Positions 1 through 64,000 of a DNA stretch of 64,000 bases are shown here, piece by piece (the first letter of the stretch is position 1; every line of letters starts with the position of its first letter). The stretch is from positions 1 to 64,000 of the forward strand of contig JAFTQG010000012.1 in NCBI GenBank assembly GCA_017462915.1, read 5' to 3'. The notes under the pieces were generated by a model. The model was given only the letters and a program-made list of their open reading frames with translations, did no database searches and was not told the DNA's origin. Both the position numbers and the translations under genes were made by a program. This DNA is from Prevotella sp. (GTDB taxonomy: Bacteria > Bacteroidota > Bacteroidia > Bacteroidales > Bacteroidaceae).

Positions 1-215
1 TCGCTGTCTTGCTTCCCGTTCCGTCTCGACATAGCCCGCTATGCCTTCGACGAAATGGTTGCAATACAACGGAGATAAAAACGAAACGAAGTGAAATCTA
101 ATGACCGATTTGGGTTAAAATATGCCTGTTTATAGGATTTCTTGGATATAAAAGACCATTTGGTTGATATAAGTCAAAGGATTAAAGCAAGGATAATAAA
201 AACTTTGCGTAATAC
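1..215. other. Left edge, no gene assigned
   Basis: The + strand is open from base 1 to a TAA at 76-78. This could be the last 25 codons of a gene that begins outside the window, but the piece is too short to recognise. The opposite strand is also open here. Bases 79-215 are AT-rich, with nothing further that I can identify. Confidence 0.25.
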
Positions 216-246
216 TTGCAAGGTTCATGAAAAGTCAGTACCTTTG
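216..246 (+). promoter_or_regulatory. Promoter of tRNA-Arg
   Basis: A Bacteroidetes-type -7 box TACCTTTG lies at 239-246 and a TTG -33 element at 216-218, about 20 bp apart. The predicted start is a few bases downstream, roughly 25 bases before the tRNA. Confidence 0.55.
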
Positions 247-277
247 CACTCGCAATTGAGAAACAATGCAAAATGAT

Positions 278-351
278 GGCTCCTTAGCTCAACTGAATAG
301 AGCATCTGACTACGGATCAGAAGGTTGCAGGTTTGAATCCTGCAGGAGTCA
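278..351 (+). tRNA. tRNA-Arg (anticodon ACG)
   Basis: A complete cloverleaf can be drawn. The acceptor stem pairs 278-284 with 344-350 (one G-T pair). The D stem starts at GCTC 287-290. The anticodon stem 305-309/317-321 encloses the loop ctACGga, with anticodon ACG at 312-314. The T stem 327-331/339-343 has a 7-nt TTTGAAT loop. The 3' CCA is not encoded, as is usual in Bacteroidetes. An open reading frame across this region is an artefact of the tRNA. Confidence 0.95.
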
Positions 352-356
352 CACCA

Positions 357-397
357 AGAAGAGGAACAAATCATCTGATTGTTCCTCTTCTTTTTTA
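357..397 (+). terminator. Rho-independent terminator of tRNA-Arg
   Basis: A 13-bp perfect stem (357-369 with 379-391) is followed directly by a T run (391-396), six bases after the tRNA. Confidence 0.85.
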
Positions 398-536
398 TAT
401 CATGCCGTGCAGGTAGCCTTCGGTTTTGTTGACTTTATTCGATATGAAGGCTCACCCGATAAATATCATGTCTGCCGTTTTATATTGCTGATGGTGCTGC
501 CCCAGCGAGACAGGGTGGAGGAGGATGCTGGTGGAG

Positions 537-624
537 GGTGACACTTTACCGTGTGAAAGGTCACGTCTTGCCATGCAAAAGGTGACCTTGTTCTGCACGA
601 AAGGTGACCCTCTGCAAACCGCAG
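537..624 (+). repeat. Family C repeat, copy 1 (four 22-bp units)
   Basis: GGTSAC cores start at 537, 559, 581 and 603, exactly 22 bp apart. Each sits in a degenerate AAAGGTSACCTTT palindrome, and the linkers resemble GCCGTGTGAAA. It lies between the tRNA terminator and the SIMPL gene, about 100 bp before its start. Confidence 0.85.
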
Positions 625-728
625 TGACAGTGCATTCCTGAAAAAACAATAAAATATCGCTCCTTGATGTGTATTATTCGGGAAATAATACTACCTTTAC
701 CGCCGTTAACTAAAACAAGGAGAACACT

Positions 729-1436
729 ATGTGCAAGAACGAAAGAATTATCCAATCGGCGATACTTGCAGCAAGTATCGTGATTCTGGGACTTTGTGTC
801 AAGGGCGGTATAGACAACTTTGCAGAGAAAGACCGGACCGTTACCGTCAAGGGACTGGCCGAGAAGGAAGTGCCGGCAGACAAGGTGACATGGCCTATCC
901 CTACAAAGGAGCTGGGCAACGACTTGCCGGAGCTCTACAGCCGCATCAATGCCACGACGGGCAAGGTGACGGCGTTTCTCAAGCAGAACGGCATAAAGGA
1001 CAGCGAGATAAGTGTCAATGCCCCTGTTGTCATAGACCTCAATGCCGACCAATACAGAGTCAATACCAGCGGATACCGCTATAATGTCACGTCTGTAATC
1101 ACCGTGACCTCCAACAATGTCAAGCTGGTGCGTGGCATAATGTCGCGTCAGGGTGAACTGCTGAAGCAGGGCGTCGCTGTCGTGGACGGCGGATACCAGA
1201 ATGCTACGCGGTATGAGTATGTGGCATTCCAGAAGATGAAGCCCGAGATGATGCAGGAGGCCATAAAGAATGCGCGCCTCACGGCAGAGCAGTTTGCCGA
1301 GAACAGCAACAGCTCCATAGGCAAGATACATACTGCAGGCCAAGGCCAGTTCTCCATAGAAGACCGTGACGAGAATACGCCGTATATAAAGAAGGTACGT
1401 GTGGTGACTACCGTCACTTACGCTTTGGAGGACTGA
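729..1436 (+). CDS. SIMPL-domain (DUF541) periplasmic protein
   Basis: This 235-residue protein has one N-terminal hydrophobic segment (about residues 9-26), so it is probably anchored in the inner membrane and faces the periplasm. The rest is a full SIMPL/DUF541 fold: a VTVKG-L-A-E strand near residue 37, a central AxxNGI-type helix and the C-terminal VRVVTTVTY strand. The biochemical role of bacterial SIMPL proteins is poorly defined; envelope stress has been suggested for relatives. The ATG follows an AAGGAG-like stretch at 717-723, one of the few clear Shine-Dalgarno sequences here. A family C array lies upstream. A degenerate -7 box (TACCTTTA, 692-699) may be the promoter. Confidence 0.85.
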   Translation: MCKNERIIQSAILAASIVILGLCVKGGIDNFAEKDRTVTVKGLAEKEVPADKVTWPIPTKELGNDLPELYSRINATTGKVTAFLKQNGIKDSEISVNAPVVIDLNADQYRVNTSGYRYNVTSVITVTSNNVKLVRGIMSRQGELLKQGVAVVDGGYQNATRYEYVAFQKMKPEMMQEAIKNARLTAEQFAENSNSSIGKIHTAGQGQFSIEDRDENTPYIKKVRVVTTVTYALED

Positions 1437-1489
1437 TTGCGGAGGCGGTGATATGTACAGAACAGCCAAATCTGACAAAAACAAGCTAT

Positions 1490-2344
1490 ATGAAGACAAT
1501 TAGACTTATGGCCGCCATGATGCTTGCCTGCATGTCTCTGGACATCCAGGCACAGCCTGTCGCACAGCAGGCGGAAATTCATCCGTACATGAATATCGCG
1601 AGCGTGCATCCGTGGCAAGGCAAGAGAGTAGGGTATATAGGCGACTCCATCACAGACCCACGCAACGGCGGCGGGAAGATAAGGAAATATTGGCAGTTCC
1701 TGCAGGAATGGCTCGGTATAACGCCCTATGTTTATGGCGTGAGCGGACGCCAGTGGAATGACGTGGAGCGTCAGGCCACCTTGCTGAAGCAGGAGCACGG
1801 CGACGAGGTAGATGCCATATTGGTATTCATGGGAACAAATGATTTCAACCACGGTGTGCCTATCGGCGAATGGTTTGCCGAGGCTACGGAGCAGGTATAT
1901 GCCGCACAAGGCAAGCCAAAACAGCTTGAGACGCGCCGCAAGCGTGAGCCTGTGATGGACGATGCCACTTTCCGCGGACGTATAAACAAAGGGATGGCCT
2001 CGTTGAAACGCCTGTTCCCAGACAAGCAGATAGTCCTTCTCACACCGCTCCACCGCTCGTCAGCACAGTTCAGCGACAAGAATGTGCAGCCTGCGGAGTG
2101 CTATCAGAACTGGTGCGGAGAGTATATCGATGCCTATATCCAGGCGGTTAAGGAAGCCGGAAACCTGTGGGGAGTGCCGGTGATAGACCTTAATGCCGTG
2201 AGCGGCCTCAATCCTATGGTGAAAGAGCAGGCAGTGTATTTCACAGACCCTGTCAAGGACCTTCTGCATCCTTCTACAAAGTGGCAGGAACGTATGGCAC
2301 ACACTCTTGTATATCAGCTTATGGCTCTGCCTGCCACATTCTGA
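1490..2344 (+). CDS. Secreted SGNH/GDSL-type hydrolase
   Basis: A 284-residue SGNH-fold esterase candidate. I chose the ATG at 1490 because it gives a normal signal peptide (MKTIRLMAAMMLACMSLDIQAQ) instead of a 14-residue polar extension from 1448. Block I is YIGDSITD, with the nucleophilic serine near residue 58. The block III-like FMGTNDF follows near residue 120. A C-terminal D-x-L-H-P segment supplies the Asp/His pair. Such proteins deacetylate glycans or lipids; the substrate cannot be read from sequence. It starts 53 bp after the SIMPL gene on the same strand, so co-transcription is possible. Confidence 0.8.
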   Translation: MKTIRLMAAMMLACMSLDIQAQPVAQQAEIHPYMNIASVHPWQGKRVGYIGDSITDPRNGGGKIRKYWQFLQEWLGITPYVYGVSGRQWNDVERQATLLKQEHGDEVDAILVFMGTNDFNHGVPIGEWFAEATEQVYAAQGKPKQLETRRKREPVMDDATFRGRINKGMASLKRLFPDKQIVLLTPLHRSSAQFSDKNVQPAECYQNWCGEYIDAYIQAVKEAGNLWGVPVIDLNAVSGLNPMVKEQAVYFTDPVKDLLHPSTKWQERMAHTLVYQLMALPATF

Positions 2345-2623
2345 TTAAGGGATGATATTGCGCGTGCTATATAGGTAGCGGTATGCCGTATATCCGTTGA
2401 CATGGGCTTATGAGGAGGGGTGAGAGAAAGTGTCTGAAAGGAGGCTGCCGATAGAATATTGATTTTGTTGTACCTGTCTTACAACAATGGAGAGTATAGA
2501 AACTGTATTTTGCGAGGAGACATACCATCAGCACCTATGGAAGATTTGCAGAAAATAATAAAAGGATTTCTTACTGTCCCCTAAGCATATTGACAGTAAT
2601 AATAATGAACATAAGTCAAGACG

Positions 2624-2829
2624 GCGGAAAAGATTGTAAACGAACGTTACAAGTTTCTCGATCGCAATAAACTCAACGGAAGTTTCATTGATTACTTTAA
2701 GAAATATGTCGGGAAGAAGACCTTACGCTATGAGCATGCCTTCCTCAGTTTAGCTAGTTTAGGGGTGGCAAATGTACATTTGCCGCAATCACATTGGAAC
2801 AGTGAAACAAGTTGCTGTAATACCTGCAC
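2624..2829 (+). pseudogene. Tyrosine recombinase (integrase) fragment, inactivated
   Basis: Frame 2 from 2624 encodes a stretch like the SAM-like core-binding region of Bacteroidetes phage-type integrases, with ERYKFLDRNKLNGSFIDYFKK at its heart. Homology then jumps to another frame at 2764, which encodes GGKCTFAAITLEQ, the usual continuation in this family. Directly after it, two stop codons (TGA at 2803, TAA at 2818) replace residues in the expected Q-C-N-K-L-L-E-Y-L. No catalytic domain (R..H-x-x-R..Y) follows. This is a frameshifted, nonsense-mutated relic, showing that a mobile element once occupied this spot. Confidence 0.7.
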
Positions 2830-2871
2830 ACCACGCATCAGATAGTTCTCTTATATCTGAATCATAATCTT

Positions 2872-4044
2872 TTAAAGATCCGTATTACGAATAAAATTGT
2901 TGATTAGTTTATTAAAATTGTTTTCTAATTCTTTTACGCTTTCATTGTTCTCCAACAACATACAAAAATCTCCAAAATTTTTATATTTATATTCTATTGC
3001 ACTAATAGGGAATGGTTTGTACTCTCCACAAGAAAGTTTCTTTATATTACCATAGGTCAAAGGTATTTGCTGTCTATTAAATATGAATCTTAACATCAGA
3101 TAAAATGCCACAATTTCTTTTTTATTAAGAGGCTCTTTTAACAATTCTTTTGCAGATATTTCAGGTAAACTATAAAATTTTTTAAGTGAACCAAATCTTC
3201 GAATATATAAGTGCGAACCATGTTTTCCATATTTATCTATATCTTGTCCATTAGGTTTATGCCCCAATTTTTTCTCTAAATCCAAGTATTCGTTTATTAA
3301 ATCAACATTTGTGACACTTCGGTCACAATTAGGAATATCACCACATTCCTTTTGCAGTTTAGTAAGTGGATATGTATGGAATTGATTATATGGCAAATGT
3401 GTATTAGCTTTTATGTCATTAGCTGTTGGCACTTTTCTTAATAAAGTCCTTATACGAATATATTCTTCCTTTATAATTTCTCGTGTTGGCGCACTACGCT
3501 TTAATCTTTCACCAATTTCATTTATAAATATAGTGTAGCCTCCATAAACTTTATTTATTTTATATCTGAGTGTTTTATCCAACTCGGATAACGTTGGAAT
3601 ATGACCGATTTTCTCTTTTATTTTATAAAATTCCTCTATTATATTATAATCGTGCGTTATAATATTCGCATTTTCTACATCTATAAAAGTGTCATCCAAA
3701 AGTGTTTTTATATCTTCTGATTTGAATAAATCATCAGCTTTCAATAACAATATAGAATTAGCTTTTGCTAAAGTATAAGCATTTTTAGTAAACCCAGAAC
3801 TTGAAATTACAACACATTTTTTTGCTTCATATATGGTTTTAGCCCCAAGTATTTCCTGGACAGCACGCACCCCTTGCCGCTTTTCATGATTCTTACATTG
3901 AAAAACACATTTCATCTTGTTAAAATAAGCTTCTATATCAGCTCCATAATCACCTGAAATCGGAGTTTTTGATATATGTTGAAACCCCAATTCCCTTAAT
4001 TTGCTTATACACTTTTCTTCAAACTTTATTCCTTTTTTCCACAT
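2872..4044 (-). CDS. Mrr-type restriction endonuclease with homing-endonuclease-like repeats
   Basis: A 390-residue protein. Residues 1-115 form an Mrr-like PD-(D/E)xK nuclease: E10 in the first helix, G-D-Y-G-A-D36, then Q49-x-K51. Residues 125-300 hold about three copies of a roughly 55-residue unit (helix, G-x-x-P-T/N, then Y/F-G-x or FGSLKK) resembling the HNH-associated DNA-binding repeats of homing endonucleases. The C-terminal 90 residues are unassigned. Mrr enzymes cut modified DNA; here the repeats may give sequence recognition. The gene is far more AT-rich than its neighbours and is flanked by an integrase relic and a dead IS, so horizontal acquisition is likely. No methylase is present. 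Confidence 0.75.
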   Translation of the reverse strand: MWKKGIKFEEKCISKLRELGFQHISKTPISGDYGADIEAYFNKMKCVFQCKNHEKRQGVRAVQEILGAKTIYEAKKCVVISSSGFTKNAYTLAKANSILLLKADDLFKSEDIKTLLDDTFIDVENANIITHDYNIIEEFYKIKEKIGHIPTLSELDKTLRYKINKVYGGYTIFINEIGERLKRSAPTREIIKEEYIRIRTLLRKVPTANDIKANTHLPYNQFHTYPLTKLQKECGDIPNCDRSVTNVDLINEYLDLEKKLGHKPNGQDIDKYGKHGSHLYIRRFGSLKKFYSLPEISAKELLKEPLNKKEIVAFYLMLRFIFNRQQIPLTYGNIKKLSCGEYKPFPISAIEYKYKNFGDFCMLLENNESVKELENNFNKLINNFIRNTDL

Positions 4045-4079
4045 AACTATATCAGAATAATATTTAAATTCTTAATTCA

Positions 4080-5102
4080 ACCCGTTGGCGGAATTAAATT
4101 ATTGTAATATTTATGTTTGAAAGTTGCACATGTTATTGATTTTCAACAATTTATTGGTATTAAAACTATTAAGTCCAAGTCACTGTATGCACAACCTATA
4201 TACAAAGTTCGTTAAAATTCTTGAGATATGCAAGCAGTTTTCCAATAAATTTGTGAATGAGACAGTAAATATCCCACGTCGTGGTCCTGCTCCAAAATTC
4301 TCTGATTTGGAATTGTGGTATTGTCTCTTGCCGCAGAATCAGAAAGTATCGACAGTGAGAACTGGGTATTCGAGTCAAAGTTCAAAGAATACAAGGGTAA
4401 GATTCCCAACATGATATCACGCAGGCTATTCTGTGACCGCAGGAAAAGTACCGCAGGATTGTGTGAGAAAATCCTCAAATACTATGGCCATTGATGGTGG
4501 AGAGGATTTCTTTTTTGTGGTTTCCAAGTCTGTAGATGTCTGTCGGGCCGTAAGAGGTAAACAGTGCTGGATTGGACGTGCAGGAGAGTTCTCACAGGCA
4601 AATGATTTCGGATATTGTGCAGCACAGAACACGTATCATTTCGGTTACAAACTCCACGCTGTCTGCGGATTGAGCGGTGTTATACATTCTTATGACTTGT
4701 CAAAGGCAAGCGTAGACGACAGGAAATTCATTAAGGACGTAAAACTCGTTTATCATGATAGCAATATGTATGGCGACAAAGGATATATTGGCGAGGGAGA
4801 TACAGCTTGATTTATTTGAGACCGCCTACAGACTGCTTGGGTGTCCATATCGGGGGCAATCAGAAAAACTGGAAGCTGGCATTAATGCTCTTTGCCAAAG
4901 CCCCCAAAAAAAGAATATAAACCACTTTCTCGCAACAGACAGGGCAATTTCATTATCAGAAGCCATGCAATAATGACAAACGACCTGTTTCCAGAATTAT
5001 TGGCAAAATCAGCGCGCTGACCGTCTCATAATACGTCAATTACATTAGTAACAAACCGATAGGGAGGATTAAGTACGCACTAAGTTAATTCCGCCAACGG
5101 GT
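4080..5102 (+). mobile_element. IS982-family insertion sequence, defective
   Basis: A 1,023-bp element bounded by perfect 18-bp terminal inverted repeats (4080-4097 and 5085-5102), beginning ACCCGTTGG as in IS982 relatives. It contains one decayed transposase. I see no target-site duplication: the left flank ends ttaattca and the right begins attttaag. The insertion may be old, or the flanks may have been rearranged. Confidence 0.85.
4187..5088 (+). pseudogene. IS982-family transposase, multiply broken
   Basis: Pieces of one transposase can be followed through different frames. It starts MHNLYTKFVKILEICKQF at 4187 and shifts frame near 4312. The middle begins MAIDGGEDFF at about 4484, and further shifts occur near 4790 and 4960. 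It ends NKPIGRIKYALS at 5086-5088. The block that normally reads VDSKP, which carries the first catalytic Asp of the DDE triad, reads VVSKS here. The element therefore cannot move by itself even if the frameshifts were bypassed. Confidence 0.8.
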
Positions 5103-5206
5103 ATTTTAAGTAATCCTGTAAGTTGGCGACATCGGCTGTCCGATAAACTTGAAAATGTAAAACTTACCCACAAGTTTTACTGGACACTAATAGTCAATAA
5201 TAAAAT

Positions 5207-5251
5207 AAAACAGCCACCATACAGACTTAATGCAAGTATGGTGGCTGTTTT
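5207..5251 (-). terminator. Terminator of pyrDK
   Basis: A 16-bp perfect stem (5207-5222 with 5236-5251) with a 13-nt loop. Read on the minus strand it is followed by T-rich sequence (complement of 5195-5210). It lies 35 bp past the pyrK stop. Confidence 0.85.
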
Positions 5252-5286
5252 GTTTGCGTGTTATTGTCTCTATTATTTATAAGGTC

Positions 5287-6078
5287 TTACCATTTCAGCT
5301 TGTCTATGCTGAACACTGGACCGTCTTTGCAGACGCAGACATTGCCCTCCTTGGTATCCTCTACGCAGCAGAGGCAGGCGCCGAGTCCGCAAGCCATCTT
5401 ATTCTCGAGAGACACCTCGCAGTATGTATTTTTCTCCCTGGCGAGCCTTGCTACGGCGAGCATCATGGGCTTCGGTCCGCAGACGCTTATCTGGCAGAAT
5501 GTCTGCCTGTCCCAGATGGAATGGTCTGTGACAAAGCCTTTCTCTCCCTCAGAGCCGTCTTCGGTGGTGACGTATACCTCGCCTATGGCGCGGAATCTGT
5601 CCAGCTCGAGGAGGTCTTTCCTTGACCGTGCGCCGAGCAGGAATACAGGTTTGCCTCCGTTTCTTCTTATGACATCTCCCGCATAGAGCAACGGCGCGAC
5701 GCCTACGCCGCCGCCGACAAGGAGCACGGAGTAGGGGTCTTCCCCTCCTTTGTTGCAGTCGGGCGATACGGTGAAACCGTTGCCGAGAGGCAGCAGGATA
5801 TTCATCGTGTCTCCCTCTCTCAGTGTGGCGAGAGACTTTGTGCCGTCGCCGACGAGAGCGATAAGCAGCCAGAACTCGTTTTTCTCATAGTCTACATAGT
5901 GTATGGAGATTGGGCGGCGCAGGAAGGTGGTCTTCGAGCCATCTATGCGCAGCTCCACAAACTGTCCCGGCTCCATGTCCGGCAGCGGTGCGCTGTCGGT
6001 AAGTCTTATGAGTATATATTTCTCGTTGATGCGTTCTACGCCTTTTACCGTGAGGTCTAACAAGTGTTTCTTTTTCAT
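5287..6078 (-). CDS. pyrK: Dihydroorotate dehydrogenase electron-transfer subunit
   Basis: A 263-residue flavin reductase-like protein carrying FAD and a [2Fe-2S] cluster. It passes electrons from PyrD-bound FMN to NAD+ in the class 1B dihydroorotate dehydrogenase of pyrimidine synthesis. Visible features are the FAD-binding block FLRRPISIH (residues 53-61), the nucleotide-binding GGGVGVAPL (about 121-129), and the C-terminal cluster ligands C-G-L-G-A-C-L-C-C with a later C-V-C-K-D-G-P-V-F. Its start overlaps the pyrD stop by 4 bp (ATGA), so the two are translationally coupled. Confidence 0.95.
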
Positions 6079-6980
6079 AGCACTCCTATTATTTCGTGAA
6101 TATCCTTTATGCCGTGGTTGTCGAGCCAGAGGTCTATGCCGTCCTTTACCTTCTTTGTCACGGCAGGGTCAAGGAAGTTTGCCGTACCTATCTCTATAGC
6201 CGTTGCGCCTGCCATCAGGAACTCTATGGCATCCTCTGCCGTGGATATGCCTCCGAGCCCCACGACTGGTATGCTCACGGCCTTGCTCACCTGGTACACC
6301 ATCCTGAGGGCGACAGGCTTTACGCATGGTCCTGACAGTCCTCCTGTGCCTATGGAGAGATTGAATTTTCGTCTCTCTATGTCTATGCTGGTGCCCATCA
6401 GCGTATTTATTAGCGACACGCTGTCTGCGCCTTCCGCTTCTACAGCCTTGGCTATGTCCACGATGCTTGTGACGTTAGGCGAGAGTTTCACTATAAGTGT
6501 CTTGCCGTATGCCTTCCTTACGGCCTTGACAACGCTCGCCGCACCTTCACAGGTAACGCCGAACGCCATGCCTCCATCCTTTACGTTTGGGCAGGAGATG
6601 TTCAGCTCTATGGCACGTATGTTCTCCAGTTGGCCTATGCGTGTCGCACACTCGGCGTAGTCTTCAGGCGACGAGCCGCTGACATTGACTATCATCTGTG
6701 TGTCGATGTCCTTGATTTCGGGATAGATATGCTCGCAGAAGTATTCCACGCCTTTGTTTTGCAGGCCTACGCAGTTGAGCATTCCCTGTGCCGTTTCCGC
6801 CATGCGCGGATAGTCGTTGCCTTGTCGCGGCTTGAGTGTCGTGCCTTTGACGATGATTCCTCCTATCTCGTCGAGAGGTACGAGGTCGGCAAATTCGAGG
6901 CCGTATCCGAATGTGCCGCTTGCTGTCATTACCGGATTCTTCAGTTCCAGATTGCCAATGTTGACGTTGAGTTTTGCCAT
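6075..6980 (-). CDS. pyrD: Dihydroorotate dehydrogenase, catalytic subunit (class 1B)
   Basis: A 301-residue cytosolic FMN enzyme oxidising dihydroorotate to orotate. The start [15 protein letters not shown] at 6980 is the family norm. A longer frame from 7076 would add 32 odd residues and would begin upstream of the likely promoter. Diagnostic blocks are [18 protein letters not shown], the substrate-binding NxxSxPNV-like [12 protein letters not shown] with its active-site Cys, and [17 protein letters not shown] near the C-terminus. PyrK follows with a 4-bp overlap, which confirms the 1B type. Confidence 0.95.
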
Positions 6981-7022
6981 TCTGTGATGCTTTTTCTTGT
7001 GTTTCTTGGGTAAGTTTGCCAA

Positions 7023-7054
7023 CAAAATTACTAAAATAATCCTAATCTTCCAAA
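7023..7054 (-). promoter_or_regulatory. Promoter of pyrDK
   Basis: On the minus strand, TAATTTTG (7023-7030) and TTTG (7051-7054) are 20 bp apart, matching the Bacteroidetes -7/-33 consensus. The implied transcript starts just before the 6980 start codon. Confidence 0.65.
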
Positions 7055-7173
7055 GAAAATCACTGAAAACTGACAATAATGTACGTTATTCCGCGTTTAT
7101 CAGATATCTGTCGGGAAACGCTAAGACAACCTTTCCACAGACTATATAATTAGGAATAAAAAAAACTTATACT

Positions 7174-7893
7174 ATGAATATACTGGCTATCCTTGCTTTC
7201 CTTCTGACGATACTTCTGCCGAGACCTATGTCTAAGGGGCAGGAGATTATTGTCAAGCACAAGGCATACACGCTCAGCTATAATAAATCGCGCAACACGC
7301 CCAACTGGGTGGCGTGGACTCTCACGGCCGCCCATGCCGACGGTCCGGTGCCGAGGGCACGCAAGTTTCTTGCCGACCCGCAGATACCGCGTCCATACCG
7401 TGTGGAATACTACGACTACAAGGAGTCGGGCTATGACCGTGGCCACATGTGTCCTGCCGCGGACAACAAATGGGATGTGCAGGCGATGAGGGAATGTTTC
7501 TACATGTCAAACATGTGTCCGCAAGACCCTTCCCTTAACTCCGGCGCGTGGGCAAGTCTGGAGAAGGTGTGCCGCGAATGGGCGAAGACGGAGGGCGAGA
7601 TTCATATCGTCTGCGGCCCTGTATATAAGAAGAAAAAGCATGAACGCATAGGCATAGACCATGTGGTGGAGGTTCCGGACGGATTCTTCAAAGCCGTGCT
7701 CTCCCTGCGCAAGGGACATGAGAAGGCCATAGCGTTCTATTACGTCAATGACTCAAGGAAACAGCCGTACCGCCATGTCTGTACAGCTGTAGATAATATA
7801 GAGGCTCTTACAGGACTGGATCTCTTTGCCAGTCTTGACGATGCCCTTGAGGCGAGACTGGAGCGCCGGTGTAATATCAATGACTGGAAATGA
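7174..7893 (+). CDS. Secreted DNA/RNA non-specific endonuclease (NUC1 family)
   Basis: A 239-residue protein with a short hydrophobic leader (residues 1-21), so export is likely. It carries the betabeta-alpha-Me signature SGYDRGHMCPAAD (residues 87-99), with the DRGH catalytic His, and the Mg-binding helix CFYMSNMCPQDPSLNSGAW with its key Asn. These enzymes cleave DNA and RNA without sequence specificity and may serve nucleotide salvage. The downstream gene encodes a nucleoside phosphorylase, which fits that role. The length is typical of bacteroidete homologues. Confidence 0.9.
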   Translation: MNILAILAFLLTILLPRPMSKGQEIIVKHKAYTLSYNKSRNTPNWVAWTLTAAHADGPVPRARKFLADPQIPRPYRVEYYDYKESGYDRGHMCPAADNKWDVQAMRECFYMSNMCPQDPSLNSGAWASLEKVCREWAKTEGEIHIVCGPVYKKKKHERIGIDHVVEVPDGFFKAVLSLRKGHEKAIAFYYVNDSRKQPYRHVCTAVDNIEALTGLDLFASLDDALEARLERRCNINDWK

Positions 7894-7903
7894 GCGCGGC
7901 TTG

Positions 7904-8020
7904 GTACGGTTTTATATGGTTATACGGTTTTGCGGTTATGCGGAGGTTACTTCTCCTAAAACCAACAACCGACAACCGTAAAACCGTCTAACCGTCTAAC
8001 CGCATAACCGTAAAAAACAA
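7904..8020. repeat. Family A octamer-arm inverted repeat, copy A1
   Basis: The left arm consists of 8-bp units like CGGTTATA or CGGTTTTG, followed by a core GCGGAGGTTACTTCTCC and a right arm of inverted units (CCGTAAAA, CCGCATAA). It fills the gap between the nuclease stop and the uridine phosphorylase start almost completely. Confidence 0.8.
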
Positions 8021-8026
8021 CAACCT

Positions 8027-8896
8027 ATGAAACACTTTCCACCATCAGAACTGCCGATAAATGCTGACGGCAGTGCATTTCATCTTCATCTGAAACCAGA
8101 GAATCTTGCAGACCGTGTGATACTTGTCGGAGACCCAGGTCGTGTAGCTACCGTTGCCGTGCATTTCGACTCTATAGAGGCGGAGGTAGAGAGCCGTGAG
8201 TTCCGCACTATCACTGGCATGTACAAAGGCAAGCGCATCACGGTGCAGTCTACAGGTATCGGCTGTGACAATATCGACATAACGGTCACAGAACTTGATG
8301 CTTTGGCAAACATTGACTTCTCCACACGCATGGAGCGCGAGCAGTTTCGCCAGCTGACACTGGTGCGCATAGGCACCTGCGGAGGTTTGCAGCCAGAGAC
8401 ACCTATCGGTACATTCATAGCATCAGCCAAGAGCATCGGCTTCGATGGCCTGCTCAATTACTATGCCGGTCGCGACGAAGTCTGCGACCTGGAGCTTGAG
8501 GAGGCCTTTGTGAAGCACATGAACTGGTATGCCAAGAAAGGTGCTCCTTATGTCGCTACAGCATGTCCTGAGCTTATAGACCAGATAGCCGGAGACGATA
8601 TGGTGCGTGGCATAACGATAGCCTGCGGCGGATTTTACGGTCCGCAGGGACGGCAGATACGCCTCGGCATACAGGACCCGGATCAGAACGAGAAGGTGGA
8701 GGCTTTCCGTTACGGCGACCTGAAGGTCTGCAATTTCGAGATGGAGTCGTCAGCCCTCGCCGGACTGGCATCGCTCCTCGGACACCGCGCCATGACCTGC
8801 TGTATGGTCATCGCCAACCGCTATGCCAAGGAGATGAACACTCAGTACAAGAACAAGATTGACGACCTCATACGCCTTGTGCTTGAGAGGATATAA
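8027..8896 (+). CDS. udp: Nucleoside phosphorylase, probably uridine phosphorylase
   Basis: A 289-residue cytosolic enzyme of the PNP/UDP phosphorylase family. It splits nucleosides with phosphate into base and ribose-1-phosphate. Visible blocks are the phosphate-binding VGDPGRV (residues 35-41), STGIGCDNIDI, the base-pocket LVRIGTCGGLQ and the ribose-binding FEMESSALAGLA, with the invariant Met-Glu-Ser. The substrate (uridine rather than purines) is inferred from overall resemblance to bacteroidete homologues. Family A repeats bracket the gene. Confidence 0.85.
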   Translation: MKHFPPSELPINADGSAFHLHLKPENLADRVILVGDPGRVATVAVHFDSIEAEVESREFRTITGMYKGKRITVQSTGIGCDNIDITVTELDALANIDFSTRMEREQFRQLTLVRIGTCGGLQPETPIGTFIASAKSIGFDGLLNYYAGRDEVCDLELEEAFVKHMNWYAKKGAPYVATACPELIDQIAGDDMVRGITIACGGFYGPQGRQIRLGIQDPDQNEKVEAFRYGDLKVCNFEMESSALAGLASLLGHRAMTCCMVIANRYAKEMNTQYKNKIDDLIRLVLERI

Positions 8897-9002
8897 ACGG
8901 TTTCGTGCGGTTTTACGGCTCTTTACGGTTAGGCGGTTTTACGGTTGTGCGGAGATAGCTTTCCATAAAACCATATAACCGCTTACCCGTAAAACCGCAC
9001 AC
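8897..9002. repeat. Family A octamer-arm inverted repeat, copy A2
   Basis: It starts immediately after the udp stop. The left arm has CGGTTTTA and CGGTTGTG units, the core is GCGGAGATAGCTTTCC, and the right arm has CCATATAA, CCGCTTAC and CCGTAAAA. It lies between converging genes. Confidence 0.75.
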
Positions 9003-9042
9003 AAGCCTCCCGCTTGTCCTCTCTCTGTTTATTTCAAACAAA

Positions 9043-9654
9043 TCATTTGTCTGTCAGGAGGTTCAGTACATCCTGATTCTCCATTATTACCAGTTCCCGT
9101 GGCAAAGTAATCAGTTTGAGACGTTCAAACCAGATTTTTGATGTGCCGTTTACATGACGGCGGGTGTGGCTGCTGACGATATAGTAGCTGGCAGTATATA
9201 CATCCATCATCTCGAGAAACACCTTCTTTATACGGGAACATTTCTCGTTTATTGCATTGTCGAGAGGATTGACGAGATGGTCAACACTCTCTTCAATCTT
9301 CTGTTTGTCCATGCTGCGTGCCGTTGCTGTGTAATATCTCAGAAGCTCTTCACGATATTCGGCAAGTCTTTTGAACTCAATGCCTTTCGGATGTGCGAGA
9401 AACAACATGTATACCGCTTTGTGTACAGGCTGTATCTCCACCTCCCGGTTGTCGTAGTCTATGAGTATGAAGCGGTAGTCCCTTGTTATCTTCAGCCTGC
9501 TGAGCTTGCTTTTTGCCGCCTCTATGCGCAGTTCCTCCAGCACAGGTGTGCCGATGGCATGGAGCAGGAGGTCTGTCCTCCCCATGCTCCGCAGCTGGCT
9601 TACCAGTTGTGATAATTGTCTCGCAGTATTCTCTGGTGTAGTATCGGTTGTCAT
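9043..9654 (-). CDS. Conserved hypothetical protein, partner of ftsZ paralogue
   Basis: A 203-residue soluble protein that I do not recognise. There is no signal peptide or membrane segment. Residues 55-110 (RFILIDYDNREVEIQP, then a helix ending HPKGIEFKRLAEY) have the strand-helix layout of a winged-helix response-regulator effector domain, but this is only a resemblance. The C-terminal half is charged and helical. It starts 8 bp after the ftsZ stop on the same strand, so the two are almost certainly co-transcribed and may act together. Confidence 0.7.
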   Translation of the reverse strand: MTTDTTPENTARQLSQLVSQLRSMGRTDLLLHAIGTPVLEELRIEAAKSKLSRLKITRDYRFILIDYDNREVEIQPVHKAVYMLFLAHPKGIEFKRLAEYREELLRYYTATARSMDKQKIEESVDHLVNPLDNAINEKCSRIKKVFLEMMDVYTASYYIVSSHTRRHVNGTSKIWFERLKLITLPRELVIMENQDVLNLLTDK

Positions 9655-9662
9655 GCGCTTCT

Positions 9663-10961
9663 TTATTCGTCAACGTCTTGCAGATACCTGTTCAGCCATC
9701 GTTTCAGTCCTGTCAGTGGCGATGTGGTGTCCGGTTTCTTGCCACTGGTTTCGTCTCCATTCCCGTTAGGTTCAGGTTGTTCGTTTTCCTCCCCAATAAG
9801 TTCTTGCTGCCCATCTCCATTAATTTGAGGCTCTGGGGCTTTTGGTACGACGACCTCGAATGTCGGGACTTCCACGGGCTCCTCCAAAGGCTTTACTATA
9901 GGTTTGTACAGTTTTGCGATGGCATCTTCATAGTAGGCGTCGTCTTTAACCACTTCTTCGTCCTTTGGACTACTGTCATCCTCCATGCCGGTGGCAAGGA
10001 TAGTCACTTTAGCATCCTCGCCCAATGTGTTGTCGGTCGATATGCCCCATATCACCTCTATATTAGGGTCAAGGAGGTCGAAGAAATCATCTATCTCCTG
10101 CATTTCCGGGACCATAATCGGCGTTTCTTCACTGGAATAGATATTGAACAGTATGCGTTGAGCCTTGGTTATGTCATTGCCGTAGAGCAGGGGAGAGTCA
10201 AGTGCGTTTTTGATAGCCCTCTCCACACGTTTCTCCCCGCTGGCTCTTCCCATTGCCATGATGGCTCCGCCGCCGTTGCGCGTGGTCGCCTCGACATCGC
10301 GGAAGTCAAGATCTATGCCGCCGTCACTGTTTACAGTTATCAGTTCGGCAATGCCCATGACAGCATCCTTGAGTATATTGTCGGCACGTGCAAACGATTC
10401 TTTCACGGAGATGTTGGAGTCGGCATAGACATCGCAGAGCCTCTCGTTGTTTATGATGAGCAGGGCGTCGACATTTTGACGCAGTTCCTCCACACCCTTC
10501 AGTGCCTTTATTATTTTCTGCTTCTTCTCAAAATAAAACGGCAGTGTCACCACACCTACAGTCAGAATCCCCATCTTTCGGGCAATCCCTGCCACGACAG
10601 GAGCTGCTCCCGTACCCGTTCCGCCACCTAAGCTGGCCGTTATGAAAGCCATCTTTGTGCCGTCGCTGAGCAACCGTTCTATGTCGTCTATGTTTTTCTC
10701 CGCCTCCGAACGTCCGATTTCAGGTATTCCTCCAGCACCGAGACCTTCACCCAGCATTATTTTCACCGGCACAGGCGACGGCGCGAGTGATTTACTATCC
10801 GTATTGCATACGGCAAGGGTCACGCCCGAAATCTGCTCGTTGTACATGTTGCGTACGGCATTACATCCGCCTCCGCCTACACCTATCACCTTTATGATGC
10901 TCTGCGACAGGTCTTTTACTGGTTCTCCGAAGTCTATGAGTCTGCTGTTGTTCCCTTCCAT
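9663..10961 (-). CDS. ftsZ: FtsZ, divergent stand-alone paralogue candidate
   Basis: A 432-residue tubulin-fold GTPase. The start at 10961 was chosen because a TACCTTTG box lies at 10990-10997; an upstream start would precede it. The nucleotide-binding GVGGGGCNA (27-35) and tubulin signature GGGTGTG (112-118) are intact. The T7 loop reads D217-L-D-F-R-D222, keeping both catalytic Asp residues but with Asp where family members have Asn. The C-terminal 110 residues are a Pro/Glu-rich linker ending in LKRWLNRYLQ. No dcw genes (ftsA, ftsQ, mur) are near, and many conserved positions differ from typical Prevotella FtsZ as I know it. It may therefore be a second FtsZ rather than the divisome copy. 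Confidence 0.85.
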   Translation of the reverse strand: MEGNNSRLIDFGEPVKDLSQSIIKVIGVGGGGCNAVRNMYNEQISGVTLAVCNTDSKSLAPSPVPVKIMLGEGLGAGGIPEIGRSEAEKNIDDIERLLSDGTKMAFITASLGGGTGTGAAPVVAGIARKMGILTVGVVTLPFYFEKKQKIIKALKGVEELRQNVDALLIINNERLCDVYADSNISVKESFARADNILKDAVMGIAELITVNSDGGIDLDFRDVEATTRNGGGAIMAMGRASGEKRVERAIKNALDSPLLYGNDITKAQRILFNIYSSEETPIMVPEMQEIDDFFDLLDPNIEVIWGISTDNTLGEDAKVTILATGMEDDSSPKDEEVVKDDAYYEDAIAKLYKPIVKPLEEPVEVPTFEVVVPKAPEPQINGDGQQELIGEENEQPEPNGNGDETSGKKPDTTSPLTGLKRWLNRYLQDVDE

Positions 10962-10989
10962 GAAAGTCTGAGTTTTATCGTTTTCGTGA

Positions 10990-10997
10990 CAAAGGTA
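10990..10997 (-). promoter_or_regulatory. -7 box of ftsZ promoter
   Basis: TACCTTTG on the minus strand, 29 bp before the ftsZ start. No convincing -33 box was found. Confidence 0.5.
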
Positions 10998-11109
10998 GTG
11001 AAAAAATGCGGAATCATGAAATTTCCGCAAGGCTTGTGATGTAATAAACATCTTAATTTCCATAAAAAAACAGTTATAAGTTTGCCTTCAAACGAAGGTT
11101 ATGGCCTGT

Positions 11110-11155
11110 ATATGAATACCCGAGGCGCACAAAAATGCGCCTCGGGTATTCATAT
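11110..11155 (-). terminator. Long hairpin after speB
   Basis: A perfect 20-bp stem (11110-11129 with 11136-11155) with a 6-nt loop, 41 bp past the speB stop. There is no clear T run, so it may terminate weakly or serve as an RNA 3' end. Confidence 0.65.
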
Positions 11156-11196
11156 ATGTTATTGTACTGTTTTCCGTTTGTATACTTCTCGTATTA

Positions 11197-12120
11197 TCAC
11201 TGTCTCATGCTCAGGAGGAATTCTCTCAATACCTTGCATGCTACAGCTGTGGAGACGCCGGAGGTGTCGAGGGTGGGAGCGAGCTCGTTGATATCTGCGG
11301 CTACGATGTTGCAACGGCTGCATACGGTGTGTATGGCTTTGCGGAGCTCCTCGAATGTCACTCCTCCTGCTTCGGGTGTGCCCGTGCCGGGGAATACGGA
11401 AGGGTCAAGGACATCGAGATCTATCGTGAAGTAGACGGGTGTACCGTCGGCAAGCGCTTCTATCGCACAGCCTTTATGCTCTCCAGTGGTGTCTCCATGC
11501 GTAGGACCTGTGATGTCTTGGAGGGAAAAAGGGTGGAGATCGGTATGTCCTGCGCGTGCAAACTGCCATTCGGCGCGTTCTCCCGAGCGTATGCCGAACT
11601 GGTGTATCCTGCCGTCGCCCACGATGTCGTGGCAGCGGCGTATGACGCAGGCATGGGATAGCTGGACGCCGAGATAGTCATTGCGGAGGTCGGCGTGCGC
11701 GTCAAAGTGTATGATATGCACATCCGGGTATCGTTTTGCCACTTCGCGGAAAGCACCGAGAGTTACGAGATGCTCTCCGCCGAGCATCAGCGGAATCTTG
11801 CCGTCGTCGAGGATTTCCGCCGTATGGCGTGATATGGCGTCAAGAGCCATCTCTGCCGAGCCCATGGGGAGCTCAATGTCGCCTGAGTCGAAGACGGCGA
11901 TGCCGTCGTATTTTCCCTCATCATTTGGGTCTATGAGGTCTCTGTCGAGATAAGGGGAGTAGGTCTCTATGCCGTAGCTCTCATGGCGCATGGCGGCAGA
12001 TCCGAACCGCGCTCCCGGGCGATAGCTTGTCGTACTGTCGAAAGGTGCGCCGAAGAGCACCACCTTGGCTTCCTCATAGTCGGCATCGCAGCCGATGAAT
12101 GTCTCTATGTTCTGTTTCAT
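11197..12120 (-). CDS. speB: Agmatinase / arginase-family ureohydrolase
   Basis: A 307-residue Mn-dependent ureohydrolase, probably converting agmatine to putrescine and urea. All metal-ligand blocks are present: GGEHLVTL (His), the HFDAHADLRNDY cluster (Asp-x-His-x-Asp), and TIDLDVLDPSVFPGTGTPE (Asp-x-Asp). Arginase and formiminoglutamase share this fold; the SFDTTSYRPG-like N-terminus favours agmatinase. It starts 49 bp downstream of the nucleoside kinase gene on the same strand and likely shares its promoter. Confidence 0.88.
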   Translation of the reverse strand: MKQNIETFIGCDADYEEAKVVLFGAPFDSTTSYRPGARFGSAAMRHESYGIETYSPYLDRDLIDPNDEGKYDGIAVFDSGDIELPMGSAEMALDAISRHTAEILDDGKIPLMLGGEHLVTLGAFREVAKRYPDVHIIHFDAHADLRNDYLGVQLSHACVIRRCHDIVGDGRIHQFGIRSGERAEWQFARAGHTDLHPFSLQDITGPTHGDTTGEHKGCAIEALADGTPVYFTIDLDVLDPSVFPGTGTPEAGGVTFEELRKAIHTVCSRCNIVAADINELAPTLDTSGVSTAVACKVLREFLLSMRQ

Positions 12121-12169
12121 TTTCAGTCTCTTAGTGCTTGTTTATGTGTGTCGAAATGATGTGGAGGCA

Positions 12170-13867
12170 TCAGTATTTGAACGACGAACCGCCGACGAAC
12201 TCTCGCATGATGGATGTAGGAGGAATCTCCTTGTCGGAGACAGGCGTGAAGTAATGGATGAACTTCAACAGGCGGTGGGCCTCGGCATATTCGGGACAGT
12301 TCTTGGGTACGGAGCGCAGAATTGGCTCGGCGTGGTTGCGCAGGATGGCGAACTCGATGTTCAGTGCGGAGTTGAACATCACGTCGGCATTCTCCTGATA
12401 GGGGAATATCCACTTTTCCTCTGCCGCGCAGACGTTAGGCCACTGCTTTATGGTCTCTCGTGCGGAGAATGCCCCCTTGTTGTAGTCGCGTATGATACGG
12501 CGCAGGAGGCGGTTGTCGCGAGTAGGAATCCAGTTGTGGTCGTCAAGGGAGACATTGGTCAGCGCCGAGGTATATATCTTGTACTTGTTGCTGTCGGGGA
12601 TATTCTCCGTAAGCCTCGGGTTGAGAGCGTGGATGCCTTCTATGATGAGGATATGCTTGTCCTTTATGCGGAGCTTCTTGCCGTTCCACTCGCGCATACC
12701 TGTCGTGAAATTGTACTCCGGGACTTCGACCTCCTTGCCCTCAAGGAGCTGTACTAGATGGTTTCCGAGGAGTTTGTGGTCGACCGTCTCGAAATTGTCG
12801 AAGTCATACTGTCCGTTGGGCAGCAGAGGAGTGTCGGCACGGTTTACGAAATAGTCGTCTGTGGAGAAGGATATCGGGCGCAGTCCACATGCCAGCAGCT
12901 GTATGGAGAGACGCTTGCAGAATGTCGTCTTTCCCGAGCTCGAAGGACCTGTGATGAGCACAACTTTCAGCTCCTGCTCCCTGTATCTCAGCTCTATCTC
13001 CTCAGCAATCTTGACAATCTTCTTCTCCTGAAGAGCCTCGGAGACCTGTATCAGTTCCGGAGCCCTGCCGTTCTGGCAAGCCTTGTTGACATCGCCGACA
13101 TTGGAGAGGTGCATTATGACATTCCATCTCACCTGCTCCTTGTAGACATCGAAAGTCATGGGCTGCGGCGTCATCTCCGCCAGCTGTCCGGGATTCTCCT
13201 TGTCGGGGACGCGCAGCAGCATTCCCTCGCCGTAAGGCTCGAGGCCGAACACCTTCAGGTATCCTGCTGAAGGAACCAGCGAACCGTAGTAGTAGTCTAC
13301 CGTGTCTCCGAGAGTGTAATAGTCGGTATATACCTTCTCGGACGTCTCCAGAAGCCTGACCTTGTCTATGAATCCGCGCTCCTTGAAGATGCGGATAGCT
13401 TCCTCCGTAGGAGCCTCGTTGCGTCGGAACGGCATGTCGAGGTCGATGATTTCCTGCATACGCTGACGCACTCTCTCCACCTCCTCGCCGGTAAGTCCGC
13501 GCTTGTTCTCAGGGCTGTTGGCGGTGATGTTCTTGAAGTTCCTGACGAAATTGCAGTAGTAACCCCTTGACAGCGGATGCTCTATGAAGAGCTTGCAGCC
13601 GGGGAATACATCCTGTGCCGCCTTGTAGAGCACGAAGCACAGGGAGCGGATATAGGCACGCATACCGCTGGGGTTGCGTATGTCCACAAACTCCACGTCA
13701 CGGTTCTGCCAAAGCCTGAACTTCAGCCCCTGCGAGGTGTTGTTGACCTTGGCGGAGACTAAGGGATACTTGAAGTCGAGTCCGAACTCCGGGAATATCT
13801 CGAGGAGCGAACTGCCTTCAGGGAAACTCTTTGTCTGATTGTTGTTCGTACAGCGTATTTGCAGCAT
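12170..13867 (-). CDS. Nucleoside kinase (TGS-like N-terminus plus uridine-kinase domain)
   Basis: A 565-residue protein. Residues 1-60 resemble a TGS/ubiquitin-like domain. Residues about 65-230 resemble the second additional (editing-type) domain of threonyl-tRNA synthetase, though it appears here in a kinase context. Residues about 280-500 are a uridine/cytidine-kinase P-loop domain with GPSSSGKTT, the substrate block STDDYFVNR, and an IIEGIHALNP Walker-B-like strand. This three-part architecture is typical of a family annotated as nucleoside kinase in Bacteroidetes and Clostridia. The substrate is not certain. Confidence 0.88.
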   Translation of the reverse strand: MLQIRCTNNNQTKSFPEGSSLLEIFPEFGLDFKYPLVSAKVNNTSQGLKFRLWQNRDVEFVDIRNPSGMRAYIRSLCFVLYKAAQDVFPGCKLFIEHPLSRGYYCNFVRNFKNITANSPENKRGLTGEEVERVRQRMQEIIDLDMPFRRNEAPTEEAIRIFKERGFIDKVRLLETSEKVYTDYYTLGDTVDYYYGSLVPSAGYLKVFGLEPYGEGMLLRVPDKENPGQLAEMTPQPMTFDVYKEQVRWNVIMHLSNVGDVNKACQNGRAPELIQVSEALQEKKIVKIAEEIELRYREQELKVVLITGPSSSGKTTFCKRLSIQLLACGLRPISFSTDDYFVNRADTPLLPNGQYDFDNFETVDHKLLGNHLVQLLEGKEVEVPEYNFTTGMREWNGKKLRIKDKHILIIEGIHALNPRLTENIPDSNKYKIYTSALTNVSLDDHNWIPTRDNRLLRRIIRDYNKGAFSARETIKQWPNVCAAEEKWIFPYQENADVMFNSALNIEFAILRNHAEPILRSVPKNCPEYAEAHRLLKFIHYFTPVSDKEIPPTSIMREFVGGSSFKY

Positions 13868-13896
13868 TTCTTTCAGTGGATTATTAATATTTTATG

Positions 13897-13904
13897 CAAA
13901 GTTA
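13897..13904 (-). promoter_or_regulatory. -7 box, nucleoside kinase-speB operon
   Basis: TAACTTTG on the minus strand, 30 bp before the start codon. It is divergent from the yfhO promoter. Confidence 0.5.
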
Positions 13905-13926
13905 CAAATAATTCCGAAATATTTTG

Positions 13927-13934
13927 TAATTTTG
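13927..13934 (+). promoter_or_regulatory. -7 box of the YfhO gene
   Basis: TAATTTTG on the plus strand, 30 bp before the start codon. The two divergent -7 boxes are only 22 bp apart. Confidence 0.5.
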
Positions 13935-13963
13935 CAACAAATTTGTATAAATCATAACGAAAA

Positions 13964-16459
13964 ATGACACAGTTGTTTAAGCGGCATCTGCCGGATATAT
14001 TAGTGGTGCTGGCGTTTGTCGTCGTATCATTTGCATATTTTTTTCCTGCCGATACAGAGGGAAGGATACTGTACCGCCACGACTCCTCCGCGGGCCGCGG
14101 TGCAGGAGTGGAGGTCTCTGAGTACCGTGAGAGGACGGGAGAGGTGTCCCGCTGGACCAACTCCGTGTTCTCGGGCATGCCTACATACCAGTCTGCACCG
14201 TCATACGACAGCCAGAAGCCGCTTAATGCCGTGGCAGACGCGTTCCATCTCTGGCTTCCGGAGAATGTCTGGTACTTGTTTGCCTACCTTTTCGGCTTCT
14301 ACATCATGCTCCGCGCCTTTGACTTCAAATGGCATCTTGCGGCGCTCGGCTCCGTCATCTGGGCCTTCTCAAGTTATTTCCTCATCATCATTGCTGCCGG
14401 CCATATATGGAAAGTCATGGCCTTGGCCTACCTGCCTCCGATGATAGGAGGCGTGGCTCTGACATACAGGGGCAAGTACCTTTGGGGCTTCATAGTCACG
14501 GCGATATTCGCCGGTCTTGAGGTTTTGGCAAACCATGTGCAGATGACATACTACTACTGCTTCATCATACTCTTCATGGTTATCGCCTATTTTGTCGAGG
14601 CTGTCAGGGAGAAGAGACTGCTCCATTTCGCGAAAGCCTCGGCGATATGTGCCTGTGCGGCTCTTGCGGGAATACTCATGAATGTCTCAAACCTCTATCA
14701 TACATGGGAATACCAGAACGAGTCGATGCGCGGAAAGAGCGAACTGGTGAAGGAGAACACCGCAAACCAGACGTCTTCCGGCCTTGACCGCGACTATATA
14801 ACGCAGTGGAGCTACGGCATAGACGAGACATGGACATTGCTCGTGCCTAACACAAAGGGCGGCTCGTCTATGGAGGCCGTGGCGGCAAACGACGTGGCAA
14901 TGGCTCATGCCGATAACGAATATGTGGGCATATACCAGCAGATGGGGCAATACTGGGGCGAGCAACCCGGCACATCGGGTCCTGTATATGTCGGCGCGTT
15001 CGTGCTTCTGCTCTTTGTCCTCGGACTGATGGTCGTGAAAGGTCCTATGAAATGGGCTCTCCTCGCTGTCACAATACTGTCTGTGATGCTCTCGTGGGGC
15101 AGGAATTTCATGCCGCTTACGGACTTTTTCATAGACTATGTGCCTATGTACGCCAAGTTCCGCACAGTGGCGTCGATACTTGTCATAGCCGAGTTTACCA
15201 TCCCTCTCCTTGCCATAATGGCACTGGCGAAGGTCGTGGAAGCCCCTAGTCCGGAGAAAGGCAAGGACTTGATGATGAAGAAGATAGGCATAAGTTATGC
15301 GCTGACAGCAGGAATATGCGTCCTGTTTGCCCTCATGCCGACACTCTTCTTCTCTGATTTCGTGTCGCAGAACGAGCTGAGGATGCTCGGCCAGATACCG
15401 CAGGAACAGCTCAATCCGTTGCTCTCTAACCTCCGCGAGATGCGTCAGGCGGTCTTCGCTGCCGACTGCTGGCGTTCGTTCTGGGTGATTACTGTCGGCG
15501 CGGCATTGCTCGTGGCGATGCGTATGCGTAAGCTCAAGCCTGCCTATGCCGTTGTGGCAATGGCTCTGCTCTGTCTCTTCGACCTGTGGCAGGTGGACAA
15601 ACGCTACCTTAACGACGGCATGTTTGTCAATGCCGAGCAGCGCACGGCGCCACAGCCTATGACGCAGACGGACATGGAGATACTGAAGGACAAGTCGCTG
15701 GACTACCGTGTGCTCAACATGGCATCCAATACATTCAACGAGAACGAGACGAGCTACTACCATAAGTCTATCGGCGGATACCATGCGGCCAAGCTGCGCC
15801 GCTATCAGGAGCTTATAGAGAAGTATATCGCCCCTGAGATGCAGAGGACGATGTCCACAATAGTTGAGGCGCAGGGTGATATGGCTGGATTCGGAAAGGA
15901 TGTCTGTCCGGTGCTCAATATGCTGAATACCAAATATTTCATCCTTCCTCTTCAGGGTGGCGAGACAATACCTGTGCAGAACCCTAACGCCTATGGCAAC
16001 GCATGGTATGTGGACGAAATAGTGTATGCCGCCAATGCAAATGAGGAGCTTGACGGCATGGCAAAGCTGGATCTGCGCCGTCAGGCGATAGCCGACAGTA
16101 AGTTTAAGGCACAGCTCTCACAGTCTGTAAAGCAGGACTCTGCCTCATCGGTGACGATGACGAAATACGCTCCGAACCATCTGGAGTATGACGCTGAGTC
16201 AAGCCGCGGAGGTGTGATAGTCTTCTCGGAGATATACTATCCGGGCTGGACCTGCACCGTAGACGGACAGCCGACGGAGATAGGCCGTGTGGATTATGTG
16301 CTCCGCGCCGTCAATGTCAAGGCAGGAAAGCACAAGATTGTGCTGGATTTCCATCCGCAGACTGTAAAGACGACAGAGACCGTGGCGTACATCACCTTGG
16401 GACTGCTGGCGCTTTGCCTTGTGATAGTCATCATTCTTTATTTCAGACGGAAGAGATGA
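13964..16459 (+). CDS. YfhO-family multi-pass membrane protein
   Basis: An 831-residue integral membrane protein with about 12 predicted hydrophobic segments. The first is at residues 10-27 and the last at 806-826. A large extracytoplasmic loop lies between residues 590 and 800. YfhO proteins are GT-C-fold-like and are linked in Gram-positive bacteria to glycosylation of cell-wall polymers; the bacteroidete substrate is unknown. The first loop (ADTEGRILYRHDSS) has the acidic, aromatic character expected of that fold's active site. The stop overlaps the start of a 45-codon gene by 4 bp. Confidence 0.85.
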   Translation: MTQLFKRHLPDILVVLAFVVVSFAYFFPADTEGRILYRHDSSAGRGAGVEVSEYRERTGEVSRWTNSVFSGMPTYQSAPSYDSQKPLNAVADAFHLWLPENVWYLFAYLFGFYIMLRAFDFKWHLAALGSVIWAFSSYFLIIIAAGHIWKVMALAYLPPMIGGVALTYRGKYLWGFIVTAIFAGLEVLANHVQMTYYYCFIILFMVIAYFVEAVREKRLLHFAKASAICACAALAGILMNVSNLYHTWEYQNESMRGKSELVKENTANQTSSGLDRDYITQWSYGIDETWTLLVPNTKGGSSMEAVAANDVAMAHADNEYVGIYQQMGQYWGEQPGTSGPVYVGAFVLLLFVLGLMVVKGPMKWALLAVTILSVMLSWGRNFMPLTDFFIDYVPMYAKFRTVASILVIAEFTIPLLAIMALAKVVEAPSPEKGKDLMMKKIGISYALTAGICVLFALMPTLFFSDFVSQNELRMLGQIPQEQLNPLLSNLREMRQAVFAADCWRSFWVITVGAALLVAMRMRKLKPAYAVVAMALLCLFDLWQVDKRYLNDGMFVNAEQRTAPQPMTQTDMEILKDKSLDYRVLNMASNTFNENETSYYHKSIGGYHAAKLRRYQELIEKYIAPEMQRTMSTIVEAQGDMAGFGKDVCPVLNMLNTKYFILPLQGGETIPVQNPNAYGNAWYVDEIVYAANANEELDGMAKLDLRRQAIADSKFKAQLSQSVKQDSASSVTMTKYAPNHLEYDAESSRGGVIVFSEIYYPGWTCTVDGQPTEIGRVDYVLRAVNVKAGKHKIVLDFHPQTVKTTETVAYITLGLLALCLVIVIILYFRRKR

Positions 16460-16593
16460 ACTTCGGAAAGAGAAACGAGGAATACCGACGGGAGGAGCTT
16501 CTCAGGGCCATCGAGCACGCCTTGGAGAAACTGTCTCTGAGCGAGCTTGAGGCCATAGAGTATGACCTCCTCACCAAAGGCTATATGGACTGA
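16456..16593 (+). CDS. Small hypothetical protein (45 aa)
   Basis: Its ATG overlaps the YfhO stop (ATGA, 16456-16459), which is typical of translational coupling. The product is highly charged and helical (RREELLRAIEHALEKLSLSE, then YDLLTKGYMD at the end), with no signal or membrane segment. I do not recognise a family. Codon use matches the neighbours, and the 4-bp overlap favours a real gene. A family B repeat begins directly after the stop. Confidence 0.6.
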   Translation: MNFGKRNEEYRREELLRAIEHALEKLSLSELEAIEYDLLTKGYMD

Positions 16594-16690
16594 CTTTGTT
16601 GTTCGGTTGTTTGGTTGTTTAGTGGATTGGTGGTTTAGTGGTTTAGTGGATTAGTTGATAGAGTATATTCCGGCTATTCTCTCTATTCCG
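16594..16690. repeat. Family B octamer-arm repeat, copy B1
   Basis: Left arm of GTTTAGTG/GTTTGGTT octamers from the stop codon, followed by a core with two TTCCGGCTAT copies. The right arm is missing or decayed here. Confidence 0.65.
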
Positions 16691-16755
16691 GCTATCACCC
16701 ATCAACAGGGCAACTACCTCAGCCAGCCTACGTGGCAAAGATATATGTGACGGAA

Positions 16756-16843
16756 GGTCACGGTTCGGCATGTAAAGTGTCACCTTTTACCTTGCTGAAG
16801 GTGACCTTTTGCCCGTCAAAGGGTGACCCTCCACAAGATGCTG
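16756..16843 (+). repeat. Family C repeat, copy 2 (four 22-bp units)
   Basis: Cores at 16756 (GGTCAC), 16778 (TGTCAC), 16800 and 16822 (GGTGAC), strictly 22 bp apart, in the 470-bp gap before purU. Confidence 0.85.
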
Positions 16844-16868
16844 TCATACCGAAGACCATACGGAGGGT

Positions 16869-16935
16869 CTCGCCAATAATGTAGGGACGCAACGCTCTGC
16901 GTCCGTAAACGGTGTGAAACGCCTGGCATGTCAGG
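16869..16935 (+). repeat. Dispersed repeat E, copy 1
   Basis: CTCGCCAATAATGTAGGGACG followed by a GGACGC..GCGTCC hairpin and GTGAAACGC. A related inverted copy lies near 50020-50072. The rest of 16936-17064 shows nothing I can identify. Confidence 0.45.
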
Positions 16936-17064
16936 CGACATTACAGGCTATACGGCACTATCCACACAGCAGCCATACACCTGCCGCAGGAAAAGCGGAC
17001 GGCAGGGCGATACATAACTGATTTCAAATAGGATTACTTTTATAACGGTAAGAAGGAGTGACAA

Positions 17065-17928
17065 ATGCAACAGACAGCAATTCTACTACTGCACTGCCCT
17101 GACAAGCTGGGCATCATCACGGAGATAACCAAGTTTATCACGGACAATAACGGCAATATCGTCTACCTCGATCAGTATGTCGACAAGGTAGACGGACGGT
17201 TCTTCATGCGTGTCGAGTGGGACCTTGAGAAGTTTGCCATCCCGGCAGAGAAGCTCTCGGAATATATCGAGACGCTCTACGGACAGCGGTACAATATGCA
17301 GTTCCATATATACTTCAACTACGAAAAGCCACGCATGGCACTGTTTGTCAGCAAGATGTCCCATTGCCTTTATGACCTCCTCGCACGCTATAAGGCAGGA
17401 GAGCTTGATGTGGAGATACCGTGCATCGTCTCCAACCACGAGGATCTGCGCTATGTCGCGGAGCAGTTTGATATACCGTATTACGTATGGTCGATAAAGA
17501 AAGACTGGTCCAACAAGCAGGAAGTGGAGCGCGCGGAGATGGAACTGATGCGCGAGAAGGGCATCACCTTTATCGTGCTGGCACGCTACATGCAGATTAT
17601 CTCCGAGGAGATGATACAGCAGTATCCGAATAAGATAATCAATATCCATCATTCTTTCCTTCCGGCGTTTATCGGCGCAAGACCTTATCATCAGGCATAT
17701 CAGAGGGGCGTGAAGATTGTCGGTGCGACAAGCCATTATGTTACATCGGAACTTGACGCAGGACCTATCATCGAGCAGGATGTCGTGCGCATAACTCATA
17801 AGGATACTCCTGAGACACTCGTCCTGAAAGGAAAGGATTTGGAGAAGATTGTCCTCTCCCGTGCCGTGAAGAAGCATATCGAGCATAAGATACTTACCTG
17901 TCATAACAAGACGATAATATTCAGTTAA
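17065..17928 (+). CDS. purU: Formyltetrahydrofolate deformylase
   Basis: A 287-residue enzyme hydrolysing 10-formyl-THF to THF and formate, which balances one-carbon units for purine synthesis. Residues 1-85 form an ACT domain (LLHCPDKLGIITEITKFI), the usual amino-acid sensor. The C-terminal formyl-transferase fold carries the catalytic Asn-His-Asp set: NIHHSFLPAF (about 193-202) and the downstream SELDAGPIIEQ. The length equals the family standard. The gene stands alone, with family C and E repeats upstream and a family A repeat directly downstream. Confidence 0.95.
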   Translation: MQQTAILLLHCPDKLGIITEITKFITDNNGNIVYLDQYVDKVDGRFFMRVEWDLEKFAIPAEKLSEYIETLYGQRYNMQFHIYFNYEKPRMALFVSKMSHCLYDLLARYKAGELDVEIPCIVSNHEDLRYVAEQFDIPYYVWSIKKDWSNKQEVERAEMELMREKGITFIVLARYMQIISEEMIQQYPNKIINIHHSFLPAFIGARPYHQAYQRGVKIVGATSHYVTSELDAGPIIEQDVVRITHKDTPETLVLKGKDLEKIVLSRAVKKHIEHKILTCHNKTIIFS

Positions 17929-18058
17929 CGGCTTGGTGCGGTTGTACGGTAGAACGGTTATACGGTCTTGCGGTTACGGTTCCGTATAAGGACACGGACT
18001 CAACCCAAGACTAACAACCGCATAACCGCATAACCGTAATACCGCATAACCGTATTCA
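17929..18058. repeat. Family A octamer-arm inverted repeat, copy A3
   Basis: It begins with CGGCTTGGTGCGGTTGTAC, nearly the same lead-in as copy A1. The right arm has four CCGCATAA/CCGTAATA-type units. It abuts the purU stop. Confidence 0.8.
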
Positions 18059-18103
18059 ACTGCCCGTGTTTGTAAAGAAATCATAATTATTTGATTTCTG
18101 GTA

Positions 18104-18133
18104 CTTGATTTCTGATAAAAAGTATTAACTTTG
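18104..18133 (+). promoter_or_regulatory. Promoter of the NrdJ-like gene
   Basis: CTTG (18104-18107) and TAACTTTG (18126-18133) are 18 bp apart. This implies a 5' leader of about 90 nt before 18232. I checked the leader for a cobalamin riboswitch and did not find one. Confidence 0.55.
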
Positions 18134-18231
18134 CAATGATAAGTGTTTGAACGTGTGGGAGCGGAATGCCCAGCTTTCTGCGTCAGACGTGATAACAGCC
18201 GAATAGAACAAATATAACTGTCTGCTGAACA

Positions 18232-18714
18232 ATGGAGAACAATACTGTACAGGAAGGAAAACACGTCGTGGAGGTACGGCCGGAAATTCTTGAATGCGAT
18301 GTCGTCCGTTTCCAGAACAACAAGGAGAAATGGGTGGCTTTCGTCGGACTTCTTGACGGTCATCCCTATGAGATATTCACAGGGCTGCAGGACGATGAAG
18401 AGGGTATTGTGCTTCCCAAAAGTGTGGAAAACGGAAAGATAATCAAGTGTGTCAATGCTGACGGCACAAAGAGATACGACTTCCAGTTTGAGAACAAGCG
18501 CGGCTACAAGACGACCGTCGAGGGGCTTTCGGAGAAGTTCAATCCTGAATACTGGAACTATGCCAAGCTGATTTCAGGTGTCCTCCGCTATGGTATGCCT
18601 ATAGCGCATGTCGTGAAACTTGTCTCTTCTATGGAGATGAATACCGACAGCATCAACAACTGGGCGGCAGGCGTGGAACGGGCATTGAAGAAATATATAC
18701 CACAGGATGAGTGA
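18232..18714 (+). CDS. NrdJ-type ribonucleotide reductase C-terminal-segment protein
   Basis: A 160-residue soluble protein. From about residue 16 it resembles the region between the catalytic barrel and the TSCPD zinc ribbon of B12-dependent (class II) ribonucleotide reductases: EKWVAFVGLLDGHPYEIFTG, then RGYKTTVEGLSEKF and GVLRYGMPIAHVV. The barrel with its radical Cys residues and the Cys-rich tail are absent. Either it is a stand-alone accessory domain, or an nrdJ gene that lost most of its length in frame. A good promoter is retained. The short N-terminal lead (residues 1-15) has no recognisable homology. folB follows 14 bp downstream. Confidence 0.65.
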   Translation: MENNTVQEGKHVVEVRPEILECDVVRFQNNKEKWVAFVGLLDGHPYEIFTGLQDDEEGIVLPKSVENGKIIKCVNADGTKRYDFQFENKRGYKTTVEGLSEKFNPEYWNYAKLISGVLRYGMPIAHVVKLVSSMEMNTDSINNWAAGVERALKKYIPQDE

Positions 18715-18728
18715 TTCCCTGAACGGCA

Positions 18729-19112
18729 GTGAAGGCTAATACATACGTACATATCGACGGAATGCGGTTGCATTCATATCACGGCGTGCTGGAGCAGGAA
18801 CGCAGTGTCGGCAACGAATACCTTATTAATATAAAGGTGGGGTATCCATGGATGCAGGCCACGGCGACTGACGATGTCTGCGATACGTTGAACTATGCCT
18901 CTCTTGCAGAAATCGTCAAGGAACAGATGGCAATTCCCTCTGCTCTTCTTGAGCATGTTGCCGGCAGAATAGCCGGCAGGATAAGGGAAATGTTTCCCCA
19001 ATGCACGTCGATAGACCTCCATATCACCAAGGTTGCTCCACCCATGGAATGTGACTGTGATGGCGCCGGTGTGCGACTTGTGCTGACGGAGTGTAGTGGA
19101 TTAGATGTTTAG
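18729..19112 (+). CDS. folB: Dihydroneopterin aldolase
   Basis: A 127-residue enzyme of folate synthesis that converts dihydroneopterin to hydroxymethyl-dihydropterin and glycolaldehyde. Family blocks are GMRLHSYHGVLEQERSVGN (residues 11-29), with the pterin-binding region, TLNYASLAEIV, and the C-terminal K-V-A-P-P-M segment with the catalytic Lys. The start is GTG; the next ATG would delete the first beta strand. The last residues are encoded by the left arm of a family B repeat, so the repeat has entered or shaped the 3' end of the gene. Confidence 0.9.
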   Translation: MKANTYVHIDGMRLHSYHGVLEQERSVGNEYLINIKVGYPWMQATATDDVCDTLNYASLAEIVKEQMAIPSALLEHVAGRIAGRIREMFPQCTSIDLHITKVAPPMECDCDGAGVRLVLTECSGLDV

Positions 19113-19207
19113 CCATTTAGTTGATAGCGCGGCTAAACCGTCAGATAATCAGACAACTATGCAATCAAAGCACACCCACAACCAATAATCAAACGACCAA
19201 ACCACCA
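19092..19207. repeat. Family B octamer-arm repeat, copy B2
   Basis: The left arm (GTAGTGGATTAGATGTTTAG) overlaps the folB stop. The right arm ends AAACGACCAAACCACCAAT just before the amidase GTG start. Confidence 0.7.
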
Positions 19208-19210
19208 ATC

Positions 19211-20383
19211 GTGAGACAACGAATACTCAATATGGCATTTCTCTTTCTTGTTGCCGTAGCTTCAATGGCAGCAGGCAAGAAATATGTGCTGGTGATTGAC
19301 GCCGGCCATGGTGGCCGTGATGCAGGTGCGGTAGGCTCTTTTTCCAAGGAAAAGGATATAAATCTCAAGGTGGCACTGCGCTTCGGCAGATATGTCGAGA
19401 ATAATTGTCCAGATGTGAAGGTCATATATACAAGGAAAAAGGATGTGTTCCTTGAACTTTACGAGCGTGCGGACATAGCCAACAAGAATCATGCTGACGT
19501 GTTCGTCTCCATACATACCAATGCCTTGCCACGCGGACATATAGGCCGAGGAGTGGAGACTTACTCCATGACATTGCGCCGCTCTGAGGAAAAACTCTCG
19601 GCGGCGATGCGCGAGAACTCGGTGATAACATACGAGGAGGGATACCAGGAACGGTATGCAGGATATGACTCAAGGTCTGATGAGTCGGCGATAATGTTCG
19701 AGTATATCCACGATGAGAATATGGCGAAGAGCGTGGAACTGTCAAAGTGTATACAGAAAAGCCTGTGTTCGGCAGCCAACAGACCAAATAAGGGCGTTAA
19801 ACAGGACAACTTCCATGTGCTCAGAAGGACCTCTATGCCGGCATGTCTTGTGGAACTTGGCTTCATTTCCACTCCCGACGAAGAGCGTCTGCTGAATGAT
19901 GAGGCTGCGATAGACAGGATGGGATACGGCATATATGTCGGTTTCGTGAAATATATGGACAAGAATGCCGTCGTCACTCCATATAAAGCCGATGACGAGA
20001 TGCATATAGCGTTGCCGACAGTGACTCCTCCAAAGGAAGCCTCTAAGAAGGCAAGAAATTCAAAGTCGGCAGTCTGTGAAGAGGTGAGGGTAAAGGATAC
20101 AGCCGAGAAAACTGTCTCAACCGCGTCGGGAAAGGCCTCGGAAAACTCAGGAAAACTGACATATAAGGTGCAGTTCATGACCAGTGCGACTGTCTTGAAA
20201 GAGGGCGCAAGTCCTTTCAAGGGCGTGACGGGAGCGGAACATTATAAAGATGGCGGCCTGTATAAATACACAATAGGCAACTGCGACACACCGTCTGAGG
20301 CGGCAAAGCTGAAGCGTGAGATAGCGGACAAGTTCCCTGATGCTTTCGTGATAAAGTTCCAGAATGGACAGCGTGTGAGATAA
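19211..20383 (+). CDS. N-acetylmuramoyl-L-alanine amidase with SPOR-like domain
   Basis: An exported, 390-residue peptidoglycan amidase. I prefer the GTG at 19211: it gives a basic n-region plus a hydrophobic core (VRQRILNMAFLFLVAVASMA), whereas the ATG at 19232 lacks the charge and the frame from 19121 runs through repeat DNA. The Amidase_3 zinc site is visible: DAGHGGRDAGA (His), a downstream Glu, and VSIHTNALP (His), with the catalytic VELGFIS near residue 223. The C-terminal 75 residues (YKVQFMTSA...FPDAFVIKF) look like a SPOR domain that binds denuded septal glycan, suggesting a role in daughter-cell separation. Confidence 0.9.
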   Translation: MRQRILNMAFLFLVAVASMAAGKKYVLVIDAGHGGRDAGAVGSFSKEKDINLKVALRFGRYVENNCPDVKVIYTRKKDVFLELYERADIANKNHADVFVSIHTNALPRGHIGRGVETYSMTLRRSEEKLSAAMRENSVITYEEGYQERYAGYDSRSDESAIMFEYIHDENMAKSVELSKCIQKSLCSAANRPNKGVKQDNFHVLRRTSMPACLVELGFISTPDEERLLNDEAAIDRMGYGIYVGFVKYMDKNAVVTPYKADDEMHIALPTVTPPKEASKKARNSKSAVCEEVRVKDTAEKTVSTASGKASENSGKLTYKVQFMTSATVLKEGASPFKGVTGAEHYKDGGLYKYTIGNCDTPSEAAKLKREIADKFPDAFVIKFQNGQRVR

Positions 20384-20415
20384 TTCAACGAAGACATAAA
20401 CTTAGAAACAGATAT

Positions 20416-21321
20416 ATGAATAAATATTTTACCAAAGAGGTGCGCATAGCGCTGACAGTATTAGCAGGAATTGTGGTTCTTTTTGTAGGCATGAATTTCC
20501 TGAAAGGCATCATGTTGTTCTCGGATGATTATTCGTATAAAGTGCAGATTACCGATGCCAACGGACTCACACAGTCCAATCCTGTCTATGCCAACGGCGT
20601 GAAAGTCGGCGTAGTACGTGATATCATAGCCGATTTTTCCGATATGACAAAGGGCGTTACTGTGACTATCGATGTCGACAAGCGTATGCGCATACCGGAA
20701 GGAACGGTAGCCGAGGTGGATGCCGACCTCATGGGAAACCTGAAGATGAACCTTATCTTGACATCTTCGCCAAGGACTGTCGAGCCAGGCGGGACAATCG
20801 CTGGCCGCGGAGCTGACGGCGTAATGAACAAGGTAGCGGACATGGTGCCTTATTTCGAGAAGATGCTTCCTAAGCTGGACTCTATAATGACAAGCATCAA
20901 CACGTTGCTGGCCGACCCGGCGATGGTTGCCATCCTGCATAATACCGAGGCGACAACGGCTAATCTGCGTACATCGACGGCTGAGCTGAACACCATGCTT
21001 GCACAGATGAACAGACAGGTCCCGGGCCTGTTGCAGAAGGCGGACAGGACCATGGCCAATACGGAACAGCTTACGGGAAACCTTGCAAAGATTGATGTCG
21101 CTTCTACAATGGCGAGTGTTGACGCCACGCTGAAGAACTGTGAGGAGTTGACACACAAGCTGAATTCCAATGACGGCACAATAGGAAAGTTTCTTAATGA
21201 CCCTTCTTTATATAATAATCTTAATGCCACTATGCGTAATGCAGACTCTCTTATGATAGACCTCAAGGCTCATCCTAAGCGTTACGTACATTTCTCAATA
21301 TTCGGAAAGAAGGATAAATGA
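20416..21321 (+). CDS. MCE/MlaD-domain lipid-transport protein
   Basis: A 301-residue inner-membrane protein with one N-terminal transmembrane helix (residues 12-32), then an MCE domain (about 38-115: YKVQITDANGLTQSNPVYANGVKVGVV...). A long alpha-helical C-terminal region forms the hydrophobic tunnel in hexameric MCE rings. It probably moves phospholipids across the periplasm. No MlaE permease or MlaF ATPase is adjacent. It starts 32 bp after the amidase, in the same run as the amidase and dnaA. Confidence 0.88.
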   Translation: MNKYFTKEVRIALTVLAGIVVLFVGMNFLKGIMLFSDDYSYKVQITDANGLTQSNPVYANGVKVGVVRDIIADFSDMTKGVTVTIDVDKRMRIPEGTVAEVDADLMGNLKMNLILTSSPRTVEPGGTIAGRGADGVMNKVADMVPYFEKMLPKLDSIMTSINTLLADPAMVAILHNTEATTANLRTSTAELNTMLAQMNRQVPGLLQKADRTMANTEQLTGNLAKIDVASTMASVDATLKNCEELTHKLNSNDGTIGKFLNDPSLYNNLNATMRNADSLMIDLKAHPKRYVHFSIFGKKDK

Positions 21322-21384
21322 TGTTTTTCTCCCAACGCTCTGTCGTGTAGTAGGGTGGAGTGGGTATAATAGAAAGGTATAATA

Positions 21385-22785
21385 GTGGCAGATTATAAGC
21401 AACTTTGGAAAGATGTGCTGAAGCGCATCCAGGCAGATTTGTCTGCAGAAGGTAAGGAGGATGAGTTCAACAAATGGTTCTCTCCCATTACGTTCGAGTC
21501 GTTTGACACACATACGCATCAGCTGATTCTGTGTGTCCCGGGACGAGCGTACACGGATTACATAGAGAAGAACCATCTCCGTGTCTTTGCCAGAGCCCTC
21601 ATCGCGGCATACGGCAAGGGCGTGAAGCTGAACTATAGAATCGTTGTCGTCAAGGATGAGACTGTCGTCGAGGAGACCGATACGGAGATTGTTGCGCCGC
21701 GCAGCAATGCTTCACAGAAGCAGCCCAGCCTTCCTGATATCGATCCGCAACTGACACCAAGTCTCAACTTCAAGAATTTCATAGAAGGTGAGTCGAACAA
21801 GCTGTCACGTTCTGTAGGACAGAGCATTGCGGAGCATCCCAAGAGTTCCAAGTTCAATCCGTTCTTTATCTTCGGTCCTTCCGGATGTGGAAAGACCCAC
21901 TTGATTACGGCGATAGGTCTGCGTGCCAAGGAGCTGTATCCTAACCTCCGTGTGCTTTACGTCTCCGCCCGCACCTTCCGTCAGCAATATACAAGTGCCG
22001 TGACGGATAACAAGGTGAATGATTTCATCGCGTTTTATCAGACCCTTGACATGCTCATCGTGGATGACATACAGGAGTGGTCCTCGCAGGAGAAAACGCA
22101 GGATACGTTCTTCCATATCTTCGACTACCTGTTCCGCAGAGGCAAGAGGATTATCCTTGCTTCCGACCGCTCTCCTGCACAGTTGAGAGGTATGCATGAG
22201 CGACTCATCACGCGTTTTGTCTGTGGCACGACATGTGAACTGATGAAACCGAATATGCAGTTGTGTGTTGACATCCTGAAAAACAAGATAGCGCGTGACG
22301 GCCTTGTACCTCTGTTTCCGGAGGAGGTCATCATGTATATCGCGACAACGGTCAACGGCAGTGTAAGAGACCTACAAGGCATCATCAATTCGCTCATGGT
22401 CTACAGCATCGCCGGCAGTACAGAGATAGACTTGCCGTTGGCGGAGAAGATAGTGAAGCGTATCGTCTCCTTTGCAGAAGATACTCCAGTCACGCTTGAC
22501 AACATTGTAGACAGTGTCTGCCTGATATGCAGTGTCACTCCTCAGGACATCAACAGCAAGTCAAGGAAGAAGGACATCACCGAGGCGCGCCAGATAGTGA
22601 TGTATCTTGCACAGACCATGACAAACATGCCTGCCACGCGAATAGGCAGACTTGTCGGCGGAAGAGACCATTCAACTGTGGCTCATTCCTGCAAGAAGGT
22701 GAAGGCAGAGCTGGAGAAGAATAAGCAGTTGCGCCAGCTCGTCAATAAGATAAAGAAGGAAATCAAGGACAGCACGGCGAAGTAG
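21385..22785 (+). CDS. dnaA: Chromosomal replication initiator DnaA
   Basis: A 466-residue initiator protein. Domain I covers residues 1-90 (LWKDVLKRI...WFSPITFESF). Domain III is the AAA+ core, with Walker A GPSGCGKTH (about 168-176), Walker B MLIVDDIQ and sensor ASDRSPAQL. Domain IV is the DNA-binding domain, with the DnaA signature VGGRDHSTVAHSCKKV near the C-terminus. The start is GTG. Neither dnaN nor recF is adjacent, and I find no cluster of TTATCCACA boxes in the short flanks, so this need not mark the origin. Confidence 0.97.
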   Translation: MADYKQLWKDVLKRIQADLSAEGKEDEFNKWFSPITFESFDTHTHQLILCVPGRAYTDYIEKNHLRVFARALIAAYGKGVKLNYRIVVVKDETVVEETDTEIVAPRSNASQKQPSLPDIDPQLTPSLNFKNFIEGESNKLSRSVGQSIAEHPKSSKFNPFFIFGPSGCGKTHLITAIGLRAKELYPNLRVLYVSARTFRQQYTSAVTDNKVNDFIAFYQTLDMLIVDDIQEWSSQEKTQDTFFHIFDYLFRRGKRIILASDRSPAQLRGMHERLITRFVCGTTCELMKPNMQLCVDILKNKIARDGLVPLFPEEVIMYIATTVNGSVRDLQGIINSLMVYSIAGSTEIDLPLAEKIVKRIVSFAEDTPVTLDNIVDSVCLICSVTPQDINSKSRKKDITEARQIVMYLAQTMTNMPATRIGRLVGGRDHSTVAHSCKKVKAELEKNKQLRQLVNKIKKEIKDSTAK

Positions 22786-22788
22786 TAT

Positions 22789-22965
22789 GGTCGTGCGGTT
22801 ATGCGGTTATGCGGTTGAGCTTTGCTCGAAGTTCCTTCCGCTCGACAGTCAGAAAGCAGGCTTTCGACTGTTCTCGCTTAATCGGAACTTTGTACGGAGA
22901 TTACTTTTACTGATACACACCTCATAACTTACACTCATAACCCATAACTCACACCCCTGAAACTG
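22789..22965. repeat. Family A repeat, copy A4, with embedded element D
   Basis: The left arm GTGCGGTTATGCGGTTATGCGG follows the dnaA stop. The 78-bp element D (22814-22891) comes next, then the A-family core TACGGAGATTACTTTTAC and a degenerate right arm of CATAACTCACA units. Confidence 0.7.
22814..22891 (-). repeat. Element D, copy 1 (structured 78-bp repeat)
   Basis: Read on the minus strand it folds as AAGTTCC/GGAACTT (outer stem), ACAGTC/GACTGT plus an inner extension, and GAGC-AAA-GCTC (3' hairpin). It is the same length as the copy at 60376-60453, and five base pairs differ by compensatory changes between the two. Confidence 0.75.
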
Positions 22966-22982
22966 TCATTCGCAACACTGAA

Positions 22983-23036
22983 ACAATCCGGATAAAGAGG
23001 CGGAGATTAACATCTCACATTCTTTATCCGGATTGT
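22983..23036. terminator. Hairpin between converging dnaA and gdhA
   Basis: A perfect 16-bp stem (22983-22998 with 23021-23036) enclosing 22 nt. It sits about 200 bp past dnaA and 100 bp past gdhA. T runs are weak on both sides. Confidence 0.6.
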
Positions 23037-23136
23037 CTGTTATATGTGGCGTGCTCAAATGATGTCAGCGCATTGTCGTATGATACAGCCAAACGCTGTA
23101 CATCCCATGGGCATGATGTCTACAATCTTTTCAACA

Positions 23137-24474
23137 TCATACGATGCCCTGTGCCATCATTGCATTGGCAACCTTCATGAAGCCTGCAATGTTCGCTCCC
23201 TTGACATAGTCTATGTAGCCGTTTTCCTGCTTGCCGTACTTCACGCACTGCTCATGGATGGAGTGCATGATATGGTGCAGTTTCTCGTCCACCTCAGCCT
23301 CAGTCCATGACAGGCGCATGGCGTTCTGTGTCATCTCAAGTCCTGACGTCGCCACGCCACCTGCATTGACAGCCTTGCCTGGTGCGAAGAGCATCTCAGC
23401 CTCAATGAACTTGTCTACAGCCTCTGCCGTGCAACCCATGTTACTTACCTCGGCTATGCACAAAGGCTTGTTTGCCAAGAGCATGTCGGCATCTTCACCG
23501 CTCACCTCGTTCTGTGTAGCGCATGGCAGGGCAATGTCGCATTTCTGTTCCCACGGACGTTTTCCAGGGAAGAATGTCGCTCCAGGGAACTCTTCCGCGT
23601 ATGGTGCGCAGACATCATTTCCACTGGCACGCAACTCCAGCATATAGTCAATCTTCTCTCCACTGATGCCGTCAGGGTCATAGATATAACCGTCAGGACC
23701 AGAGATTGTTATGACCTTCGCGCCAAGCTCCGTGGCCTTTGTCGCAGCGCCCCATGCAACATTGCCGAAACCGCTGATAGCTACAGTCTTGCCCTTGATG
23801 TCGATGCCGTGTGTCTGGAGCATCTCGTTGACAAAATACAGTGCACCGAAGCCAGTTGCCTCAGGACGTATGCGGCTTCCTCCCCAGTCAAGACCCTTGC
23901 CGGTGAGGACACCGTTCCACTTGTGGGTGAGCTTCTTGTACATGCCGAAGAGATAGCCAATCTCCCTTGCACCCACGCCGATGTCGCCTGCCGGGACATC
24001 CTCTTCCGGTCCGATGACCTTCACAAGTTCGGTCATGAACGACTGGCAGAAGCGCATCACCTCATTGTCTGAACGTCCGCGGATAGAGAAGTCGCTGCCG
24101 CCCTTGCCGCCACCCATAGGCAGGGTAGTGAGGGAATTCTTGAAAGTCTGCTCGAAGCCAAGGAACTTGAGTATGGAAAGATTGACAGACGGATGGAATC
24201 TCAGTCCGCCTTTGTAAGGACCGATGGCACTGTTGAACTGCACACGGTATCCGAGGTTCACATGCACCTCCCCGTTGTCGTCCACCCATGGCACACGGAA
24301 GGTGATGACACGTTCCGGCTCGACGATACGCTCTATGATTTTTGCGTGTTCAAACTCAGGATGCTGGTTATACACATCCTTTACCGAATTCAGCACTTCA
24401 CGCACAGCTTGCAAGTATTCCAGTTCACCCGGATGCTTCTGCTCCAGCTGTTGCATTATTTTCTGTACATCCAT
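23137..24474 (-). CDS. gdhA: NADP-type glutamate dehydrogenase
   Basis: A 445-residue hexameric glutamate dehydrogenase that makes glutamate from 2-oxoglutarate and ammonia, the main nitrogen-assimilation route in Bacteroidales. Signatures: PYKGGLRFHPSVN, the catalytic-lysine LPMGGGKGGSDF (about 120-131), EEDVPAGDIGVGAREIGY, and the Rossmann-fold SGFGNVAWGAA. The length matches the short class I enzymes. A consensus promoter lies upstream at 24522-24553. The family C array lies further out. Confidence 0.96.
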   Translation of the reverse strand: MDVQKIMQQLEQKHPGELEYLQAVREVLNSVKDVYNQHPEFEHAKIIERIVEPERVITFRVPWVDDNGEVHVNLGYRVQFNSAIGPYKGGLRFHPSVNLSILKFLGFEQTFKNSLTTLPMGGGKGGSDFSIRGRSDNEVMRFCQSFMTELVKVIGPEEDVPAGDIGVGAREIGYLFGMYKKLTHKWNGVLTGKGLDWGGSRIRPEATGFGALYFVNEMLQTHGIDIKGKTVAISGFGNVAWGAATKATELGAKVITISGPDGYIYDPDGISGEKIDYMLELRASGNDVCAPYAEEFPGATFFPGKRPWEQKCDIALPCATQNEVSGEDADMLLANKPLCIAEVSNMGCTAEAVDKFIEAEMLFAPGKAVNAGGVATSGLEMTQNAMRLSWTEAEVDEKLHHIMHSIHEQCVKYGKQENGYIDYVKGANIAGFMKVANAMMAQGIV

Positions 24475-24521
24475 AGTAAATAGTTTTTTTAGATTAGGTT
24501 CTGTGTTTTAGTTTTCAAAGG

Positions 24522-24553
24522 CAAAAATACTGCTTTTTATTGTAATGACCAAA
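24522..24553 (-). promoter_or_regulatory. Promoter of gdhA
   Basis: Minus strand TATTTTTG (24522-24529) and TTTG (24550-24553), 20 bp apart. Confidence 0.65.
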
Positions 24554-24759
24554 TAAAACGGCAGGAAAAATCCCGTCTGTTATCCTTTATTTGATTTTAT
24601 AAAGAGTTTTCAAGTGTTCTGTTTATCATAATGGGAAAAATAGCCTCAGATTCCACTTTTTTGCCGGTGAAGCGAAACGGGAGATGTTCTGCCAGATAGT
24701 GGGAAATAAGGCGAATGGTGACCCTTCGCTATACAAACCGTAAGAGAAGGGCTGTGAAA

Positions 24760-24847
24760 GGTCGTGGTTTGCGACGTGAAAGGTGACACTTTGCCACGCC
24801 AAAGGTGACCTTTTATCACGTGAAAGGTGACCCTTCACCGCCTTTTC
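24760..24847 (+). repeat. Family C repeat, copy 3 (four 22-bp units)
   Basis: Cores at 24760 (GGTCGT), 24782, 24804 and 24826 (GGTGAC), strictly 22 bp apart. One further GGTGAC at 24717 is out of phase. It lies between the divergent gdhA and LRR genes. The remaining bases 24848-25106 hold no feature that I can support. Confidence 0.85.
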
Positions 24848-25106
24848 TGACGGCAAAGAAATTCATGTTTTTCCCAACATTCTGAACAGCAGATGCTTAT
24901 CAGAAATGGGAATCTATGCGATTTCTGAAGCTGTTCCCGTCTCTCTCGCATTTTTCTGAAAATATAACAAGGAATGATGCCGTGAGTTTTCTTAAAATAA
25001 AACATTACACCGATGTATTTTCAAGACATTTTCGCCAAATAGAATGGTCGCCAAGCGTCTCGTTTCCAATAAATTTGTCGTCTTTGAAGAAAAAAGTCTG
25101 GAAATG

Positions 25107-25137
25107 TTGCGTATTCTCAAAATAATTATTAACTTTG
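25107..25137 (+). promoter_or_regulatory. Promoter of the LRR-protein gene
   Basis: TTGC (25107-25110) and TAACTTTG (25130-25137), 19 bp apart. Confidence 0.6.
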
Positions 25138-25467
25138 CCAATGCTTCGGGGAGAAATCCGGAGTTGCATTAAGGCATTTAAGCTTTTAGTTCTCAACTTC
25201 TAAATCGCCAATTCAAGAAACCGAGGAACAAACAGCGAAGAGTGCCCCATTGCTGTATTCGTATATGTTTGTGCAGAGATTCACTGCCCATTACCATACA
25301 CGATATGGCGTAGGGGGTGGTTTGTTTTCTTCCGTTCTTTCGGTGTAAGTGTTTGGCGATACTTGAAGTTGGAGAACGTAAGTAAGAATCATACTCCGCG
25401 CCTTTTTTGCATACTAAAGTATTACTGTAAGTTTGGCGAGTGGCTTACACCCTAACAACCATTATGT
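25138..25467 (+). other. Long untranslated leader of the LRR gene
   Basis: About 320 nt separate the promoter from the start codon, without a credible gene. There is a small hairpin (CCATA-CACGA-TATGG, near 25294-25308) and a T-rich patch. Its length and location suggest an RNA leader, but I recognise no riboswitch class. Confidence 0.35.
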
Positions 25468-26877
25468 ATGATGAAATGTTTTAATCTGAAATGTTCATTT
25501 GTACTGTTTCTGTTCCTTGTATGTGCATCGCAACTATGGGCGCATGACTGTCAAATTGACGGTATCTTTTACAATTTGAACAAACAAACACAGACGGCTG
25601 AGGTCACATACAAGGAAAGGCCATACTCTTATTACGGTGAGGTGCATATTCCGGATAAGATTACATTCAACGGGATGGACTATACTGTCACGTGTATTGG
25701 CGACAGTGCATTTTGTGGGTGCGTCCAGGTAAAGGTCACTATCCCGGAAAGCGTGACGAAAATTGGTGATTATGCCTTTAGTAAAATACAATTGTCAGAG
25801 ATAGAATTTCCACAATCGATACAGGAAATGGGTGAATATGTTTTTGCCAGATGCTGGCTATATTCGGTCACTCTGCCACGAAACATCACACGTATAGAAA
25901 GGGGGTCTTTCTATAAATGTAATAATTTGGAAGAGGTTAATATTCCAGATGGTGTAAAGTTTATCGGAGACAGTACATTTTGTGACAGTAAGAATCTCTG
26001 CGACATCAATATCCCGAATGCTGTTGAGAGCATTGGCAATTACGCCTTTTCTGGTTGCGAAAGTCTCACCGACATCAATATCCCGAGTTCTGTCGAGAGT
26101 ATTGGCAGTCATGCTTTTCGTAACTGTCTGCGTCTGAGAAAAATAGCTCTTCCAAATTCCGTCAGATATCTTGGTGAGTATGCGTTTTATAATTGTGGAA
26201 GTTTGGAGACAATAGCTATGTCAAATAATATACAGAGTATAGGAAAGTGTACTTTTACTTATTGTGGAAGCCTGCAAACAATAAACATTCCAGGAGCGGC
26301 AACAAGTGTTGGGCAATACGCCTTCAGCCAATGTAGCCAGTTGCAAGAGGTGCGTATCTTGGAAGGCGTGCAGACAATCGACAGATTTGCGTTTAATGAT
26401 TGTCGCAAGCTCTCCACGGTAATATTTCCCTGTACGATGACAAAGATAGAGGACTATGCTTTTGAAGGCTGTAATGCCCTATCTCAGATCTATTGCTATT
26501 CTGCAATTCCGCCAGAGATTGGGTATCATACTGTAAAACAAACTGATGTTGGTCTTGGCAGTGGTGGATTTATGGTAAAGGCTCCAAGAAAATATGTAGA
26601 GGGACTTGTTAGTGTTTCAGAAACCTTTACCGAACCAACAGTAAAGACAGGAGTGCTTAATGTGCCTTACGGTTCGATTGAATCCTACCGCAATGCAGAC
26701 TTTTGGCATAATTTCGTGAATATTACCGGTTTTGATACATCTCAGTCTCTGCCTGTCAATGCCGTCATTATGCCAAATAGCGTGGAGATGAAAATCTATG
26801 ACATTAACGGCGTACAGCAGGATGCTCCTAAGCGCGGACTGAATATTATTAACGGAAGGAAAGTCTTGGTTGAGTGA
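25468..26877 (+). CDS. BspA-like leucine-rich repeat surface protein
   Basis: A 469-residue exported protein. Signal peptide at residues 1-25 (ending QLWA). About residues 60-350 carry roughly a dozen LRR_5/BspA repeats of about 23 residues, with the cadence V-x-x-I-G-D-x-A-F-x-x-C-x-x-L-x-x-I-x-I-P. The C-terminus (MKIYDINGVQQDAPKRGLNI..) is the short tail found on many secreted Prevotella proteins. BspA relatives bind fibronectin or other cells; the ligand here is unknown. A and T content is higher than in neighbouring genes. A 320-nt leader precedes it. Confidence 0.9.
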   Translation: MMKCFNLKCSFVLFLFLVCASQLWAHDCQIDGIFYNLNKQTQTAEVTYKERPYSYYGEVHIPDKITFNGMDYTVTCIGDSAFCGCVQVKVTIPESVTKIGDYAFSKIQLSEIEFPQSIQEMGEYVFARCWLYSVTLPRNITRIERGSFYKCNNLEEVNIPDGVKFIGDSTFCDSKNLCDINIPNAVESIGNYAFSGCESLTDINIPSSVESIGSHAFRNCLRLRKIALPNSVRYLGEYAFYNCGSLETIAMSNNIQSIGKCTFTYCGSLQTINIPGAATSVGQYAFSQCSQLQEVRILEGVQTIDRFAFNDCRKLSTVIFPCTMTKIEDYAFEGCNALSQIYCYSAIPPEIGYHTVKQTDVGLGSGGFMVKAPRKYVEGLVSVSETFTEPTVKTGVLNVPYGSIESYRNADFWHNFVNITGFDTSQSLPVNAVIMPNSVEMKIYDINGVQQDAPKRGLNIINGRKVLVE

Positions 26878-27000
26878 CAGCAAGACATTCGTTTTTGATA
26901 ATACGTCCAAACAGACGGTGTGCTATTGATGCATAATCACCATAGTGGTGACTGCTGCTGCCATGTAGTTTTTCACCACAGACGTATGCATACGCCATAT

Positions 27001-27041
27001 AATAAAAGGTCGGACTTATTGAGAAAGCCCGGCCTTTTATT
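27001..27041. terminator. Bidirectional terminator between LRR gene and pnuT
   Basis: AATAAAAGGTCGG (27001-27013) pairs with CCGGCCTTTTATT (27029-27041), with A and T tracts on both sides, between converging genes. Confidence 0.75.
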
Positions 27042-27077
27042 GTGAATATTGACTCCCGTGATGATAAGCACCATTTG

Positions 27078-27692
27078 TCAGGCAGACACCATCCGCCTGC
27101 GCCATGCATAGTATCCATAGACTGCGATGACAGTGTAGATGGCATACAGCAATGCGCGTGCGTATATACCTTTATATATATAAAGGGCGGAGGAGATGGC
27201 ATCCACCACGAGCCATACCCACCATTGCTCGATATATTTGCGTGAGAGCATCCACAGGCCTGTGATGGAGAGAGCTGTGGTGAAGGCGTCGAGTATCGGC
27301 ACATTGCTGTCTGTGCAAAAGTGGAGAAACGCCCATAGCGCAGCCCACAACACGGCTGTCAGCGGCAGAAGCACCGCCATTACGGATATCGGCGTATGGG
27401 TGATGGTTAAGGCTTTGGCGGCCTTCCCGTCCTGCTGTTGCGACGCAACGCCGTTTCCTGCACGTCGTTTTCTCCATGAGCAGAAGCCGTATATGGCAGC
27501 AAGGAAGTAGTAGAACTCCATGCCGCAGTCGGCATACAGCCCTGCACGGTAGAGCACAATGGTATATATGACGGGCATTATTGCACCGATAATCCACATC
27601 AGGATGTTCTCTTTAAGTTCGAGATACAGATAAAGCAGCCCCAGAACCGTGCCGAGCACATCCATCCAGTTGGTAGCCAGATATTCTGTCAT
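27078..27692 (-). CDS. pnuT: PnuC-family transporter, probably thiamine (PnuT)
   Basis: A 204-residue inner-membrane protein with about seven hydrophobic segments and the PnuC-type WxxG/N-rich layout (DVLGTVLGLLYLYLELKENILMW, then WVWLVVDAISSALYIYKG). Sequence alone would suggest nicotinamide riboside uptake. Its position 6 bp after a TonB receptor behind a TPP riboswitch matches the known omr1-pnuT thiamine-uptake operons of Bacteroidetes, so thiamine is the likelier substrate. No thiamine pyrophosphokinase gene follows. Confidence 0.82.
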   Translation of the reverse strand: MTEYLATNWMDVLGTVLGLLYLYLELKENILMWIIGAIMPVIYTIVLYRAGLYADCGMEFYYFLAAIYGFCSWRKRRAGNGVASQQQDGKAAKALTITHTPISVMAVLLPLTAVLWAALWAFLHFCTDSNVPILDAFTTALSITGLWMLSRKYIEQWWVWLVVDAISSALYIYKGIYARALLYAIYTVIAVYGYYAWRRRMVSA

Positions 27693-27698
27693 CGCTTT

Positions 27699-30068
27699 TT
27701 AGAATCTCAATGTGATGTTGCCCATTACGGTGAATCCTGCCATAGGAATATAGCCTATCTGGTAGTATCTGTTGTCCATCGTATACTTTTCACCAGAAAT
27801 GGCGGAGTATACCCATCCGCCGGCAGCATAGTGGCGGTTGAATATATTGTTGAAATTAAGTCCGAAGACAGCCTCCTTTATGCCGGCGTTCAGCTTTTTC
27901 AGACCAAGAGTGTATCTGAGGCTTATGTCTGTCGCGGAGTAGCATGGGAGTGATCTGTCTGCATTCTCGGAGTTGTCAAGATACTGGCGGCTCACGAAGT
28001 TCGTGTGCCATACACCCTGGAATCCCTTGTAGTGGAAATCTATGAAGCCGTTGAGGATTGTCGACGGAGAGAATGACAGTGTGGAGTGGTCATGATGGAC
28101 GGCATCAAACTGTTCTGTATCCCAGTTTTCCACATACTCGTCAAAGTCGTTTATCCTGTTTCTGCTGAGTGCCGCATTTCCCTCTATGGAGAGCCATGGG
28201 AGAGGAGCGATGCCGGCGCTGAACTCAATGCCCATTCGGTATGAGTCCTTTATGTTTGTCGTCAGATTCTCGCCGATGTCAGACTGCGCTCCTGTCTGCA
28301 CAAACTGGTTGTCGTAGCCCATATAATAAAGGTTGAGGTTGACAGACCATTTCTTTGCCTGATAGCCGTAGCCCAACTCGAAGTCGTTGAGAGTCTCGGC
28401 TTCAGGGGCAGGATATGAGCCGTTGTCTGTAAAGTTGTTGCGCTCCGGTTCGCGGTTGCTGCGTGCGTATGACACGTATGCGTTGTGACCGTCTTTATGG
28501 AAGCTGATGCCGACTTTAGGGTTGAAGAAGTTGTATTTCGCGTTGATGTCGAGCCTTTGGTTTGTGAACGAGCCATCATTGTTCTCGTAGAATTTGTCAT
28601 TGACACCGTCTGTGGTATATTTCACATATCGGTACTGGATGTCGGCGAACGCGTCTAACGCAGGCGTTATATGGTATGTAGCCTTGGCAAAGGCGCTGAA
28701 ATCCGTCTTGTCGGCGTCGGAGTCGTAGTAATGATATTCGCCGTTGGAGTTGAGATAGTAGTCACGTACATCCTTGTCAGCAATGTATGTGAGGTAGCCG
28801 TAGTGGTTGCCGCTGTATTGGCGGACAGCGATATTGCCTATGATGTCCCATTTTGTGTCCTTGTAGTTGGCGTTCATGATTATGCCGTAGAAGTCGTGCG
28901 ACAGACCTTTCTTGCGGACAAAATCCGTGCGCTTTGCGAAACTGTGGTCGGCATCAGGCGTCATCGACAGACCGAACTTGGACAGTTTGTTGTTGTATCT
29001 GAACTCGTCGTAGTATCCGTGGCCATGGGTATAGTGGGCGGTGGCAGAGGTGCTCCACTTGTCGTTTATCTGCCATGCCATGGAGAGGATGTTGTGATTA
29101 TACCAGAAGTTGTCGGTAGTCTTTTCCCACAGTGAGCCGTCAGCCATCTTGTATCGGGATACTTCCCAGCCTCCGTTATTGTCAGGCTCAAAGCTCTCGT
29201 AGAGACTGTTGAACTTCCCGAGCCCGAGGCGGTACATGTCCTTGTAGGTCCTTACCCCGTTGTAGATGTTGAGGCTATAGTCGTCGTTGCCTGCTGTGAC
29301 ACCGCTCCATGCCTGTCCTGTAGACTCGAAACTCCCGATGTTCTTGTAACTGAGCTTGAAGTTCTGCTGCTGGTTGATGAATGTCAGGCCACCGTAGTAA
29401 TTGCCCGACTTACCGTCTGTGCCATGGATGTATCCGTCGGTTGTCGTCTGGTGATAGGCTCCCTCGAGTACGAGATAGTGTCGCGGCAGACGTATGCCTG
29501 TCAGTCCTGTGGAGAATTGCGCGCCCCAGTTCCATGTATTGTATGAGCCGTAGGAGGCGGAGACCTCTGCTGACGGAGCATGTTGCGGGAGAGCTGTCAT
29601 GAGCGAGATGGTTCCTCCGAAAGCTCCGTCACCGTTTGATGACGTTCCTACTCCGCGCTGTATCTGTGCACTGCCGAGAATAGAACCGAAGCTGTTCATG
29701 TTTGCCCAGAAGACACACTGGTCTTCCGGCGAGTTGAGTGCCACGCCGTCAAGTGTGACATTGATTCGCGAGCCAGCCGCGCCTCTTATGCGCATGTAGG
29801 TCGTACCTGTTCCTACACCGTTCTCGCTCCATGCCAGTACGCCCGGTGTACGGGCAAAGAGGAATGGCAGTTCCTGTCCTGTCTTGGAAAATTCCTGAAG
29901 CTGTTGCTTCTTGACATTGGATATGGCAAATGGTGCATCCTTGGATGCACGCACGCCTTTCACCGTGACTTCTCCGAGTTGCTGCACACGGAGAGAATCC
30001 TGGCTCTGTGCCATTGCCATGCCGTCTGTGGCTATGGCAATAATGGCGGTAAAGAAGAATTTCTTCAT
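27699..30068 (-). CDS. TonB-dependent outer-membrane receptor, thiamine uptake (Omr1-like)
   Basis: A 789-residue receptor. Signal peptide at 1-20, a TonB-box-like stretch near residue 30 (LGEVTVKG), a plug domain (about 45-160, with YMRIRGAAGSRINVTLDGVALN), and a 22-strand barrel ending in the terminal aromatic F (NITLRF). There is no carboxypeptidase-like extension. The TPP riboswitch and pnuT partner indicate thiamine or its phosphates as the ligand, imported across the outer membrane when thiamine is scarce. Confidence 0.88.
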   Translation of the reverse strand: MKKFFFTAIIAIATDGMAMAQSQDSLRVQQLGEVTVKGVRASKDAPFAISNVKKQQLQEFSKTGQELPFLFARTPGVLAWSENGVGTGTTYMRIRGAAGSRINVTLDGVALNSPEDQCVFWANMNSFGSILGSAQIQRGVGTSSNGDGAFGGTISLMTALPQHAPSAEVSASYGSYNTWNWGAQFSTGLTGIRLPRHYLVLEGAYHQTTTDGYIHGTDGKSGNYYGGLTFINQQQNFKLSYKNIGSFESTGQAWSGVTAGNDDYSLNIYNGVRTYKDMYRLGLGKFNSLYESFEPDNNGGWEVSRYKMADGSLWEKTTDNFWYNHNILSMAWQINDKWSTSATAHYTHGHGYYDEFRYNNKLSKFGLSMTPDADHSFAKRTDFVRKKGLSHDFYGIIMNANYKDTKWDIIGNIAVRQYSGNHYGYLTYIADKDVRDYYLNSNGEYHYYDSDADKTDFSAFAKATYHITPALDAFADIQYRYVKYTTDGVNDKFYENNDGSFTNQRLDINAKYNFFNPKVGISFHKDGHNAYVSYARSNREPERNNFTDNGSYPAPEAETLNDFELGYGYQAKKWSVNLNLYYMGYDNQFVQTGAQSDIGENLTTNIKDSYRMGIEFSAGIAPLPWLSIEGNAALSRNRINDFDEYVENWDTEQFDAVHHDHSTLSFSPSTILNGFIDFHYKGFQGVWHTNFVSRQYLDNSENADRSLPCYSATDISLRYTLGLKKLNAGIKEAVFGLNFNNIFNRHYAAGGWVYSAISGEKYTMDNRYYQIGYIPMAGFTVMGNITLRF

Positions 30069-30104
30069 CTTTTCGTGTATATAATGATAAGTTGTAAAAG
30101 GGAG

Positions 30105-30192
30105 GGATTAGTGGTTTTGGGTTTTAGGTTTTGGGTTTTAGGTTACCGATAACCCACAACTCACAACTCACAACCGACAACCATCAACCAAC
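30105..30192. repeat. Family A-like repeat in the riboswitch leader (A10)
   Basis: TTTTGGGTTTTAGGTT octamer-like units, then ACCGATAACCCACAACTCACAACTCACAACC. It lies between the TPP aptamer and the receptor start codon, so it forms part of the mRNA leader. Confidence 0.5.
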
Positions 30193-30238
30193 CTGTTTTT
30201 CGCGCTGTCCATCTCATCCGGTTTACAGGAGATGTTCG

Positions 30239-30312
30239 TCTTTCCTACGCTGGCATTACCCAGATCAGGTCGAGGGTTTAATCTCAGCACCACCAAAAAG
30301 TGGGCACCCCTT
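30239..30312 (-). promoter_or_regulatory. TPP riboswitch (THI element)
   Basis: On the minus strand all hallmark blocks occur in order: GGGGTGCCC, GGTGGTGCTGAGA, ACCCTCGACCTGATCTGGG, TAATGCCAGCGTAGGAAA. It binds thiamine pyrophosphate and turns the operon off when thiamine is plentiful. The expression platform is not obvious and contains an A-type repeat. Confidence 0.96.
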
Positions 30313-30336
30313 AAAAAGCACTTTGCTTTTCATCTG

Positions 30337-30367
30337 CAAAGGTACAAAGAATCTTGTTGTTCACAAA
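30337..30367 (-). promoter_or_regulatory. Promoter of the thiamine-uptake operon
   Basis: Minus strand TACCTTTG (30337-30344) and TTTG (30364-30367), 19 bp apart, just before the riboswitch. Confidence 0.75.
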
Positions 30368-30494
30368 ATATTATAAAGAACAATGGCTAAAAGTTAAGAT
30401 TTGTTATGATTAGATGCCGTTATCTTGCCGTTGACGTGGTGATTTACAATGGATTGTATCTGTGTATGAGGTATATCCCGTGCGCATCTGTCTG

Positions 30495-31391
30495 TTATGG
30501 TTTTGCCAATGCCCTTGCCATGCCGAGTGTCAGCACTATCATGCCGCATAAGCCCATTATCGTTATCTGTTCGTCCAGCACGGCGGCTCCGACGAGCATT
30601 GTTACCATCGGTTGCAGATAGACATAGTTAGTACAGTTTACGACTCCCAAGCGACACATCGCCCAGTTCCATAGAAGGTATGCGCCGAAGGAAGCTATAA
30701 GTCCGAGAAACAGTATGTTACACCAGATTACCGATGCATTGTCTCCTGTAAGTTGCGTATACCATGTGTCAGGAGTGGAGGCCATCCAGCGGGTATAGCC
30801 TATATATGGCAATATTGTGGCTATGCCATAGAAGAATATCTTGCGTGTGATAAAATCAGGGCTGTAGCGTCCCATCACTCTGCGCATGAAAAGGGAGTAC
30901 AGTCCCCATGTGATGGCGGCGGAAAAGGCGAGGATGTCACCGACAGGATTGAGATGGAGAATCAACTGTCCGTTGAGGACTACCATGATCATGCCGGCAA
31001 ATGCCACGGCAGAGCCCAGCAGTTGTCGTTTGCTGAGTTGCTTGTCCTTATAGAAGCAAGCCATGAACAATGCGGTAATGAGTGGACATGTGCATACGAG
31101 GATGCAGACCTCGGCGGATGTGGAGAGAGTCAGCGCGATATTTTCCAAGAGGAAATACAATGAACCGCCCATGATGCCGAGCCCGCACATTGTCAGCTCG
31201 TCTTTCCAGTCGTCAGCCCATAGCCTCTTGTGGGACACTATAGCAAGGCATATATAGGCGAGAAGGAAACGCATGAAGAATATCTCCTCGGGTCTGATGC
31301 CGTTATTGAGCAATACCTTGCTGCTTACGAATGTCGTTCCCCATACAGCGGTGACGAGCAAAGCTCCTATATGTCCGTAGATGTCTTTCAC
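30495..31391 (-). CDS. EamA/DMT-family transporter
   Basis: A 298-residue inner-membrane protein with ten hydrophobic segments forming two EamA repeats (about 8-140 and 155-290). The first begins IGALLVTAVWGTTFVSSKVLL, and a Pro-containing helix LQPMVTMLVGAAVLDEQI lies in the second repeat. These carriers export metabolites such as amino acids; substrate unknown. It starts 24 bp past the folC stop on the same strand and is probably its operon partner. The short gap 30368-30494 shows no feature. Confidence 0.85.
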   Translation of the reverse strand: MKDIYGHIGALLVTAVWGTTFVSSKVLLNNGIRPEEIFFMRFLLAYICLAIVSHKRLWADDWKDELTMCGLGIMGGSLYFLLENIALTLSTSAEVCILVCTCPLITALFMACFYKDKQLSKRQLLGSAVAFAGMIMVVLNGQLILHLNPVGDILAFSAAITWGLYSLFMRRVMGRYSPDFITRKIFFYGIATILPYIGYTRWMASTPDTWYTQLTGDNASVIWCNILFLGLIASFGAYLLWNWAMCRLGVVNCTNYVYLQPMVTMLVGAAVLDEQITIMGLCGMIVLTLGMARALAKP

Positions 31392-31415
31392 GGTAAGTCT
31401 GATACAATAGTCTTG

Positions 31416-32687
31416 TTATGAGTGTTTCAGGTATGTCATGAGGTCAGCCACGATATAGCTTGAGCCGCCTATGAATATCATGTCGTCCGCTGTACTGTCG
31501 CCGTATGCTGCGTCGTATGCTTCATGTACGGAAGCGAACGCCGTGCCTCGGAGTGAATGGCGTGCGGCTGCTTCCATCACCTTGCCGGAAGGGATGGCAC
31601 GATGTGTCTCTGCCTGTGTGAAATAGTAGACGGCTTCTTTTGGCAACATCTCCATGACGGTGTTTATGTCCTTGTCGTCTACCATGCCGAATACTATCCG
31701 TAGGGTAGAACTCTCAGGCAAAGAACTGAATGTCTCGCTGATCTGCTGTGCAAGATACTTCCATCCTGCGACATTGTGTCCTGTGTCGCATATCACCAAT
31801 GGTCTGCTGCAGAGAGTCTGCCAACGTCCCATAAGTCCTGTTAGTTCGCAGACGTGTGCCATGGCGTATCTTACTTTTTCTGTGGCGTCACATATTTCTA
31901 TGCCATGCTTTTTCAGCTGGTCTATAAGCAGGGGAACACAGTTCAGGACAGTCTGTCTGTTCTTTTCCTGATAAAGTCCTTTCAGTTCAAAATCGCCGTC
32001 AAATACTATGGCGTTGTCCTCTGCAAAACGAATCGGAGCACCGACGGCTGTAGCCTTATCCTGAAACACCGGGCGTGTCTCGGCTGTTGTCTCGCCGATT
32101 ACGACAGGGACTCCGGACTTGATTATACCAGCCTTTTCCGATGCAATGGCAGCAAGTGTATTACCGAGGAACTGTGTATGGTCGAATGAAATGTTCGTTA
32201 TGACCGACAGTATCGGCGTGATGATGTTTGTGCAGTCAAGCCTTCCGCCAAGGCCGACTTCTATTACAGCAATATCCACGTTGCTTTCACGGAAATATTC
32301 CAATGCCATGGCTGTTGTCAGTTCGAAGAAAGACGGATGCAACGGTTCAAAGAACGCCCTGTTGTCTGCTACCCAGTCTGTTATATACTGCTCGCTTATC
32401 ATTTCTCCATTGACCCTTATCCGTTCACGGAATGTCACAAGATGCGGGGAGGTGTACAGTCCGACTCTCAAGCCTGCCGACTGTAATATTGCCGCAATGG
32501 TATGGCTGCATGAGCCCTTGCCGTTGGTTCCGGCAACATGGATGGTGAGATATTCCTTGTGTGGATGCCCTGCATGTTTGTCCAAGGCCTCTGTAGTGTA
32601 AAGCCCTGGCTTATATGCATCAGCCCCAACCTTTGTGAAGGCTGGGGCTGATGTATATAAATAGTCTATTGTTTCAGAATAGTTCAT
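31416..32687 (-). CDS. folC: Folylpolyglutamate synthase / dihydrofolate synthase
   Basis: A 423-residue Mur-ligase-fold enzyme that adds glutamate to dihydropteroate and folates. ATP-binding block HVAGTNGKGSCSHTIAAIL (about 50-68), omega-loop YTSPHLVTFRERIRVNGE, IEVGLGGRLDCTN, and the C-terminal domain ICDTGHNVAGW with its Asp/His pair. The length fits the bacterial family. Together with folB it gives two folate-synthesis steps in the window, although the genes are not linked. Confidence 0.95.
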   Translation of the reverse strand: MNYSETIDYLYTSAPAFTKVGADAYKPGLYTTEALDKHAGHPHKEYLTIHVAGTNGKGSCSHTIAAILQSAGLRVGLYTSPHLVTFRERIRVNGEMISEQYITDWVADNRAFFEPLHPSFFELTTAMALEYFRESNVDIAVIEVGLGGRLDCTNIITPILSVITNISFDHTQFLGNTLAAIASEKAGIIKSGVPVVIGETTAETRPVFQDKATAVGAPIRFAEDNAIVFDGDFELKGLYQEKNRQTVLNCVPLLIDQLKKHGIEICDATEKVRYAMAHVCELTGLMGRWQTLCSRPLVICDTGHNVAGWKYLAQQISETFSSLPESSTLRIVFGMVDDKDINTVMEMLPKEAVYYFTQAETHRAIPSGKVMEAAARHSLRGTAFASVHEAYDAAYGDSTADDMIFIGGSSYIVADLMTYLKHS

Positions 32688-32764
32688 GTTATAATACTGT
32701 TGTCAATGATACGCGCAACCCGTGCGAAAGTCGTTGCTTTGACGTCTTGATGAGATTCCGGAGA

Positions 32765-33976
32765 TTAGTTGAAGTAGTTGCGGAACTTCTCGAATATCGT
32801 ACGCTTCGTAGAGCTGTCTGCCTTGAAGTTGTCGCTGTTCTTCATCTTCTCCAGAGCATTCTTCTCGTCCTTTGACAAGGTCTTCGGAACGTATATGGAG
32901 ATGTTCAGTACCATGTCGCCTGTGCCGTATCCGTATCCCTGTACCGTAGGAAGACCCTTGCCACGGAGGCGGAGTGTCTTGCCTGGCTGTGTTCCCGGTT
33001 CAATGGTTACGGCAAGTTTCTTGTTGTCAATGGTCGGTACCTCGACCTTGCCACCAAGGGCGGCAGTAGGGAAGTCGAGCAGCAGGTTGTAGCGGATATC
33101 GTTGCCGTCACGTACAAATGTATCGTTAGGCTCTTCCGTTATGAACACCTGTATGTCGCCGTTGACACCATTGTGCGCTCCGGCATTTCCCTTTCCAGGG
33201 ACAGTGACGACCATACCATCCTGTACACCGGCAGGAATCTGAACCTCAACAATCTCCTCGTCCTTTACAAGACCTGTGCCGTGGCAGTAGTTACATTTGT
33301 TCTTTATTACCTTGCCTTCACCCTGACACTCAGGACAAGGGCTCTGGGTCTGCATCATGCCGAAGAGGCTCTGCTGTGAGCGGAGCACATAACCGCTGCC
33401 ATGACATGTGTTACATGTCTCTGGCTGTGAGTTTCCCTCTGCACCAGTGCCTTTACAATGCGGACAGGTGCAGTCCTTGCGCACCTTGAACTTTTTGGTA
33501 ACGCCTGTCGAGACCTCCTGCAGATTGAGCCTGACCTTAAGACGAAGGTCAGAGCCACGGTGTACTTGCTGGCGTCGTCCGCCGCAGCCACCGCCGCAGA
33601 AGCTCTCAAAGCCACCGCCTCCGCCACTGAAGTTGAAGCCGGAACCGAAGACGGAATTGAGGATGTCGTTGATGTCGAATCCGCCAAAGCCACCGCCTCC
33701 GCCAAAGCCACCGCCTCCGCCGAATCCTCCGTCCATATTAGGGCCGTTGAATCCGAACTGGTCATACTGCTGGCGCTTCTGCTCGTCGGAGAGTATGGAA
33801 TAAGCCTCCGCAGCCTCCTTGAACTTGTCTTCAGCCTCCTTTTTCTCTGCGTCACTCTTTCCTGCCTGACGGTCAGGATGATATTTTATAGCCAGTTTCT
33901 TGTAGGCCTTCTTTATTTCATCGGCACTTGCCTGTTTTCCAACGCCAAGCACCTCATAGTAATCTCTTTTTGCCAT
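32765..33976 (-). CDS. dnaJ: Chaperone DnaJ
   Basis: A 403-residue Hsp40. J domain at 1-75 with the HPD motif (KYHPDR, about 32-37). The Gly/Phe-rich linker (75-135) is unusually glycine-rich. The zinc-binding domain has four CxxCxGxG modules ([32 protein letters not shown]), then the substrate-binding C-terminal domains. It stimulates DnaK ATPase and delivers unfolded clients. grpE lies upstream on the same strand, the usual heat-shock pairing. Confidence 0.97.
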
Positions 33977-34049
33977 AGTGGTGTGTTCTGAAAGTTACGT
34001 TTTTACTACCTGTTCTGTGGTGGGGTCTCGTCCGTATCATATCATATCC

Positions 34050-34108
34050 GTCTGCCAAATTGTCTGGCAGACAAGACAAAGTGTCTTTTTGTCAGACGTC
34101 CCGGCGTC
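34050..34108 (-). promoter_or_regulatory. Inverted repeats between grpE and dnaJ
   Basis: GTCTGCCA (34050-34057) pairs with TGGCAGAC (34065-34072), and a further GTCAGAC occurs near 34097-34103. This group of GTCTG/CAGAC sites lies upstream of dnaJ. It is not CIRCE. It might be an operator or an mRNA-processing hairpin. Confidence 0.35.
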
Positions 34109-34142
34109 GTTTCCTGAACCCACCATAATGTCAAAATCCGAA

Positions 34143-34721
34143 CTACTGTCCGACAGCTACCTTGGCATGACGGATGACTTTGCTGTTGAGGGTATATCCT
34201 GTCTGTACACAGTCAATGACCTTGCCTTTCTTGTCGTCACCCATTCCCGGGACAAGAGCGACAGCCTCGTGGAGGTCGGTATTGAAATCTACATCCTGAG
34301 TCTCTATCTTCTCTACACCCATCTTCTTCAGTATGTCGACAAATTTCTTGAAGATGAGTTCCATGCCCTCCTTCACGGCAGTGACATCCTCTGCCGTCTC
34401 GGCCTGCTGCACGGCACGCTCAAAATCGTCAAGTACAGGGAGAATGGCCTTTACGGTCTTCTCTCCACCGTTGAGGATAAGGTCTGCTTTCTCCTTCAGA
34501 GTGCGCTTGCGGAAATTCTCGAACTCAGCCTGCTTGTAAAGCATTTGTGTCTTGAGTTCCTCAATCTGCTCTTCGAGGGTAGGCTCTGCAGGAGTCTCTT
34601 CCTTCTCCTCTTCCTGTCCGCAGTTCTCTGCCTGTGTCTCGTCTATAGTGCTCTCTTCATTTACAGGAGCTTCAACCTCAGGCTGAAGCTCCTCGTTTAT
34701 ATTCTGTTCCTTTTCTTCCAT
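34143..34721 (-). CDS. grpE: Nucleotide exchange factor GrpE
   Basis: A 192-residue cochaperone that releases ADP from DnaK. The start at 34721 (MEEKEQNINEE) gives the usual acidic, disordered N-terminus; a frame from 34826 would add 35 basic residues not expected in the family. A long coiled coil (about 60-105), QAEFENFRKRTLKEKADLI, the four-helix bundle, and the C-terminal beta wing ending RHAKVAVGQ are present. Confidence 0.95.
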   Translation of the reverse strand: MEEKEQNINEELQPEVEAPVNEESTIDETQAENCGQEEEKEETPAEPTLEEQIEELKTQMLYKQAEFENFRKRTLKEKADLILNGGEKTVKAILPVLDDFERAVQQAETAEDVTAVKEGMELIFKKFVDILKKMGVEKIETQDVDFNTDLHEAVALVPGMGDDKKGKVIDCVQTGYTLNSKVIRHAKVAVGQ

Positions 34722-34891
34722 AATGTTTGTTGTGTATTTGGTCTGCCCTGTATTCTTACAAATAGTGTGCCAATCCATGATGCTCTTGCGGAAACGTGTG
34801 AATAATGTGTTTCTTTTTCCCATCATTGTTGTTTAGGACCAAATATTGATGCAAACTCCTATAATATAATAATGTATATATAAGTCAGACA

Positions 34892-36544
<1,653 letters not shown>

Positions 36545-36586
36545 TCATTGACGGGTCTTCCCGTCCTGATAGCGTCGCCTTATGGC

Positions 36587-37627
36587 TTAGTATGCGTTCT
36601 CGAATTCCTTGAGGAACGGAGTATAGTTCTCGGAGAACATGCGGAGATCGCTCACCTGATACTTGAGGTTCGTTATGCGCTCCACGCCGAGGCCGAAGGC
36701 GTATCCCGAATATACAGTGGAGTCGATGCCGCAAAGCTCGAGGACATTAGGGTCTACCATGCCGCATCCGAGAATCTCCACCCATCCGGTATGCTTGCAG
36801 AATCCGCATCCCTTGCCGCCGCAGATATGGCATGAGATATCCATCTCGGCAGAAGGCTCCGTGAACGGGAAGTAAGAAGGGCGGAGGCGGATATTGGTCT
36901 CAGGGCCGAACATCTCGCGTGCGAAAGTCAGCATCACCTGCTTGAGGTCTGTGAAAGAGACGTTCTTGTCTATGTACAGACCCTCTATCTGGTGGAAGAA
37001 GCAGTGTGCGCGTGCCGTGATAGCCTCGTTGCGGAACACTCGTCCCGGACAGATGACACGTATAGGAGGCTGTGAAGCATCCATCACGCGAGCCTGTACG
37101 GAAGATGTGTGTGAGCGGAGCAGGATGTTCTTCGTCACATCATTGAGCCTTGACTGCTCCACGAAGAATGTGTCCTGCATGTCGCGTGCCGGATGGTCGG
37201 CAGCGAAGTTCATCTTGGTGAACACATGCAGGTCGTCCTCTACCTCTGGACCGTCGGCAAGAGTGAAGCCCATGCGCTGGAAGATGTCTATTATCTCGTT
37301 CTTGACGATTGTCAGCGGATGGCGCGAACCGAGCTGGATAGGATATGGAGTGCGTGTCAGGTCTATGGTGTCGTCTCCGCTTTCCTGTACGGCGGTCTGC
37401 TCTTTCAGCTCGTTTATGCGTGCTATGCACATCTGTTTCAACTCATTGATTTTCATGCCGACTTCCTTTTTCTGCTCGGCAGGGACATTGCGGAAATCCT
37501 GCATCAGGAGTGTGATATCGCCTTTCTTGCTCAGATGCTTCACATACAGCTCATCAGTCTCAGCTGCGTTATTGGCAGTCATGTTTGCCACCTCAACTTT
37601 CAGTGCTTCTATTTTCTCGAGTATCAT
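36587..37627 (-). CDS. pheS: Phenylalanyl-tRNA synthetase alpha subunit
   Basis: A 346-residue class II synthetase subunit that charges tRNA-Phe as an alpha2beta2 enzyme. An N-terminal coiled coil (1-90) is followed by the catalytic core: motif 2 (RVFRNEAITARAHCFFHQIEG), the substrate pocket FPFTEPSAEMDI, a small Cys-containing insertion (CHICGGKGCGFCKHTGW) and motif 3 (GYAFGLGVERI). pheT is not adjacent. A minus-strand -7 box precedes it. Confidence 0.96.
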   Translation of the reverse strand: MILEKIEALKVEVANMTANNAAETDELYVKHLSKKGDITLLMQDFRNVPAEQKKEVGMKINELKQMCIARINELKEQTAVQESGDDTIDLTRTPYPIQLGSRHPLTIVKNEIIDIFQRMGFTLADGPEVEDDLHVFTKMNFAADHPARDMQDTFFVEQSRLNDVTKNILLRSHTSSVQARVMDASQPPIRVICPGRVFRNEAITARAHCFFHQIEGLYIDKNVSFTDLKQVMLTFAREMFGPETNIRLRPSYFPFTEPSAEMDISCHICGGKGCGFCKHTGWVEILGCGMVDPNVLELCGIDSTVYSGYAFGLGVERITNLKYQVSDLRMFSENYTPFLKEFENAY

Positions 37628-37657
37628 TTTATGATGTTGTTGTTTTTAATTTGGCTA

Positions 37658-37665
37658 CAAAATTA
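37658..37665 (-). promoter_or_regulatory. -7 box of pheS promoter
   Basis: TAATTTTG on the minus strand, 31 bp before the start codon. No clear -33 box. Confidence 0.45.
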
Positions 37666-37715
37666 ATAATTTTTCTTGTAAAAACGGGAGTGTTGTGAAT
37701 AAAGTTACCTAAAAA

Positions 37716-37747
37716 TTTGATTTTCTCATGAGAGTTGTGTAAATTTG
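37716..37747 (+). promoter_or_regulatory. Promoter of the DUF4348 lipoprotein gene
   Basis: TTTG (37716-37719) and TAAATTTG (37740-37747), 20 bp apart. Confidence 0.6.
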
Positions 37748-37783
37748 CACCAATTTTGTTGAAAACAAGTAAATTTTGCAAAG

Positions 37784-38629
37784 ATGAGAAGAAGCGCTTA
37801 TGTTATCGTGCTGTTGTCTGTCCTGACGATGATATGGACCACTACGGGCTGCAACCACAAGGCTACCGAGGGGCAGGACAGCATCATTGATTCTTCGTAT
37901 GTGGACACGGCAAGCACCGATACCCTTGAGAGCCTTATCGAGGAGACGGTGATGCCGAAGGCGGCTGACGAGCTGTTTGATGATTTCATCTTCAATTTCG
38001 CCGCCAATAAGAAGCTGCAGAAGGAGAGGATAATATTCCCGTTGCGCCATGAGGTCTACGGCACAATATCCTCTGTAGACAGGAATCATTGGCGTATGGA
38101 CCATTTCTTCATGCGTCAGGGATTCTACACGATGGTCGTGGGCAGTATGAAAGAGCTCCGCGGCACAAAGGATACGACGGTCTCCCATGTGGTCCTGGAG
38201 AAGATCTTCCTCACGGAGCGGTATGTCAAGCAGTATGTCTTCGACCGTATCGACGGGCTCTGGCGTCTCCAGATGATGCGCACCGAGGATATGGCGAAGA
38301 ACAGTAACGGCGACTTCTACATGTTCTACGACAAGTTTGTCAACGACTCCATCTTCCGCCACCATGCACTCGCAGAGAGCGTGGAGTTCTCCGGTCCAGA
38401 CCCTGACGACGACTTCTCGCGCATGGAAGGCTCCATCATGCCCGAGCAATGGTCGATGTTCGCGCCGGAGTTACCTCGCGAGATGATATACAACATCATC
38501 TACGGCAAGCAGCCGAAGCATGGCGACCAGCGTATACTTGTCGTCCGCGGCATAGCCAACGGTTTCGAGACGGAGCTCACTTTCAAGAAGACACGTGAAG
38601 GCTTCATGCTTGTGAAGCTGACTACTTAA
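37784..38629 (+). CDS. DUF4348-type lipoprotein
   Basis: A 281-residue predicted lipoprotein. The signal peptide ends in a lipobox (TTTG-C near residue 24). The mature part has an acidic linker, then a globular region (about 60-278) with FDDFIFNFAANKKLQKERI and RMDHFFMRQGFYTMVVG, similar to Bacteroidales DUF4348 proteins. The function is unknown; such NTF2-like proteins often bind small ligands in the periplasm. A family B repeat starts immediately after the stop and leads into murB. Confidence 0.75.
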   Translation: MRRSAYVIVLLSVLTMIWTTTGCNHKATEGQDSIIDSSYVDTASTDTLESLIEETVMPKAADELFDDFIFNFAANKKLQKERIIFPLRHEVYGTISSVDRNHWRMDHFFMRQGFYTMVVGSMKELRGTKDTTVSHVVLEKIFLTERYVKQYVFDRIDGLWRLQMMRTEDMAKNSNGDFYMFYDKFVNDSIFRHHALAESVEFSGPDPDDDFSRMEGSIMPEQWSMFAPELPREMIYNIIYGKQPKHGDQRILVVRGIANGFETELTFKKTREGFMLVKLTT

Positions 38630-38631
38630 GA

Positions 38632-38801
38632 CAGTGGTTTGGTTGTTTAGTGGTTTGGTCGTTTTGTTGATAGCTAAACCACTAAACAACCAAACCACTA
38701 AACCACTAAACGACTAAACGACTAAACCACCAAACCACCAAACCACCAAACGACCAAACCACCAAACGACCAAACCACCAAACGACCAAACCACCAAATG
38801 A
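38632..38801. repeat. Family B repeat, copy B3, with a 16-unit octamer tract
   Basis: The left arm GTGGTTTGGTTGTTTAGTGG is perfectly complementary to 38675-38699. From 38674 the right arm consists of 16 tandem 8-bp units (CTAAACCA, CCAAACCA, CCAAACGA types), and the last unit CCAAATGA contains the murB start codon. Confidence 0.9.
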
Positions 38802-39847
38802 CCGACAAAACGAACTATAACCTGCTGGCAAACAACACCTTCGGCATAAGCGAGGAGTGTCGGCGCTTCATACAGTTTGACAGTGTCGAGGAGTTGCGCG
38901 GTGTGCTTCTCTCCTTGACCCCTGCCGACCTTCCGCTCCTTGTCATAGGCGGAGGAAGCAACCTGCTCCTTACACAGCGTTTCGACGGCACAGTGTTGCG
39001 CTCCGGCATCAAGGGCATCGAGGTGCTCGACGGCGGTGACGGAGACTCCGTGCTGATACGCTGCGGCTCGGGAGAGTGCTTCGATGATGTCGTGGCATAC
39101 TGTGTAGAGCATGGATATCACGGCGCGGAGAACCTGTCCATAATACCGGGCGACGTAGGAGCCTCTGCCGTTCAGAATATCGGAGCTTATGGCTGTGAGG
39201 CAAAAGACATCATCCATCGTGTCGAGGCCCTTGACATAGCGACAGGCGAGGAGACGGCCTTCACCAACGAGGACTGCCGTTACGGCTACCGCCAGAGCCG
39301 CTTCAAGGGTGAGTGGAAGGGGAAATACATCATCACATACGTCACATACCGCCTGTCAAGGACATTCACTCCGCATCTCGAATACGGCAACATCACATCC
39401 GAGCTGGACAAGCGCGGCATATCTGCCCCTGACGCAAAGGCTGTGAGAGACGTGATTATCGACATCCGCAACGCCAAGCTCCCTGACCCGAAGGTGGAGG
39501 GCAATGCCGGTTCGTTCTTCATGAATCCAGTCGTCTCCCGTGAGACATTCTCCCGCCTGATAGCCGCTTATCCTTCCATGCCGCATTATCACATAGACGA
39601 CTGCCACGAGAAGATTCCTGCCGGATGGCTCATAGAGCAGTGCGGATGGAAAGGCCGCGGCCTGCACGACGGCAAACCTGCCGATGCCTCGTGTTGCACG
39701 GCTGCTGTACACTCGCGGCAGGCCCTTGTGCTTGTCAACAAAGGCGGAGCCACGGGTGCCGACATCGTGGCTCTCAGTGACGCCGTGAGGAAGAGTGTGA
39801 AGGAGAAGTTCGGCGTAGATATTTATCCGGAGGTGAATTTCCTATGA
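38798..39847 (+). CDS. murB: UDP-N-acetylenolpyruvoylglucosamine reductase
   Basis: A 349-residue FAD enzyme that reduces UDP-GlcNAc-enolpyruvate to UDP-MurNAc in peptidoglycan synthesis. FAD-binding blocks LLVIGGGSNLLLT (about 46-58) and GDVGASAVQNIGAYG, with the catalytic YGYRQSRFK; a Ser-type active site GNAGSFFMNPVV; and C-terminal type-I (E. coli-like) extension. The ATG lies in the last octamer of a B repeat, so the 5' leader is pure A/C-rich repeat with no Shine-Dalgarno. It overlaps the next gene by 4 bp. Confidence 0.95.
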   Translation: MTDKTNYNLLANNTFGISEECRRFIQFDSVEELRGVLLSLTPADLPLLVIGGGSNLLLTQRFDGTVLRSGIKGIEVLDGGDGDSVLIRCGSGECFDDVVAYCVEHGYHGAENLSIIPGDVGASAVQNIGAYGCEAKDIIHRVEALDIATGEETAFTNEDCRYGYRQSRFKGEWKGKYIITYVTYRLSRTFTPHLEYGNITSELDKRGISAPDAKAVRDVIIDIRNAKLPDPKVEGNAGSFFMNPVVSRETFSRLIAAYPSMPHYHIDDCHEKIPAGWLIEQCGWKGRGLHDGKPADASCCTAAVHSRQALVLVNKGGATGADIVALSDAVRKSVKEKFGVDIYPEVNFL

Positions 39848-40614
39848 AGCTGACATTCTTGGGCACAGGGACATCATGCGGCGTGCCGGTGATAGGATGC
39901 CATTGTGAGGTATGCACGAGTGCAGACCCGAGGGACAAGCGTATGCGCACATCGGCACTCGTGGAGACGGAGGACGCGCGCATACTGATAGACTGCGGTC
40001 CCGATTTCTACCATCAGGCGCTGAAGATGCCTTTTCAGAGGATAGACGCCATACTCCTGACACACAAGCATTATGACCATGTCGGCGGACTGGACGATGT
40101 GCGTCCCTTCTTCTATGAGTTCGGCGACATCCATGTCTTTGCCAATGCCGATACAGCGCAGGCCATCACGCAGACCATGCCTTACTGTTTCGGAGACCAT
40201 CTCTATCCCGGCGTCCCGAGGCTGGATCTCCTCACAGTCGAGCCGCATCAGGCGCTGAAGATAGGTTCCACGACGGTTGTCCCGATAGAGGTGATGCACA
40301 AGAAGCTGCCTATCCTCGGCTACAGGATAGGGGAGAGGCTCGCCTATATCACAGACATGAAAACCATCGCCGACAGCGAATACAGATACCTTGAGGGCGT
40401 AGACACGCTGGTTGTCAATGCCTTGCGTTTCACATGCGACCATCCTGCCCACATGCTTGTCGACGAGGCGATAGCTTTCGCCCGTAAGATAGGTGCGCGG
40501 AGGACATACTTTATACATACCACACACGACATAGGGCTTCATGATGCAGCCAATGCGCGTTTGCCGGAGGGCTTCCGGTTTGCATACGACGGTCAGACGA
40601 TAACTATCCGCTGA
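39844..40614 (+). CDS. Metallo-beta-lactamase-fold hydrolase (PhnP-like)
   Basis: A 256-residue cytosolic metal hydrolase. The metal-binding motif is THKHYDHVGGLDD (about 77-89). The N-terminal GTGTSCGVPVIGCHCEVC carries a Cys pair that in PhnP relatives binds a structural zinc. Asp and His ligands follow at TDMKT and HTTHD. PhnP cleaves cyclic phosphodiesters, and other relatives act on tRNA or quinones, so the substrate is open. It overlaps murB by 4 bp. Confidence 0.85.
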   Translation: MKLTFLGTGTSCGVPVIGCHCEVCTSADPRDKRMRTSALVETEDARILIDCGPDFYHQALKMPFQRIDAILLTHKHYDHVGGLDDVRPFFYEFGDIHVFANADTAQAITQTMPYCFGDHLYPGVPRLDLLTVEPHQALKIGSTTVVPIEVMHKKLPILGYRIGERLAYITDMKTIADSEYRYLEGVDTLVVNALRFTCDHPAHMLVDEAIAFARKIGARRTYFIHTTHDIGLHDAANARLPEGFRFAYDGQTITIR

Positions 40615-40678
40615 CCGTCGTATGTCGTTTCTGCAATGCTTATATTTTATACTGCGCGTTACGGTAAAGAAGAAAAAG

Positions 40679-40766
40679 GGTGACACTTTACCGTGTGAAA
40701 GGTGACGTCCTGTCTCTAAAAAGGTGACCCTTTGCCGTGTGAAAGGTCACCTTCCGTAAAGTGTCG
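40679..40766 (+). repeat. Family C repeat, copy 4 (four 22-bp units)
   Basis: Cores at 40679, 40701 and 40723 (GGTGAC) and 40745 (GGTCAC), exactly 22 bp apart. Linkers read ACCGTGTGAAA and GCCGTGTGAAA. It lies between the metallo-hydrolase and the Cys-rich gene. Confidence 0.9.
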
Positions 40767-40850
40767 CGACATACTTATTGGGCATAGTGTAGGCTTTCGT
40801 GTCATCGGGCAGTGTGATTTATATGATGAATACGATATAAATATTTGATA

Positions 40851-41195
40851 ATGAAAGATATAAAATCTGATAAAGACTTGATTGCGGCATGTGGGCTCTA
40901 CTGCGGTGCGTGTCGGAAATATCTTGCTGGGAAATGTCCGGGATGTCATGAGAATGACAAGGCGTTGTGGTGCAAGATAAGGAAATGTGTCAGACAGCAG
41001 GGCTTCCGCACATGTGCCGGATGCTGTAAGGATGTCACCGTGTGCAAGACATACTCCAATCTTATAGGAAAAGTGTTCGCGTTCCTGTTCAATTCCGACC
41101 GCCCGGCATGTATCCACTATATCAAGGAGCATGGCGAAGAGGCATTTGCCGAGGAGATGACAAAGCGGAAATGTCAGACGATGAGACGTAAATGA
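40851..41195 (+). CDS. Cysteine-rich DUF3795-like protein
   Basis: A 114-residue soluble protein with 13 Cys residues. The first group is CGLYCGACRKYLAGKCPGC (about 16-34), followed by CKIRKCVRQQGFRTCAGCC. The spacing resembles DUF3795 proteins and suggests zinc or Fe-S binding. Nothing is known of its activity. The ATG at 40851 follows TTTGATA and was preferred over a TTG six bases upstream. Confidence 0.75.
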   Translation: MKDIKSDKDLIAACGLYCGACRKYLAGKCPGCHENDKALWCKIRKCVRQQGFRTCAGCCKDVTVCKTYSNLIGKVFAFLFNSDRPACIHYIKEHGEEAFAEEMTKRKCQTMRRK

Positions 41196-41263
41196 CAGCA
41201 CGCCAGATGTTCAAGGGCTGTGGCAAGCGATAAGTGTAAATATATTAAAAATCAGCGAAATAT

Positions 41264-41875
41264 ATGAACAACGAGATTCTATACATTCTTCTGCCAGACT
41301 ATGCGGCGCATGAAGTGGTGTATCTTTCAGAGGCAGTCGCCTCAGACGAGACGGCATTGAAGGAGTGTCCGAAGTATGTCAACAGAGCTGTCGCTCCTAC
41401 ATTGGAGCCGGTGAGGTCGATAGGAGGTTTCCGTACAGTGCCTGATTATTCTCTCGGGACAATGCCAGACGACTACGCGGCACTGGTGCTTATCGGCGGT
41501 TTCGGATGGAAGACGCCTGTGGCAGACGAGGTCGTGCCTGTCGTCCGCCGCGCCATAGAGCAGGGGAGACCTGTCGGTGCAATATGCAATGCCGCGTCGT
41601 TCATGGCAAAGCATGGATTCCTCAATGATGTCCGCCATACAGGCAACGGCCTTGACCAGCTGAGACAGTGGGGCGGCGACAGCTATACCAATGCCGCCGG
41701 ATATGTCCATGCACAGGCGGTGAGCGACAAGAGGATAGTGACAGCCAACGGTTCGGCGACACTCGAGTTTGCCAGAGAGCTCCTCCTGCTTCTCGAAAAC
41801 GATACGCCCGAGCGCATAGAGATGTACTATCAGTTCAACAGGCAGGGCTTCTGCGCCCTATTCCCTGCACCATAG
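41264..41875 (+). CDS. DJ-1/PfpI-family protein
   Basis: A 203-residue class I glutamine-amidotransferase-like protein. The nucleophile elbow GAICNAASFMA has the conserved Cys (about residue 108) and is preceded by the strand LVLIGGFGW. Relatives act as deglycases, proteases or chaperones, and some are regulators. No signal peptide. It starts 68 bp after the Cys-rich gene and is followed by a strong terminator. Confidence 0.82.
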   Translation: MNNEILYILLPDYAAHEVVYLSEAVASDETALKECPKYVNRAVAPTLEPVRSIGGFRTVPDYSLGTMPDDYAALVLIGGFGWKTPVADEVVPVVRRAIEQGRPVGAICNAASFMAKHGFLNDVRHTGNGLDQLRQWGGDSYTNAAGYVHAQAVSDKRIVTANGSATLEFARELLLLLENDTPERIEMYYQFNRQGFCALFPAP

Positions 41876-41919
41876 GATATTCGGGGAGATAAGACTATCT
41901 TATACGAAATGGACTTGTA

Positions 41920-41955
41920 AAAAGAGGATATGCCTATTTTGACATATCCTCTTTT
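41920..41955 (+). terminator. Terminator after the PfpI-like gene
   Basis: A 13-bp stem (41920-41932 with 41943-41955) ending in CTTTTGTCTTT. Confidence 0.8.
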
Positions 41956-42086
41956 GTCTTTATATGTTTTTACCGAATAGTTATGTGTTTGTATTTGCAA
42001 TATGTTAAAAATAGCTATCCTTGCGGGTGTATTGTTAATAAGTATTACCCCTCCCTTAAAACATAGTTAAATTACGATAATATTGT

Positions 42087-42094
42087 TATCTTTG
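42087..42094 (+). promoter_or_regulatory. -7 box upstream of the three-gene secreted cluster
   Basis: TATCTTTG, leaving a leader of about 150 nt before 42254. No -33 box stands out, so an activator may be needed. Nothing else is identifiable between 41956 and 42253. Confidence 0.45.
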
Positions 42095-42253
42095 CATAAA
42101 TGAATTTCCATAGTATCCATTTGTGAATACATAAGAAATGTTTGCTATGTAATAGAGCCGTTTGTTTGTAACCATGGCAGATACTGGATACTTGCCGGGA
42201 ATATCTGTACGCCTTTTCATATAACATAAATATTCATATAAAAACAAAATCAG

Positions 42254-43072
42254 ATGAAGAAATCCGCATTAGTATTATTGATGTTGAGTGTATTCACCTT
42301 AGCCGTCAGGGCACAGAATTACTTTGACGACAAATGGTTTGACACCCCGGTGAAGCACCGCATCACTTATACCAACGAACGCTACCGCATCACGAAGATT
42401 GTGCGCAACAGCTATTGGACAGTGTTTGAAGTGATGTATGATGATCCGTATTGCTTCGCAGGGAGTCTGTACGTCGATTATACGGTAAGTCTGCAAGACC
42501 AGGACACGGGAAAGATGTACTGGCTTGTCAGTTCCAAAGGGATTCCTAAGAAGCCTTCAAGGATTATAACCCATGAAACAGGGCCTGTCAAGAAACTTAT
42601 CACCTTGTTTTTCCCGCCTTTGCCGGAAAGTGTAAAGACCGTCACGCTGAGGGGAAGCGAGATGTCATTCTATGATGTGGCAATCGGAAACGTCAAGCCA
42701 CAGTTGAGCCAGAGCGCAAGGGTGCAGGAATCACCGCAGTATGTATGTAAGGACAATGCACTGAAACTTGACCGCATAATACATGATGAAGGGCTTACAT
42801 GGATGCATTTCACTTACACCGCACCTGTTTCCGATTATGTAAATATATCCGGCAGTACAACGCTTGTCGACCCTTTGACAGGAAAGACGTATGAGTTGAT
42901 GAAAGTCGGAGGCATACCGCAGAACTCTGAGAAGCTGTATATGGAAAAGGGGACATCGCTCAGCTTCCTCCTTGGATTCCAGGCTGTGCCGTCAACGGTG
43001 AAGAAAGTAAACATGAGAAAACCTGCTGCAACTACGGCTGGCGGATGGGATGTCTACGGCATAGTCCTCTAA
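42254..43072 (+). CDS. Hypothetical exported protein
   Basis: A 272-residue protein with a signal peptide (residues 1-20, ending VRAQ). The mature protein is beta-rich and appears to contain two related halves: each has a strand like RITKIVRNSYWTVFEVMY / KLDRIIHDEGLTWMHFTY, a Y-x-x-S-L/Y block, and PES-V-KTVTLRGSE / PST-V-KKVNMRKP at the end. This internal duplication is visible by eye. I do not recognise a family. It heads a run of three exported proteins. Confidence 0.65.
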   Translation: MKKSALVLLMLSVFTLAVRAQNYFDDKWFDTPVKHRITYTNERYRITKIVRNSYWTVFEVMYDDPYCFAGSLYVDYTVSLQDQDTGKMYWLVSSKGIPKKPSRIITHETGPVKKLITLFFPPLPESVKTVTLRGSEMSFYDVAIGNVKPQLSQSARVQESPQYVCKDNALKLDRIIHDEGLTWMHFTYTAPVSDYVNISGSTTLVDPLTGKTYELMKVGGIPQNSEKLYMEKGTSLSFLLGFQAVPSTVKKVNMRKPAATTAGGWDVYGIVL

Positions 43073-43115
43073 TGGCATTGTAATGAGTTCGATTAATATA
43101 TAAAAGACAGACAAA

Positions 43116-43745
43116 ATGAAAAGAAGATTATTGTTATTGGCTCTTATAGCCGTCATGAGTGTGACATGCGTAATGGCAGAGAAGTTCGTTGCCGTGAAGA
43201 AAGACGGTGTTAACCTGCGCGAACAGCCTAATACGACATCGGCTGTGGTAGGCAAGGCCACGAAGGGCATGACGCTTATATTGCTGGGCAACAGCAACGG
43301 GTGGTCTCATGTGAAAGATGTCGTGGAGGGAAAAGAGGCATACGTGTCGTCTGCATTGGTGACAGTGCTGCCGGAATACTCCACTCCTGATGCGGAGCAG
43401 CTTGTGAGAATGCCGGACTCTGAAGTAGGATTTGAGAATGCACAGAGAGGCAAGACCAGTGAAACCATCTCGCTGTGGCGCTTCTGGAAACAGGCTCCGG
43501 AGGGCAATGTTGTGATGGCATGTCTTTCAGAGCAGTATAATGACGTGTCGGGACGTTCGCAGACCTTTGAGAACTATTACCGTGGCGTAGTGAAACCGTA
43601 TTGCATAGTACTGACAGAGACAACGGACTATGAAGGCAATAATGCTGAGAAACTGGAGACACCTATTATAATATATCAGACATCTCTTGACAAGTCTGGA
43701 ATATATGTTGACGGTGTATTCTTCATGGACCAGGACAGCATGTAG
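43116..43745 (+). CDS. Exported SH3-domain protein
   Basis: A 209-residue protein with a signal peptide (1-21). It carries one bacterial SH3 domain (about 24-85: VAVKKDGVNLREQPNTTSAVVGKATKGMTL then WSHVKDVVEGKEAYVSSALV), which often binds cell-wall peptides. The C-terminal 120 residues are unassigned. It follows the hypothetical gene by 43 bp and precedes a lipoprotein by 48 bp, suggesting one operon. Confidence 0.8.
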   Translation: MKRRLLLLALIAVMSVTCVMAEKFVAVKKDGVNLREQPNTTSAVVGKATKGMTLILLGNSNGWSHVKDVVEGKEAYVSSALVTVLPEYSTPDAEQLVRMPDSEVGFENAQRGKTSETISLWRFWKQAPEGNVVMACLSEQYNDVSGRSQTFENYYRGVVKPYCIVLTETTDYEGNNAEKLETPIIIYQTSLDKSGIYVDGVFFMDQDSM

Positions 43746-43793
43746 TGTGGAGGATAGGGACAGAAAGTGAAAACCGTAAAATAGATTGTGATT

Positions 43794-44492
43794 ATGAAAC
43801 AGTTGACAGCAAAGTTGTATGTTGCCGTATTGGCATTTGCAGGAGTATTCCTTGCATCATGCGGAGGAAACGGCGAGTCTGATGCCGACAAGGTGGCGGC
43901 TGCCTATTATGAGGAACAGTTCAATGACGAGGGCAACTCTTATGACAAGACCATGAAAGGGGCGGTGACGAAATGGGAGACCATGAAGGATTCGCGCAAG
44001 ATGAGCGTGAAGGGTCTTATCATGAAGATGACTATAGGCTTTTATCACGAAAAGGAAGAGTCACCTGTAGGACAGTATTTTGTAATGGAGAATGACGGAA
44101 AGGAATGGAAAGTGAGGTCCATGTCAAGAGGAGCATTCTTTACAAGTGACATGGTGGATGAAGCCAAGGAGAATGTTGGCGACAAGAAAGCAGAGCCGCA
44201 GTTCGGTCCGCAGGAGCAGGCTGCATTGGACGCATGGCTGGAAATGTTTGCCGGCAAGAAGGATATCTTCGGCCACGAGGTTACAGACCCGGCCGTTGTT
44301 GCCAAGAGTGCGGAAAGCTATCGCGAGAAATACGGGGAATACATCGACTGCTTTGTTGACAGCGGTTCTGACGAATGGACCAACGAGGATGGCGGAAACA
44401 TATGTCTGGAGGTGTACCATGAGAAGGGGAGCAAGGACTTTACCGCTCTCATACGCCGTCAGGATGATGGCTCATGGGCTATTGCTCATTGA
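43794..44492 (+). CDS. Hypothetical lipoprotein
   Basis: A 232-residue predicted lipoprotein with lipobox FLASC near residue 22. The mature part is acidic and mixed alpha/beta, with two similar segments (EEQFNDEGNSYDK and a later KYGEYIDCFVDSGSDEWTNED). I do not recognise a family. The ATG at 43794 was chosen over a GTG two codons earlier. A strong hairpin follows 30 bp after the stop. Confidence 0.7.
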   Translation: MKQLTAKLYVAVLAFAGVFLASCGGNGESDADKVAAAYYEEQFNDEGNSYDKTMKGAVTKWETMKDSRKMSVKGLIMKMTIGFYHEKEESPVGQYFVMENDGKEWKVRSMSRGAFFTSDMVDEAKENVGDKKAEPQFGPQEQAALDAWLEMFAGKKDIFGHEVTDPAVVAKSAESYREKYGEYIDCFVDSGSDEWTNEDGGNICLEVYHEKGSKDFTALIRRQDDGSWAIAH

Positions 44493-44522
44493 GTCCGGAG
44501 CGTCATTTCACTGCATATAACC

Positions 44523-44558
44523 ACAACGGGTTGTCACGTTCTTGTGACAACCCGTTGT
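44523..44558 (+). terminator. Terminator between lipoprotein and porin genes
   Basis: A perfect 15-bp stem (44523-44537 with 44544-44558) and 6-nt loop between converging genes, followed by AGTTTACGTCATTTTG. Confidence 0.7.
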
Positions 44559-44619
44559 AGTTTACGTCATTTTGTCTTGTTAGTATGATTTGTAGCGGTA
44601 GTTGAAAATGCCCTGTTTC

Positions 44620-45657
44620 TCAGAAATGTACTGTAAATTCGGCCACTATCTTGTTCTGTTCGGAGATGGCAGGAGAGACGCCTTTTGCGTAGAAATACTG
44701 CTCGTAATTCAGTCGCAGGTCAGCCTGCAGCGACTTGTTCCCGAGCCCCAGTGTCACGCCGCCTGTAAGACGGTGACGCTCAGGGTCATCGGTCTTCAGG
44801 TTACCGTTGTCGTCTGTGCTGCCTTTGCTGTGGTCGGACATGTAGTCGTAACGGCCGAGAAACGATATTGAGGTAAGCCCTTTCTTCAACGGAAGACGGT
44901 AGACGGCAAACGCATCGACGGCGTTGACAGGCCTGAAAGCTCCTCCGGAATAATGTTTCCTGAGATACTCCGCCTCCAGATGCCATCGGGAATTGTCCCA
45001 ATATGTCCCGACATCGTACATCATCACCCCTGTATCGCCGGCATTTGCCTTCTGGCAACTCAGGGTGATATTCAGTTGTCGGGCTATCAATGTCTGTGCC
45101 TTGAACGAGAAGTTGTACTTGTCTGTCCAGTAGTCTTTCTGTCCTGTGAGTCCCGATCCGTTGAATATGCCGCCCTCAAGCGTCACAGGGAGTCTGTCGC
45201 CGAAGGTCCATGACGCAGCCACTCCCACATCGCGCACGTTGCCAACCTGCTTTGCTATGAATGAACGGTTTGCAAAATACTGCAGGTGTGGCGAGCGGTG
45301 GGCATCGATGGTGAAGGGAACACGCATCTGTCCCACTGTTATATTGAGAAAGTCCTTCGGCAGTATTCTCACATAGGCGTCGAGCATCTTTATCGCTCCC
45401 TCGTCAGAAAGGTCTATCTCCGCCTTGTATCTTACGGCAGGAATCACCTTGCCCTCGACATTGATACGGGCATTCCTTATCTCAAATCTGCCTTTGGAGA
45501 TCTGAGGCTCATACTCATATTTCGCCCTTATCGTCCCGTGAATCTCGGGCAAATATCCGGGTCTCTGCAGACTGTCCTTGGCGTTCCGTGCGAATGTCGC
45601 AGGAGATGAAAGTCCTAAAGTGACGGCAACAAGCGCCGCAATCTTCATATTATCCAT
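44620..45657 (-). CDS. OprP/OprO-type phosphate-selective porin
   Basis: A 345-residue outer-membrane porin. The start at 45657 places a signal peptide (MKIAALVAVTLGLSSPATFA) at residues 4-23; an upstream ATG adds nine residues. Typical blocks: FEIRNARINVEGKVIPAVRYKAEIDL, GQMRVPFTIDAHRSPHLQYFANRSFI, and a terminal aromatic residue. It is divergent from a TonB receptor and phosphatase gene, which together look like a phosphate-acquisition set. Confidence 0.88.
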   Translation of the reverse strand: MDNMKIAALVAVTLGLSSPATFARNAKDSLQRPGYLPEIHGTIRAKYEYEPQISKGRFEIRNARINVEGKVIPAVRYKAEIDLSDEGAIKMLDAYVRILPKDFLNITVGQMRVPFTIDAHRSPHLQYFANRSFIAKQVGNVRDVGVAASWTFGDRLPVTLEGGIFNGSGLTGQKDYWTDKYNFSFKAQTLIARQLNITLSCQKANAGDTGVMMYDVGTYWDNSRWHLEAEYLRKHYSGGAFRPVNAVDAFAVYRLPLKKGLTSISFLGRYDYMSDHSKGSTDDNGNLKTDDPERHRLTGGVTLGLGNKSLQADLRLNYEQYFYAKGVSPAISEQNKIVAEFTVHF

Positions 45658-45720
45658 TTTTGTCTGTTTGGAAATGCAGGGCAAAGGTCGCGACTTTATG
45701 TTTCAGAAACATTTCCATGA

Positions 45721-45738
45721 TGTTACGTTTCTGTTAAG
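45721..45738. promoter_or_regulatory. Possible PhoB-type direct repeat
   Basis: TGTTACG and TGTTAAG are spaced exactly 11 bp apart (45721 and 45732), which is the geometry of PHO boxes, in the divergent gap of a phosphate gene set. Only one repeat pair is seen, and bacteroidete PHO boxes are not well known to me. Confidence 0.25.
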
Positions 45739-45947
45739 AAGCGCTTCCCGTGTGTCAGGCTCTGTGTGGCGATTGTTTTACAATGAAGGCAGGAGAGGTA
45801 TAAGTCAGATTCATCATGAGTCATATATAATTCATCATGAGCCATATATAATATAATAATGTATATAGGAAAGGAGGATAAAAACAGGCTTTTTGCTTTT
45901 TCATGAAAAGCAAATGATTTTGCAACAGTCGTGAAACATAATCATAC

Positions 45948-45955
45948 TACCTTTG
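45948..45955 (+). promoter_or_regulatory. -7 box of the TonB receptor-phosphatase operon
   Basis: TACCTTTG, 26 bp before the start codon. A TTTTG lies 25 bp upstream, slightly too far to be an ideal -33 box. Confidence 0.55.
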
Positions 45956-45980
45956 CCGGCGAATCAAAAACATACCAACA

Positions 45981-48731
45981 GTGAAAAGAGTAATTACAAT
46001 CATTATGGTCATGCTCACAGTGAGTATCGCCATGCAGGGAGCTAACAGCCCGTCCTCCTTATTGATTAAAGGACGTGTTCTTGACGATAGCGGGAATCCT
46101 TTGCCCGGTGCGGTGGTGACGCTCGACGGCAAGACACGCTCGACAGTCACCGATGCCGACGGTTTCTATTCGTTTGCCAATCTTTCAAAAGGCAACCATG
46201 CGCTGAAAGTGGCGTATATAGGTTTTGCGCCATCGCAGAAAGTTGTGGCTGTAAAAGGCGGCGATGTCGTCCTCGACATCGTGATGAAAGACACGTCGCA
46301 GGAGCTGGGAGAGGTAGTCGTGGCAGGCGTTTTCTCCGGTCAGCAGAGAGCCATCAACATGCAGAAGAGCAATCTCAATGTCACCAATGTCGTATCGGCA
46401 GACCAGATAGGAAAGTTTCCCGACTCCAATATAGGTGACGCTCTGAAGCGCATAAGCGGAATAAATGTGCAGTACGACCAAGGCGAGGCACGCTTCGGAC
46501 AGGTACGCGGCACTCCCGCCGATTTCAGTTCTGTCACCGTCAACGGTTCGAGAATACCGTCGGCAGAGGGCGATATAAGAAACGTGCAGCTTGACCTCAT
46601 CCCCTCAGACATGATACAGACCATCGAGGTGAGCAAGACATTGATGCCTGACCAGGACGGAGACGCCATCGGAGGCTCCATAAACCTCGTCACCAAAAGT
46701 TCTCCGCAGCGCCTCACGCTTAACGCTGTGGCAGGCAGCGGCTATAACTGGGTAAGCCGAAAGGCACAGATGAACTTCGGGCTTACGGTAGGCAACCGCT
46801 TCTTTAACGACAGACTCGGATTCATGGCGGCGGCCTCATACAACTATGCGCCTGTAGGTTCTTACGATACAGAGTTTATCTGGGAGAAGGACGATGACGG
46901 CAAGGTATATCTCAGCGACTACCAGATGCGTCAGTATTATGTGACACGCGAGCGTCAGAGCTATTCACTGTCGCTTGACTGGAAGTTCGATGATTTCAAC
47001 AAGATATGGTTCAAGGGAATCTTCAATAACCGCAACGACTGGGAAAACCGTTACCGTCTCAATCTTAAGGACATAACTCCTGAAGGCACGGCAGACGTGA
47101 GAGTGCAGACCAAGGGCGGCTCTGGCGATGAGCGCAACGCGCGCCTGGAGCGTCAGCGCACCATGGACTTCACGTTCGGCGGCGAGAACCGCCTCGGCCC
47201 TGTAGGGCTTGACTGGAAGATAGGATACGCGAGAGCCTCGGAGGAGCGTCCTAACGAGAGATACATCGACTACCGCATGAAGAAGCAAAAGTTCTCGTTT
47301 GATCTCACCAATCCGCGTGAACCGTTTGCCACGGCAAAGGAAGGTTTCACGATGCTCCTCGACGATGACTTCTCCCTGAAGGAGTTAACACAGCAGCAGG
47401 AGACCATAAAGGAGCAGGATTTCAAGGTCGCCCTCGACTTCAACACCAAGCTGGGAGAGCGTTCAAAGCTCAAGTTCGGCTTCAAGTTTGTCAACAAGAC
47501 AAAGGACAAGGACATTGATTTCTACGAATATACTCCTCTCAACGAGAAGGCGTTCGACGCCGATGCCTTTGCCAATACCGTAAACCAGTCGACAGACAGG
47601 TTCATGCCGTCAGCAAAATACCAGACCGGCACGTTCATCACCAAGGAGTTTCTCGGAGCTCTGAACCTTGACGATGCGACGCTGTTCGACAAGAACCAGG
47701 TGGCAGAGGAGCTTGCCGGCAACTACAATGCCCGTGAGAATGTCACATCAGGGTATGTCCGTATCAACTCACGCCTGTCAGACAAGATAGAGTTCATGGG
47801 CGGTCTGCGTGTGGAAAATACAGACCTTAGATACACAGGCCGTGTCTATGACGACGAGAGCAACACGGTTGCCAACACCGACCCTGCCACATCAAGCTAT
47901 GTCAACCTGCTTCCGTCGCTGCTTTTCAAGATGGAGCCTGCCAAGGACCTCATCGTCCGTGCCGGATACAACCAGTCTCTGTCGCGTCCGAAATACTCTG
48001 CCATCGTGCCGGGCATGAACATCAAGCGCGGCGACAACGAGCTTGTGATAGGCAATCCCGGCCTGGAGGCCACCACATCGCACAATGTGGATCTGAGTGC
48101 GGAATACTACTGGAAATCCGTGGGTCTCGTCTCTGCCGGACTGTTCTATAAGCGCATCGAGGGCTTCATCGTAGACGAGGTGGCGTTCAACCGCGAATAT
48201 GACGGACATGTGTGGACGAAGCTCACCCAGCCAAAGAACGGCGGCAACGCCAATATCTTCGGAGCAGAGGTCTCATGGCAGCGCGATTTCGGATTCATCT
48301 CTCCTGCATGGAAGTGCGTAGGCCTTTACGGCACATATACATACACCCGTTCCCGTGTGACGGACTTCAACTTCGAGGGCCGCGAGAATGAGGAGGGACT
48401 GAGCCTGCCAGGCTCGCCGGAGCATACGGCAAACCTCTCTCTCTATTTCGAGAAGCACGGTATCTCTGCTCGCCTCTCGTTCAATTACGCCTCGTCGTTC
48501 ATAGACGAGATGGGACAGAGCAAGTTCTATGACCGTTACTACGACGCTGTGAAATACATGGACTTCAATATCGGCTACACTTTCGGCAAGAAGACGAAGA
48601 TTACCGTGTATGCAGACTGCACCAATCTGCTTAACCAGCCGCTCAGATACTATCAGGGAACGAAGGAACACACGATGCAGGCAGAGTATTACGGCGTGAA
48701 GGTCAACGGCGGCATAAAGCTGAATTTCTGA
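45981..48731 (+). CDS. TonB-dependent receptor with carboxypeptidase-like extension
   Basis: A 916-residue outer-membrane receptor. Signal peptide at 1-20, carboxypeptidase-regulatory-like domain at 28-105 (KGRVLDDSGNPLPGAVVTLDG), plug at about 120-245 (FPDSNIGDALKRISGINV ... QTIEVSKTLMPDQDGDAIGG), then the barrel to the terminal NF. The plug wording matches the TonB-Xanth-Caul subgroup. The neighbouring porin and the downstream phosphatase suggest a phosphorylated ligand. Confidence 0.9.
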   Translation: MKRVITIIMVMLTVSIAMQGANSPSSLLIKGRVLDDSGNPLPGAVVTLDGKTRSTVTDADGFYSFANLSKGNHALKVAYIGFAPSQKVVAVKGGDVVLDIVMKDTSQELGEVVVAGVFSGQQRAINMQKSNLNVTNVVSADQIGKFPDSNIGDALKRISGINVQYDQGEARFGQVRGTPADFSSVTVNGSRIPSAEGDIRNVQLDLIPSDMIQTIEVSKTLMPDQDGDAIGGSINLVTKSSPQRLTLNAVAGSGYNWVSRKAQMNFGLTVGNRFFNDRLGFMAAASYNYAPVGSYDTEFIWEKDDDGKVYLSDYQMRQYYVTRERQSYSLSLDWKFDDFNKIWFKGIFNNRNDWENRYRLNLKDITPEGTADVRVQTKGGSGDERNARLERQRTMDFTFGGENRLGPVGLDWKIGYARASEERPNERYIDYRMKKQKFSFDLTNPREPFATAKEGFTMLLDDDFSLKELTQQQETIKEQDFKVALDFNTKLGERSKLKFGFKFVNKTKDKDIDFYEYTPLNEKAFDADAFANTVNQSTDRFMPSAKYQTGTFITKEFLGALNLDDATLFDKNQVAEELAGNYNARENVTSGYVRINSRLSDKIEFMGGLRVENTDLRYTGRVYDDESNTVANTDPATSSYVNLLPSLLFKMEPAKDLIVRAGYNQSLSRPKYSAIVPGMNIKRGDNELVIGNPGLEATTSHNVDLSAEYYWKSVGLVSAGLFYKRIEGFIVDEVAFNREYDGHVWTKLTQPKNGGNANIFGAEVSWQRDFGFISPAWKCVGLYGTYTYTRSRVTDFNFEGRENEEGLSLPGSPEHTANLSLYFEKHGISARLSFNYASSFIDEMGQSKFYDRYYDAVKYMDFNIGYTFGKKTKITVYADCTNLLNQPLRYYQGTKEHTMQAEYYGVKVNGGIKLNF

Positions 48732-48802
48732 CGGCTTGCCTCTCTCTCCGTAATATAAATCCATAAAACAAGAAAATAATATCAATAAAGAAACAACAGA
48801 AT

Positions 48803-49738
48803 ATGATACGCAGATTATTAATCGTCTTGGCGGCTTTCGTCACCATTGCCGCAAACTCGCAGACAGCAACAGAATGGAAAGAGTGTGCAAAGGGCAATGT
48901 CCGCCTTATCGTGGCTAACGACCTGGGACGCAACGGATACTACGACCAGAAGCCGATAGCCTCACTTATGGGAGAGGTGGCCGACGGCATGGGTCCCGAT
49001 GCTGTCCTCGCCCTCGGCGACATACACCACTATGGCGGTGTCAGGAGCGTCTCCGACCCTCTGTGGATGACAAACTACGAGACGGTCTACACACATCCTG
49101 AACTCCTTGTCGACTGGATGCCGATATGCGGCAACCACGAGTACCGCGGCAATACGCAGGCGATGATAGACTACAGCGGTGTCTCGCGCCGGTGGAACAT
49201 GCCTGCCCGTTACTACACCCGTACATTCGAGAGCAAAGGCACGACGGTGAAGGTGGTGTTCATAGACACTACACCGCTGATAGACAAGTACCGCAATGAC
49301 GCGGAGCAGTATCCTGATGCGTGCAAGGAGGATATGGACAAGCAGTTGAAATGGCTCGACTCCGTCCTCTCGGCGGCGAAGGAAGACTGGGTGCTGGTAG
49401 CGGGACACCATCCTGTATATGCCGAAACGTCCAAGGCAGAGTACGAGCGTGCCGATATGCAGCGACGTGTAGACGCCGTCTTGCGCAGACACAAGGTAGA
49501 CATGTATCTGTGCGGACATATACACAATTTCCAGCATATCCGTGCCAAGGGAAGCGATATAGACTACATAGTCAACTCGTCTGCATCGCTGAGCCGCAAG
49601 GTAAAGCCTGTCGAGGGCACACAGTTCTGCAGCGGGGAGACTGGCTTCTCGTTGGTTACTGCCGACAAGAAGGCCTTGAACCTCTATATGATAAACAGGG
49701 ATGGCAAGGTGCTTCATACTGTGACGCGCAATAAATGA
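48803..49738 (+). CDS. Exported metallophosphoesterase (acid-phosphatase type)
   Basis: A 311-residue calcineurin-fold phosphatase with a signal peptide (1-19). Metal ligands are in order: VANDLGRNG, LGDIHHYGG, CGNHEYRGN, AGHHPVYAE and CGHIHNFQH. The layout resembles the purple/tartrate-resistant acid phosphatases (MPP_ACP5). It probably frees phosphate from organic esters in the periplasm. It sits 71 bp after the TonB receptor and should be its operon partner. Confidence 0.88.
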   Translation: MIRRLLIVLAAFVTIAANSQTATEWKECAKGNVRLIVANDLGRNGYYDQKPIASLMGEVADGMGPDAVLALGDIHHYGGVRSVSDPLWMTNYETVYTHPELLVDWMPICGNHEYRGNTQAMIDYSGVSRRWNMPARYYTRTFESKGTTVKVVFIDTTPLIDKYRNDAEQYPDACKEDMDKQLKWLDSVLSAAKEDWVLVAGHHPVYAETSKAEYERADMQRRVDAVLRRHKVDMYLCGHIHNFQHIRAKGSDIDYIVNSSASLSRKVKPVEGTQFCSGETGFSLVTADKKALNLYMINRDGKVLHTVTRNK

Positions 49739-49814
49739 TGTGGATATCCGTAACGGACATCGTCGGCGTGGAAGAAAGAGAATCAGATAACGTGTGATGG
49801 ACGCCTCGATGGAG

Positions 49815-49902
49815 GGTGACCTTTTGCTCGGCAAAGGGTCACCCTTGACCGTGTAAAAGGTCACCTTTCATCATGCGAAAGGTGACCTTCTGTAATGTGT
49901 TT
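49815..49902 (+). repeat. Family C repeat, copy 5 (four 22-bp units)
   Basis: Cores at 49815 (GGTGAC), 49837 and 49859 (GGTCAC) and 49881 (GGTGAC), strictly 22 bp apart, after the phosphatase gene. Confidence 0.9.
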
Positions 49903-50019
49903 CCCCTCGGCTCGGCATGTGAATAGCCAGGACAACCCTGACCTTAACCATAACCTTAACATGCAAAAACCGTGGATCGCATGGCCAAATGACCGTCCGC
50001 CCACGACGTGTGTTTATGC

Positions 50020-50072
50020 GTTTCACGCATGGCGAACGCACCACGGTACGTCCCTACAGTTATGGCGAGAAT
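50020..50072 (-). repeat. Dispersed repeat E, copy 2
   Basis: On the minus strand: CTCGCCATAACTGTAGGGACG, then GCGTGAAACGC further on. It is similar to 16869-16935. A short stretch at 49903-50019 has no support for a gene. Confidence 0.4.
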
Positions 50073-50111
50073 CCCTGTTCCGTATTCTTTCTTGGCTGTT
50101 GGAATATTGAA

Positions 50112-50206
50112 TACGGTTATGAGTTATGAGTTATAGAAGAGTAATATCCGCACAACCTCCTAACCGCCTAACCGTATAACCGTACAACCGTATAACCGCA
50201 AAATCA
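50112..50206. repeat. Family A octamer-arm repeat, copy A5
   Basis: It begins CGGTTATGAGTTATGAG, then an inverted core AGAAGAGTAATATCCGC. A right arm of CCTAACCG, CCTAACCG, TATAACCG, TACAACCG units follows. Confidence 0.7.
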
Positions 50207-50258
50207 TGGAAACCGTACAAAATTGAGGCATAGCGAATGGAAATTGAAAACTTTTGAT

Positions 50259-50266
50259 TAACTTTG
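50259..50266 (+). promoter_or_regulatory. -7 box of the MATE gene
   Basis: TAACTTTG, about 90 bp before the start codon. Confidence 0.45.
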
Positions 50267-50356
50267 CAGGCTGATTCTGCACGGCGTCGTGCGGTTTTTG
50301 CTTGTAAAGATCCGGGATGATGTTATTATTGACGTTATGGCTGGCGTTGATAGCAA

Positions 50357-51709
50357 ATGAAAAAACAATGGATTATGAAGAGATTTTTTGATATATACAA
50401 GGAGCATTACAAGGCTCTCGTACAACTTGGATTGCCTATCGTCATAGGACAGATAGGAGTGATAGTGCTCGGCTTTGCCGATACGCTGATGATAGGACAT
50501 CACAGCACGGCAGAGCTGGGTGCGGCGTCGTTTGTAAACAATGTGTTCACGCTTGCCATAATCTTCAGCACAGGATTCTCATACGGCCTGACACCCGTCG
50601 TGGGAGGCATGTACGGCACAGGACAATACACCTCTGCCGGACAGGCTCTGCGCAACAGCTTGGTTGCCAACAGTATAGTGGCACTGCTGATTACGGTGTG
50701 CATGACGGTGCTGTACATTAACATCGGGAATATCGGACAGCCCGAAGAACTGCTCCCGCTGATAAAGCCCTACTACCTTGCACTGCTTGCCTCGCTGGTG
50801 TTTGTGATGCTTTTCAACGGTTTCAAGCAGTTTACGGACGGCATTACCGACACGAAGACCGCGATGTGGATACTCCTTGGAGGCAATGTGCTGAATATCA
50901 TCGGCAACTGGATGCTGATATACGGCAAGGCAGGTCTGCCGGAGCTCGGTCTCTTGGGTGCCGGCATCAGCACTCTTGTATCACGTGTGGCGATGGTCGC
51001 GGTATTTGTTGCCGTCTTCATGCGTGGCTCCCGTTTCCGCCGTTATAAGGTGGGCTTCTTCCGTTTGGGAATGTCGCGTGCGCTTTTCGGCCGTCTGAAC
51101 GGTCTCGGCTGGCCTGTGGCGTTCCAGATGGGCATGGAGGCTTCGTCGTTCAGTCTCAGTGCCGTCATGATAGGATGGCTCGGCACGATAGCTCTTGCGT
51201 CGCATCAGGTGATGATAGTCATCTCGCAGTTCACGTTCATGATGTACTATGGTATGGGTGCCGCTGTGGCAGTGCGTGTCAGCAACTTCAACGGTCAGCA
51301 CGATATGCTCAATGTACGCCGCTCCGCCTATGCAGGTTTTCATCTTATGGTAGCGCTTGGAGTGGTGTTGTCGTCTGTCGTCTTCCTGCTCAGGGACAGT
51401 CTGGGCGGATGGTTTACCGACAGCCGTGAGGTGGCGGACACGGTGACATCGCTGATATTCCCGTTCCTCGTCTACCAGTTCGGCGACGGTCTGCAGATAA
51501 CTTTCGCCAATGCTCTGCGCGGCATCTCTGACGTGAAACTGATGATGCTTATAGCCTTTATAGCCTATTTCGTCATCTCCCTCCCCATGGGATATTTCTG
51601 CGGATTCGTTATGAACTGGGGCGTAGCAGGCGTATGGATGGCCTTCCCCTTCGGACTTACCAGTGCTGGCCTGATGCTTTGGGGACGGTTCCATTATATG
51701 ACAAAGTGA
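50357..51709 (+). CDS. MATE-family efflux transporter
   Basis: A 450-residue inner-membrane protein with twelve hydrophobic segments in two MatE halves (about 20-180 and 245-405). The first half has LPIVIGQIGVIVLGFADTLMIG and the second has PVAFQMGMEASSFSLSAVMIGWLG. It expels cationic compounds in exchange for Na+ or H+. An alternative start at 50375 (MKRFFDIYKEHY) is equally plausible. Its stop abuts a family A repeat shared with the convergent trp operon. Confidence 0.92.
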   Translation: MKKQWIMKRFFDIYKEHYKALVQLGLPIVIGQIGVIVLGFADTLMIGHHSTAELGAASFVNNVFTLAIIFSTGFSYGLTPVVGGMYGTGQYTSAGQALRNSLVANSIVALLITVCMTVLYINIGNIGQPEELLPLIKPYYLALLASLVFVMLFNGFKQFTDGITDTKTAMWILLGGNVLNIIGNWMLIYGKAGLPELGLLGAGISTLVSRVAMVAVFVAVFMRGSRFRRYKVGFFRLGMSRALFGRLNGLGWPVAFQMGMEASSFSLSAVMIGWLGTIALASHQVMIVISQFTFMMYYGMGAAVAVRVSNFNGQHDMLNVRRSAYAGFHLMVALGVVLSSVVFLLRDSLGGWFTDSREVADTVTSLIFPFLVYQFGDGLQITFANALRGISDVKLMMLIAFIAYFVISLPMGYFCGFVMNWGVAGVWMAFPFGLTSAGLMLWGRFHYMTK

Positions 51710-51710
51710 G

Positions 51711-51867
51711 GTATGCGGTTTTTCGGTTAGGCGGTTATACGATTATACGGTTATACGATTATACGGTTGTGCGGTTATACGGTTTTACGGATATTACTCT
51801 TCCTGTAACTATAAGCCAAGAACCAATATCCGCATAACCGCAAAACCGTATAACCGCAAAACCGAAA
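51711..51867. repeat. Family A octamer-arm repeat, copy A6
   Basis: The left arm has ten consecutive 8-bp units (ACGGTTAT, ACGATTAT, GCGGTTAT types), then the core ACGGATATTACTCTTCC, then a right arm CCGCATAA, CCGCAAAA, CCGTATAA, CCGCAAAA. It fills the gap between converging MATE and trpA genes and touches both stop codons. Confidence 0.9.
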
Positions 51868-51868
51868 A

Positions 51869-52645
51869 TCATTCCGCCAGAGCCACCATCAGCCTGTCAA
51901 GAGCTTCGTCGGCGTTACGGCTTTCGTTGAGCAGAGTCACGAACTTAGAGCCTATGATTGCTCCGGCAGAGTACATTTGCGCGCTCTCCAGTGTCTGCCT
52001 GTTGCTTATTCCGAAGCCGGTCATCAATGGGTTGCGCAGTCCCATGTCATTGATACGTCTGAAATATTCCAGCCGACTGTCGTCGAAAGACTGCTGTGCA
52101 CCTGTTGTGGCGGCAGATGACACCATATAAAGGAAGCCTTCCGTATTGCTGTCGATGAGGCGTATGCGCTCTTCGGATGTCTCTGGTGTTATGAGCATTA
52201 CTATCCTTATGCCGTATTTGTCGGCGACAGGCTTTATCTTTGCCATATAGTCGCTGAACGGCAGGTCAGGGATTATCGCTCCGCTTACTCCGCTGTCGGC
52301 ACATGCGCGGCAGAAATCCTCGATGCCGTACTGCATGATTACGTTAAGATAGCCCATGAGTATCACAGGTATGTCTATCTCGTCCTTTGCCTCCTTCAGC
52401 TGGTCGAATATCTTCTGCAGGGTCATGCCGTTTCTCAGGGCTTTTGTCGCGGCATCCTGTATCACGGGGCCGTCGGCCATAGGGTCGCTGAAAGGTATTC
52501 CCACTTCCACCATTGATATGCCGTGACGCTGCATTGCACGTATCACGTCGGCAGTGTCCTCTGCTGTAGGGCAGCCTGCACAGAAATACAGGGACAGGAG
52601 CTTCCTGTCTTTATTGTCTGCGAATAGTCGGTTGATTTTATTCAT
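51869..52645 (-). CDS. trpA: Tryptophan synthase alpha subunit
   Basis: A 258-residue TIM-barrel lyase that splits indole-3-glycerol phosphate and channels indole to TrpB. The catalytic Glu lies in MVEVGIPFSDPMADGP (about 45-60), which also carries the catalytic Asp. The phosphate loop is MTGFGISN. It is full length. It is the last gene of the operon, 18 bp after the trpC-trpF chimera. Its substrate would have to come from elsewhere, since IGP synthase is lost here. Confidence 0.95.
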   Translation of the reverse strand: MNKINRLFADNKDRKLLSLYFCAGCPTAEDTADVIRAMQRHGISMVEVGIPFSDPMADGPVIQDAATKALRNGMTLQKIFDQLKEAKDEIDIPVILMGYLNVIMQYGIEDFCRACADSGVSGAIIPDLPFSDYMAKIKPVADKYGIRIVMLITPETSEERIRLIDSNTEGFLYMVSSAATTGAQQSFDDSRLEYFRRINDMGLRNPLMTGFGISNRQTLESAQMYSAGAIIGSKFVTLLNESRNADEALDRLMVALAE

Positions 52646-52663
52646 TTTCGTGTGTTAAGTAAG

Positions 52664-53329
52664 TCACAAAATTATTTGTGCTTGGTTTTGTATATTCGTT
52701 TCGTCTGCTTTCTTCTGTAAGTCTGCCAGCTTACCTATGAATCTTCTCACGGCTTCGGCATCCTTGCAGGCAGGAGCGGTCTCGAACTTTGAGTTTATGT
52801 CTATGCCGAGCATCATCGGGTGGTGTATATGCATGACACGGCTGGCATCGTCAGAGCCTATCCCTCCGCTGAGAAGGAAAGGCCTGTTGCCGTCGTATGC
52901 GTTGATGATCGTCCAGTCGAACTGTCTTCCGCTGCCTCCTGATGTCTCGCATCTTGTGTCAAAAAGGAACAGGTCCACGCAGTCTTCATAGCGGCGGAAT
53001 GTCTGCATATCGTCTGCATTGCCTATGCTTATCGCTTTCATTATCTTGATGTCTTGGCGTACTTGCCTTGCGACAGAGCTGCGGAGCTCGCGTATCATGG
53101 CAGGACTCTCGTTGCCATGAAGCTGCAGTATGTCAAGGCGGTAGTCTATGGAGGTGCTGATGATGCCGCTTCCCTCCATTATCGCCTTGCTCATGGATGC
53201 TGTCGGTACTGTTTCTCCAAGAATCATGTCCTCCACCTGACGGCGGATGTCCTTTTCTGTCAGTATCTTCTTGAAGCGCTCCACTTCAGTACGCTTGTGG
53301 GCTGTTATCTCGTTCAATATATCTTTCAT
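52664..53329 (-). CDS. TrpC-TrpF in-frame chimera (both enzymes incomplete)
   Basis: A 221-residue protein. Residues 1-58 match the N-terminus of indole-3-glycerol phosphate synthase: MKDILNEITAHKRTEVE and SMSKAIMEGSGIIS. At exactly the point where TrpC would read EFKRRSPSKG, with its catalytic Glu and Lys, the sequence switches. Residues about 62-205 match the C-terminal two thirds of phosphoribosylanthranilate isomerase: DILQLHGNESP, LFDTR, GGSGRQFDW, FLLSGGIG and GIDINSKFETAPACKD. TrpF's N-terminal catalytic Cys (K-V-C-G) is missing. Neither activity should remain. About 0.8 kb appears deleted. Start, stop and spacing to trpD (9 bp) and trpA are normal. Confidence 0.85.
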   Translation of the reverse strand: MKDILNEITAHKRTEVERFKKILTEKDIRRQVEDMILGETVPTASMSKAIMEGSGIISTSIDYRLDILQLHGNESPAMIRELRSSVARQVRQDIKIMKAISIGNADDMQTFRRYEDCVDLFLFDTRCETSGGSGRQFDWTIINAYDGNRPFLLSGGIGSDDASRVMHIHHPMMLGIDINSKFETAPACKDAEAVRRFIGKLADLQKKADETNIQNQAQIIL

Positions 53330-53338
53330 GACACTTTC

Positions 53339-54337
53339 TTATGAGTTTATCTCTGCAAATCTTCTGAATGCGGCAAATGCCCTGCCGCTGTCTATTGACT
53401 CACGGGCGGCTTCCACGCAGTCTTCGATGCTCTTCCTGCCTTTCTCCATCACCTGTATGGCAAAGGCGGCATTAGCCATGACGACATCCTTCTGGGCTTT
53501 TGTGGCAGTGTTTGCCAGCACCTTGTCGAATATCTCCTTTGCCTCCATCTCGTCGGCGCCGGCCTTTAGCTCCTCGGGAGTGATTGTCTCCATGCCGAGC
53601 TCGGAAGGCTTGAATATGCGTTCGTAGTCGTTTGTGGTTACCTTGAAGTCGCCGGTGAGTGAAATCTCGTCATAGCCGTCCATGCTGTTCACTATGCCAT
53701 AGTCTATGCCTATCTTCTGATACACATTGCTGTAGAGGCGCATCTGGTCGAGGTTTGCCACGCCGAGCAGTTGGCATTGCGGTTTTGAGGGGTTGACAAG
53801 CGGACCGAGAAGGTTGAAGCATGTAGGGAACTGGAGTGCCTTGCGTATCGGGCCGACAAACTTCATGGCATGGGCAAAGAGCTGTGCATGCAGATATACT
53901 ATGCCTGCTTCGTTGAGGCTTCTGTTGAGGATGTCGGCGTCGGCAGTGAATCTTATGCCGTGGTTTGCCATTACATCTGAGGCTCCGCTGGTGCTTGTCG
54001 ACGCATAGTTGCCGTGTTTAGCCACCTTGTAGCCTGCACCGGCAATCACGAAACAGGCGGTGGTGGATATGTTGAACGTATTCTTGCGGTCGCCTCCTGT
54101 GCCCACCACATCTATGTATCTGTCGCAGTCAAGTATGGCAGGCACGCCCGTCTCCAGTATTCCGTCACGGAAACCTAACAGTTCGTCTACCGTAATGCCT
54201 CTCATCTGCAGCGCCGTGAGCAACGCCGTTATCTGTTCCTTGGCATATCGCTCCTGTGTTATGCCTATGAGGATGTCCTTTGTCTCCTCGCGTGTCAGTG
54301 CTTCTTGATTGAGCACTCTTTCCAGAATCTGTTTCAT
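53339..54337 (-). CDS. trpD: Anthranilate phosphoribosyltransferase
   Basis: A 332-residue enzyme joining PRPP to anthranilate. It is full length, with the N-terminal helical domain, KHGNYASTSTSGASDV and a C-terminal NAAFAIQV segment. The PRPP/Mg loop normally reads GTGGDGxxTxN; here it is GTGGDRKNTFN, an Arg in place of the second-loop Gly. That change could weaken PRPP binding or be tolerated; it may hint at relaxed selection. It follows the trpE-trpG chimera by 5 bp. Confidence 0.9.
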   Translation of the reverse strand: MKQILERVLNQEALTREETKDILIGITQERYAKEQITALLTALQMRGITVDELLGFRDGILETGVPAILDCDRYIDVVGTGGDRKNTFNISTTACFVIAGAGYKVAKHGNYASTSTSGASDVMANHGIRFTADADILNRSLNEAGIVYLHAQLFAHAMKFVGPIRKALQFPTCFNLLGPLVNPSKPQCQLLGVANLDQMRLYSNVYQKIGIDYGIVNSMDGYDEISLTGDFKVTTNDYERIFKPSELGMETITPEELKAGADEMEAKEIFDKVLANTATKAQKDVVMANAAFAIQVMEKGRKSIEDCVEAARESIDSGRAFAAFRRFAEINS

Positions 54338-54342
54338 GATTG

Positions 54343-54966
54343 TCAGTGTTTTATCCAGTTTTCCATCATTTCTCTGCCGTCAGTCGTCAGCACGCTCTCG
54401 GGATGAAACTGCAGTCCTCTTATGTCGAGTGTCCTGTGGCGCAGTGCCATGATATGCCCCTCGTCGCTTTCTGCCGTTATCTCCAGACAATCGGGCAGGT
54501 ATTCCCTGCTCACCACCCACGAATGATACCGTCCCATGGTAATGCGGCGCGGAAGTCCATTGAACATATAGTCATTGCCCAGCTGTGTCCCTTCTGTCGC
54601 AATGCCATGAAACACACGGTCGAGATTGGCAAGTCTGCCGCCGCAACACTCAGCCTTTTCGCCTTCGATGCTGATCCTTTCCGTCAGCGACCTTATGGCG
54701 TCGTGTACGTGGCAGTCATCATCTATGTCACGCTCCTCACGGGTGCTGTCGGGCAGTGTGATGATGGCTTTGCCGTGGTCTATCGCTACCTGTGCCATAG
54801 GACGCACGCAGATGAACGAACGGCTGTTGTTACGGTCGTGGTAGTCGCTGCTTTCCATCAGCACGCTCTGCGGATACATGTCGCGCAACCTCATGTATAC
54901 GCTCACAGGGGTATGCATGTCGGCAAGCATCGTCCTGGTTTTTGTGGTGTAGTTAAAAGTTTCCAT
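54343..54966 (-). CDS. TrpE-TrpG in-frame chimera (both subunits incomplete)
   Basis: A 207-residue protein. Residues 1-105 match the N-terminal regulatory part of anthranilate synthase component I (FNYTTKTRTMLADMHTPVSV, LRDMYPQSVLMESSDYH). The whole chorismate-binding catalytic domain (about 365 residues) is gone. From residue 109 it matches component II, the glutamine amidotransferase, beginning just after its nucleophile elbow: GGRLANLDRVFHG, GRYHSWVV, IMALRHR, LQFHPESVL. The His-Glu pair of the triad survives, but the Cys (GVCLG) is lost. The junction (near 54630-54660) lies in a GC-rich TGCGGCGGC stretch, which fits a short-homology deletion of about 1.3 kb. It overlaps trpB by 14 bp. 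Confidence 0.85.
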   Translation of the reverse strand: METFNYTTKTRTMLADMHTPVSVYMRLRDMYPQSVLMESSDYHDRNNSRSFICVRPMAQVAIDHGKAIITLPDSTREERDIDDDCHVHDAIRSLTERISIEGEKAECCGGRLANLDRVFHGIATEGTQLGNDYMFNGLPRRITMGRYHSWVVSREYLPDCLEITAESDEGHIMALRHRTLDIRGLQFHPESVLTTDGREMMENWIKH

Positions 54967-56161
54967 ATTCTCCAGCCATATGTTTATGTGAAATATAAGT
55001 TTCCATATCCTTGTCGCCGCGTCCGCTTACGGTAAGCACGACGACATCATCCTTCCTGAAATCCATCTTCTGCAAGGCGGCGATGGCGTGCGCGCTCTCC
55101 AGTGCAGGTATTATTCCCTCCATACGGGTCAGTTCGTAGGCTGCCTTTATCGCCTCGTCATCGTTTATCGGCAGTACCGTGGCACGGTGTTGCTGTGCTA
55201 TATTTGCGTGCATGGGGCCTATCCCGGGATAGTCAAGTCCTGCCGATATAGACTCCGCCTCTATGATTTGTCCGTCGGTAGTCTGCATCACGAGGGTCTT
55301 GCTTCCGTGCAGTATGCCCAAGCGTCCGGCATGTATCGTTGCTGCAGTGTGTCCGGTATCGGCTCCGAGTCCTCCTGCTTCTGCCAGCACGATATTGACA
55401 CGCTCGTCGTCGATGTAGTGGTATATGGTGCCGGCGGCATTGCTTCCTCCGCCCACACACGCCATGAGCCAGTCGGGATAGTCGCGTCCGGTCTTCTCGA
55501 GCAACTGTTCCTTTATCTCCTCAGAGATGATACTCTGCAGGCGCGCCACCATATCGGGGTAGGGATGCGGACCTACCGTGCTCCCGATGATGTAGAAAGT
55601 GTCCTGCGGATGGCAACACCAGTCGCGTATCGCCTCGTTTGTGGCATCCTTCAGTGTCATGTTTCCTGTTGTCACAGGGCGCACCTCGGCTCCGAGCATC
55701 CTCATGCGCTCCACGTTGAGACGCTGCCTCTCCACATCGAGAGCCCCTTGATATACCACACACGGCATGTCCATCAGCGCGCAGACTGTTGCCGTCGCCA
55801 CACCGTGCTGGCCGGCTCCAGTCTCGGCTATGATGCGCGTCTTGCCCATCTTCTTTGCCAAGAGTATCTGTCCTATGGTGTTGTTTATCTTGTGAGCACC
55901 GGTGTGGTTGAGGTCCTCACGCTTCAGATACAGTCGGCAACCGTATTTCTCGCTCATGCGCCTGGCATAATACAACGGCGAGGGACGCCCCACATAGTCG
56001 CGCAGGAGCTGCATGTACTCATCCCTGAACTCCTTGCTTTCGAGCACTTTCAGATACTCTTTCTTGAGATTTTCCACGGCGGCATACAGTATTTCCGGGA
56101 TGTATGCTCCGCCAAACTCGCCGTAGAATCCTTGTCCGTCTACATGAAATGTCTTCTTCAT
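54953..56161 (-). CDS. trpB: Tryptophan synthase beta subunit
   Basis: A 402-residue PLP enzyme condensing indole with serine. The PLP lysine lies in NHTGAHKINNTIGQ (about 85-98). The ETGAGQHGVATA indole-site loop, the phosphate-binding CVGGGSNAAG and the C-terminal VSGRGDKD are all intact. It is first in the operon, as in other Bacteroidales. With TrpA it could still convert imported or environmental indole to tryptophan even though the early pathway is broken. Confidence 0.96.
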   Translation of the reverse strand: MKKTFHVDGQGFYGEFGGAYIPEILYAAVENLKKEYLKVLESKEFRDEYMQLLRDYVGRPSPLYYARRMSEKYGCRLYLKREDLNHTGAHKINNTIGQILLAKKMGKTRIIAETGAGQHGVATATVCALMDMPCVVYQGALDVERQRLNVERMRMLGAEVRPVTTGNMTLKDATNEAIRDWCCHPQDTFYIIGSTVGPHPYPDMVARLQSIISEEIKEQLLEKTGRDYPDWLMACVGGGSNAAGTIYHYIDDERVNIVLAEAGGLGADTGHTAATIHAGRLGILHGSKTLVMQTTDGQIIEAESISAGLDYPGIGPMHANIAQQHRATVLPINDDEAIKAAYELTRMEGIIPALESAHAIAALQKMDFRKDDVVVLTVSGRGDKDMETYISHKHMAGEYGNF

Positions 56162-56224
56162 AATGCTTTATGTTTGTCTTTTGTCTTGCTGTTTTTTAGG
56201 CATTGCTGATTGTTGTCCTTGACG

Positions 56225-56267
56225 GGTATAAAGAAACAAGGCTCGCCGCAATCGCGACGAGCCTTGT
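56225..56267 (-). terminator. trp attenuator terminator
   Basis: On the minus strand ACAAGGCTCG (56258-56267) pairs with CGAGCCTTGT (56236-56245), extended by an inner TCGC-GATT-GCGG stem, then TTCTTTAT. It lies between the leader peptide and trpB and should stop transcription when charged tRNA-Trp is plentiful. Confidence 0.85.
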
Positions 56268-56299
56268 ACTATGGTTATTCCAGCTTACAAAACAGGAAC

Positions 56300-56380
56300 T
56301 CAGGTATACGGCATCATGCCTCGCGACTTTTTCAATCTCGAGTTCTGCCACCACCATGAGTTGGTCTGTATTCTTGTCAT
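56300..56380 (-). CDS. trpL: trp leader peptide with three consecutive Trp codons
   Basis: A 26-codon ORF between the trp promoter and the attenuator. Codons 9-11 are TGG TGG TGG (complement of 56348-56356). The N-terminus is MTRIQTNSWWW and the stop is TGA. Ribosome stalling at these codons under tryptophan shortage would favour an antiterminator and expression of trpB onward. Coding potential cannot be judged from length, but position, Trp triplet and attenuator agree. Confidence 0.85.
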   Translation of the reverse strand: MTRIQTNSWWWQNSRLKKSRGMMPYT

Positions 56381-56420
56381 GTTCTGAAACTTTTTGCTGT
56401 TTTATTTTCTGTTTCGGTTG

Positions 56421-56452
56421 CAAAAGTAATGGAAATTATGAATATCGCCAAA
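56421..56452 (-). promoter_or_regulatory. Promoter of the trp operon
   Basis: Minus strand TACTTTTG (56421-56428) and TTTG (56449-56452), 20 bp apart. The predicted start lies about 35 nt before the leader-peptide ATG. Confidence 0.75.
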
Positions 56453-56502
56453 CTTTTTGCTGATTATTTTCTCAAAAAGTGACGTTCACATATTATAAAA
56501 AG

Positions 56503-56547
56503 GCTGTTTAACGGTTATGCGGTTTGTCGGTGATACGATTATGCGGT
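56503..56547. repeat. Family A repeat remnant (A7)
   Basis: A short run of left-arm octamers (ACGGTTAT, GCGGTTTG, ACGATTAT, GCGGTCTG) without a right arm. Confidence 0.45.
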
Positions 56548-56551
56548 CTGT

Positions 56552-56582
56552 TTTGCAATGTCATAAATTATTCGTATCTTTG
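56552..56582 (+). promoter_or_regulatory. Promoter of the GNAT gene
   Basis: TTTG (56552-56555) and TATCTTTG (56575-56582), 19 bp apart. Two more TATCTTTG copies occur at 56641-56648 and 56652-56659, closer to the gene, so the true start is uncertain. Confidence 0.5.
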
Positions 56583-56727
56583 CAGAAGATAAGCTGCATC
56601 TCAGCAATTATGAGCAAGCTCCATTGCGTTCGGTTTGCATTATCTTTGCACTATCTTTGCAAAAGATTTGATGTTTTCTTAATCAAATCATGTTGAAGGC
56701 GAGATTTAAGCATGTAGTTAAAACAAT

Positions 56728-57168
56728 ATGAAAATGAGTGTGATAGAAAGATGTTATGACTATGAGGCACTGACGGCGGTATGGTATGCGTCGGTCAGGG
56801 CAACACATGATTTCCTGACAGAGGTGGATATGGAGTATTATCGGCGCCGGATACCGCGTGATTATATGCCTCATGTAGAGCTTTATGCCATCAGGGATGA
56901 GAGAGGACGTTGGTCTTCCTTTATCGGAATAAGCAGCGACATGATAGAGATGCTGTTTGTCCATCCTGACGAGATGGGCAGAGGGCATGGCTCGCGTCTG
57001 CTGAAATTTGCTGTAGAGGAGAAAGGTTTACGCAAGGTTGATGTCAACGAGCAGAACAAGCGTGCCTTGGAGTTTTACCTGAGGCACGGATTCTCTGTCG
57101 TCGGGCGTGACGCTACGGACGGTGAAGGCAAGCCGTACCCGATTTTGCATATGGAGAAGAAAATGTGA
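56728..57168 (+). CDS. GNAT-family N-acetyltransferase
   Basis: A 146-residue acyl-CoA transferase. The CoA-binding motif A is VHPDEMGRGHGSRLLKF (about 76-92), following the strand IEMLF. A C-terminal NEQNKRALEFYLRHGFSVVGR is motif B. The acceptor substrate is unknown. It is transcribed divergently from the trp operon. Confidence 0.88.
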   Translation: MKMSVIERCYDYEALTAVWYASVRATHDFLTEVDMEYYRRRIPRDYMPHVELYAIRDERGRWSSFIGISSDMIEMLFVHPDEMGRGHGSRLLKFAVEEKGLRKVDVNEQNKRALEFYLRHGFSVVGRDATDGEGKPYPILHMEKKM

Positions 57169-57215
57169 TTAGGTAATACCTTGCAAATCAATATGTTGTA
57201 ATTTATATTGGGATG

Positions 57216-57303
57216 GGTCACCTTTCACAGGTCAAAAGGTGATACTTTGATGTGTGAAAGGTGACCTTTTTCATGACGAACCGTCATCCTTTATCTGAGC
57301 GTT
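57216..57303 (+). repeat. Family C repeat, copy 6 (four 22-bp units, last one degenerate)
   Basis: Cores at 57216 (GGTCAC), 57238 (GGTGAT), 57260 (GGTGAC) and 57282 (CGTCAT), strictly 22 bp apart. Confidence 0.8.
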
Positions 57304-57325
57304 GTGGTTTCTTGTTTTTGTCAGT

Positions 57326-57420
57326 AACCGCAATTTCCGCCTGACCGCCCAACCGCGTAACCACACGACAACCGTCCTTAACTGCCTGACCGCACGACAA
57401 CCACAAAACCGTCCCAACCC
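57326..57420. repeat. Family A right-arm repeat (A8)
   Basis: Right-arm type units only (ACCGCCCA, ACCGCGTA, ACCGTCCT, ACCGCACG and similar), degenerate, ending 53 bp before the purA promoter box. Confidence 0.5.
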
Positions 57421-57473
57421 CTAAAAAATATAAATATTCGGGATGGATGTTCTTCTGTCTCGTTTTTTTTTGT

Positions 57474-57481
57474 TACTTTTG
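57474..57481 (+). promoter_or_regulatory. -7 box of purA promoter
   Basis: TACTTTTG; its position downstream of 57447 argues against any earlier start codon for purA. Confidence 0.5.
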
Positions 57482-57551
57482 TAGCGGATTATGCCATGTA
57501 CGGTACATGGCGAGAAAAGGGAATAAGAACAAGAAACAATACTATAGGATT

Positions 57552-58832
57552 ATGAATACAGGAAAAATCGATGTCCTGCTCGGATTGCAGTGGGGTGATG
57601 AAGGCAAGGGCAAGGTCGTTGACGTGCTTACGCCGAAGTATGATGTTGTTGCCCGTTTCCAGGGTGGTCCTAACGCCGGCCATACGTTGGAGTTTGAGGG
57701 ACAGAAGTATGTCCTCCGCTCCATCCCTTCCGGCATATTCCAGGGCGGAAAGGTGAATATCATAGGCAATGGCGTGGTGCTTGCGCCGGACCTTTTCATG
57801 GGCGAGGCAAAGGAGCTCGAGAAGAGCGGCCATGACCTCAAGGAGCGTCTCTATATCTCCAAGAAGGCCCATCTCATCATGCCTACCCACCGTCTGCTGG
57901 ATGCGGCATACGAGTCTATGAAGGGCAAAAATAAGGTCGGCACCACAGGCAAGGGCATCGGTCCGACATATACGGACAAGGTGTCGCGCAACGGTCTGCG
58001 TGTCGGCGACATCCTGGACGGTTTCGAGGAGAAATACGCTGCCCACAAGGCACGCCACATGCAGATACTCGAGTCTGTAGGCTTCGAGTATGACGAGGCT
58101 CAGCTTGCAGAGACCGAGAAGGTGTGGATGGAAGGCGTGGAGTATCTCCGCCTGTTCAATATCGTGGATTCCGAGCATGTCATAGGCAAGTCGCTCAAGG
58201 CAGGCAACACGATACTCGCCGAGGGTGCACAGGGCACGATGCTCGATGTCGATTTCGGCTCTTATCCTTTCGTCACCTCCTCCAATACGGTATGCGCTGG
58301 AGCCTGCACAGGTCTCGGTGTCGGTCCTAACAAGATAGGGGAGGTATTCGGCATCATGAAGGCCTACTGCACGAGAGTCGGCGCAGGTCCGTTCCCTACA
58401 GAGCTTTTCGACGAGACAGGACAGAAGATGCGCGACATAGGTCATGAGTATGGAGCCGTGACAGGCCGTGAGCGCCGTTGCGGATGGATAGACCTCGTGG
58501 CGCTGCGCTACTCCATCATGGTCAACGGTGTCACACAGCTCATCATGATGAAGTCTGACGTGCTTGACACATTCCCTACCATCAAGGCCTGCACAGCCTA
58601 TAAGGTGAACGGCAAGGAGACACGCGATTTCCCTTACGACATAGAGAAGGGCATAGAGCCTGTATATACCGAGCTGCCGGGATGGATGACAGACATGACA
58701 CGCTTCACGTCGGAAGAGGAGTTCCCGAAGGAGTTCAAGGACTATATAGCCTTCCTCGAGAAGGAACTGGAGACGCCTATCACTGTCATCTCCATAGGCC
58801 CTGACCGCGCCCAGACCATCGTGCGCAAGTGA
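57552..58832 (+). CDS. purA: Adenylosuccinate synthetase
   Basis: A 426-residue GTP-dependent enzyme joining IMP and aspartate on the way to AMP. The start at 57552 ([18 protein letters not shown]) is the family norm. Longer frames from 57447 or 57507 add a Cys-rich or basic extension upstream of or close to the promoter. The GTP loop is [11 protein letters not shown] (about 11-21), IMP blocks include GPNAGHT and [14 protein letters not shown], and the signature [18 protein letters not shown] is present. hisS follows by 25 bp. Confidence 0.97.
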
Positions 58833-58857
58833 TTTTTTGAAGAACATAACGAGAATT

Positions 58858-60222
58858 ATGGCACAGAAACCAAGCATACCAAAGGGTACACGCGACTTCG
58901 GCCCTGTAGAGATGGCGAAGCGCAACTACATATTCAATACCATCAAGGATGTCTATGCGCTCTACGGCTTCCAGCAGATAGAGACTCCTGCCATGGAGAA
59001 TCTGTCGACGCTCATGGGCAAATACGGCGAGGAGGGCGACAAGCTCCTCTTCAAGATACTCAATTCCGGCGACTTCCTCCACGGCATGACAGCCGACGAG
59101 GTTGCAGGAACGAGCACACAGAGACTTGCCGCAAAATTCTGCGAGAAGGGTCTCCGCTACGACCTTACCGTACCTTTCGCACGCTATGTCGTGCAGCACC
59201 GTGAAGAGCTCCAGATGCCTTTCAAGCGTTACCAGATACAGCCGGTATGGCGTGCCGACCGTCCTCAGAAGGGCCGCTACCGCGAGTTCTACCAGTGTGA
59301 CGCAGATGTCGTGGGCTCAGACTCCCTGCTCAACGAGGTGGAACTCATGCAGATTGTCGACACGGTCTTCACGAAGTTCGGCGTCCGTGTGCAGATAAAG
59401 ATCAACAACCGCAAGATTCTTGCCGGCATAGCTGAGGTAATCGGTGAGGCGGAGAAGATTGTCGACATCACGGTCGCTATCGACAAGCTCGACAAGATAG
59501 GCCTCGACGCTGTCAATGAGGAGCTGCGCGGTGCAGGCATCTCTGACGAGGCTATCGAGAAGCTCCAGCCGATAATAAAGCTGGAGGGCACTAACGATGA
59601 CAAGCTCAATGTCATCCGTGAGGTGCTTGCGGCAAGCGAGACAGGACTGAAAGGCGTGGAGGAGACACAGTTTATCCTTGACAGACTGAAGGATACGCTC
59701 GACAACGAGATACAGCTCGACCTCACGCTCGCCCGCGGTCTCAACTACTATACAGGCGCAATCTTCGAGGTGAAAGCCCTTGATGTGCAGATAGGTTCCA
59801 TCACAGGTGGCGGACGCTATGACAATCTCACGGGAATCTTCGGAATGCCAGGTCTCTCAGGCGTCGGAATATCGTTCGGTGCAGACCGCATTTACGATGT
59901 CCTCAACAAGCTCGACCTTTACCCGAAAGAGGCTGTCAATGCAACACAGCTCCTGTTCATCAACTTCGGAGAGAAGGAGACGGCATACTGTCTCCCTGTC
60001 GCTGCGGCAGCCCGTAAGGCTGGAATCCGCACGGAGGTGTTTCCTGATAGCGTGAAGATGAAGAAGCAGATGTCATACGCCAATGCCAAGCAGATACCTT
60101 TTGTCGCCCTTGCCGGCGAGAATGAGATTGCCGAAGGCAAGCTGACACTGAAGGATATGGCTACAGGCGAGCAGGCACTGGTGACTCCAGACGAACTTAT
60201 CTCACGCATATCAGGGCGTTAG
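58858..60222 (+). CDS. hisS: Histidyl-tRNA synthetase
   Basis: A 454-residue class II synthetase. I start at [14 protein letters not shown] (58858); seven more residues are possible from 58837. Motif 1 is in the first 60 residues, motif 2 is [29 protein letters not shown], the His-specific A block is [14 protein letters not shown], and motif 3 is [11 protein letters not shown]. The anticodon-binding domain occupies the last 95 residues. It is probably transcribed with purA. Confidence 0.96.
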
Positions 60223-60225
60223 TAG

Positions 60226-60515
60226 TCTGGTTGTTTGGTGGTTTAGCTGTTTAGTGGTTTGGTTATTTGGTGGTTTAGTTGTTTAGTTATTTGGTGGTTT
60301 AGTTATTGCTATAACATCTACCATTTCGGCTATTTCTACTATATCGGCTATCCCTCCATTCCCTCCCAAATAACCAAAGTCCCGATTAAGCGAGAGCAGA
60401 GCCAAGCTTGCTTGAGCTCTGCCGAGCGGAAGGGACTTCGAGCGAAGCTCAACAACCAAACAACCAAACAACCAAACAACTAAACCACTAAACCACCAAA
60501 TAACCAACCAAACAA
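60226..60515. repeat. Family B repeat, copy B4, with embedded element D
   Basis: The left arm (GTTTGGTG, GTTTAGCT, GTTTAGTG, GTTTGGTT and further octamers) runs from the hisS stop to about 60305. A core with TTTCGGCTAT and TATCGGCTAT and element D (60376-60453) follow, then a right arm of ACCAAACA and ACTAAACC units to the next ATG at 60516. The entire gap is repeat. Confidence 0.85.
60376..60453 (+). repeat. Element D, copy 2 (structured 78-bp repeat)
   Basis: Stems: AAGTCCC with GGGACTT; GCAGAG with CTCTGC, extended through an inner hairpin AAGC-TTG-CTT; and GAGC-GAA-GCTC. It corresponds base for base to the reverse complement of 22814-22891. Confidence 0.8.
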
Positions 60516-61586
60516 ATGAGAAGAGTAAAATACTTTTGCGGCATGGTCGTGGCTATATGTCTCGCGCTGCTCGTGTCTTCATCAAAATCTCAGACTAAGG
60601 TCTTTGTGATAGGCGACTCTACCGCTGCGGAGAAAGACATCTCTAAGGGTTCTCCCGAACGTGGCTGGGGCATGATGCTTCAGGGATGTTTCTCAGAGGA
60701 CATTGTCGTGGAAAACCATGCGCGTAACGGCCGTTCCTCGCGCTCTTTCATAGATGAGGGTCTATGGCAGAAGGTACTTGACAGGATAAAGCCGGGCGAC
60801 TATGTGCTCATACAGTTCGGCCATAACGACGAGAAGCATGACCAGCCGGGAAAGACGAAGCGCTTCTCCAAGCCGGGCTCGACGTTCGATGCCAACCTCG
60901 AGCGTTATGTTAAGGAGACCCGTGAGAAGGGTGGTATACCTGTCCTCCTCAACTGTGTCGAGCGCAGGCTCTTCTATGATGCACGTCTGAAGGACACTTC
61001 TTCAGGAAAGGCAAAGGAAATGTCTGCTGCGGAGAAGAAAGGTGCTGCCGACGACGAGGCGTTGCGCGACGTGAAGTACGGAGAGGAAGAGGTCAATACG
61101 GAGTATCTCGTGGCGACCCACTATACCAAGGACGGCGACTATACCGCTGCCCCGTATCTCGTGGCAAAGAGGCTTGACGTGCCTTTTGTCGATGCCAACC
61201 GCATAACCCACTGGATAGAGACGGAGCACGGTGTGGAAGGTTCGCGCCTGCTGCACATGTGGCTCAAGCCGGGTGAGGTGGCAAGCATACCTGACGGCAG
61301 AAAAGACAATACGCATTACAATGTTCATGGTGCGCTGATTGTGGCAAACCGTCTTGCGGACGCCATAGGAGAAGCCGTCCCTGCACTGAAGGAGCATGTC
61401 CGTCACTATGACTATGTCGTGTCGGCTGAGGGACGTGGCAATTTCCTTACACTCGACGAGGCTGTGAAGGCTGTGCCGGAAGGGACACAGATAACGGTCT
61501 TGGTGCTCGACGGCAAGTTCAAGAAGCCACGGACATCAAAGAAGATAAAGTACGAGACCCGTCAGAAGGCGGTGCTCACAGAATAA
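60516..61586 (+). CDS. Rhamnogalacturonan acetylesterase (CE12-like) with truncated pectinesterase-like tail
   Basis: A 356-residue exported protein with a signal peptide (1-26). Residues about 28-290 form an SGNH esterase: FVIGDSTAA (catalytic Ser), ENHARNGRSSRSF, QFGHNDEKH and a C-terminal DNTHYNVHGA with Asp and His. This matches rhamnogalacturonan acetylesterases. Residues 297-335 (YDYVVSAEGRGNFLTLDEAVKAVP) look like the first strands of a CE8 pectin methylesterase, as in two-domain homologues, but the protein ends only 20 residues later in a basic tail. The CE8 active site is absent. The ATG follows a B repeat without a Shine-Dalgarno. Confidence 0.8.
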   Translation: MRRVKYFCGMVVAICLALLVSSSKSQTKVFVIGDSTAAEKDISKGSPERGWGMMLQGCFSEDIVVENHARNGRSSRSFIDEGLWQKVLDRIKPGDYVLIQFGHNDEKHDQPGKTKRFSKPGSTFDANLERYVKETREKGGIPVLLNCVERRLFYDARLKDTSSGKAKEMSAAEKKGAADDEALRDVKYGEEEVNTEYLVATHYTKDGDYTAAPYLVAKRLDVPFVDANRITHWIETEHGVEGSRLLHMWLKPGEVASIPDGRKDNTHYNVHGALIVANRLADAIGEAVPALKEHVRHYDYVVSAEGRGNFLTLDEAVKAVPEGTQITVLVLDGKFKKPRTSKKIKYETRQKAVLTE

Positions 61587-61647
61587 ATAAAATAATGTGC
61601 GAGTGGGGATGGCTGCAATGGAAGCATCCCTTTATGCAGAACGATAA

Positions 61648-63897
61648 GTGACGAAGACACTGATATACAGACTTTCACTGGCTTTCCTCATTTCCGTCTT
61701 CCTTATGGGCTGTTCCACGAAAGAACGCTTTGCCGAGGGAGAGATGGAGATAAGGAAAGTCAGTGTCGTAACGGACAATCCTGCCATAGACACGCAGATG
61801 ATGCGCAATTATGTGCGTCAGCTTCCTGGAATGGAAAACGGAAAGCGTGTACACCATGCCTATGATACAGTGCAGACGAGACTCACGTGCGAGGATCTTG
61901 TCACGGCTCTTTCCAATCAGGGTTATCTGCACGCCGATGTCAAGTCGTCTGTCTATGTCCGCCCGAAGACCGCAGGGGATAGGAATCCCAAATGTGAGGT
62001 GATGTATTTCCTCCATCCCGGCGAGCCTTATATGGTCCGTGACATAAAGTATGATATACGTGATGCACGCATAGACACGCTGCTCCGTGGCATACCTGTG
62101 TCGGACAGGTATATCGTGGCAGGGAAGACATTCAGCGTGGCAGACCTGAACGCCGAGCGTTCGATGATAGCCGGTTTCCTGCAGGACAGGGGATACTACA
62201 GGTTCAACAAGGATTTCATACGCTTTGAGGCAGACACCGTCAGAGGGCAGAAGACCGTGGACCTTACGCTCCTGCTGCTCCCTTACCGTGCCAACAACAA
62301 TGCCAAGGAAGAACCGCATCCGTGCTATACGGTGCGCAAGATAAATTATCTCCCGGGAGGAGGTGACGAGAAGGTCGTATTGAGAAACAGCGTGCTCGAT
62401 GTCAGCACGGAACTGCGGGAGGGAATGCCTTATAGCGCATCGGCCTTGCAGGGGACATATCAGCGTTTCGCGCGTCTTCAGGCACTGAGATACACCAATA
62501 TCAGGTTTCGTGAGATAGTGGATACATTGACAGTGCCTGCGGATTCCATGGCTATGGCCGAGGCTCTGTATGACGTTGATGACGATGTGCAGCCCGATTC
62601 CGTGGCAGGGAAGTCTGTACGCTATGCGCTGGACTGTGACATACAGCTGTCTTCACGCAAGCCGAACTCCATATCCGTGCAGCCGGAAGGGACGAATACT
62701 GCCGGCGACCTCGGAGCGGCGGTGTCTCTTACCTATTCCAACAGGAATCTTTTCCATGGATCCGAGACCTTCTCCCTTCAACTTCGCGGCGCATACGAGG
62801 CTATAACCAAGCTGGAGGGCTATAACGACAAGAATTATATAGAGTATGGCCTGGAGTCAAAGGTGCAGTTCCCACGGTTCATAGCGCCGTTCATCTCCAA
62901 CTCGTTCAAGCGTAATATACAGTCTACAAGTGAGTTGAGCGTGTCGTATAACCTGCAGAACCGTCCGGAGTTTCATCGCCGTGTGTTCTCTACGGCTTGG
63001 CGTTACAAATGGTCTGAGCCACACCATCATACCAGTTACAAGCTGGACATGATAGACCTGAACTACATCTATATGCCGTGGATTTCGGAGACATTCAGGC
63101 AGGATTATCTGGACTCGGACGACAATCGCAATGCTATCCTCCGCTATAACTATGAGGACCTGTTCATAATGAAGATAGGCTTCGGTCTCTCGTACAACAA
63201 CGGCACCAATGCGTATAAGTTCAGTATAGAGACGGCAGGAAATATCCTCAACGGCTTTGCAAATGCCTTTGATTTCAAGAAGAATGACGACGGGCAGTAC
63301 ACACTGTTCAATATCGCCTATGCACAGTATGTCAAAGGAGACTTTGATGCGACACATGTGATGAAGCTCTCGCCTGGTTCCGAACTCGTGTTCCACGGCA
63401 GGCTTGGCATAGCATATCCATACGGTAACTCCCGGATTCTGCCGTTTGAGAAGCGGTATTTCTCCGGCGGTGCCAATTCTGTGCGAGGCTGGGCGGTAAG
63501 AGGTCTCGGTCCAGGCAAATACGGCGGTACTGACGGGCGCATAGATTTCATAAACCAGACGGGCGACATAAAGCTCGACTTGAATATGGAGTATCGCATG
63601 TTCCTGTTCTGGAAGCTGTATGGCGCGGTGTTTGTCGATGTCGGCAATATCTGGACGATACGCGAATATGAGAACCAGCCCGGTGGACAGTTTAAGTTCA
63701 ATGAGTTCTATAAGCAGCTTGCCGCTGCCTACGGAGTTGGCGTGCGTCTTAATTTCGGATACTTTATCCTGCGTTTCGACTGCGGCATGAAGGCTGTCAA
63801 TCCGGCATACACCAAGCAGCGGGAGCATTATCCGATATTCCATCCTGACCTGTCGCGTGATTTCGCGTTCCATTTCGGTGTGGGATACCCGTTCTGA
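61648..63897 (+). CDS. TamA/BamA-family outer-membrane protein
   Basis: A 749-residue lipoprotein-like Omp85 protein. The GTG start gives a signal peptide with lipobox LMGC (Cys near residue 22). POTRA-like domains lie at about 33-290 (GMENGKRVHHAYDTVQTRL.., GRYMVRDIKYDI, TVRKINYLPGG), followed by a 16-strand barrel (about 370-749). The Omp85 signature strand is RYFSGGANSVRGWAVRGLGPG, and the final strand ends GYPF. It likely inserts proteins into, or moves lipids to, the outer membrane. The POTRA part is somewhat shorter than in Bacteroides relatives that I know. Confidence 0.88.
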   Translation: MTKTLIYRLSLAFLISVFLMGCSTKERFAEGEMEIRKVSVVTDNPAIDTQMMRNYVRQLPGMENGKRVHHAYDTVQTRLTCEDLVTALSNQGYLHADVKSSVYVRPKTAGDRNPKCEVMYFLHPGEPYMVRDIKYDIRDARIDTLLRGIPVSDRYIVAGKTFSVADLNAERSMIAGFLQDRGYYRFNKDFIRFEADTVRGQKTVDLTLLLLPYRANNNAKEEPHPCYTVRKINYLPGGGDEKVVLRNSVLDVSTELREGMPYSASALQGTYQRFARLQALRYTNIRFREIVDTLTVPADSMAMAEALYDVDDDVQPDSVAGKSVRYALDCDIQLSSRKPNSISVQPEGTNTAGDLGAAVSLTYSNRNLFHGSETFSLQLRGAYEAITKLEGYNDKNYIEYGLESKVQFPRFIAPFISNSFKRNIQSTSELSVSYNLQNRPEFHRRVFSTAWRYKWSEPHHHTSYKLDMIDLNYIYMPWISETFRQDYLDSDDNRNAILRYNYEDLFIMKIGFGLSYNNGTNAYKFSIETAGNILNGFANAFDFKKNDDGQYTLFNIAYAQYVKGDFDATHVMKLSPGSELVFHGRLGIAYPYGNSRILPFEKRYFSGGANSVRGWAVRGLGPGKYGGTDGRIDFINQTGDIKLDLNMEYRMFLFWKLYGAVFVDVGNIWTIREYENQPGGQFKFNEFYKQLAAAYGVGVRLNFGYFILRFDCGMKAVNPAYTKQREHYPIFHPDLSRDFAFHFGVGYPF

Positions 63898-63898
63898 C

Positions 63899-64000
63899 TT
63901 GCGGTTGTACGGTTGTACGGTTATACGGAGATTACTCTTCTATAACTCACAACTGATAACTTATAACTCATAACTCACAACTTATAACCGCACAACCGCC
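63899..64000. repeat. Family A octamer-arm repeat, copy A9 (cut by window end)
   Basis: It begins at the TamA-like stop with GCGGTTGTACGGTTGTACGG, then the core TACGGAGATTACTCTTC, then CATAACTCACAACT units and CCGCACAACCGCC at the window edge. Confidence 0.75.

Follow-up and report, generated by a model that had tools for sequence, protein, structure and literature searches.

Two separate deletions between short matches, each leaving an in-frame hybrid without active site, most likely reduced the tryptophan (trp) operon of this Prevotella sp. in the course of ordinary pathway decay. One deletion would have joined trpE to trpG by taking the end of the former and the start of the latter, the other would have done likewise with trpC and trpF, and the joints point to a RecA-independent short-repeat mechanism for both. 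The pathway would no longer be needed, with tryptophan synthase, its last enzyme, left whole, and TrpB/TrpA may still convert external indole to tryptophan. The strain is predicted to need external tryptophan, a need that indole could perhaps cover. We propose no novel type of system; the case offers a clean snapshot of pathway loss, with a sister carrying whole genes, joints readable to the base and a near-complete genome.

The trp operon and its two chimeric genes

Open reading frames and Pfam domains of the window (the whole stretch of 64,000 nucleotides that was analyzed) gave the operon order trpB, trpE'-trpG' chimera, trpD, trpC'-trpF' chimera, trpA. For comparison we used a metagenome-assembled genome (MAG), Prevotella sp. 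isolate SC0317_S2_2 (L071), termed the sister, with a trpB about 94% identical to that of the window. This MAG and genome G060 of our collection appear to be the same assembly, as they agree in contig number and in match coordinates. The genes are as follows.

54953..56161, minus strand: trpB, 402 aa, whole, at the head of the operon (ORF, Pfam; dN/dS versus sister 0.048)
54343..54966, minus strand: trpE'-trpG' chimera, 207 aa, first ~109 residues of TrpE and last ~98 of TrpG (ORF, Pfam, sister)
53339..54337, minus strand: trpD, 332 aa, whole, between both chimeras (ORF, Pfam, dN/dS)
52664..53329, minus strand: trpC'-trpF' chimera, 221 aa, open frame, TrpC 1-58 and TrpF from about 61 (sister numbering)
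51869..52645, minus strand: trpA, 258 aa, whole, last gene of the operon (ORF, Pfam, dN/dS)

An earlier note on this DNA had described two independent in-frame fusions that leave trpB, trpD and trpA whole, which the open reading frames and Pfam domains support. The genes of the operon remain tightly spaced. Eight loci of relatives carried a trp cluster, four in the order B-E-G-D-C-F-A, to which the window also belongs (in one of the four the trpC start is known only from the separate chimera-match survey), and four in the order D-C-F-A-B-E-G. Next to the operon, short CCGTATAACCG / CGGTTATACGG repeats (50130-50210 and 51718-51870) flank a MATE-like gene on both sides; aligned to the sister, the part of the window past trpA likewise yielded short inverted matches.

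Residues 1-58 of the trpC'-trpF' chimera correspond to residues 1-58 of sister TrpC (88% identity) and residues 56-217 to residues 61-222 of sister TrpF (86% identity). The switch occurs at GSGII/STS, where sister TrpC goes on with AEFKRRSP, and the KVCGMR start of sister TrpF including the Cys is missing. We take both the EFKRRSP block and the N-terminal Cys to be catalytic parts, of TrpC and TrpF, respectively. Hence position and description of this chimera in the earlier note were right, as were the first 58 TrpC residues, the switch directly ahead of the EFKRRSP block and the loss of the TrpF Cys. Only the retention of the last two thirds of TrpF was set slightly low, as 162 of 222 residues (73%) are kept. 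The chimera does not qualify as a functional IGPS (TrpC, PF00218), with PF00218 matched neither by the chimera nor elsewhere in the genome and the EFKRRSP block gone, nor as a functional PRAI (TrpF, PF00697), with the Pfam match restricted to PRAI profile positions 65-191 of 193 and KVCGMR gone, nor as a bifunctional TrpC-TrpF fusion, with only 58 residues of TrpC and 162/222 of TrpF. As far as the assembly can tell, it is a real remnant, and likely dead.

The trpE'-trpG' chimera was confirmed as well: Pfam assigned Anth_synt_I_N to residues 1-80, followed by GATase at residues 89-187. The TrpE chorismate-binding domain and the TrpG Cys region, both presumably catalytic, are absent.

Deletion joints and missing pathway genes

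The comparison with a sister strain, proposed in the earlier note as a check, was run and revealed separate and whole trpE, trpG, trpC and trpF in the sister. These genes are found there on two contigs ending inside trpD, one with trpB-trpE-trpG-trpD start, the other with trpD end-trpC-trpF-trpA. DNA identity between window and sister was 93.9-94.5% on the first contig and 87.5-90.0% on the second. The contig ends (L078 end and L071 start) map to the window 4 bases apart, with a change there from 94.5% to 90.0% identity, which perhaps reflects a strain mix in the sister MAG. Two deletion joints were located, with the sister as stand-in for the true parent at both and the missing lengths given as alignment offsets versus the sister.

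54641..54651, minus strand: E/G deletion joint, 1336 bp gone relative to the sister, parental match of 9/11 bases, 3 exact at the breakpoint
53160..53164, minus strand: C/F deletion joint, 830 bp gone relative to the sister, parental sites matching at 5 exact bases

Matched bases were thus found at both pairs of parental breakpoints (9/11 with 3 exact, and 5/5), as expected for short-repeat deletions, which leave a single copy at the joint. Using 20000 random breakpoint pairs per site, the 9/11 match was reached by 0.165% (E/G) and 5 exact bases by 0.61% (C/F). Other measures were less striking, i.e. 5.5% of random pairs reached 3 exact bases at E/G, and at C/F no 11-base window matched better than 6/11. 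Since each joint lies on a short match, each looks like a short-repeat deletion. At the E/G joint the matched bases have codon phase 2 in either gene; at the C/F joint both parental sides read Ile-Ile in frame. A deletion between matches of equal codon phase in both parents preserves the frame by itself. Most simply, the preserved frame at both joints is due to chance: a pair of deletions with no bias towards any frame would keep it at both places in one of nine cases. The earlier view that two such collapses are hard to explain by random decay is therefore unsupported. A recombination between two related barrels at matching places was rejected for the C/F joint, because the joint does not fall on matching strands: it presumably sets the beta-1 start of TrpC against the alpha-2/beta-3 region of TrpF. 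A search of viral contigs yielded 0 and 0 matches for the two joints, which says little, as this collection is not aimed at bacterial DNA and records near the window were possibly excluded.

Replacement genes were sought by family searches covering this assembly (99.97% complete, 59 contigs); as a control, IGPS, Chorismate_bind, PRAI and GATase were all matched in 14 control genomes. No match to IGPS was obtained anywhere in the genome. Chorismate_bind had no match in the genome either, and with it the search turned up neither TrpE nor PabB nor an isochorismate synthase belonging to this family. For PRAI, the trpC'-trpF' chimera alone exceeded the cut-off, with two weaker matches below it. One of six GATase matches was the trpE'-trpG' chimera; the other five were by eye unlike TrpG and resembled CarA, PyrG, GuaA, HisH (beside HisA) and a GATase with a dipeptidase-like part. 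Three marks of a decaying pathway were thus found, namely intact orthologs in near kin, loss of catalytic parts and lack of a replacement gene in the family searches. From the gene content we predict that tryptophan synthesis from chorismate is beyond this strain.

Constraint, polarity and alternative explanations

Compared to the sister, dN/dS was 0.048 for trpB, 0.057 and 0.065 for the two contig parts of trpD, and 0.099 for trpA; for the pieces it was 0.118 (E'), 0.138 (G'), 0.161 (C') and 0.226 (F'). With every value well under 1, the differences probably date for the most part from a time when the genes still worked. Protein divergence between window and sister relative to trpB (median of intact pairs in brackets) was 2.5 (2.05) for E', 1.69 (1.52) for G', 3.59 (2.55) for C' and 3.93 (2.5) for F', i.e. 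above the medians for all four pieces and within the range of intact pairs. Low dN/dS and divergence inside this range suggest that both breaks are probably young or fairly recent. Relative-rate counts (window:sister) were mixed overall, with 1:5 for C', 9:4 for F', 5:3 for E' and 3:1 for G', and 4:7 for trpB, 2:2 for trpD and 5:8 for trpA. At conserved columns, the window lineage departed at 4/179 positions of the pieces versus 2/716 of trpB, trpD and trpA (p 0.017), the sister lineage at 2/179 versus 8/716 (p 1.0). Very few changes enter this comparison; p was 0.011-0.018 at thresholds of 0.7-0.85, 0.15 at 0.9 and 0.17 at 1.0. The excess hints that constraint on the pieces may have been lifted some time ago, a signal that fails at the stricter thresholds. 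Per whole gene, the departures of the window amounted to 0/293 conserved columns in trpB, 1/168 in trpA and 1/255 in trpD. The value for trpD, which would be useless under pathway decay, counts against that reading, and so does the divergence of the pieces inside the range of intact pairs.

Upstream of trpB, the regulatory region has retained two elements.

56300..56380, minus strand: ORF of a trp leader peptide, 26 aa, with three Trp codons in a row, MTRIQTNSWWWQNSRLKKSRGMMPYT
56236..56267, minus strand: terminator-like hairpin, 14 pairs, between leader ORF and trpB

With the Trp-codon leader and the hairpin retained, a shortage of tryptophan may still act on the operon transcript. Of 16 loci queried, 15 gave a result; related W-rich leaders lie ahead of trpB in 10 loci besides the window, and the four loci without leader are those of permuted gene order. 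Rfam at the gathering threshold gave no match at 56236-56380. Among the literature matches listed, the titles and abstract starts of the best ones described no trp leader in this group; the available text of one paper mentions leader genes in Bacteroidetes in general terms only (PMC4833913).

Presence of TrpA (over the curated cut-off) and TrpC was surveyed in 276 genomes of the genus, at least 90% complete. Both were found in 190, neither in 74, TrpC only in 11 and TrpA only in 1, which is the window's own genome; no parallel case of TrpA over cut-off without TrpC occurred among the other 275. Three genomes counted within the 74 (G231, G283, G345) had a TrpA match below cut-off and no TrpC. 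Pathway loss is common in the genus, and the intermediate with TrpA and without TrpC is rare, which fits a stage that does not last long. The 11 genomes with TrpC and no TrpA match were G016, G017, G075, G084, G163, G311, G337, G384, G399, G408 and G419; in G016 trpC adjoins trpF.

The indole step is that of TrpB, with TrpA as helper. The earlier note had proposed selection against polarity, allowing continued indole use by TrpA/TrpB. Under this explanation only frame-keeping deletions survived, as shifted frames would silence the downstream trp genes and cost the indole use. Both chimeras in frame, the tight spacing, the whole trpB, trpD and trpA, the few departures in trpB and trpA, and the remaining leader and hairpin of an operon that is maybe induced when tryptophan is short are all consistent with it. 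However, trpB precedes both deletions and its expression should not hinge on the frames of the joints, so polarity could touch trpD and trpA only. Furthermore, the chance of one in nine for both joints, the 0/275 parallel cases and the equal preservation of trpD, which has no role in indole use, weaken the proposal, and we regard it as unlikely. Similarly doubtful in our view is its extension that the operon stands midway to an indole-salvage operon, so that Prevotella would be approaching the trpRBA end state of Chlamydia, and in which frame-keeping collapses would be tolerated or favored because a leader-controlled transcript must deliver TrpB and TrpA.

Compared to the preferred decay by two deletions, an assembly artefact or a minority strain variant, with whole genes collapsed by the assembly, appears quite improbable. 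We are aware of the fact that the case comes from one genome and from assembled sequence alone. Nevertheless, the matches at the joints (3-11 bases) are far shorter than assembler words, both joints are interior to a contig of 89,425 bases, and the lost domains were found on none of the 59 contigs. Conserved residues lost from the pieces in this lineage, a weak signal gone at strict thresholds, also argue against an artefact. A new role of one or both chimeras as stable proteins, in favor of which their stop-free frames of 207 and 221 aa and the dN/dS of the pieces (0.12-0.23) might be cited, can practically be dismissed, given the loss of the presumed catalytic parts (TrpF Cys start, TrpC EFKRRSP, TrpG Cys region, TrpE chorismate-binding domain), the one-piece match in 1/60 genomes only, the window-specific departures that are commoner in the pieces than in the whole genes, and a barrel presumably short of strands at the C/F joint.

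Known systems and related genes in the genus

Two deletions in a decaying pathway can be compared to several known systems. Genital strains of Chlamydia trachomatis carry trpRBA with indole salvage and have lost the upper tryptophan steps; trpF is listed as retained in C. trachomatis too, and as the sole trp gene of C. muridarum (PMC9378776). A catalytically impaired TrpA of C. trachomatis still raises TrpB activity four-fold (PMC9378776), so TrpA might matter for indole use here as well. Like the window, C. trachomatis lost the upper steps and kept TrpA and TrpB, with indole usable there and possibly usable here; it differs in having missing genes and a TrpR repressor, according to this text, instead of in-frame chimeras and an attenuator-like leader. 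In gut-associated Bifidobacterium TrpB converts external indole to tryptophan (PMC11085991). The text reports an assay and a TrpB forming a chimeric polypeptide with TrpC in this other phylum, whereas genes alone are considered here. RecA-independent deletions between short direct repeats are reported for an E. coli K12 background (PMC5426353); as at our joints, the stretch between short matches was lost, though for the window the mechanism is deduced from the joints. Tryptophan auxotrophy was predicted for 63.9% of the genomes of a gut bacterial catalogue (PMC10689445). These are whole-pathway predictions, and the available text mentions no in-frame chimeras, unlike the window. Among the literature matches listed, titles and abstract starts of the best ones held no description of a trp chimera of this kind. 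Judged from its genes, the window case is most likely ordinary in kind, i.e. in-frame fusion remnants of a decaying pathway.

A chimera-match survey covered 60 genomes of the genus, the own genome included and many of them incomplete. A one-piece match over residues 1-221 was restricted to the own genome (1/60), with no other C/F chimera of this extent in the 59 others. Both halves were matched at separate places in 19/60 genomes, in 18 of these 19 in different frames. The longest match elsewhere (residues 30-201, G015) was rejected as chimera because a full IGPS lies directly beside it. Eight of the 60 genomes had a TrpF match and no TrpC (G003, G005, G010, G012, G014, G026, G029, G046). These were rejected as C/F chimeras as well, since seven of the TrpF frames have their own K(V/I)CGMR start and none begins with TrpC; G005 carries a diverged TrpF-like frame without this start.

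Five of the eight genomes, 99% complete (G003, G010, G026, G029, G046; loci L044, L045, L047, L048, L049), kept TrpF with no TrpC or TrpA match. Their TrpF gene is located beside an rpe-like and a NusG-type-like gene (names by eye), and in two of them a TrpG-like gene adjoins TrpF as well. A trpF-trpB pair was observed in G012 (L046 6608-8561), a genome with neither a TrpC nor a TrpA match. In G053 (L058 5668-7167) the two matched halves lie at opposite ends of a single full-length TrpC-TrpF fusion (499 aa), a true gene of the bifunctional type. It resembles the window chimera in that TrpC and TrpF share a single frame; however, both enzymes are complete there, and the window chimera has instead lost the greater part of TrpC together with the TrpF start. 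The IGPS matches of G431 and G483 also belong to long open frames, 503 aa and 549 aa, respectively.
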